From Gammaproteobacteria bacterium RIFCSPHIGHO2_12_FULL_38_11 (GTDB taxonomy: Bacteria > Pseudomonadota > Gammaproteobacteria > Coxiellales > Coxiellaceae): a stretch of 30,099 bases of DNA. This document shows positions 1 through 30,099 of this stretch, in pieces. How positions within the stretch are numbered: position 1 is the stretch's first letter; every line of letters starts with the position of its first letter. The notes beneath the pieces were generated by a model. The model saw nothing but the letters and a program-made list of their open reading frames with translations. It was not told the DNA's origin and did not search any database. A program made the translations under genes and the position numbers. The stretch covers positions 12,741-42,839 of the forward strand of contig MGXX01000021.1 in NCBI GenBank assembly GCA_001801515.1. The letters are read 5' to 3'.

Positions 1-412
1 TGCCACAATCAGTGCGGTGATTGAAGCGGCATTAACAGGTCATCCAGTTTATACAACGTTACATACCAATGGCGTTGCAGAAACGATTCGTCGTTTGGTG
101 GGCAGTTTTTCACAAGAAGAGCGCCTAGGTCGAACCATTGATATCATTGAAACATTACGACTCATTGTTTGGCAGCGATTGGTGCCATCGACAGATGGCA
201 AACGCATTCCACTTCGGGAATATTTAGTATTCAGCGAAAAATTACGTGATCGCTTACTCGACAGTGACCCTGAAAATATCACGCAAACAACGCGGATGTT
301 ATTACGTGAAGAAGGTCAACCCATGCTTGCTGACGTTGAAGCAAAATACAAAGCAGGGTTATTAACAGATCGCTGGTATCAGTTATTAACAGCTCGATTA
401 AAGCATGAGTGA
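1..412 (+). CDS. dotB: DotB, type IVB secretion ATPase (C-terminal part)
   Basis: This is the C-terminal part of DotB, the PilT/VirB11-like hexameric ATPase that powers the Dot/Icm type IVB secretion system at the inner membrane. The reading frame is open from the left edge (base 2), so the gene starts outside the window and the Walker A segment is not visible. What is seen is a secretion-ATPase core segment (ATISAVIEAALTGHPVYTT, LHTNGVAETIRRLVGSF) with the conserved TLHTN histidine box, followed by a tail rich in DotB-like motifs (EERLGRTIDIIETLRL, VDGKR-like and LREYLVF segments). General PilT proteins share the histidine box, but the GRTIDIIETLRLIVWQRLVP stretch matches DotB as I remember it. 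It implies that the organism has a Dot/Icm system and secretes effectors. Confidence 0.85.
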   Translation, partial: ATISAVIEAALTGHPVYTTLHTNGVAETIRRLVGSFSQEERLGRTIDIIETLRLIVWQRLVPSTDGKRIPLREYLVFSEKLRDRLLDSDPENITQTTRMLLREEGQPMLADVEAKYKAGLLTDRWYQLLTARLKHE

Positions 413-417
413 CGGTG

Positions 418-446
418 TGTGAAATTACTTTGCATTTTGCTATAAA
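418..446 (+). promoter_or_regulatory. Candidate promoter of the BCCT-like gene
   Basis: A TGTGAA box (418-423), a 17-base spacer ending in TGC, and TATAAA (441-446) form an extended -10 promoter with a weak -35 box. It lies directly after the dotB stop and before the gene starting at 469, so that gene need not be co-transcribed with dotB. Confidence 0.4.
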
Positions 447-468
447 TAAATAAAAATGATCAATTACC

Positions 469-1836
469 ATGAAATATGTGAAACCCCGTCGTGATTTAAT
501 ATTTATTATTAATCCGTTAACAAGCTTAATTAGCTTTTTATTATTTTGTTTTTACTTAAAATACATCCCCTATACTTTTTATGCTTTTTGGGCTGCCACT
601 GCAGCCGCATTATTTTTAATATTACTCCCCCTCGGAAATACCGCACTTTCAGAAAATGCGGATGAAAGCGCCCAACATTTGCCATGGCAGCAATGGTTTT
701 TGTGTATTTTATTACTAGAATTAACCTTGCTTGGCAGCTATTCCGGCATTTGTTTTATAAATGGCGAAGCGCTGCCGATTAATATTTCAGAAAATTCGAT
801 GCTTTTTTCGCAAACCCTTCAAGCAGAATTATGGCATTACGGGTTATTTCCGTGGTCATTATATGCTGTGATTGCTGTTGGTATGGGATTTTTAGCCTAT
901 CGACAAAACACCCATGCGTACTTTAGCAATTTACTGAATCCTTTTATTAAACACAACACCAAGGGAACACTGGGATTAATAAGTAATATTTGTATGCGTC
1001 GTTGCACACTGTTTGCTATTAGCCTCTCATTTATATTTATCGCGTTATTATTCATCAGTCTTTTTTTGCCACTCACGGAATATATCGCGCATGGGTTTCA
1101 AACAGCCGCTTTAATAGTGACATTGATTTTTTTAGCTGCTTCGCTTTCAAATACCCTAAAAAAAATGGCTTCTCGTATTTTTGCAAAAAGCATTGCAGCG
1201 GCAACCAGTTTTACTTTATTTTGCATACTACTGGGATTGATTATTTTAATACTGAGTATGATCGCAACCAATAGAGCTCAAAATAGCATAAATCCCGCTA
1301 TTCCTTCACTTATTCAACACTGGATTAATTTTAATAACACGGCAACATGGTCTATTTTTTCTACGTTCTGGTGGATTTTTTGGACGCCACTTGCTTGTGC
1401 CTTCATTGCTAGAGTGTCCAAAGGCTATAAAATAAGACACATTATAATAGGAATTTTAATATTACCCATTATGCTCGGTTTATATTTTAAATACGCCGTA
1501 CAATTCAACATAACCGTTGAATTTCCGCCCACAATAATAAAAATCTTATCACTTGTTTCTTTTTTAATTTTATTGCCTTTATTATTAAATCATTCTACAC
1601 GTTCGCAAGCAGTCGAATCATACTTTCCAGCGCAAGGCATCGCCAAATATCGCGATCAAACTTCTTTTTTTGAAAAAATAATACAGCTCACCTTTATTTT
1701 TTTATATCTTTATTTGGTTATTGGCATTAACGGACCAAGCCTATTTTCCTTTACACTAAACTGCTTGGCCTTCATCAGTTTAATTTTCACACCACTGGCT
1801 ATTTTGAAAAATATCATTGGCAGAAGCAATTCTTAA
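469..1836 (+). CDS. BCCT-family-like membrane transporter, divergent
   Basis: A 455-residue, strongly hydrophobic protein with roughly a dozen membrane segments. Two stretches recall the betaine/carnitine/choline transporter (BCCT) family: an HYGLFPWSLYAVIA segment near residues 123-136 and a WWIFWTPLACAFIARVSKG segment near residues 300-320, which corresponds to the tryptophan-rich BCCT signature WWISWxPFVGxFIARISxG. Known members move quaternary ammonium compounds with Na+ or H+. This one is shorter than typical members of about 500 residues, and the signature is diluted (PLACA in place of PFVGM), so substrate and activity are uncertain. The start ATG lacks a clear Shine-Dalgarno sequence. 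The gene converges on the lipase gene with only 8 bases between stop codons. Its position next to dotB may be incidental. Confidence 0.55.
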   Translation: MKYVKPRRDLIFIINPLTSLISFLLFCFYLKYIPYTFYAFWAATAAALFLILLPLGNTALSENADESAQHLPWQQWFLCILLLELTLLGSYSGICFINGEALPINISENSMLFSQTLQAELWHYGLFPWSLYAVIAVGMGFLAYRQNTHAYFSNLLNPFIKHNTKGTLGLISNICMRRCTLFAISLSFIFIALLFISLFLPLTEYIAHGFQTAALIVTLIFLAASLSNTLKKMASRIFAKSIAAATSFTLFCILLGLIILILSMIATNRAQNSINPAIPSLIQHWINFNNTATWSIFSTFWWIFWTPLACAFIARVSKGYKIRHIIIGILILPIMLGLYFKYAVQFNITVEFPPTIIKILSLVSFLILLPLLLNHSTRSQAVESYFPAQGIAKYRDQTSFFEKIIQLTFIFLYLYLVIGINGPSLFSFTLNCLAFISLIFTPLAILKNIIGRSNS

Positions 1837-1844
1837 CTTTATTT

Positions 1845-2912
1845 TTACTGACCATCCAAAATCATTTTCAACAATACTTTTGAAAGCACCTTATGGACAA
1901 CAGCCGTTGGATGCACCTCATCCCAAAAAATAAATTGATTGGGGTTAGCGCATATTATTCCACCCGCACCAACCGATTCTCCAACCTGATAAGCAATTTG
2001 CAGCGCAGGATTGTTTTGAATATAGCGCGCCAACTGAGCACTATTTATTTTTGCGCCAGAAGCACTATTTTTAGAAAAATTAGCTTGCATACTTTCAATA
2101 GACGTTTTTTTCAAATAAGCGCCCGTCCAACAAGGATCGGTCACATTTGTCAAATTAATATTATATTTTTTATTGAAATTTTTACGATACGTATCCGACG
2201 TAACCAACATTTTAAGAATAGGATTATCTGTAAAATTGAACTCCATAAAAATAGTGCCAGGGTAAGCAGCACGTAATTTCAAAATGGCATCATGCATTTT
2301 TTGATTATGCATTAAATATAATTGTTGATAATTAGCCGTTAAGTTTTTAATAGATGCTTCTGGTGTAACCGCAAGATCGGGAATATCGATGATAAGAAAT
2401 TGAGAGCCATTAATTGCTGCAAGGTTTCGCACAACAGCGGTAATCGCATTAACAACATCAGTAGTCGCCTGATCGACATTAGACGCGCCTGGCAAATAAT
2501 CATTTGCACCAATCCAAATAACAAAAAGTGTGTTATCTTTGTTTAGCAATAAATTTTTTGCTTCGTAAGCATCATATTCCATATTAAGTGAAACAGGTAA
2601 ATAACCATCGAACGGATTATGAAAAACAGCCGTAGCACCACCAACCGCATAATTTTGCGAAGCGATAAAATAGCGAGAATAAAGCTGATAACTAACGCGA
2701 TCAGACCAGGTATATCCATCGGAAAATCGACCTTTGTAATACGGCAAATATTGGGGTATTACACCACCAGACATTTTATAAAGATTGCCATTATCAGATA
2801 GGCTGTCGCCTAGAAATACAATCTGTTTGAATTTTGGTGTAATGACATTATCTGCAAAAATAGCCTGTGCAAAAAAAACAGATAAAATGACGATCAGTAT
2901 TTTTTTCAACAA
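1845..2912 (-). CDS. Exported GDSL-type lipase/acyltransferase (PlaA/PlaC-like)
   Basis: A 355-residue SGNH/GDSL hydrolase. A signal peptide covers residues 1-20 (LIVILSVFFAQAIFA), so the enzyme is exported through Sec. Block I is GDSLSDNGN (35-43, nucleophile Ser37), block III is GAND (135-138), and block V is DEVHP (331-335, Asp331 and His334), so the full catalytic set is present. The GDSLSDxGN form is that of secreted bacterial lipases such as Legionella PlaA, PlaC and PlaD and Vibrio thermolabile haemolysin, which hydrolyse (lyso)phospholipids and transfer acyl groups to cholesterol. The start codon appears to be TTG: an AAGGAG box (2921-2926) lies 8 bases upstream and no better ATG fits the signal peptide. 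It follows the MFS gene by about 39 bases on the same strand and may be its operon partner. Exact substrate is not readable from the sequence. Confidence 0.85.
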   Translation of the reverse strand: MLKKILIVILSVFFAQAIFADNVITPKFKQIVFLGDSLSDNGNLYKMSGGVIPQYLPYYKGRFSDGYTWSDRVSYQLYSRYFIASQNYAVGGATAVFHNPFDGYLPVSLNMEYDAYEAKNLLLNKDNTLFVIWIGANDYLPGASNVDQATTDVVNAITAVVRNLAAINGSQFLIIDIPDLAVTPEASIKNLTANYQQLYLMHNQKMHDAILKLRAAYPGTIFMEFNFTDNPILKMLVTSDTYRKNFNKKYNINLTNVTDPCWTGAYLKKTSIESMQANFSKNSASGAKINSAQLARYIQNNPALQIAYQVGESVGAGGIICANPNQFIFWDEVHPTAVVHKVLSKVLLKMILDGQ

Positions 2913-2951
2913 ATTTATTTCTCCTTAATTTTAAATCAAAAACTTTGAAAC

Positions 2952-4487
2952 TCACCTTGCAGCGGTATTTTTACTCGAGTTTTCTGACTTAATAAAAAAT
3001 AAAGCTATCAATAAACACAACAGCAACAAAACACTTGTAAAAAATAAAGCGCAATACAAACTATATTCATAACTTTTAACAATGACATTTTTAATTGTCT
3101 CTTGCGTAGACGGACTAAATTGCAAAATAATCGCTTGGCTCGATGGTGTGTTTGATAAAATACCCAGCAAGGTATGAATTTTTTGAGTCGTCAGGCTTGG
3201 CACCAGCTGTAACAATTGTGCTTGCGCTTTTATTCTCTCCACATGGACAATAATGCCAGCGGTAATGGCAAAACCAATCACGCCACCTACTTGTCTAACA
3301 CCACTTAAAATTGCTGAACTCATACCAAAAAATTCTTTTGGCGTGTTTCGCAGAATGGAAGTACGTAATGGATTACTTAAAAAACAACCACCAATACCAT
3401 AACCTACCAACGCGGGCAAAATCGCATAATAAGATAGGGTTTTAAGAAAAAGTGTGCTTGCACTATATCCGACCGTTAACAACAGCAGACCTGCGATCAT
3501 GGGCATACGAGCCCCATATTTATCCGAAAAATAACCGCCAACACTTGAAAAAACAGCCAACAAAATACCTGCGGGTAATAACAGGCAACCCGAAATAAAA
3601 GATGAGAATCCAAGTGCATTTTGTAAAAAGACGCCAAAAAATATAATAAAATAATTTGTAACTTGTGCCATTGCCATAATGGCGCAACCAGGGACATAGT
3701 TTACAATTTTAAATAATTGAATGCGAATAACAGGATGTTTTTTGTTTTTCTCAATGAAAATAAAAAGAATAAAAGACATTAACGAGATCAAAAATCCAGA
3801 AATTGATTTTAAAGATGACCATCCCCACTGTCCTGCATTATTAAAAGTCAGTGTTGTTACGATCGTAAATAAACCGATAATTAAAAATCCAATATAATCG
3901 AAGGTTTCACCCACTCTCCTCTCGCTTTTTTCACGCAATAATTTTAGCGTTGGGTAAAAAATAAATATACCCAGAATAACATTAATAAAAAATATCCAAT
4001 GCCAATTTAGCCATTGAACAATTATTCCGCCAATAAAAGGTGATAGTACCATTGCTAATGAACCCACGCTCATAACAATACCATTTGCCTTTCCTCGATC
4101 GGCATCGGAAAAAATCGAGGCAGAAAGACTCATTCCCGCAATCAATGTAAACGCTGCACCAAATGCTTGTATTGCACGAAAAAAAATGAGCATAACAACA
4201 TTAAAAGAAATGCCACACATTAAGGATGCCAATAAAAAAATCAATATGCCAATAGAAAATACTTTTTGATGACCAAACATATCGCTTATTCGCCCAGCTG
4301 CAAAAGCCAAAACAGATGCAACAAGTAAATAAATATTCACAATCCATTGTGTTTGAGCGCGAGTAGCATTAAAACTTTTTTGTATAGCAGGCAGAGCAAC
4401 ACTAAAAATTGTCATGTCTAAGAAAAGCATAGCTGTTGATATGCTAATAACAATAAGCGTTACTGATTGATATCGAGACATTTTCAT
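2952..4487 (-). CDS. MFS multidrug exporter, DHA2 (EmrB/QacA) type
   Basis: A major facilitator superfamily protein of about 511 residues with some 14 predicted membrane segments, the DHA2 drug:H+ antiporter layout. Family motifs are visible: LDMTIFSVALPAIQKSF with the acidic residue of TM1, then AAGRISDMFGHQKVF (loop 2-3 motif A) and GVRQVGGVIGFAITAGI near TM11. Relatives export drugs, dyes, bile salts or fatty acids; the substrate here is unknown and no EmrA-like adaptor is adjacent. The frame can be extended to a TTG at 4502, but ATG codons at 4487 and 4481 are better candidates; I chose 4487. The gene is divergent from the orphan gene at 4569, with about 80 bases for two promoters. It probably precedes the lipase gene in one transcript. 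Confidence 0.8.
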   Translation of the reverse strand: MKMSRYQSVTLIVISISTAMLFLDMTIFSVALPAIQKSFNATRAQTQWIVNIYLLVASVLAFAAGRISDMFGHQKVFSIGILIFLLASLMCGISFNVVMLIFFRAIQAFGAAFTLIAGMSLSASIFSDADRGKANGIVMSVGSLAMVLSPFIGGIIVQWLNWHWIFFINVILGIFIFYPTLKLLREKSERRVGETFDYIGFLIIGLFTIVTTLTFNNAGQWGWSSLKSISGFLISLMSFILFIFIEKNKKHPVIRIQLFKIVNYVPGCAIMAMAQVTNYFIIFFGVFLQNALGFSSFISGCLLLPAGILLAVFSSVGGYFSDKYGARMPMIAGLLLLTVGYSASTLFLKTLSYYAILPALVGYGIGGCFLSNPLRTSILRNTPKEFFGMSSAILSGVRQVGGVIGFAITAGIIVHVERIKAQAQLLQLVPSLTTQKIHTLLGILSNTPSSQAIILQFSPSTQETIKNVIVKSYEYSLYCALFFTSVLLLLCLLIALFFIKSENSSKNTAAR

Positions 4488-4568
4488 TTTATTTTCTTGC
4501 AAATGAAGTTAAAATACAACTATATACTATCCGCAATGCAAAGAAAACGATACCTAAAAGGGATTCGA

Positions 4569-6767
4569 ATGACGCGCCAAGAAATACTCTCTTATTTATT
4601 TAATTTCAAAGAGGCATTAAACACTTTAAATATAGCCATATCCCAAAAGAAAGCAGAATCAGATCAAATTTATTTGATGGGCGTAATCGGATGGTTTGAA
4701 TCCACTTATGATGCATATAATGAACTCATGAAGGCGTATTCAACTTACTCAACGATCAACTTGCATTGCTATCCACACAAAGCCGATGATCCACTGGGTA
4801 TTTTTTCAATGATTTCAGATAAGGCGGTGTCTGTAAAAATATTGGCTGACAATAAACAATTGGCAAGCACAAGGCAAAAAGATAGCTTGATACCTTTGTA
4901 TAACAGAATAAAGCTTTATTTTGCCGTATTTTTTAATCGAGTTTGCGTTGTTACTTCAGCCATAATTGAAGTACCTTATAAATTAGAAAAAGCAATTTCC
5001 GAAGAAAATAATCGTGACATACAAACAATCATAGAACAATACCAAATTGATCGCACGCATTTTTCAAACCCGTTGGCCCATTACGAATGGGATACTTTTT
5101 TACTGAATCCTTTAAAATTGGCACTTTTCAAACAAGCGGTAGATGCGCTTGATATATTGATGACACTTGGCAACTTACAACCAAACCAAATCTTTAAAAT
5201 TATTTCAACCGAACCGAATTATTATTCAGAGAATTTTATTCGAAAATTATTTCAAACCGCTTATATGAAAAATGAAAAAATAAGCTGGGTATTGCAAGGA
5301 CAATTAAACCAATATTTATTTGAATTTATGCAAAAGGAAAATCCGCCTTTTATATTCATTAGCGCACTTTTCAAATTTATTACTAAACACAGAGCGCAAA
5401 ATAAGCAAGATTTTTCGGCTATCGAATTCGCTGTCGAATTAGACCACAACAGACCTGATGGTGATCAAACAATTATTGAAATATTACACCCGCATGTAAA
5501 AGAAGCATTCTATGGTAATGCTAATCAAAAAGACGTTGATGATGTATACAACAAGGAAGAATTATTTTTATTTAGAAAAGCGGCTTTTCGCGCTATTTTG
5601 AAAAATGATTTTCGTCTTGTTGCAATATTATTTTCTAAACTTGGCTTAATTAACTCAGTCAACACAGCTGATTTAATAAAATTTTCAGGTGCTACTGTTA
5701 TACCATCTGACAACACAGAAGAATTTCAATACAAGTTATTTAACAAATTGGCATTTAACGCATTAGATGAAAAAGGAGAAATAAAGCATGATTTATTAGC
5801 ACCACTATTTGATATATTGTCGCAGTTAACAGAAACCGATTGCTTTTTTTCTGCTTGTTCTGTATTTCACAAAGCACTTCACTATCAACTCATTTCACTA
5901 CAGGAATATCTTTTAAAAAAATATTGCACGCTAATGACGGGATTTGGAGAAAAATTAATAGCACTTCAGAAAAATATTTTTTTAAATCACGCTTCCTTAG
6001 AAATCACACTTTTTACAAAATTTTTTGCTATTTACGACGGCGTTCAAATTGAAAATTTACCGAATGCTTATTTTCACTTTAGACATTTTTATGCGCGCAT
6101 TAACAGCATCACTCGAGAAAATCCCAGGCTGACATCAACAGAAATGAATGCATTAAAATTACATCTTGAGAAATATAAGAAAGCGTTTATATTTCCTGAT
6201 ATGTTTATTCAAACCCCCGAATTCCGCAGTATCTTTATTGAAAAAATAATAATAACCATTTTTGATACAGCACTTTCCCTTGATGGCGTGCACGCAGATG
6301 AGAGCTGTTATAAACAAATAATGTATGGCATGCTACCGCCTACAAGAACCGGGTTTCTATGCTCACAATCCGACACCTTATGTTTGAAAAAAGCACTGCT
6401 CACTGCAATTGATATTAAATTAGGGTGGCATAAAAATTATGCTCCCACAGACGCAGAGGCATGGGTAACTGCGTTAGTTGCTTTGAAAAATGCAATTTTC
6501 TCAATTGACAATTTGACTCAGGATAGCCTGCAACAAATTATTTTACATTGGCAAAATCAAGAAAGTATCGATGCTAAGAAAACAAATAACCAAATAATAA
6601 GAGAGATGGACACACTAGCAGAACAAAGATGGCGTATCGTTGCCTTAGTATTACCGCCCGCTAAGCTTGAAGATTTTATTAATACCCTATCTGCAAGCTG
6701 TTTTTTGAACGAGCATTCTGAGGCGCAGATGCGCTCTCAAGTGTTGCCATTGATGTACCGTACTTAA
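4569..6767 (+). CDS. Large orphan protein, possible Dot/Icm effector
   Basis: A 732-residue soluble-looking protein that I do not recognise. It has no signal peptide and no clear membrane segment, is rich in Lys, Asn, Phe and Ile, and appears largely alpha-helical; I see no classical ankyrin, TPR or catalytic motif. The frame is open from 4467, which would overlap the divergent MFS gene, but the ATG at 4569 has an AAAGGGA box 5 bases upstream and is preferred; an ATG at 4536 is an alternative. A TATACT hexamer at 4523-4528 could be its -10 box. The frame ends at a TAA that is followed, in the same frame, by a piece of acetyl-CoA hydrolase. Size, lack of known domains, low-GC composition and a Dot/Icm-bearing host fit a translocated effector, but no secretion signal was scored. 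Confidence 0.65.
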   Translation: MTRQEILSYLFNFKEALNTLNIAISQKKAESDQIYLMGVIGWFESTYDAYNELMKAYSTYSTINLHCYPHKADDPLGIFSMISDKAVSVKILADNKQLASTRQKDSLIPLYNRIKLYFAVFFNRVCVVTSAIIEVPYKLEKAISEENNRDIQTIIEQYQIDRTHFSNPLAHYEWDTFLLNPLKLALFKQAVDALDILMTLGNLQPNQIFKIISTEPNYYSENFIRKLFQTAYMKNEKISWVLQGQLNQYLFEFMQKENPPFIFISALFKFITKHRAQNKQDFSAIEFAVELDHNRPDGDQTIIEILHPHVKEAFYGNANQKDVDDVYNKEELFLFRKAAFRAILKNDFRLVAILFSKLGLINSVNTADLIKFSGATVIPSDNTEEFQYKLFNKLAFNALDEKGEIKHDLLAPLFDILSQLTETDCFFSACSVFHKALHYQLISLQEYLLKKYCTLMTGFGEKLIALQKNIFLNHASLEITLFTKFFAIYDGVQIENLPNAYFHFRHFYARINSITRENPRLTSTEMNALKLHLEKYKKAFIFPDMFIQTPEFRSIFIEKIIITIFDTALSLDGVHADESCYKQIMYGMLPPTRTGFLCSQSDTLCLKKALLTAIDIKLGWHKNYAPTDAEAWVTALVALKNAIFSIDNLTQDSLQQIILHWQNQESIDAKKTNNQIIREMDTLAEQRWRIVALVLPPAKLEDFINTLSASCFLNEHSEAQMRSQVLPLMYRT

Positions 6768-6902
6768 ATCTGCATACTGTTTGGGATTATTGATTTAAAA
6801 GGCCTGTCTTCACATGAACGCGCCCTTCAATTAATTTTCATTGCGCATCCCAATTTCAGAGATGAGCTGACTGAAGCTGCAAAAAATTTGCATTTATTAT
6901 AG
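6768..6902 (+). pseudogene. Remnant of acetyl-CoA hydrolase/transferase C-terminus
   Basis: Read in the frame that continues past the preceding TAA, these bases encode about 44 residues that include LFGIIDLKGLSSHERALQL and IAHPNFRDELTEAAKNLHLL, then a TAG at 6900-6902. This matches the C-terminal end of the acetyl-CoA hydrolase/CoA-transferase family, where the pattern is (Y/F)GIADLRGxSxxERAxxLIxIAHPxFRxEL. No start codon or upstream catalytic domain remains, so it is a decayed tail. The upstream break must lie close to 6768-6780. The TAG overlaps the GTG of the next gene. Confidence 0.7.
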
Positions 6903-7996
6903 TGAATCAATCAATGATCACCAATGAAAAACAGAAATTAACATTAATAAAAGCAATGTTAGTTGCCTTTGGTGTTTTTATTACAAGCAGCATTGTCGTT
7001 TATACGCATATTGACTTTGGATTTCTATCCATTGTAACTGCTTATGTATTATTACAATTATTTTTCTCAGAATTACGCAAAAAAGCGATTGAAAGAATTT
7101 TTGGCCCGACACTTTCTGCCATTTTAATTCTAATTATATTGATGATATTTCAAAATCATTATGTATTGATGCTTTTGAGCGCTACCATTTTATTGATGAT
7201 TTTTGTTTATTATTTTGTTGTTGGATATTTCTCTTACTCAATGATTTTAGGTGCTATTACGATCAGCTTAATCAGTGCGATGGATATTGATAAAAGTTTA
7301 TTCCAAGCAATGCATTTAGGATTGTATTGGGTCATCAATTTATTAATTGGATCAATAGTAGTTATTATGATTGATTTTATAGCTTCAAAATGGATATTTG
7401 AAAAGAAGCTTTTGAATAAAATTGAAGACATTGAAAGTAAAAAATCTTTTTTTATTTTGAAAAGACACTTGAGTAATTGGCGCGAAAAATCAAAATTTAA
7501 TTACAAAGCTGCTATTGTTGCTATCAGGGTTGCAGCGACTTTTATTATTCTATTGCTTGTAAATCGGAAGATGCAATGGTCATTTATCGATATACAAGCG
7601 GTGATCGCCGGTATTATCGTTTCAGCGCAACCCTCTATTTCATTGACTCATCAACGCGCTTTAATGCGAGCGCTGGGTGTGGTTGTGGGAGCAATTATTG
7701 CGATAGGATTCGCCTATTTGCTGCAGATATGCCCATCATTATTTTTAACAGTCATATTGATAACAGGAAGTTTGGGAACGTTAACTTTGCTGAGTGAGAA
7801 CTATCTATTTTATGAATATGCTTTTTTGCAAGCAGGTGTCATGATCCCCCTTATTTTAATTACCTCGAATCAGGAAATCATTAATGTGCATTTAGCTTTT
7901 GAGCGTAGCTTAGGTTCTTTTGAGGGCGGCTTAGTTGCTATTGCGATGGTGTATGTATCAGCATTGTTTTTTCTCAATCCTCGTCGAACATCTTGA
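6902..7996 (+). CDS. FUSC-like (fusaric acid resistance/aromatic acid exporter type) membrane protein
   Basis: A 364-residue membrane protein with two blocks of four to six hydrophobic helices (about residues 18-160 and 205-355) separated by a charged stretch (IEDIESKKSFFILKRHLSNWREKSKFN, given here only as its position near residues 175-200). This repeated layout and the segment around QWSFIDIQAVIAGIIV, QPSISLTHQRALMRALGVVVG recall the FUSC/YccC/AaeB family, whose members are linked with export of aromatic acids and similar compounds. It is shorter than AaeB and lacks the large cytoplasmic domain. The start is either GTG 6902, which overlaps the stop of the upstream remnant, or ATG 6914; no strong ribosome site separates them. 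No adaptor or outer-membrane partner is adjacent. Confidence 0.55.
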   Translation: MNQSMITNEKQKLTLIKAMLVAFGVFITSSIVVYTHIDFGFLSIVTAYVLLQLFFSELRKKAIERIFGPTLSAILILIILMIFQNHYVLMLLSATILLMIFVYYFVVGYFSYSMILGAITISLISAMDIDKSLFQAMHLGLYWVINLLIGSIVVIMIDFIASKWIFEKKLLNKIEDIESKKSFFILKRHLSNWREKSKFNYKAAIVAIRVAATFIILLLVNRKMQWSFIDIQAVIAGIIVSAQPSISLTHQRALMRALGVVVGAIIAIGFAYLLQICPSLFLTVILITGSLGTLTLLSENYLFYEYAFLQAGVMIPLILITSNQEIINVHLAFERSLGSFEGGLVAIAMVYVSALFFLNPRRTS

Positions 7997-8169
7997 TTAC
8001 AAAAATATATAAGGCCGTAAAAAAGATTTGATAACTTTTCGCACAGGTTTCAACTGCCCAATCTAGGATAAATAGCGTTTTCATTGATAAAAAGAAGCTG
8101 CAATAGTAACGTAACAGTGTAAAAATGGTTAGGAAAATATAGAATTTTTTAAATAATGGGATCATTAAA

Positions 8170-8724
8170 ATGAAACGCGTTGCTTTAATAATATCTCTGT
8201 TGGTTTTTTCATTTTCAACCTTTGCTTCAGCAGATGACGTTGATAATAAGAAACTCGATAAAATGGTAAATACCACAGTCATTTTGCACGGGTACAAAAA
8301 CCTAAAGCGAAATGATGCACCAGTTTTATCTTTATTATCCGAACCCTATAAAAAACAAAAATTATGTGCGAAAAAGGGATATATTGGTTATCAAAATGCC
8401 TTGGCTGCCACCTACTTAACAGGAAGCAATGGAGCGAAAGCTAATTCAATAAAAGCTTACGGTTGGACTTTAGTCGCCTATCATCAAATTTCAAAAACCG
8501 GCAATAAAAAATTAATTGCAGGTGAACAAAAAACATTGAATTTTGTTGCAGAAAAAATGGCAATGACAAATCAACAGAAAAAGAAGGCAAATGAATTTGC
8601 TTACAAGATAATTAAAAATTACAGTAATGCATGGCCTGCACCATCAACTATTTTAAAAATGAAAAATTTTCCCATGCCGTGTGATATTAATGTTACTCCT
8701 GTGGTTAATTCAAATAAAAAATAA
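8170..8724 (+). CDS. Small exported protein with possible Sel1-like segment
   Basis: A 184-residue protein with a clear N-terminal signal peptide (KRVALIISLLVFSFSTFASA, probable cleavage after ASA near residue 21). The mature part is basic and helical. The segment NALAATYLTGSNGAKANSIK followed by AYGWTLVAYHQ resembles a single Sel1/TPR-like repeat, in which a small residue helix is followed by a KAYxW helix; I can see only one convincing unit. Two cysteines lie near residues 76 and 172. No enzyme motif is visible. The next small exported gene begins 20 bases downstream with a good ribosome site, so the two probably form one operon and may act together in the periplasm or outside the cell. The function is unknown. 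Confidence 0.65.
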   Translation: MKRVALIISLLVFSFSTFASADDVDNKKLDKMVNTTVILHGYKNLKRNDAPVLSLLSEPYKKQKLCAKKGYIGYQNALAATYLTGSNGAKANSIKAYGWTLVAYHQISKTGNKKLIAGEQKTLNFVAEKMAMTNQQKKKANEFAYKIIKNYSNAWPAPSTILKMKNFPMPCDINVTPVVNSNKK

Positions 8725-8744
8725 CGATTTTGTTTGGAGAAAGT

Positions 8745-9164
8745 ATGAATTTAATAAAAAATATTATCCTCAGTTTACTGCTGTGTGTTTTTAATTCGGC
8801 ATTTTCAGCTGTTTTTATTAAGAATATTAATTGTACGGATCCTGCGATTGCTTACTATTACCCTAATTCAATTGTGCAATCACAACCAATTAAACCACCT
8901 GTAATTCTACAGTCAAATAACAATAAAAAATCTGCAATACATCCCGTTACTACAATTGCACCAATAGCATATCACCCACCCAGAAATTATATTGTGTCTG
9001 TGATCGGCGCAGGCGCTGCTTCAATATTTCTGCCTGTTAATGAATTTTATCTCATGAGCGGTAGCACTAAGCAATATTGCTCGGGTGGTACCCCTAATGG
9101 TTCGTCTACTATTACACTAGTTAATAATACGCCGAGCGATCCAACGCGTTGCGAATGTGAATAA
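8745..9164 (+). CDS. Small exported protein of unknown function
   Basis: A 139-residue protein starting MNLIKNIILSLLLCVFNSAF with a typical Sec signal peptide ending near SAFSA (about residue 21). The frame extends to a TTG at 8730, but the ATG at 8745 is right for the signal peptide and carries a GGAGAAAG ribosome site 4 bases upstream. The mature part is rich in Asn, Pro, Thr and Tyr and has four or five cysteines, including a CECE-like end and CTDP near the start, which suggests disulfide bonds outside the cytoplasm. It follows the preceding exported gene by 20 bases. I do not recognise the family. Confidence 0.65.
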   Translation: MNLIKNIILSLLLCVFNSAFSAVFIKNINCTDPAIAYYYPNSIVQSQPIKPPVILQSNNNKKSAIHPVTTIAPIAYHPPRNYIVSVIGAGAASIFLPVNEFYLMSGSTKQYCSGGTPNGSSTITLVNNTPSDPTRCECE

Positions 9165-9187
9165 AATCAATATGTAGTCTCACGCCA

Positions 9188-9249
9188 CCCCCTTTAAAAA
9201 GACGTCGTCGCATTAATCGTGAACTTGATTTCCCCCTTTTCAAAGGGGG
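9188..9249. repeat. CCCCCTTT/AAAGGGGG hairpin element
   Basis: A perfect 8-bp inverted repeat with a 2-base loop occupies 9232-9249 (CCCCCTTT TC AAAGGGGG). A second CCCCCTTT at 9188-9195 could pair with the same right arm. There is no T-run on either strand, so a classical intrinsic terminator is unlikely, although the hairpin sits just downstream of both the exported-protein gene and the leftward tRNA. The rest of the gap 9165-9326 shows no gene. It may be a decayed intergenic repeat. Confidence 0.45.
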
Positions 9250-9326
9250 TAATCGCGAGCGTCAAAATTATTGTTTAAATTAATGATAGTGAGGCTGTTA
9301 CGAATTAACTGAAAAAGTAAAAGAAA

Positions 9327-9399
9327 CGTCCCCGAGGGGATTCGAACCCCTGTTCTCGCCGTGAAAGGGCGGTATCCTAGGCCTCTAGATGACGGGGAC
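9327..9399 (-). tRNA. tRNA-Glu (anticodon TTC)
   Basis: The minus strand reads GTCCCCGTCATCTAGAGGCC at its 5' end, has the anticodon loop CTTTCAC (TTC, 34-36) inside a CCGCC/GGCGA-type stem, a TTCGAATC T-loop, and an acceptor stem GTCCCCG/CGGGGAC with discriminator G. This closely resembles the E. coli tRNA-Glu pattern. The CCA end is not encoded (the next bases are TTT on the transcribed strand), so CCA must be added by nucleotidyltransferase. Length is 73 bases without CCA. Confidence 0.95.
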
Positions 9400-9419
9400 A
9401 AGAAATACAAAGAGTGGAA

Positions 9420-9448
9420 ATTCTATGGTGCATGAGCCGCTATGTCAA
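9420..9448 (-). promoter_or_regulatory. Promoter of tRNA-Glu
   Basis: On the minus strand a perfect -35 TTGACA (9443-9448), a 17-base spacer and -10 TAGAAT (9420-9425) precede the tRNA by about 20 bases, a sigma-70 consensus promoter. The -35 box overlaps the stop codon of the HAD phosphatase gene, so the tRNA has its own start but may also receive read-through from the secA-ubiG-phosphatase transcript. Confidence 0.7.
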
Positions 9449-10110
9449 GCTGAACAGTGGCATTTCAACCAATTTAAAATTTCACCTGGTGAATGCATGA
9501 TCCAATCAGCTTTCCAAGCTGTAAAATCAACATTTGGTGGATAATAACCATATGTGACCCCAATACACTTCGTTCCCGCTGCTCTCGCTGCAATAATGTC
9601 AGTCTCAAGATCACCAATATAAACTGCGTTTTCGGGCTTCACCTGCGCTATCCGACATGCATGCCATAACTGCTCAGGATGCGGTTTACACTGCGTTAAT
9701 GTATCGCCTGAAATAATACAAATTGCGCGTTCATGCAAACCAAAATGCGTCACAATGGGCTGTGTTAACCAAGTGGGCTTGTTAGTGATAATTCCCCAAG
9801 GAATTTTTTCATTATCTAAACGATCCAACAGCAATGCCATGCCAGAAAAAAAAACAGTTTCTTTGGTTGAGTTATCACAGTACGTTTTCAAAAATTCTTT
9901 TCGAATGATTTCAAATTCAGGATGGGTTTCCTCCATCTGAAATGCAAATGAAATCATTTTTTTGCTTTCACCGTAAACACTTTTTCTAAATAAATCAAAA
10001 TTAACTGGTGGTTTATTTTTCAATTTTAGTAATAAATTAATTGCATACGCAAAGTCGCGGGCCGTATCGAGCAGCGTGCCGTCAAGGTCAAAGAAGATTG
10101 CGTTGATCAT
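9445..10110 (-). CDS. HAD phosphatase, phosphoglycolate phosphatase/MupP type
   Basis: A 221-residue haloacid-dehalogenase phosphatase of the Gph subfamily. Motif I is FFDLDGTLLDT with nucleophile Asp8 and acid/base Asp10; motif II lies in GIITNKP (Thr), motif III uses a Lys before PHPEQL, and motif IV is IGDLETDI. The helical cap follows motif I. Gph removes 2-phosphoglycolate; the homologous MupP of Pseudomonas, encoded next to ubiG, dephosphorylates N-acetylmuramate 6-phosphate in cell-wall recycling. Sequence alone does not separate these, but the position 23 bases after ubiG matches the mupP neighbourhood. It is the last gene of the secA-ubiG-phosphatase set and its stop overlaps the tRNA-Glu promoter. 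Confidence 0.8.
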   Translation of the reverse strand: MINAIFFDLDGTLLDTARDFAYAINLLLKLKNKPPVNFDLFRKSVYGESKKMISFAFQMEETHPEFEIIRKEFLKTYCDNSTKETVFFSGMALLLDRLDNEKIPWGIITNKPTWLTQPIVTHFGLHERAICIISGDTLTQCKPHPEQLWHACRIAQVKPENAVYIGDLETDIIAARAAGTKCIGVTYGYYPPNVDFTAWKADWIMHSPGEILNWLKCHCSA

Positions 10111-10133
10111 TTCACATTCTCTAAGAAATAACT

Positions 10134-10832
10134 TTATATAGCCTGAAAATAAATCATATAATTCACATCAACCGAATCAGTCAATTCAAATTTATTTTTA
10201 AAAGGCTGATAGGTAATTCCTTGCATGCCTTTTAAAAGTAAATTATTTTTTTCAGCCCAACATGTTAATTCTGAAGGACGAATAAATTCTGAATAATGGT
10301 GCGTGCCTTTTGGCAATAAATTTAAAATATATTCAGCGCCAACAATAGCTGAAAAAAAAGATTTTATATTGCGATTAATGGTGGAAAAAAATAAATAACC
10401 GTCTTTTTTTATCAATTGACGCGCTGCTTGAATAATTGCAGCAGGGTCAGGAACATGTTCCAGCATTTCCATGCACGTAATAACATCAAAAGTATTTGCA
10501 TGGGTTTGTGCAAAATCTTCAGTACATGTTTGAAAATAATTCACATTTAATTGTGATTCAAGCGCATGCTTTTTTGCAATTGTAATGGCAGCATCACTCA
10601 TATCAATACCTGTTGCAATCGCGCCAGATTGCGCCAATGATTCTGTTAAAATACCGCCACCACAACCGATATCCAATACATTTTTACCCTGAATTTCCAC
10701 CTGTTTTTTAACATACCCCAAACGCAAGGGGTTTAATGCATGCAGTGGCTTCATGGGACCATTTGAATCCCACCATTCACTCGCCAGCGCACTGAATTTG
10801 GCAATTTCATTCGGGTTAACATTAATGCTCAC
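10134..10832 (-). CDS. ubiG: Ubiquinone biosynthesis O-methyltransferase UbiG
   Basis: A 232-residue class I methyltransferase that performs the two O-methylations of the ubiquinone ring with S-adenosylmethionine. The UbiG opening is plain: [20 protein letters not shown], then [19 protein letters not shown] motif I is VLDIGCGGG (52-60), the acidic end of strand 2 is GIDMS, and motif post-I/II is [13 protein letters not shown]. The membrane-binding type segment [25 protein letters not shown] is also present. The length equals the family norm of about 230-245. The start is GTG, overlapping the TGA of secA by 4 bases (GTGA), so translation is probably coupled to secA. Confidence 0.95.
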
Positions 10833-13567
10833 GCAAACCTACCGTGACACTGTTTATATTTTTTCCCCGAGCCGCAATCACAAGGATCATTGCGCCCTAC
10901 TTTCGCTGTTTGTCGCACAAAAGGCAGTACAGACGCTTCAGCTGTATCTGAGAGCACATCTGGCGGCGCATCAACAGGCAGCGGTTGCAATTCTTCATGT
11001 GAAAAATGTAATTGCGGTGCTGACATGTCTAAACGTGATGCTGAAATTATCTCAGGACTGCCAACTTGAATTTTTGAAACCATCGAAATTAAAGTATATT
11101 TGATATTTTCCAACAAGCTCGTAAACATATTAAATGATTCACGTTTAAATTCTTGCGTTGGATTTTTTTGCGCATAACCCCGCAATTGAATACCTTGACG
11201 CATATGATCCATCGCCGACAAATGATCTTTCCAGTGTGTATCCAGCACTTGCAACATAATCCCTTTTTCGGCCTCACGCAGTGTTTCAGCGCCAATTTGT
11301 TCTTCTTTTTCGGCATAGGCTTTAAGCAATTCAGCCAAAATTTTTTCTTTTAATGTTTCTTCATGTAATTGTGTTTCAGTTTCTAGCCACTCGTGGATAG
11401 GTAAATTTAAATTGAAGTCTTGCTGAATTTTATTTTCCAAACCAGCAATATCCCATTGTTCTTCCATGCTGTCTTTTGGCACAAATTGATGGAAAAAAGT
11501 ATCAACTACTTCTTCACGTAATTCTGAAATAGATTTTGATATGTCGGTTGCTTGCAATAATTCAAAACGTTGCTGATAAATAACCTTACGTTGATCATTG
11601 GCCACATCATCATATTCCAATAAATGTTTGCGAATATCAAAGTTATGACCTTCCACTCGACGTTGCGCTTTTTCAATCGCTCTTGAAATCATCGGATGTT
11701 GTATTACTTCATTTTTTTGAACGCCCAATTTACGCATCATCACCAACAAACGATCACCACCAAAAATCCGCAATAAATTATCTTCCATCGATAAATAAAA
11801 TTGTGATGTGCCTGGATCTCCTTGACGACCTGATCGTCCACGCAATTGATTATCGATGCGACGTGACTCATGTCGCTCACTACCCAATACGTATAATCCA
11901 CCGCTTGCAACAACCGCATCATGTCTTTGTTGCCACTCTTTTTTGAGCGCAGCAATAGATTCTTCTGTTGGATTAGGCAATTCAGAAATTTCTAATTTAA
12001 TATTGCCGCCCAACACAATATCCGTTCCACGACCCGCCATATTCGTTGCAATCGTCACTGCCCCTGGACGTCCTGCTTCAGCAATGATATTAGCCTCACG
12101 TTCATGTTGTTTTGCATTTAATACTTGATGCGGAATTTTTGCTTTTTTAAGTTTATTGGCTAATAATTCAGACGTTTCAATTGACGCTGTTCCTACCAAG
12201 ATCGGCTGTCCTTTTGTACGCACGCGATTAATTTCTTCCATGATGGCATTAAATTTTTCTTCTTGGGTTAAATAAATTTTATCGGCAAAATCTTCACGCA
12301 CCATATCTTTATTCGTCGGAATCACAACCACTTCCAATCCATAAATTTTTTGAAATTCAAAAGCCTCTGTATCAGCCGTACCAGTCATCCCCGATAATTT
12401 TTCATACATGCGGAAAAAATTTTGGAAGGTGATCGTCGCCATTGTTTGATTTTCCAGCTGCACCGCAACACCTTCTTTTGCTTCCATTGCTTGATGCAAT
12501 CCATCTGACCAACGGCGACCATCCATCAGTCGGCCTGTGTGTTCATCAACAATAATTACCTCACCATTTTTAACAACATATTCCACATCGCGGTGATATA
12601 AAGCATTTGCGCGCAAAGACGCATTGAAATAATGCATTAAAGAAATATTTGCGTAATCATATAAACTTTCACCCGCTTTTAATAACCCTGCTTCAATCAT
12701 CAATTCTTCAACACGTTGATGACCTTGTTCAGTTAAATGCGTTTGTTTATTTTTTTCATCTAATTTGTAGTCCCCGCGACGGTCTTCCGGAACCTCTTCG
12801 TCTTTTTCATCTTCATTCATTTTTTGTAATTTTAATTTTGGAACTAATTTATTCACTTGGATATATAAATCAGATGATTCTTCAGCTTGGCCCGAAATAA
12901 TTAAAGGTGTGCGTGCTTCATCAATTAAAATAGAATCAACTTCATCAATCACAGCAAAATGTAATGGGCGCTGTACGCGTTCTGCTAAATCATAAATCAT
13001 ATTATCGCGCAAATAATCAAACCCAAACTCATTGTTCGTACCATAGGTGATATCTTTTGCATAGGCAATTTGTTTTTCATCATGCTCCATGCCCGTTATG
13101 TTAACGCCCACAGTTAAGCCTAAAAATTCATAAACAGGTTGCATCCATTCCGCATCGCGTTTTGCTAAATAATCATTAACGGTAATAACATGCACACCAC
13201 GACCCGACACTGCATTTAAATAAGCCGCGAGTGTCGCCATCAATGTTTTACCTTCACCAGTGCGCATTTCGGAAATTTTTCCATCGTGCAATACCATGCC
13301 GCCGATTAATTGGACATCGAAATGACGCATGCCCAATGTGCGAAATGAGGCTTCGCGAACGACAGCGAATGCTTCAGGTAATACACTATTAATATCTTCG
13401 CCTTTAGATAAGCGATCACGAAATTCTTGTGTTTTCGTCTGTAATTGCACATCAGATAATGCTTTCAATGCAGGTTCAAATGCATTAATTTTATCAACAA
13501 TTTTACAATAGCCGCGAAGCAAGCGGTCATTGCGTGTGCCAAATACTTTTTTTAATAATCCAAACAT
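10829..13567 (-). CDS. secA: Protein translocase ATPase SecA
   Basis: SecA, the motor of Sec-dependent export, 912 residues from the ATG at 13567 ([17 protein letters not shown]), the standard N-terminus. The frame runs 22 codons further upstream, but that part is not SecA-like. Visible are the Walker A region MRTGEGKTL, the DEVD Walker B box, [37 protein letters not shown] and [11 protein letters not shown] (helicase motif VI), the helical scaffold and the preprotein-binding region. The last 22 residues hold a zinc finger, [14 protein letters not shown], which binds SecB or ribosomes. Length agrees with the usual 840-910. ubiG follows with a 4-base overlap. dciA is transcribed in the opposite direction from the shared 90-base gap. 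Confidence 0.97.
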
Positions 13568-13658
13568 AGTTGCCCTGCGAGTGTAAGTATAGGAGTGTGG
13601 GTGTGAGTGCAGTATGTGATATGATTTTCTCACACGCTCACTGACACGCTCACTGACT
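13568..13658. promoter_or_regulatory. Divergent secA/dciA control region with tandem repeat
   Basis: The gap of 91 bases between two divergent starts must hold promoters for both. A 12-base unit CACGCTCACTGA is repeated head to tail (about 13632-13655) next to the dciA start, and GTGTGAGTG-type runs of mixed polarity lie on the other side. I see no secM-like leader ORF that I could support and no convincing -35/-10 pairs. Confidence 0.4.
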
Positions 13659-13976
13659 ATGCAGACAATACATGAAAAACCTGATGATTTACACCCCGTG
13701 ATGGACAGTTTAGGTCATTCTTCGCTTGGAAAAATCATACGAAAGGCAAAATATCTGCTGGCGCTCGATCACGCGCTGCAAACCATCCTGCCCCCCGAGT
13801 TTGCAAACCATTGCCGCGTGGTGAATATCAATCAAGCTATCGTTATTTTAGGGATTGATAGCGCTGCCATTGCCACTCGAATTCAAATGATGTCAGAGGA
13901 TATTGTACAGAGGCTACGGAAAAACAAAGAATTCAAAATGGTGTTGGGGATTCAGTGTAAGGTTCAGGCGAGGTAA
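13659..13976 (+). CDS. dciA: DciA-like (DUF721) protein
   Basis: A 105-residue protein of the DciA/DUF721 family, the ancestral loader or operator of replicative helicase DnaB in bacteria without DnaC. The family pattern is visible: an N-terminal helix ([20 protein letters not shown]), then the beta-rich KH-like core ([20 protein letters not shown]), and [18 protein letters not shown], matching the usual 'ATRLRxLxPxLLxxL' helix. It is short (about 100-150 is common) and lacks the long disordered tail. Location beside secA is typical of gammaproteobacteria, where DUF721 often lies between lpxC and secA. It is transcribed divergently from secA. Confidence 0.75.
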
Positions 13977-14024
13977 CCGTGTCTCGTGAAGAGTAAGGTG
14001 TAATCGGACATAAATTAACTCCGT

Positions 14025-14282
14025 TCAATCCGTGAATAATTCCAATCGCTCACTTCTTTTTTTCAGTAAAGCAAGATATTTTTCTTTCATGGCTTGTGAC
14101 ATAAAGCTAACTTTAAGCAAGGCTTGCCAATTTGGTAATGCCCGCTGAATTTCATTCATCACATCGGCACTTAATAATAACGGATGCAAATCTTTTAACT
14201 GAGGGGATAATAAATGCAGGCCTCGTTGCGAATAATTTTCACTCGCAGCAATTTTTTTGTAAGTAATGGGACAACGTTTCAT
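14025..14282 (-). pseudogene. HipT-like kinase with its kinase core deleted
   Basis: An 85-residue frame that joins the two ends of a HipT/HipA-type kinase. Residues 1-39 (MKRCPITYKKIAASENYSQR to LLSPQLKDLHPLLLSA) look like the start of HipT proteins; residues about 45-85 (RALPNWQALLKVSFMS followed by MKEKYLALLKKRSERLELF) look like their extreme C-terminus. Complete HipT kinases have about 300-310 residues, so some 220 residues are missing, including the ATP-binding loop, the NxDxHxxN catalytic loop and the DFG-like aspartate. The junction lies near base 14162 and preserves the frame. The start overlaps the stop of the HipS-like gene by 4 bases (ATGA). It cannot be a kinase; whether the short product is made or does anything is unknown. 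Confidence 0.7.
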
Positions 14283-14587
14283 GATAGTTCCTTAACCGTT
14301 ACTGCACCCACTAAATCATGTCCCACTTGAATTAACTGTCCAAAATAATCTTTTTTATCTAATTTATAGTTACGCAATAAAGCGTCAAGCATCATGCCTT
14401 CGGGCAATACCCCTTCAAAAAAGACAGGGAATTTTTCAAACACATAAATTTTTTTATCAATTGGTATGGTCAAAGAAATAGGCGCACCAGAATAATCAGT
14501 ATGATATACAAATTGATATTGACCATCAGGTAATTCTTCGAGTATTCCCGCTTCAATATCATGAACATATATTTTTGCTTTTCTCAT
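14279..14587 (-). CDS. HipS-like protein (HipA N-subdomain 1)
   Basis: A 102-residue protein that corresponds to the N-terminal subdomain of HipA encoded as a free protein, as in HipS of hipBST operons. The family features are YVHDIEAGILEELPDGQYQF (strand-rich N-terminus), PISLTIPIDKK, FFEGVLPEGMMLDALLRNYK and GQLIQVGHDLVGAVTV, where the LPEG and GxDxVGA boxes are characteristic. In E. coli O127 HipBST, HipS acts as the antitoxin toward the kinase HipT, while HipB is the DNA-binding component. Both ends overlap the neighbours by 4 bases (ATGA), so translation of the three frames is coupled. Since the adjacent kinase is gutted, this antitoxin now has no local target. Confidence 0.8.
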   Translation of the reverse strand: MRKAKIYVHDIEAGILEELPDGQYQFVYHTDYSGAPISLTIPIDKKIYVFEKFPVFFEGVLPEGMMLDALLRNYKLDKKDYFGQLIQVGHDLVGAVTVKELS

Positions 14588-14787
14588 GCTGGCGTTACCA
14601 ATTTTATTTGAATATTTAAAATGTCTAAGACTTTGAGCAAAGTGTTGAGCTGCACGGTTTCTTTGCCTTTTTCAATGTCAAATACAGCCGTTTTGCCGAC
14701 ACCAGCGAGCTTCGCTAATGTTTGTTGCGAAAGACCTGCGAGCTTACGGTAATCGTGGACTGTTTTTGCAATATTGTTTGAGTTCAT
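14584..14787 (-). CDS. HipB-like XRE-family repressor
   Basis: A 67-residue Xre/Cro helix-turn-helix protein. The HTH spans about residues 15-45: DYRKLAGLSQQTLAKLAGVG followed by KTAVFDIEKGKETVQLNTLL, typical of HipB, with the C-terminal strand IQIKLVTPA that in HipB dimers forms a shared sheet. The frame is open for another 130 codons upstream but those residues are not protein-like and overlap the ankyrin gene; the ATG at 14787 is right. It is the first gene of a hipB-hipS-hipT type operon, with ATGA overlap to the HipS gene. The two palindromes just upstream are presumably its operators, giving autorepression. Confidence 0.85.
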   Translation of the reverse strand: MNSNNIAKTVHDYRKLAGLSQQTLAKLAGVGKTAVFDIEKGKETVQLNTLLKVLDILNIQIKLVTPA

Positions 14788-14789
14788 AA

Positions 14790-14807
14790 TTACTGTTATA
14801 GCAGTAA
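14790..14807 (-). promoter_or_regulatory. Proximal HipB operator and promoter
   Basis: TTACTGTTATAGCAGTAA is an 18-base near-palindrome (one mismatch) ending 3 bases before the hipB ATG. On the minus strand a -35 box TTGTTT, a 17-base spacer and TATAAC (-10) place the -10 inside this operator, so a bound repressor would block transcription; a start site here would give a message with almost no leader. Confidence 0.65.
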
Positions 14808-14860
14808 AATAACTCGAAAACAAATTAATTGTGATTTTTAAGAAGCTATTATAGATTATA

Positions 14861-14878
14861 TTACTGCTATAGCAGTAA
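14861..14878 (-). promoter_or_regulatory. Distal HipB operator (perfect palindrome)
   Basis: TTACTGCTATAGCAGTAA is a perfect 18-base palindrome, matching the proximal site at 17 of 18 positions. The centres are 71 bases apart, about 6.8 helical turns, which would allow looping or cooperative binding. A TATAAT box lies between the two on the minus strand. Confidence 0.7.
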
Positions 14879-15016
14879 AAATAGAGATTCGGCTCCCGAC
14901 AGCGCACAGCAGTTAGCTTTATAGGCCAACCTTTTGAAATGTAAGCTCCTATTGCAAAGCAAGAGCAGGTATTCCAGAAGAAACGGTGCAAGATTTGGTG
15001 AAAGCAACTTATTGTG

Positions 15017-16696
15017 TCAAGGAAAAACGCGATTGGCGCTGCTGAATAGCAATCTCTCATCTTTGCTTTCAATTTCCGTACGCTGCAACAATGATTTCCT
15101 ACCAAAAATCGAAGCGCAATGAGTACTACCAAAAATAGAATCACAACGCGCATCTCCAATACTTTTAATGATTTCATCTTTTAAAAGTATTAAAGCTGCA
15201 GTATATTTTCTTTCCATCGCGTATTGCAGAGTGGATAAGGGTGATCCATCTCCTCTATCGCGCGGTAGGGTTAGGTCTGCTCCGTTTTCAATTAAGAATT
15301 TAAGAACAGCCGTAGCCTCGATAGAATCTGGATTTCGAAATGAAAATTTATTGTCGATTGCCCAATGAATGGGTAATTTATTGTGAAGATGGCCAGGTTT
15401 ATTGACATCTGCACCCATAGAAACTAGCTTTTGTAGTGCAGGAACATCATAACCATATTCTGCAGCTACACCCAGCACGGTATTTCCAAAATCATCATAC
15501 GCATTCACAGCTAACTTCAGCAATTTTTCCGGCGCATTCGTTAAATCAACCTTGCTAAATTTCTGTGGCCAGTTATTCTCGGCTCCAGCATGCGGGAAGG
15601 ATAATAAGAGCTGCGCTAAGATTTTGAGCTCTTCTTCGTTTAATGGCTGATCGCTTTCAACATAGTGTTTTGTTTGTGTGTTGGCATTCAGAAAATATCT
15701 TATTTTAGGACGGCAAGATTCAGTTTTTTGGGTTGGGTGCACATAAATAGTAGGTGTTGTTAATGCAGATGCTGCGTTTGAATCGTGACGTAAACTAAAA
15801 ATATTCGACTCACAACTGTGTTGGTAAGTAGAACAGGTTGCATTAATAGGAGAAATTTGTAATTGACATTGCGTTGTTTTACCGGCATTTCTCGCTACAA
15901 TATGAATATTTTGTTCACTTGAAAATAATTGTTGCCAAATACGCATAAAAAGCGATGTTTTTATCTCAAGTTTACAAGGCAGAGCACAATCGCGATTCGC
16001 CATCAATAATAAAACTTCTTCCGCTTTTTGCGGAGATACCCAGCGATTAAATTCAAATAAATATTTTTCAAGAAATGTCATCATCAATTGCATTGTAAAA
16101 AAAGCAATGGCATAAAAACCAGCTTGATTTTGTGGACGGTTCATTGTTTTTCGATCAAATAACATGGGCATTAAAAGAAAGAAAATGCTGATACCGATGA
16201 AAGAAATGGGGAGCTTTATCGATTCTTTCATCATCACTGTCGCCCACTGAAAAATTGAGAGAGGCGCGACAATATCGCGTTCAATAAGTGTATCGGGTAG
16301 GGCATTATAAAGATTAAATGCCAATTGACAGCCTATTGAAAATAACTGTGATACATAAAATAAAATTATTTTAATAAAACCGTCGGGGGATTTTTTTCTA
16401 CAGCATGCTGTCAGTTCATTTAGAACATATAGCAATGAAATGTGCACAGTTGTTAACTGCTGTTCATTGTAAAACAAATAGCCCAACGTGCTCATTCGCA
16501 ATAAGTTAATCGGCGAAATAGGCATAAGGTTACGCGCAGAAGAAAATTTATCGCTGGTATATTTTTCAAAACAATCCATTTTTAAAATAGTCAGCACGTT
16601 TTCAACGTAAAATAACGGTGGATAAGCACAAGATGCTAATTCAAGCGCTTTTTCAGCGGCTTTTTGACATGTATTCGACGTTTTATTTTTTTTCAT
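15017..16696 (-). CDS. Membrane-associated ankyrin-repeat protein, possible effector
   Basis: A 559-residue protein in three parts. Residues 1-240 hold several hydrophobic stretches (for example FIGISIFFLLMPMLF and AGFYAIAFFTMQLMMTFLEK) that look like membrane segments. Residues 240-370 are a linker with no recognisable motif. Residues about 370-520 carry two or three ankyrin-like repeats: DDFGNTVLGVAAEYGYDVPA, LQKLVSMGADVNKPG, then LPIHWAIDN and LKFLIENGADLTLPRD. Ankyrin proteins mediate protein contacts, and in Legionella and Coxiella many are Dot/Icm effectors. No signal peptide is present. The final 40 residues (after IIKSIGDARCDSIFG) repeat DSIFG/ASIFG and look non-homologous, perhaps acquired by frame drift into a neighbouring sequence. 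Function unknown; transport by Dot/Icm is inference. Confidence 0.7.
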   Translation of the reverse strand: MKKNKTSNTCQKAAEKALELASCAYPPLFYVENVLTILKMDCFEKYTSDKFSSARNLMPISPINLLRMSTLGYLFYNEQQLTTVHISLLYVLNELTACCRKKSPDGFIKIILFYVSQLFSIGCQLAFNLYNALPDTLIERDIVAPLSIFQWATVMMKESIKLPISFIGISIFFLLMPMLFDRKTMNRPQNQAGFYAIAFFTMQLMMTFLEKYLFEFNRWVSPQKAEEVLLLMANRDCALPCKLEIKTSLFMRIWQQLFSSEQNIHIVARNAGKTTQCQLQISPINATCSTYQHSCESNIFSLRHDSNAASALTTPTIYVHPTQKTESCRPKIRYFLNANTQTKHYVESDQPLNEEELKILAQLLLSFPHAGAENNWPQKFSKVDLTNAPEKLLKLAVNAYDDFGNTVLGVAAEYGYDVPALQKLVSMGADVNKPGHLHNKLPIHWAIDNKFSFRNPDSIEATAVLKFLIENGADLTLPRDRGDGSPLSTLQYAMERKYTAALILLKDEIIKSIGDARCDSIFGSTHCASIFGRKSLLQRTEIESKDERLLFSSANRVFP

Positions 16697-16975
16697 AAAT
16701 GGTCATCATAAATAACTTATTAATATCACGGTATTTGGCAACGATTGCTATCGTTTGTTGCTGAACAGTAAAAAAAAGCGTGAAAATAAAAAGAAGACAA
16801 AACATCAAGAGAAAAGAAATAAATATTAACATTGGGTTTGCCCCGTTTAACTTAATGTGTTAAAAATTCTATCAATTTTAAAAATAAGCACAACCACTTT
16901 ATCTGTACATTTCATACTGTATTTTTCAACCAATTGAATGATGAGAATAATTTCTTGGGTATTAGGAAATTAATT
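16697..16975. other. Intergenic stretch without a recognisable gene
   Basis: This AT-rich gap between the ankyrin gene and a secreted-protein remnant holds no frame with protein-like composition on either strand. It should contain the promoter of the ankyrin gene (minus strand), but I find no convincing -35/-10 pair. Confidence 0.5.
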
Positions 16976-17044
16976 TTATTTTTTAACGGTATGGTAGGTT
17001 AATGTCACTGTACAAGTTCCTGATGAATTTGTGTAAGCGTAACT
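16976..17044 (-). pseudogene. C-terminal remnant related to the exported protein at 21.4-21.8 kb
   Basis: After the stop of the HipS-HTH gene the same frame continues as SYAYTNSSGTCTVTLTYHTV KK and stops at 16976-16978. It matches TTYTSSSGTCQVTLTEDTN of the frameshifted exported protein at 21409-21811. The DNA also matches: 16999-17039 and 21514-21554 agree at roughly nine of ten positions. No start or signal peptide is present here, so it is a tail left from a second gene of that family. Confidence 0.6.
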
Positions 17045-17689
17045 TCACATACTTTCCAAGAAATAGCGGCGCAATCGCATGAGTGTTTGATGATGTATTG
17101 TGCCGCCTGTTTGTTGCAATTGCCACAGTGCAACGTCAGGAAAGGTGAGAAAGATTTCAATTTTTTTTAACGCAGAATCATCCTTGCTTTTGCCTGCCTC
17201 TATTCGTTGCAGTGTTGCTTGGCTAATATGAAATGCATGAGCAAAATCGTATTGTGTAATATCAAGCCTATCTCTAAATTTAGTAATGTCGCTTGGTTTG
17301 AAATTAGTTTGATAAATAGGCTCAAAAATAAAGCTTGAAGGACCACGTTTTCCAATGGTTCCTAATAACACAATTGGGTTTGTTTCATCGATTGCAACAT
17401 TTTGAGAACGACAATAATCAGCATAAGCAGGATTGTTTCGATCAGGAATACGGTCCAAAAATATAGGGAACATTTTTCCTTTTTCTGAGCAATAAATTGA
17501 TTGAAATAAATTGAACTCCGGCCCTAATGGAATAGCGTTTTTTGAGTAACGATAGTGATCATCATAGAAGAATAAATAACAATCTTCAGTTGCTTTGTAA
17601 CAAATCTCCCCTACATAAATGCGGCGTTTTTTATTCTCCTGAAAAATATGAATACGTGTTTTATCAAGCATGAGTTGATAGTGCGTCAT
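17045..17689 (-). CDS. HipS-like domain fused to HTH, partner of the HipA-like kinase
   Basis: A 214-residue protein with two parts. Residues about 24-124 resemble HipA N-subdomain 1 (IYVGEICYKATEDCYLFFYD, IPLGPEFNL, FLDRIPDRNNPAYADYC, NPIVLLGTIGKRGPSSFIFE). Residues 133-182 form a helix-turn-helix (KFRDRLDITQYDFAHAFHIS, QATLQRIEAGKS). So one protein joins the roles that HipS and HipB have in hipBST: holding the kinase and binding DNA. The ATG at 17689 has a GGGAG box 5 bases upstream and overlaps the kinase gene by 26 bases, which indicates translational coupling. The kinase comes first, the reverse of hipBA and hipBST order. I expect it to be the antitoxin and autorepressor; that is inferred from domain content. 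Its stop is followed by a remnant of an unrelated gene. Confidence 0.75.
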   Translation of the reverse strand: MTHYQLMLDKTRIHIFQENKKRRIYVGEICYKATEDCYLFFYDDHYRYSKNAIPLGPEFNLFQSIYCSEKGKMFPIFLDRIPDRNNPAYADYCRSQNVAIDETNPIVLLGTIGKRGPSSFIFEPIYQTNFKPSDITKFRDRLDITQYDFAHAFHISQATLQRIEAGKSKDDSALKKIEIFLTFPDVALWQLQQTGGTIHHQTLMRLRRYFLESM

Positions 17690-18581
17690 ATAACTCCCGA
17701 TTTCTTTTAAAAATTAATCGTTGCATTGCTGCTTTCATTAACGCTGTGCATGGATTCGTTAAAATAGCCGTTTTAATTGCGTTGTCACTGAAAGTTATTT
17801 TTTTATAAAAATCTTGGCAGATTTGTCCGTAACCGAGCCTCATGAATTCAGCGACATAGTGCGTCATGCTTGGCTCAAGAGAACATCGAGTAGCAATTTT
17901 TCCTGTGGGGTTAAAATCCGCATGAAGCATCTTTCCATGCTCTAATCCTAGATAAGAAACGTTGTCATATGTCGGCGATAATTGATATCCAGAAGAGGAT
18001 GCAATAAATGCTAAATTTCTTCCATGACGATCATGATTACCAATTAAAGCATCAAATAATACCATATGAATAAACATCAAAATATCGCGAGGTTGTTTTG
18101 TGTATTCCTTAATAACATACATTAATGTTTCACAATCATGAGGTTCATTCGTTCTAAAATGATAAATATGCTGTAAATCTAATCCATGGCGACCGGCAAT
18201 AAAATTTTTTGTGACAAATACACGGTCTCCTGTAAATTCAAGATAATAAAACTGAGCGGTTGAAATACCCAGTATTGCTGCTATTTTATTGCATAAATAT
18301 TCTACCTCTGGTAATTCAGGCGCTTCCGGTTCTCGCATTTTCAATATATAAGATTCACCATTGAGTATCGCTGTATATTTTTTGAATTTTCCGTGAAAAA
18401 AACTTGAATTGTCTGGGTCTATAATAAGACCATCGCTTGAAGATGCCGTTGCTTTACGTTGCAATCCAGTAAACACAGGGAGTGTTTCTGATTGAAACCA
18501 AATCTTAAAACAAGCAGGATGCAGCCCATAGTGAGCAGGTTCACTGGGGTTTAATGGATGGTTGCATTTGTAACATTGCAT
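17664..18581 (-). CDS. HipA-like Ser/Thr kinase with N-terminal zinc finger
   Basis: A 305-residue complete-looking HipA-family kinase lacking N-subdomain 1, which is encoded in the next gene. Residues 1-30 form a probable zinc finger (CYKC at 3-6, HPAC at 21-24). Then follow a glycine-type loop SFFHGKFKKY (60-69), the ATP lysine in YILKM (Lys81), the catalytic loop NHDRHGRN (182-189, Asp184) and the metal aspartate in SPTYDN (Asp206). All key kinase residues are present. HipA of E. coli phosphorylates glutamyl-tRNA synthetase and HipT tryptophanyl-tRNA synthetase; the target here is unknown. The ATG at 18581 follows a promoter at 18620-18648. It lies upstream of, and overlaps by 26 bases, the HipS-HTH gene, so the pair is a probable toxin-antitoxin module. 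Confidence 0.8.
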   Translation of the reverse strand: MQCYKCNHPLNPSEPAHYGLHPACFKIWFQSETLPVFTGLQRKATASSSDGLIIDPDNSSFFHGKFKKYTAILNGESYILKMREPEAPELPEVEYLCNKIAAILGISTAQFYYLEFTGDRVFVTKNFIAGRHGLDLQHIYHFRTNEPHDCETLMYVIKEYTKQPRDILMFIHMVLFDALIGNHDRHGRNLAFIASSSGYQLSPTYDNVSYLGLEHGKMLHADFNPTGKIATRCSLEPSMTHYVAEFMRLGYGQICQDFYKKITFSDNAIKTAILTNPCTALMKAAMQRLIFKRNRELYDALSTHA

Positions 18582-18600
18582 AGATGAAATGTCCTATGAA

Positions 18601-18656
18601 ATCGATATTGATTGGTATCATAATAAATCAATTTATTGATGATATCAATATAAATC
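18601..18656 (-). promoter_or_regulatory. Promoter and imperfect inverted repeat before the kinase operon
   Basis: On the minus strand TTGATA (-35, 18643-18648), a 17-base spacer and TATTAT (-10, 18620-18625) form a good sigma-70 promoter, giving a leader of about 30 bases before the kinase ATG. The -35 to start region holds an imperfect inverted repeat (ATATTGAT...TATCAT against ATGATATCAATAT) that covers both boxes and is the obvious candidate operator for the HipS-HTH protein. Confidence 0.6.
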
Positions 18657-18723
18657 GGAGTTCTGGATTTTTTAATGCCGAATTATCACAATATAATCTT
18701 TTAAATAATAAGCTTTCTGAAAA

Positions 18724-19869
18724 TCAGCAAGCCATGGAGGAATTCTTCAACCACTCCGCAAAACACTCATCTTCAAACGCATAAACCCCACGACTCGATT
18801 GCCAAATAAATTCTTGTTCGCGCAGTGTTTGGATGGCAGTTTGTACAGTAGAAACAGACAAAATCGGTTGATTAATGGCGTGTTGATAATGCTGCATTGA
18901 TTCTTCAGAAAAAGGAGACCATGCACGGCCTTGCTTAACCAATAACGTTAAAATAGCACGATGCAACGGTTGTAGCGCATTGAAATCATTTTCAAACTCT
19001 TCCCAAATCTGCATATTCCAAGTAGAAACATCTTGTTTTAATAAATCAGAAAAAGAAGCGGCATCATGACAAATCGCAACTCGCCCAACCATTTGCCGTA
19101 ATATTTCAGGGCGATGACCAATGAATTGAAATGCTTCCCACATACTGTCTTTATTAAACTGATTATTTTTAGCCAATGCTTTATTCACTTCAACAGTAAA
19201 AAAATCCGTGAAATCTTTTCCCAGCAAAGGAAACGCGGTGATTTCAGAACCAAAAAAGGGCTGATCTTTTTTAATGACCAACTGTGCCAACTTATCTCGA
19301 TTAGAACCTGTCAATACCAGCATTAAATCAGATGTTTTATGCAATTTATTAATTTGATCGCGTGCTGATTTAATAGAAAACATAGCATTAATACCTTCTT
19401 TCGACGTTAACGCATGCTGTGCTTCATCAATAATTAACATCACAGGTTTTTCTGCCAATTGAATCAATTGATTTAAGATATCTACCAAAGTGACATTATC
19501 AGGCAATCCGGGTTTTGAAAAATCTAATTCAACGGTCTTTAAAATATTAATTTTTTGAAGTTTTACTTTATGCGCTAATTTAATTAACTTATTTTTATAG
19601 GTTGCAATGCTGGTTTTTATCGCTTCGGTAATTAATAATGCAGGATCAGTGAGTTTGTTTGCCCATAAATCAACATACACAGGCAACCAATGCCGCGCTT
19701 TCGCTTCGGGAATTAAATCTTCAATTAGAAATGTGCTTTTTCCGACGCGACGAGGCCCTGCAAGAAATAAGCCGGAAGTGGCATTGGCAATGCCTTTTCC
19801 TGCAACGCTATCGCAATACGCTTTAGCAAGGTGCGCCCGTTTGAATGCAAAATTTTCTAGCATGGTCAT
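18724..19869 (-). CDS. AAA+ ATPase with C-terminal winged-helix
   Basis: A 381-residue P-loop ATPase of the STAND/AAA_16-like group. Walker A is GPRRVGKST, Walker B is MLIIDEAQ followed by HALTSKEG, and sensor 1 is LVLTGSNRDKL. The C-terminal third (RAILTLLVKQGRAWSPFSEE, then VSTVQTAIQTLREQEFIWQSSRGVYAFED) looks like a winged helix. Proteins of this type are frequent in mobile or accessory DNA of Legionellales, and their role is not established. The start may be ATG 19869 or 19863; a TTG at 19884 is also possible and none has a good ribosome site. A second, deleted copy of this gene lies at 23.8-24.1 kb. It is divergent from the DUF4143 ATPase, with a shared 170-base control region. Confidence 0.75.
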   Translation of the reverse strand: MTMLENFAFKRAHLAKAYCDSVAGKGIANATSGLFLAGPRRVGKSTFLIEDLIPEAKARHWLPVYVDLWANKLTDPALLITEAIKTSIATYKNKLIKLAHKVKLQKINILKTVELDFSKPGLPDNVTLVDILNQLIQLAEKPVMLIIDEAQHALTSKEGINAMFSIKSARDQINKLHKTSDLMLVLTGSNRDKLAQLVIKKDQPFFGSEITAFPLLGKDFTDFFTVEVNKALAKNNQFNKDSMWEAFQFIGHRPEILRQMVGRVAICHDAASFSDLLKQDVSTWNMQIWEEFENDFNALQPLHRAILTLLVKQGRAWSPFSEESMQHYQHAINQPILSVSTVQTAIQTLREQEFIWQSSRGVYAFEDECFAEWLKNSSMAC

Positions 19870-19985
19870 CTGAATTACGTTCAATTATTTTAAATTAGGT
19901 AATTTATGTAACTTAACATAATTTGACGTAATTGGCCAGCCATGTGTTGGAGGCTTTAAGTGGGATTATCAAGAAAGTAGACAAC

Positions 19986-20029
19986 ACTCCGAAAATGGCG
20001 TACAATTCCGGAATTAACTCCGAAATTGG
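19986..20029. promoter_or_regulatory. TCCG-repeat operator upstream of the DUF4143 ATPase
   Basis: ACTCCGAAAATGG (19986-19998) and ACTCCGAAATTGG (20017-20029) are direct repeats that agree at 12 of 13 positions and lie 31 bases apart, three helical turns. Exactly between them is the 12-base palindrome AATTCCGGAATT (20004-20015), which contains the same TTCCG core. The cluster ends 12 bases before the ATG at 20042, so it is well placed as an operator. Confidence 0.55.
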
Positions 20030-20041
20030 ATTTCTTACTTT

Positions 20042-21223
20042 ATGCAAAAACGTTTACTAACATTGCCTGAAAACTACAGTTTCTTTTTATTCGGCGCACG
20101 CGGCGTTGGTAAAAGTACTTGGATCCGCCATTCTTTTAATACAAAAGCAGTATTTTGGATTGATCTATTGGATCCATCAGCTGAAGATCGTTACAACAAA
20201 AATCCAGCTATATTGTTGCAAGAAGTGCGCGCATTACCAGAAGCAATACGCTATGTGGTTATCGATGAAATTCAAAAAGCACCGAAATTATTAGACGTTG
20301 TTCACAGCTTGATTGAAAGTACAAATAAATATTTTGTATTAACAGGCTCAAGTGCTAGGAAATTAAAACACGGCGGCGCGAATCTGTTAGCAGGTCGCGC
20401 CTTTGTCAAACATCTTTACCCGTTTACGTTTATAGAGCTAAAAGAAAAATTTAATTTAGAGCAAGCGCTGGCAATCGGCATGCTGCCCAAGGTTTGGGAT
20501 TTTAACGCAAAAGAAGAACAATGGGCATTTCTGGAAGCATACACCTATACCTACCTAAAAGAAGAAATATGGGCAGAACACCTAATTAAAAAATTAGAAC
20601 CTTTCCGAAAATTTTTAGAAGTGGCCGCTCAAAGTAATGGTAAAATCATCAATTATTCCAATATCGCAAAAGACTGTGGTGTTGATGATAAAACCGTTAA
20701 AACTTATTTTAGTATTTTAGAGGACACCTGGGCTGGTTTTATGCTCGAGCCTTATCAACACTCTTTTCGCAAGCGTCTTACGCAAAAACCAAAATTTTAT
20801 TTTTTTGATGTTGGTGTAGCACGAACGTTAGCGCGAACGCATCGTATCGCATTCACACCTCAAACATTTTCTTACGGGGATTATTTTGAACAATTTATCA
20901 TTACGGAATGCTATAAGTTATGCCAATACTTTTATCCTGATTATCGTTTATATTTTCTGCGTACCAAGGATGATTTGGAAATTGATTTGGTAGTTGAAAG
21001 ACCCGGAAAACCGCTGCTTTTTATTGAAATTAAAAGCTGCACCCAGGTTGACGATAGCGTGCTATCCAGCCTTAAAAAAATTCATACGGATTTACCGACA
21101 GCTGAATTTTGGTGCATTAGTAACGACCCCATTAGAAAAATATTTTATGATGGTATAATACAAGCCTTTCACTGGCAGGAGGCACTCAGAAGTCTCATGC
21201 CGGATGATTTTAAATTGATATAA
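20042..21223 (+). CDS. AAA_14/DUF4143 ATPase with nuclease-like C-terminal domain
   Basis: A 393-residue protein. Walker A is GARGVGKST (18-26), Walker B is VVIDEIQKAP, sensor 1 is FVLTGSSARKLK, and the arginine-rich LLAGRAF follows, all typical of the AAA_14 domain. The C-terminal half has the DUF4143 pattern: winged helix (INYSNIAKDCGVDDKTVKTY FSILEDT region), YFFDVGVAR and the restriction-endonuclease-fold residues D..EIDLVVE..LLFIEIKS. Such proteins are widespread in bacteria and archaea and often lie in mobile or defence-rich DNA; their biochemical role is largely open. The last nine codons (MPDDFKLI and stop) are repeated at 24173-24199, just before lpxC, which shows that this gene was once adjacent to lpxC. 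A TCCG-repeat operator precedes it. Confidence 0.8.
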   Translation: MQKRLLTLPENYSFFLFGARGVGKSTWIRHSFNTKAVFWIDLLDPSAEDRYNKNPAILLQEVRALPEAIRYVVIDEIQKAPKLLDVVHSLIESTNKYFVLTGSSARKLKHGGANLLAGRAFVKHLYPFTFIELKEKFNLEQALAIGMLPKVWDFNAKEEQWAFLEAYTYTYLKEEIWAEHLIKKLEPFRKFLEVAAQSNGKIINYSNIAKDCGVDDKTVKTYFSILEDTWAGFMLEPYQHSFRKRLTQKPKFYFFDVGVARTLARTHRIAFTPQTFSYGDYFEQFIITECYKLCQYFYPDYRLYFLRTKDDLEIDLVVERPGKPLLFIEIKSCTQVDDSVLSSLKKIHTDLPTAEFWCISNDPIRKIFYDGIIQAFHWQEALRSLMPDDFKLI

Positions 21224-21411
21224 TAATTTAAGCCGCTTCCGACTCCATTTCCGAATAACAAATCGGCACACTCGCCTCATCTTTAAATGTCACATATTCC
21301 CACGCATCCGGCTGCGATAATAATTGATTCATTAATTATTTATTCATGGCATGACCCGATTTGTACCCCGTAAATGCGTCAATTAAACCAGAATCCAATA
21401 AATAAAAATCA
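21197..21411. repeat. Left 215-bp direct repeat (DUF4143 end plus lpxC end)
   Basis: It matches 24173-24387 without gaps, offset 2976. The first 90 bases or so are identical, and divergence grows to the right (about a dozen mismatches in total). It contains the last 27 bases of the DUF4143 gene and the 3' end of lpxC. Confidence 0.9.
21228..21411 (-). pseudogene. Duplicate of the 3' end of lpxC
   Basis: On the minus strand this encodes the last ~60 residues of LpxC, ending PICYSEMESEAA and stop, as at 24204. A CAA codon of the intact gene (after GHAMNK) is TAA here, so the copy is interrupted, and it lacks the rest of the gene. It is a by-product of the rearrangement that brought in the RloAB segment. 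Confidence 0.85.
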
Positions 21412-21811
21412 ATAATTATGGAATGTTAATATTGTGTTATTGCCACTTACCGAGCAAAGTTTGCCACCGTACTGGTCAGTTGCAGTGAGTTTTATGCTGT
21501 TTGTATCTTCAGTTAATGTCACTTGACAAGTTCCCGATGAACTTGTGTAAGTAGTAGTGCAAGGAAATGATGATGGGTTTGCTGATGTAACACCTTGAAT
21601 AACTGCGCCTGTTGAGGATGTTGTTGTGGCTACAGAAGCTGGAAAAGTAATTCCTGGACAGGCTCCTGCTGATGCGGCGGGGGTTGTATAAGTATTTTTG
21701 TTGTTATTGAAGATCAAATAGCCAACTTGCGCTTTCGCAGCCAATGCTGAGCCCGATGCAAACACTGTTTATTACTGCTAGTGCAGCTAATGCATATTTA
21801 GTTTGTTTCAT
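21409..21811 (-). pseudogene. Frameshifted small exported protein
   Basis: The ATG at 21811 has a GAGGA ribosome site 7 bases upstream and encodes MKQTKYALAALAVIN, the start of a signal peptide. One extra base near 21766 shifts the frame; in the +1 frame the peptide continues as VFASGSALAAKAQVGYL with a good AxA cleavage site, and then about 110 residues rich in Thr and Ser with cysteine pairs (CPGIT, FPCTTTY, GTCQVTL, LCSVSG). Restored, the product has about 133 residues and is secreted; the beta-rich sequence with paired cysteines recalls minor pilin-like or adhesin-like proteins, but I cannot assign a family. A related tail lies at 16976-17044. Confidence 0.65.
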
Positions 21812-21846
21812 AAGTAATCCTCACATTTTTTATAGGGTTTTTATTC

Positions 21847-21875
21847 ACAATACAGTCTCAGAACACTTACGTCAA
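21847..21875 (-). promoter_or_regulatory. Promoter of the frameshifted exported-protein gene
   Basis: On the minus strand TTGACG (21870-21875), a 17-base spacer and TATTGT (21847-21852) lie about 36 bases before the ATG. The rest of the gap 21876-22006 shows no gene. Confidence 0.55.
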
Positions 21876-22006
21876 TCCATTGCCTTGCGTCCTGTCAGTA
21901 AAAAACTAAATTGAGTCTAGCAAGCTCAAACTGTTATGTACATAATTTTTATTTTAGAATTTCTATTGAATAATAGTCGATTGATGCAGCGATTGAGTAT
22001 CGCTAC

Positions 22007-22501
22007 TTATTTTTTAACTAATTTCAATAAATTTTGAATGCTTTTTTCTGTTGACTCCATCAGTATCTTTTTCGGAAAAAATTTTCCGTAATTTTCCATC
22101 ACTGTAGAATCATTATTAACGTAAAGCGCGAACCGTTTTTTCAATGCGCTAGCAACACCACTATCTGACTTTCCCAAAACACGTAACAACATTGCTTCAA
22201 AACAAGGTTCTGATGCCAACAGCGTTATTGAATTCTTTTCAGCTTTTTTTCGCACATCGGAATTCCAGCAGGTCGTATCGGTATCAAACACAACGGCCAC
22301 TCTATCATAATCGGCATTAAAGGTTTGGCGAATCGTCCAATCAATCACGTGTTTGGCACCCTTTCCCTTTGCGTTTTTTATTTTAATTTGCCTACCATCA
22401 ACGCGTTCTGAGAAAAGTTGTTTTACATGATTTAAAAAAGCCACTTCACTATACCCCTCACCAACAATTAACAGAGTTTCTTTTGCTTTCCATGTCGACA
22501 T
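22007..22501 (-). CDS. RloB-like TOPRIM protein
   Basis: A 164-residue protein of the RloB group. The TOPRIM core shows TLLIVGEGYSEVAFLNHVK, with Glu15 as the likely metal ligand, and VAVVFDTDT with Asp73 and Asp75. The segment ASEPCFEAMLLRVLG corresponds to the 'P(C/S)FExWxLLH' box that typifies RloB. It is somewhat shorter than usual RloB proteins of about 200 residues. The Rlo genes were named for their linkage to type I restriction loci; TOPRIM/ATPase pairs such as PARIS (AriA/AriB), OLD and Gabija act against phages, so this is probably the nuclease effector of the upstream ATPase. The ATG follows a GAGAAAAA box, 8 bases after the ATPase stop, so the two genes form an operon. Confidence 0.75.
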   Translation of the reverse strand: MSTWKAKETLLIVGEGYSEVAFLNHVKQLFSERVDGRQIKIKNAKGKGAKHVIDWTIRQTFNADYDRVAVVFDTDTTCWNSDVRKKAEKNSITLLASEPCFEAMLLRVLGKSDSGVASALKKRFALYVNNDSTVMENYGKFFPKKILMESTEKSIQNLLKLVKK

Positions 22502-22509
22502 TGTTTTTC

Positions 22510-23688
22510 TCAGAGATTGGGAATTGCGCCATAATGGCCAGCCATATATTTTGCATAGAAGTTATCGTCGCTACGGATTCCCTCTATTGCATCCAATCGA
22601 CAAGCCGTACTTTCGCAATGGTCATTTTTTTGCACCAGCATGATCTGAGATTTATGGACTAAATTCAATATTTCAGCAGCATGGCAAGAAAATAATAATT
22701 GAGCATTGCACGGATTAGTTTTCGGATTTGCAAATAAATCTAAAATAGGCTCTAACATATGCGGGTGTAAATCGTTTTCAAGTTCATCAATAATGGCAAC
22801 GCCACCCTTTTCCAGAACCGGCAACAATAACGCGAGCAAACAAAATGCTGCTCGAGTACCATTTGATTCATCTGAGAATAACAACTTATATTCTTTCTTG
22901 TTACTTTTATGCAAACCTATCGGCAACCAAATTTTTTGAGAACCGTTTGGGAGATTGGTTTCTTTTTCTAGCAATTCAACTCCGGATAATCCTAAATCCC
23001 AGGAAGACAATAGTTTTTCCATTTGTTGAAACTGTTTTTTGTTGATTGAAAAATATTTCGCAGCGCTGGTTATTGCAAGATCCACAACGGGCAAACGATC
23101 TGCAATACTGACGTTACTCACTATTGAAAGACGTGCAAAATCTTTTGCTAACGGAACACCATATTGTCCCGCGGTAGAAATAAGAGAAGCGTTCTGCCGT
23201 ACTTTCAGCGCTTCTTGCAAATTAAAATCAAAATCCTGTAGCTTGATGTCGTAACATTTTTTTGCATCATTCCATTCACGCACGAAAACATAACCAAATC
23301 GCTCGCGCTTTTGATAAAGTGCTTCAAATAAAACGCATTCTCGCGTACAACGTAATTCATATCGATACAATTTATCATCAAGGTCAAATAATATGCTAAA
23401 TTCTGTTGGTTTACGCTCGGCAGAAAAATGCGGAGAAATAGGAATGGATGATTCAGGGGCGCTTTGAAAAGATGTATTAATAAACCAACCCAAAAATGCC
23501 AAGGGTTTAAGTAATGCTGTTTTACCACCACCATTTGCGCCCAGAACTGCCATTAATTTTGAAACACGTTCACCATTCTTTGTTTCGCACAGAAAATGGG
23601 TTAGCTCTACCTTTTTGGTAACAGTCAGATCAACCCGAGTAGATTTTTTGAATGACTGGAAATTTGTGAAGCTGTAATTATAAATCAT
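22510..23688 (-). CDS. RloA-like ABC/SMC-type AAA ATPase
   Basis: A 392-residue ATPase of the AAA_15/AAA_21 group (SMC/RecF/OLD-like head). It starts YNYSFTNFQSFKKSTRVDLT, the usual beginning of this family. Walker A is GANGGGKT (50-57). The signature-like segment is FSDESNGTRAAFCLLALLLP, Walker B is GGVAIIDELENDLHPHM, and the histidine switch is LLFSCHAAEIL. Paired with RloB in one operon it resembles RloAB modules; by analogy with PARIS (AriA/AriB) the ATPase would sense a phage trigger and control the TOPRIM partner. It has its own strong promoter at 23733-23760. It lies in DNA flanked by direct repeats, as expected for an acquired module. Confidence 0.8.
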   Translation of the reverse strand: MIYNYSFTNFQSFKKSTRVDLTVTKKVELTHFLCETKNGERVSKLMAVLGANGGGKTALLKPLAFLGWFINTSFQSAPESSIPISPHFSAERKPTEFSILFDLDDKLYRYELRCTRECVLFEALYQKRERFGYVFVREWNDAKKCYDIKLQDFDFNLQEALKVRQNASLISTAGQYGVPLAKDFARLSIVSNVSIADRLPVVDLAITSAAKYFSINKKQFQQMEKLLSSWDLGLSGVELLEKETNLPNGSQKIWLPIGLHKSNKKEYKLLFSDESNGTRAAFCLLALLLPVLEKGGVAIIDELENDLHPHMLEPILDLFANPKTNPCNAQLLFSCHAAEILNLVHKSQIMLVQKNDHCESTACRLDAIEGIRSDDNFYAKYMAGHYGAIPNL

Positions 23689-23732
23689 ACGATTAACTGC
23701 CGTTTATATAAATAATCAACAATGTTTCGTTT

Positions 23733-23781
23733 ATTATAGCAGTTATAATTAATTTTTCAAGCATCAAAACACATCAAAACA
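23733..23781 (-). promoter_or_regulatory. Promoter and tandem repeat of the RloAB-like operon
   Basis: On the minus strand TTGAAA (23755-23760), a 16-base spacer ending TGC, and TATAAT (23733-23738) form a near-consensus promoter with an extended -10. Directly upstream, the 10-base unit CATCAAAACA stands twice head to tail (23762-23781), a possible activator or repressor site. The leader is about 35-40 bases. Confidence 0.65.
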
Positions 23782-23841
23782 CAAAGCTGTTATCGAACCC
23801 TAAAATTTATTCGTATCAATGAAATCAATAATTGAATGTCC

Positions 23842-24148
23842 CTAATCCGCGCCCCGCACATTCCTCAACCACTCCGCAAAACTATCGTCTTCCAATGCAT
23901 AAACCCCACGACTCGATTGCCAAATAAATCCTTGTTCGCAAAGCGTTTGAATGGCAGTTTGTACGGTAGAAATAGACAAAGTCGCTTGATTGATAGTGTG
24001 TCGGTAGTACTGTATTGACTCTTCGGAAAAAGGAGACCATGTTCGGCCTTGTTTAACCAATAATTTGATCGCGTGCGGATTTAATAGAAAACATAGCATT
24101 AACACCTTCTTTCGAGGTTAACGCATGCTGCACTTCATCAATAATAAA
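23842..24148 (-). pseudogene. Deleted copy of the AAA+ ATPase at 18.7-19.9 kb
   Basis: Two parts of the ATPase at 18724-19869 are joined. On the minus strand 24148 to about 24068 encodes IIDEVQHALTSKEGVNAMFS and SIKSARDQI (Walker B region). It then jumps to LLVKQGRTWSPFSEESIQYY and the winged-helix tail, ending near EWLRNVRGAD. Relative to the intact gene about 400 bases are missing, with a TAA microhomology at the junction, and the two parts are in different frames. The Walker A half is absent. Confidence 0.8.
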
Positions 24149-24172
24149 ACCACCATAATTGTTCAACTTTTA

Positions 24173-24387
24173 ATGCCGGATGATTTTAAATTGATATAAT
24201 AATTTAAGCCGCTTCCGACTCCATTTCCGAATAACAAATCGGCACACTCGCCTCATCTTTAAACGTGACATATTCCCACGCATCCGGCTGGGACAATAAT
24301 GCATTCATTAATTGTTTATTCATGGCATGACCCGATTTGTACCCCGTAAATGCACCAATTAAACCAGAACCCAATAAATATAAATCA
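24173..24387. repeat. Right 215-bp direct repeat (DUF4143 end plus lpxC end)
   Basis: The counterpart of 21197-21411. It starts with the last 27 bases of the DUF4143 gene (ATGCCGGATGATTTTAAATT then GATATAA), here without the rest of that gene, and continues into the functional 3' end of lpxC. Confidence 0.9.
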
Positions 24388-25115
24388 CCAATCACATCTA
24401 ATATTTTGTGTTTTACAAATTCATCCGGATCACGCAAACCTTCTTCATTAACAACTTTATCAACATCCAACACAACCGTATTATCCAAATTCGCACCGCG
24501 TGCTAAATTTTTTGCACGCATCATGTCGTAATCCGCTAAAAACCCAAATGTGCGTGCGCGTGCTATTTCTTTAATATATAAGGCGGAAGAAAAATCAAAT
24601 GTGATCGCTTGTTTGCTGCGGGAAATCACCGGATGATTAAACGCAATTTTAAATGAAATTTGAAATCCATCATAAGGCGCTAATCGCGCGACTTTATCAC
24701 CATTTTTTACTTCAATTGTTTTTTTAATACGAATAAATTTTTTTGCTGCATTTTGTTCTTCAATGCCGGCTGATTGAATTAAAAAAACAAAAGGATCAGC
24801 ACTGCCATCCATAATCGGCAATTCAGATAATGACAAATCAACGAAACAATTATCAATGCCCAAGCCAGCAAACGCCGATAATAAATGTTCAACTGTCGCG
24901 ATACGAAGATTTCCCTTTTCTAAACAAGTACAAGAATCTGTGTTACCCACAAAATCAACCAGCGCTGGAATAGAAATGATTTGACCTGATTCAACACGAC
25001 GAAAAACAATACCTGTGCTAATCGGCGCAGGAGATAATTTTAGTGACACCTGCTCACCCGAATGAACACCGATGCCTGTTGCACTGATTGCATTTTTTAG
25101 GGTCCGCTGTTTCAT
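24204..25115 (-). CDS. lpxC: UDP-3-O-acyl-N-acetylglucosamine deacetylase LpxC
   Basis: LpxC, the zinc enzyme that performs the committed step of lipid A synthesis in the cytosol. It has 303 residues, the family norm. It starts MKQRTLKNAISATGIGVHSG; the zinc ligands are His77 in TVEHLLSAFAGLGID, and His236 and Asp240 in HKILDVIGD; the catalytic base pair includes Glu76 and His263 in GYKSGHAMNK. It follows ftsZ by 37 bases, the usual last gene of the dcw cluster. The protein is intact even though its 3' end is part of a duplication. The presence of LpxC indicates a lipopolysaccharide-bearing outer membrane. Confidence 0.97.
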   Translation of the reverse strand: MKQRTLKNAISATGIGVHSGEQVSLKLSPAPISTGIVFRRVESGQIISIPALVDFVGNTDSCTCLEKGNLRIATVEHLLSAFAGLGIDNCFVDLSLSELPIMDGSADPFVFLIQSAGIEEQNAAKKFIRIKKTIEVKNGDKVARLAPYDGFQISFKIAFNHPVISRSKQAITFDFSSALYIKEIARARTFGFLADYDMMRAKNLARGANLDNTVVLDVDKVVNEEGLRDPDEFVKHKILDVIGDLYLLGSGLIGAFTGYKSGHAMNKQLMNALLSQPDAWEYVTFKDEASVPICYSEMESEAA

Positions 25116-25152
25116 TGGTGGATGTCCATTGTTGGCGATCAGTGATTTCTAA

Positions 25153-26346
25153 TTATTCTTCTTGTTTTCTCAAAAACGCAGGAATATCGAGATATTCAGC
25201 TTCTTTTTCACGCGCGTCTTCAAAAGCAGGCACTGTTTGTTGTTGCGGCTGTTGTTTAGGCGCATCTTGGTTTCGCAAATAAGTAGGGCGATCTAATTGT
25301 TGATAATCCACCGTACCATCTAATTTAACAGTGCGCGCAGGACGTATCAAAGGTGAGGCAGATGCATTAATGCCACCAAAATTACGACTATCAACACCGA
25401 GGCCTGTGACAACAACCGTTACACGTAATTCGTCTGTTAATGTAGGATCAATTACAGTACCCACAACAACGGTTGCAGATTCTGAAGCAAACGCTTTTAT
25501 CGCTTCACCCACAATTTCAAATTCACCAATCGACATATCCATGCCTGCCGTGATATTGACCAACACGCCTTTTGCACCATGAAAATCAACATCTTCTAAT
25601 AATGGACTGGCAATAGCGGCTTCCGCTGCTTCACGTGCACGATTTTCACCTGTTGCAACACCTGTTCCCATCATCGCCATCCCCATTTCTGACATGACGG
25701 TACGCACATCGGCGAAATCCACATTAATTAAACCAGGGCGTGTAATTAAATCAGCGATACCTTGAACCGCACCAAATAACACGTTATTTGCAGCTTTAAA
25801 TGCATTTAGCAATGAAATATTTTTTCCAAGCACACTCAGTAATTTATTATTGGGAATTGTAATTAACGAGTCGACGTATTTTGATAATGCTTTAATACCT
25901 TCATCGGCAATTTCCATCCGTTTGCGACCTTCAAATGCAAAAGGTTTTGTCACAACCGCAACCGTTAAAATACCCAATTCTTTTGCGACTTCAGCAAAAA
26001 TAGGTGCCGCGCCCGTACCTGTTCCACCACCCATGCCGGCCGTGATAAAAACCATGTCGGTACCCGCTAATAATTCACGAATATTATTACGATTTTCTTC
26101 CGCCGCTTGGCGTCCCACTTCAGGGTTTGCACCTGCACCCAACCCTTTGGTGATTTCTTCACCCAAATGTAGTACCGTGCGCGCACTGGATTTTCCCAAT
26201 GCTTGTGCATCGGTATTCGCACAAATAAATTCTACACCGTCGATGTGTTCAGCCATCATGTGTTCGATAGCATTACCACCACCACCGCCAATACCCACTA
26301 CTTTAATTTTTGCATTGTGTGATTGATTGTCGCCTAGTTCAAACAT
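25153..26346 (-). CDS. ftsZ: Cell division GTPase FtsZ
   Basis: FtsZ, the tubulin-like GTPase that forms the division ring. It has 397 residues. The N-terminal G-box is [13 protein letters not shown] (18-30), with NTDAQAL (44-50) and the tubulin signature GGGTGTG (106-112); the T7 synergy loop lies in [15 protein letters not shown] variable linker rich in Gln precedes the conserved C-terminal peptide DIPAFLRKQ, the docking site for FtsA and ZipA. The ATG is preceded by an AGGAG box 7 bases upstream. On the minus strand TATAAT near 26409 within the 110-base gap to ftsA may serve an own promoter. Confidence 0.97.
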
Positions 26347-26457
26347 GATGTGTCTCCTGTGTTATTGTCGCTTCGCAAACTTTTATATTATGTAATTCGC
26401 AAATTATACTTTAATGCTTCGTTCTTCCACTCGCTTACGCTCGGGGCTCTGAGCTGA

Positions 26458-27690
26458 TTAAAAATTCCCTTGGAACCAATTTCTCATACGCGACCACATA
26501 TTCGGTAGTCCACGCGTTAATACAAACGTTTGCTCAGTACCTTGCTGTTGTAATCCATAAAGCAATAATCCCACCGCGGTGGAAAAAGTAGGGTTTTGAC
26601 GCACATCAATTAAACCACCTACATTCTGCGGCAAGCCAATGCGTACCGGCATTTGAAAAACAGATTCTGCTAATTCAACACAACCATCCACTTGCGATGC
26701 GCCACCTGTTAATACAATACCGGCAGAAATTAAATCTTCAAAACCTGAACGCCTTAATTCAGCCAAAGCCAGTGAAAATAATTCCTCATAGCGAGCATGC
26801 ACCACCTGTGCTAATGCCTTACGTTGAATTTGTTGTGGAGGACGTTGAGAAATACTTTGTACTTGAATCATTTCAGCAGGGTCAATTCGAGAAGCCAATA
26901 CAGATGCATATTGTTTTTTAATTTGCTCTGCATTGAGTGTGGGTGTACGAAGCGCTACTGCAATATCATTGGTAACATGATCACCTGCAATGGGTATAAC
27001 AGCAGTGTAACGAATTGCATTGTCTGTAAAAATCGCCATATCAGTCGTTCCACCACCGATATCAATCATACAAACACCCAATTCTTTTTCATCGTCCGTT
27101 AATACGGCATAACTCGATGCCAATTGTTCTAAAATAATATCGCTGACTTGCAATCCACAGCGTCGCACACATTTCGTGATATTTTGCGCAGCACTGACTG
27201 CACCTGCCACAATATGCACTTTCGCTTCAAGACGAACGCCGGACATGCCAACCGGTTCACGCACACCTTCTTGCGCATCGATAATAAATTCTTGCGGTAA
27301 AATATGGAGAATTTTTTGATCGGCTGGAATTGCCACTGCTTTTGCCGCATCAATAACACGGTCAACATCAGTTTGATTCACTTCGCGATCTCGAATGGCC
27401 ACAATGCCATGCGAATTTAAGCTGGTGATATGGCTGCCGGCAATTCCGGTATAAGCTTCATGAATATCACAACCAGCCATTAATTCAGCTTCAGTGACAG
27501 CACGCTGAATAGATTGCACAGTCGCTTCAATATTCACAACAACACCGCGTTTCAAACCACGTGAAGGGTGCACACCAAATCCGACAATTTCAATTTGATT
27601 ATCAAAGGTAATTTCACCCACTAAGGCGGCAATTTTATTTGTACCAATATCCAGTGCGACGATTAAATTTTTTACCGGTTTTCTTGCCAT
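26458..27690 (-). CDS. ftsA: Cell division protein FtsA
   Basis: FtsA, an actin-family ATPase that ties FtsZ to the membrane. From the ATG at 27690 it has 410 residues (MARKPVKNLIVALDIGTNKI). Phosphate-1 is VALDIGTNKIAALVGE, phosphate-2 is MIDIGGGTTDMAIF, and the adenosine motif is IVLTGGASQVDG. The subdomain 1C lies around residues 85-165. The C-terminus MWSRMRNWFQGNF is the amphipathic membrane-targeting helix. An upstream GTG at 27714 is in frame, but the first eight codons are not FtsA-like. An AGGAG box lies 13 bases before the ATG, more than ideal. The gene lies between ftsQ and ftsZ as usual. Confidence 0.96.
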   Translation of the reverse strand: MARKPVKNLIVALDIGTNKIAALVGEITFDNQIEIVGFGVHPSRGLKRGVVVNIEATVQSIQRAVTEAELMAGCDIHEAYTGIAGSHITSLNSHGIVAIRDREVNQTDVDRVIDAAKAVAIPADQKILHILPQEFIIDAQEGVREPVGMSGVRLEAKVHIVAGAVSAAQNITKCVRRCGLQVSDIILEQLASSYAVLTDDEKELGVCMIDIGGGTTDMAIFTDNAIRYTAVIPIAGDHVTNDIAVALRTPTLNAEQIKKQYASVLASRIDPAEMIQVQSISQRPPQQIQRKALAQVVHARYEELFSLALAELRRSGFEDLISAGIVLTGGASQVDGCVELAESVFQMPVRIGLPQNVGGLIDVRQNPTFSTAVGLLLYGLQQQGTEQTFVLTRGLPNMWSRMRNWFQGNF

Positions 27691-27714
27691 GTCGATTCTT
27701 AAACTCCTGTACAC

Positions 27715-27812
27715 TTAAGATATTATTTGTCAATGCAAATAGATCAATATTTAAGTATATGCGATCAAAGAGTTTTGCACTATAAAAACTTAAATATGTG
27801 CACGAAATAATT
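27715..27812. promoter_or_regulatory. ftsQ-ftsA gap with inverted repeat
   Basis: A 98-base gap, long for ftsQ-ftsA, which are usually overlapping or close. ATATTTAAGT (27747-27756) and ACTTAAATAT (27788-27797) are perfect inverted repeats 31 bases apart. A TTGACA on the minus strand lies near 27730, with no good -10 partner before the ftsA start. It may hold a promoter for ftsAZ. Confidence 0.4.
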
Positions 27813-28598
27813 TTACTGATTCTTGATGCCTGTTTCCTGATCACTGTATTGCACAGCCACACCATTTACATATCGCAAATCTACGACCAACATTATTCGA
27901 TTTGATAACGCTACAATTTTAGGATAAATCACCACAAATTGCTTTAATCGTGACAATACATCATGACGCCCGATATTCACTTGAACGTGGTTACTTAAGG
28001 TGATTTTCCAGCTATTTTCTGCATTAACTTGTAGCGCTATAACCGACAACCCCAATAACTTTACCAAGGTGTTAGCCGTTTGATAAAAACTAAAAAGTGC
28101 TTGCGACTGATCAACAGGACCATCCAGTTCAGGCAGGTTTTGAGGTATGGTTTTTTCATCAGGATAAAAAATCACGCCAGCTGAGTTTAAAACCCCTTTT
28201 TTTCCAAAACGCGCAGTGGGTTTCTGCTCATGTAATCGAACCATTAACGTATCTGGAAACACACGTCTAAATGACACATCCGCAATCCAAGGAAATGCCA
28301 AAATAGCTTGTTTCGCGGCAGAAATATGCAATGAAAAAAAACCACCTGTCAATCGTGTCTGCACGATTTTCTGTATTATTGCAGGTGAAACATGCGTTAA
28401 ACTCCCTTGCAATTGAATGTTTTTAACAGGAAATGACGTCGGCTTTTGCATCCAATTCCAGGTCCAATTACCCCCTATCATTAAAACAGCCGCTAAAATG
28501 ACAGAAAAACAAGAGATAAAAATCACACGCCAGGGGTATGCCGATTGCACGCGGGCTTTTTGAGATTTTTTTTGAGGCTGAATATAAGTTGGCATCAT
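27813..28598 (-). CDS. ftsQ: Cell division protein FtsQ
   Basis: FtsQ, a bitopic inner-membrane protein that links early and late divisome proteins (FtsB/FtsL). It has 261 residues: a basic cytoplasmic tail of about 25 residues, one membrane segment (VIFISCFSVILAAVLMIGGN), a POTRA domain (FPVKNIQLQGSLTHVSPAII to DVSFRRVFPDTLMVRLHEQKPTARF) and a beta domain ending near YVNGVAVQY. The WIADVSFRRVFPDTLxVxxxE segment is a clear family mark. Two start codons ATGATG at 28598/28595 are equivalent. The gene follows murC directly, without murB or ddl. Confidence 0.93.
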   Translation of the reverse strand: MMPTYIQPQKKSQKARVQSAYPWRVIFISCFSVILAAVLMIGGNWTWNWMQKPTSFPVKNIQLQGSLTHVSPAIIQKIVQTRLTGGFFSLHISAAKQAILAFPWIADVSFRRVFPDTLMVRLHEQKPTARFGKKGVLNSAGVIFYPDEKTIPQNLPELDGPVDQSQALFSFYQTANTLVKLLGLSVIALQVNAENSWKITLSNHVQVNIGRHDVLSRLKQFVVIYPKIVALSNRIMLVVDLRYVNGVAVQYSDQETGIKNQ

Positions 28599-28652
28599 CC
28601 ATTACGCGGTCGCTAGCGCTTCCGCTTCCTAACAATCTGCGTGATTAAAAAA

Positions 28653-30020
28653 CTATTGAATTAGTTTATCCACCATTGTGACAATATTACCGGCACCCTG
28701 CAATATGACGACATCATTCGGCTTCAACATGCGCTGCAAGACCGATGGTAAATCTGATAATATCGGCACGAATTTCGCATTCACAGCACCCGCTTTTTTC
28801 ACCGCCTCAAATAAGGCCCATCCATCCGCACCGAGAATTTTTTCCTCTGATGCGGCATATACTTCTGTCAAAACCACTTGATCTGCTGAATTTAAAACCG
28901 TTACAAAATCAGCCATTAAATCACGCGTGCGTGAATAGCGATGCGGCTGAAAAACCATCACGACGCGACGATCGGGCCATGCCGATTTTGCAGACTGGAG
29001 CGTTACACGTAATTCTGTAGGATGATGGCCATAATCATCGAATACCAGGGCTTTTCCTGCGTTAACCAGCATTTCGCCGCGCGGATGAAAACGTCGACGC
29101 ATGCCCGGAAAAGTAGCTAACGCGGTCTTTACTAAAGCATCTGGTAAATGATATTCACGGGCAACAATCAACGCCGACAATGCATTTAATGCGTTGTGTT
29201 TTCCACCTAAGTTTAAAGTAATTTCTTGCGTTTCATTCTGTTTTACTATTACAGTAAATGTACTTTGCAATCCATTTTGTTGAAACTGTGTCAGTTGATA
29301 ATCTGCATCAGCGCTCGTCCCATAACTAATCACACGCGCATTAATGAGCGGTTTTAATTCGCGCAGCACTGGATCATCAGCACATAAAACAACAAAGCCT
29401 TCTGCAGGAATACGCGATATAAATTGTAAAAAACTTTGTTTTAATTTTTCGAAATTGTGCTCATAGGTTTCCATGTGATCCGCGTCAATATTCGTAATGA
29501 CAGCAGCCGTTGGTGATAACAATAAAAATGAGGCATCACTTTCATCTGATTCCGCAATAAAATAACGCGATTTTCCTAAGCGCATTGTCGAATCACGATC
29601 CCGTAAAATACCCCCAATCATAAAACTCGGATCTTGGTTCGATTGCTCAAAAACCCATGAAATTAAGCCTGAAGTCGTTGTTTTTCCATGCGTACCGGCA
29701 ACAGCAATAGCACAATAATCTTTCATAACATTTGCCAATAATTGCCCGCGTGTCATTTGAGGGATTTTTCTTTTAAAAGCAGCTTGTCTTTCTGAATTAC
29801 TTTCAGGAACAGCACTTGAATAAATTATTAATTCTGAATCACCAATATTATTAGCATCATGCGAATAAAAAACGGTAATACCCATCGACTGTAATCGTTT
29901 TGTGATTGCCGTTTCAGTTGTATCGGAACCAGAAACAAAAACACCTTGTTGATGTAATAATTCAGCCAATCCGCTCACGCCAATGCCGCCGATGCCAATG
30001 CAATAAACTTTTTTGTACAC
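28653..30020 (-). CDS. murC: UDP-N-acetylmuramate-L-alanine ligase MurC
   Basis: MurC joins L-alanine to UDP-N-acetylmuramate with ATP in the cytosol, the first amino acid step of peptidoglycan synthesis. From the GTG at 30020 it has 455 residues, close to the family length of 460-490. The GTG is preceded by GAGGA with a 6-base spacer and gives VYKKVYCIGIGGIGVSGLAE; the frame runs upstream to a TTG at 30080, but these residues are not MurC-like. Visible are the Rossmann motif GIGGIGVSGLAELL, the P-loop GTHGKTTT (about 109-116), AESDESDASF, NIDADHMETY and YGHHPTELRVTL, all Mur ligase marks with MurC-type HYG/DYGHHPTE. It heads the leftward murC-ftsQAZ-lpxC set in this window. Confidence 0.97.
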   Translation of the reverse strand: MYKKVYCIGIGGIGVSGLAELLHQQGVFVSGSDTTETAITKRLQSMGITVFYSHDANNIGDSELIIYSSAVPESNSERQAAFKRKIPQMTRGQLLANVMKDYCAIAVAGTHGKTTTSGLISWVFEQSNQDPSFMIGGILRDRDSTMRLGKSRYFIAESDESDASFLLLSPTAAVITNIDADHMETYEHNFEKLKQSFLQFISRIPAEGFVVLCADDPVLRELKPLINARVISYGTSADADYQLTQFQQNGLQSTFTVIVKQNETQEITLNLGGKHNALNALSALIVAREYHLPDALVKTALATFPGMRRRFHPRGEMLVNAGKALVFDDYGHHPTELRVTLQSAKSAWPDRRVVMVFQPHRYSRTRDLMADFVTVLNSADQVVLTEVYAASEEKILGADGWALFEAVKKAGAVNAKFVPILSDLPSVLQRMLKPNDVVILQGAGNIVTMVDKLIQ

Positions 30021-30040
30021 GTGTGATCCTCGATTAGTTG

Positions 30041-30066
30041 TAGAGACACGATTTATCGCGTCTCTA
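30041..30066. repeat. Palindromic hairpin upstream of murC
   Basis: TAGAGACACGAT, TT, ATCGCGTCTCTA forms a 12-bp stem with one mismatch (A against C). It has no T-run, so it is not a typical terminator. It lies 20 bases before the murC start, between murC and a gene beyond the right edge. Similar GAGACGCGAT palindromes are known as dispersed repeats in other bacteria, but whether it repeats in this genome cannot be seen here. Confidence 0.6.
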
Positions 30067-30099
30067 GCACAACGCCGCAATTATCTCCGCCACCGCCTC

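Follow-up and report, generated by a model that had tools for sequence, protein, structure and literature searches.

A Hip kinase gene followed by a gene for a HipS-like/helix-turn-helix fusion protein, a predicted two-gene toxin-antitoxin module

The window analysed here is a stretch of 30,099 nucleotides from Gammaproteobacteria bacterium RIFCSPHIGHO2_12_FULL_38_11 (Coxiellaceae; contig MGXX01000021.1, positions 12,741 to 42,839). On its minus strand, a kinase gene is followed by a gene whose product, hereafter the fusion protein, joins a HipS-like domain to a helix-turn-helix (HTH). The ORF coordinates confirm both the reversed, kinase-first order and the 26-base overlap that the original prediction had described. 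The features, in the direction of transcription, are:

18603-18621 and 18639-18657, no strand: inverted repeat with 19-nt arms, 79% complementary, a candidate operator holding TGATATCA
18620-18648, minus: sigma-70-like promoter TTGATA-17-TATTAT, 10/12 positions, a consensus match only
17664-18581, minus: HipA-type kinase of 305 aa, predicted toxin (ORF and HipA_C match)
18462-18581, minus: N-terminal mini-domain of the kinase, approximately residues 1-40, with candidate zinc ligands C3, C6, H21, and C24 (conservation and AlphaFold2)
17664-17689, minus: 26-base overlap of the kinase and fusion genes (ORF coordinates)
17045-17689, minus: fusion protein of 214 aa, predicted antitoxin and repressor (PF13657 and PF01381)
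17312-17662, minus: HipS-like (HipA N-subdomain-1) part of the fusion protein, residues 10-126 (structure)
17111-17308, minus: HTH part, Cro/C1-type, residues 128-193 (structure and Pfam)

The first protein has every feature that defines the Hip kinase superfamily—i.e. a HipA_C domain (PF07804, E 5.2e-24, above the Pfam cut-off), the Gly-rich loop, the lysine, the catalytic Asp, and the Mg-binding Asp—and the claim of a HipA-like kinase with all catalytic residues is thus upheld. In an alignment of 58 full kinases (the window and 57 loci; "full" denotes a profile match spanning nearly the whole model, which favors rows with an intact N-terminus), C3, C6, H21, C24, S60, G64, K68, K81, E94, N189, and D206 are invariant, while D184 is kept in 57 of the 58. 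N-subdomain 1 is missing from the kinase, which has no PF13657 match at E 1, and is found in its partner instead. The AlphaFold2 model, built on an alignment of 67 sequences, has a mean pLDDT of 93.8. Both proteins match PHROGs only weakly, with best E-values of 3.5e-9 for the kinase and 7.5e-6 for the HTH.

The predicted CxxC...HxxC pattern at the N-terminus of the kinase is present, its four ligands being among the invariant positions above, and a separate kinase-seeded survey finds it in all 30 kinases that reach the start of the model. Residues 1-40 are modelled with a pLDDT of 95-97, and the pattern points to zinc binding by this mini-domain. The finger is not peculiar to this module, however. 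Specifically, structural alignment with the Escherichia coli HipT (7ab3_C; 280/305 residues aligned) runs from residue 1 of the model and residue 2 of the chain, so that it starts inside the HipT mini-domain, and CxxC...HxxC also occurs in 3/3 translated Bacteroidota HipTs (Hymenobacter, Bacteroides, and Runella plasmids), all in hipB-hipS-hipT operons. A unique finger is therefore ruled out. By sequence alone the resemblance of the finger to HipT is weak: one locus reaches an i-Evalue of 5.8e-4 with Z set to 1 (L114), another -0.7 bits (L112), a third matches as part of one long alignment (L113), and the HipT of L107 has no N-terminal match. The HipT of a Legionella contig (L012) keeps only a remnant of the ligand pattern (CPIT...GLH). 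The corresponding position in HipT and the Bacteroidota examples make it probable that the finger is ancient among short Hip kinases and has been kept whole in the present family. In the paper on the E. coli HipBST structure, the HipT mini-domain (residues 1-41) is described as having no known significance; its link to a conserved four-ligand zinc pattern now makes its role testable.

The second protein matches Couple_hipA (PF13657) at residues 25-117 (E 2e-6) and HTH_3 (PF01381) at residues 137-181 (E 9.8e-7), both above the Pfam cut-offs, so that profile searches recover all three predicted domains across the pair. Its AlphaFold2 model (alignment of 74 sequences) has a mean pLDDT of 95.7, and Pfam, the models of both proteins, and structural alignment concur on one chain that joins a HipS-like domain to an HTH, as proposed. 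The proposed boundaries of HipA subdomain 1, residues 24-124, were less accurate; the structural match is real but extends over residues 10-126. Pfam finds no HIRAN domain in the fusion protein at E 1.

In E. coli, HipS is described as acting through Trp65, which stands beside Glu63; the Trp is present in many but not all orthologues. The PEGW motif of E. coli-type HipS, to which this inhibitory Trp belongs, is absent from the fusion family, in which the aligned stretch reads DRIPxxxNPAYxDYC, with R80, P82, N86, Y92, and C93 invariant in 74 sequences. Among the HipS rows compared, the 3 from Bacteroidota have PEGW, while the Legionella one retains PEG but not the Trp. Its absence therefore says little about membership in hipBST, given that an L. 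pneumophila-type HipS (L107) does without it as well. The aligned sequences suggest that the fusion protein may make a different contact at the same place, and Tyr89 could stand in for the Trp. HipN is absent from this alignment because a loose NPAY-like motif found no match to it in 11 loci.

How consistently do the two genes occur together? Protein searches at E 1e-3 return 249 relatives of the fusion protein and 714 of the kinase, of which the best 120 of each were listed. A scan with two exact peptide patterns of the fusion protein over one genome per species (84,980 species) yields 71 fusion loci, and in 67 of them a whole or partial kinase ORF lies directly upstream on the same strand, full-length in 57. 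Among the four others, L068 and L071 start at a contig end; in L016 the kinase is down to scraps (a zinc-finger start and a C-terminal scrap, upstream of position 5956), with the fusion frame open and preceded by operator-like sequence; and in L021 no kinase was found beside the fusion ORF, which is likewise open and has operator-like sequence before it. The genes overlap by 1-71 bases in 64 of the 67 loci, the remaining 3 having no ATG near the start of the fusion ORF. The reciprocal, kinase-seeded search (E 1e-25) matched 19/190 Chlamydiota and 14/191 Bdellovibrionota genomes, samples that include two centre genomes picked for having the module. It recovered 36 loci in 33 of the 381 genomes, with a fusion ORF adjacent in 36/36 (partial in L143 and L161), and comparison of the lists shows that all 33 genomes were also recovered with the fusion profile. 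Distances among the kinases and among the fusion proteins are strongly correlated (r = 0.865 over 55 pairs; the highest of 2000 permutations is 0.221), although shared ancestry would by itself account for a good part of it. The neighbourhood survey thus bears out the predicted conservation of the pair, and a conserved adjacent two-gene operon is one of the traits of type II toxin-antitoxin systems. We consider it probable, from sequences and models, that the two genes form a bicistronic toxin-antitoxin module of type II within the Hip kinase superfamily.

Decay affects both genes. Broken or partial fusion ORFs occur in L143, L161, G230, G267, and L070, and broken kinases exist too. One-sided loss of the toxin was considered as evidence for the roles of the two proteins and ruled out on these grounds, and the surveys do not prove which gene encodes the antitoxin. 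We also observed an open frame in L145 (1462-1902) that retains the first hundred or so kinase residues and the C-terminal end, with the core lost and the fusion frame open, and, on an Oligoflexia contig (L034), a whole module accompanied some 2 kb away by an additional, incomplete copy (8158-8898).

An alternative is that the kinase is regulatory and non-toxic, its partner being an ordinary transcription factor under phosphorylation control. The toxicity of the kinase is itself a prediction, and the HTH could have other target genes, which leaves some room for this reading. However, the patchy distribution of the pair and its decay in some genomes fit a toxin-antitoxin module better, and to our knowledge the HipS domain is met only as a lid or inhibitor of Hip kinases. 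We regard the regulatory alternative as improbable, and retain the toxin-antitoxin module as the preferred reading.

By record titles, the 71 fusion loci belong to Bdellovibrionota-type bacteria (12), Chlamydiae (12), Legionella or Legionellales (11), Alphaproteobacteria including Holosporales (9), other Gammaproteobacteria (8), unspecified Proteobacteria (5), Omnitrophota (3), Verrucomicrobia (3), Deltaproteobacteria (2), Elusimicrobia (1), Sumerlaeota (1), and unnamed bacteria (4). None is from Bacteroidota, Bacillota, or Actinomycetota, a result that holds for the two-pattern scan only. In taxon samples, each including its own centre genome, matches to the fusion protein at E 1e-15 were found in 11/140 genomes of the family of G001 and 21/190 of the phylum of G004 (both counted from searches run at E 1e-3), 5/321 of the class of G001, 14/191 of the phylum of G005, and 5/289 of the class of G007 (the phyla are named from the loci of the centres: L035, Chlamydiae; L030, Bdellovibrionales). 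In the kinase tree, for example, an Elusimicrobia row neighbors a proteobacterial row (90/84). This adjoining of distant taxa, together with the patchy spread, suggests horizontal transfer of the module. With the kinase as query, no member of the module was found in phages, viral contigs, or plasmids: the viral scan gave 9 pattern matches, none a relative; plasmids gave four matches covering 67-68% of the kinase at 25-28% identity; and phages gave one, covering 24% at 38% identity.

The range of carriers also bears on the idea that the kinase is exported to act inside a eukaryotic host, with the partner doing no more than silence it within the bacterium. Predatory Bdellovibrionota need no eukaryotic host, which counts against export, and the translocation of L. 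pneumophila HipT was not reproduced in the published work. We view this explanation as very improbable.

The original prediction placed a promoter over an inverted repeat and read the arrangement as fitting autoregulation. The overlap exists: the -35 box (18648-18643) and the -10 box (18625-18620) lie upstream of the kinase gene, and the site overlaps the repeat. Neither element is significant in the window itself, however, since the scanned region holds 9 promoter-like sites against 9.1 in shuffles and the repeat is matched by 17% of shuffles. The relatives carry the claim. Upstream regions of 150 bases were compared for 55 operons (the window and 54 loci): an inverted repeat that ranks in the top 5% of the region's own dinucleotide shuffles is present in 32, compared with 2 of 55 control stretches from inside the kinase gene; the window is not among the 32. 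The word TGATATCA occurs exactly in 10 of the 55 regions, the window included (0.8 expected), and with at most one mismatch in 22 (11.0 expected), counts that are descriptive because the word was picked after inspection of the repeats. Autoregulation is likely in the family.

The module sits between lpxC and dciA/secA, which are 10.2 kb apart in the window, within a segment that also holds defence-like genes and a second hip operon:

24204-25115: lpxC
13977-24203: segment from dciA/secA to lpxC, with defence-like genes
22007-23688: AbiLi/AbiLii-like pair (E 3.6e-70 and 7.5e-12)
20042-21223: PDC-S01-like AAA-DUF4143 ATPase (E 5.6e-59)
15017-16696, minus: 559-aa ankyrin-repeat protein, repeat matches at about residues 392-476, preceded by hydrophobic stretches (by eye)
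14025-14787, minus: second hip operon, in the classic order hipB-hipS-hipT
14584-14787, minus: hipB of the second operon
14279-14587, minus: hipS of the second operon (PF13657, E 2.1e-23)
14025-14282, minus: hipT remnant of the second operon, 85 aa, with the N- and C-terminal ends of HipT in one open frame

Other genomes differ in the extent of this segment. In G001, the dciA match (25% identity, E 5e-7) and lpxC are separated by roughly 0.4 kb. The distance is 2.8 kb in G003, which has a secA 81% identical to that of the window, while the 14 kb around lpxC in G010 yielded no dciA.

These surroundings raise the possibility that the module serves anti-phage defence, the kinase aborting infection in response to phage disturbance of the fusion protein or of its binding to DNA. 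Both proteins match models of the PADLOC candidate defence system PDC-M03 (the kinase PDC-M03A at E 2.3e-15, the HipS-like part PDC-M03B at E 2.8e-9), the AbiLi/AbiLii-like pair and the PDC-S01-like ATPase share the 10.2-kb segment, and a HipA-family kinase system (DS-6, HipAD) is reported to protect against phage. By contrast, PDC-M03 is itself a mere candidate whose B protein differs in its second domain, and the argument is one of guilt by association. We therefore hold a defence role only tentatively; it concerns purpose rather than mechanism, and is compatible with a toxin-antitoxin module.

The 85-aa HipT remnant of the second operon has lost the catalytic core. Before the hipB of this operon lie two 18-bp palindromes, TTACTGCTATARCAGTAA, at 14790-14807 and 14861-14878, which by eye are candidate operators and are unlike the TGATATCA element. 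In L012 (1-7826), a contig of a Legionella species, the kinase-fusion module and a complete hipBST lie within 5 kb of each other, beside two ORFs that read as integrase-like and a further small gene pair resembling a toxin-antitoxin module. Since the two kinds stand side by side both in the window and in L012, they coexist as distinct systems.

As a toxin-antitoxin module, the pair might work as follows, in an organization that could be called T-SB. The first gene would encode a Ser/Thr kinase that, once unbound, is expected to halt growth. Its target is perhaps an aminoacyl-tRNA synthetase, as for HipA and E. coli HipT, which is a guess; for L. pneumophila HipT, TrpS and GltX are reported not to rescue toxicity. 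The HipS-like domain would cap the N-lobe of the kinase beside the Gly-rich loop and keep ATP out, in line with published accounts in which HipS, the HipBST antitoxin, targets the P-loop of the kinase in both E. coli and L. pneumophila. The HTH would hold the kinase-fusion complex on a palindromic operator before the kinase gene, and, through the gene overlap, translation of the antitoxin may be coupled to the end of the kinase gene. Published accounts of hipBST divide inhibition and DNA binding between two proteins, HipS and HipB, of which HipB is not the antitoxin; with both jobs on one chain, release of the kinase would be tied to derepression. The pair thus offers a simple two-protein system for dissecting Hip kinase control.

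A more elaborate version of this scheme joins three propositions: that a single partner is both kinase inhibitor and operon repressor, so that release of the kinase and opening of the promoter are one event; that the zinc-locked mini-domain near the P-loop is a switch displaced by the antitoxin; and that horizontal transfer has carried the module, as a system for aborting infection, among intracellular and predatory bacteria. The idea of displacement derives from L. pneumophila HipT, whose N-terminal helices are described as invisible once HipS is bound; against it, the same region is reported as ordered in the E. coli HipBST complex. Taken together, we think this version unlikely.

The architecture had been put forward as biochemically uncharacterized; its novelty as an organization stands in part. 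The ten organizations of Hip kinase genes set out by Gerdes (2021) do not include HipS joined to an HTH, but kinase-first operons with a HipS-type partner are among them, namely hipIN (HipS-HIRAN) and hipJS (HipS alone). Further literature used for comparison comprises PMC10627512, PMC9325769, PMC9758233, PMC10653801, and PMC13092281. The nearest listed organization is hipIN, which likewise has the kinase first and a partner with a HipS-like domain; the second domain of that partner is HIRAN, whereas here it is HTH_3, and by eye the CxxC...HxxC N-terminus is absent from six HipI kinases (our label for kinases beside PDC-M03B). HIRAN is found in 4/4 tested relatives of PDC-M03B, as in HipN; to the extent tested, PDC-M03 is therefore the counterpart of hipIN. 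In hipJS the kinase also comes first, followed by a HipS without an HTH. Like the present pair, hipBA, hipAB, and hipEB combine an HTH protein with a Hip kinase, the latter two in kinase-first order, but in these the HipS-like lid lies within the kinase rather than on the HTH protein.

With hipBST (E. coli O127, L. pneumophila, and Bacteroidota), the pair shares a short kinase without N-subdomain 1, a HipS-type partner, and the N-terminal mini-domain. It differs in that hipBST has three genes in the order B-S-T with a separate HipB, of which T followed by S-B is the exact reverse. Among solved structures, L. pneumophila HipT is the best relative of the kinase in sequence-profile comparison and, together with CtkA, heads the list of similar folds. 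A simple derivation from hipBST is nevertheless unsupported by the kinase-core tree (4 HipT, 6 HipI, 7 HipA, and 17 of the 58 fusion-linked kinases), in which the fusion-linked kinases join HipI on a 100/100 branch and a clade with HipT is marginally rejected (p-AU 0.041). Profile scores run contrary to the tree and favor HipT: 54-77 bits for HipT (4 rows), 28-37 for HipA (7 rows), and 23-55 for kinases beside PDC-M03B (8 rows, two of them short frames). We hold the verdict of the tree loosely, given its long branches (very long for two HipA rows) and its failure to set the fusion-linked kinases strictly apart from HipI as a single clade.

The kinase-fusion pair is thus a variant within the Hip superfamily that belongs to neither hipBST nor hipIN, since it lacks a defining feature of each. 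Its family is real and widespread, recombines known parts, and is absent from the open-access literature that we searched, and it adds one organization to the ten listed in 2021.
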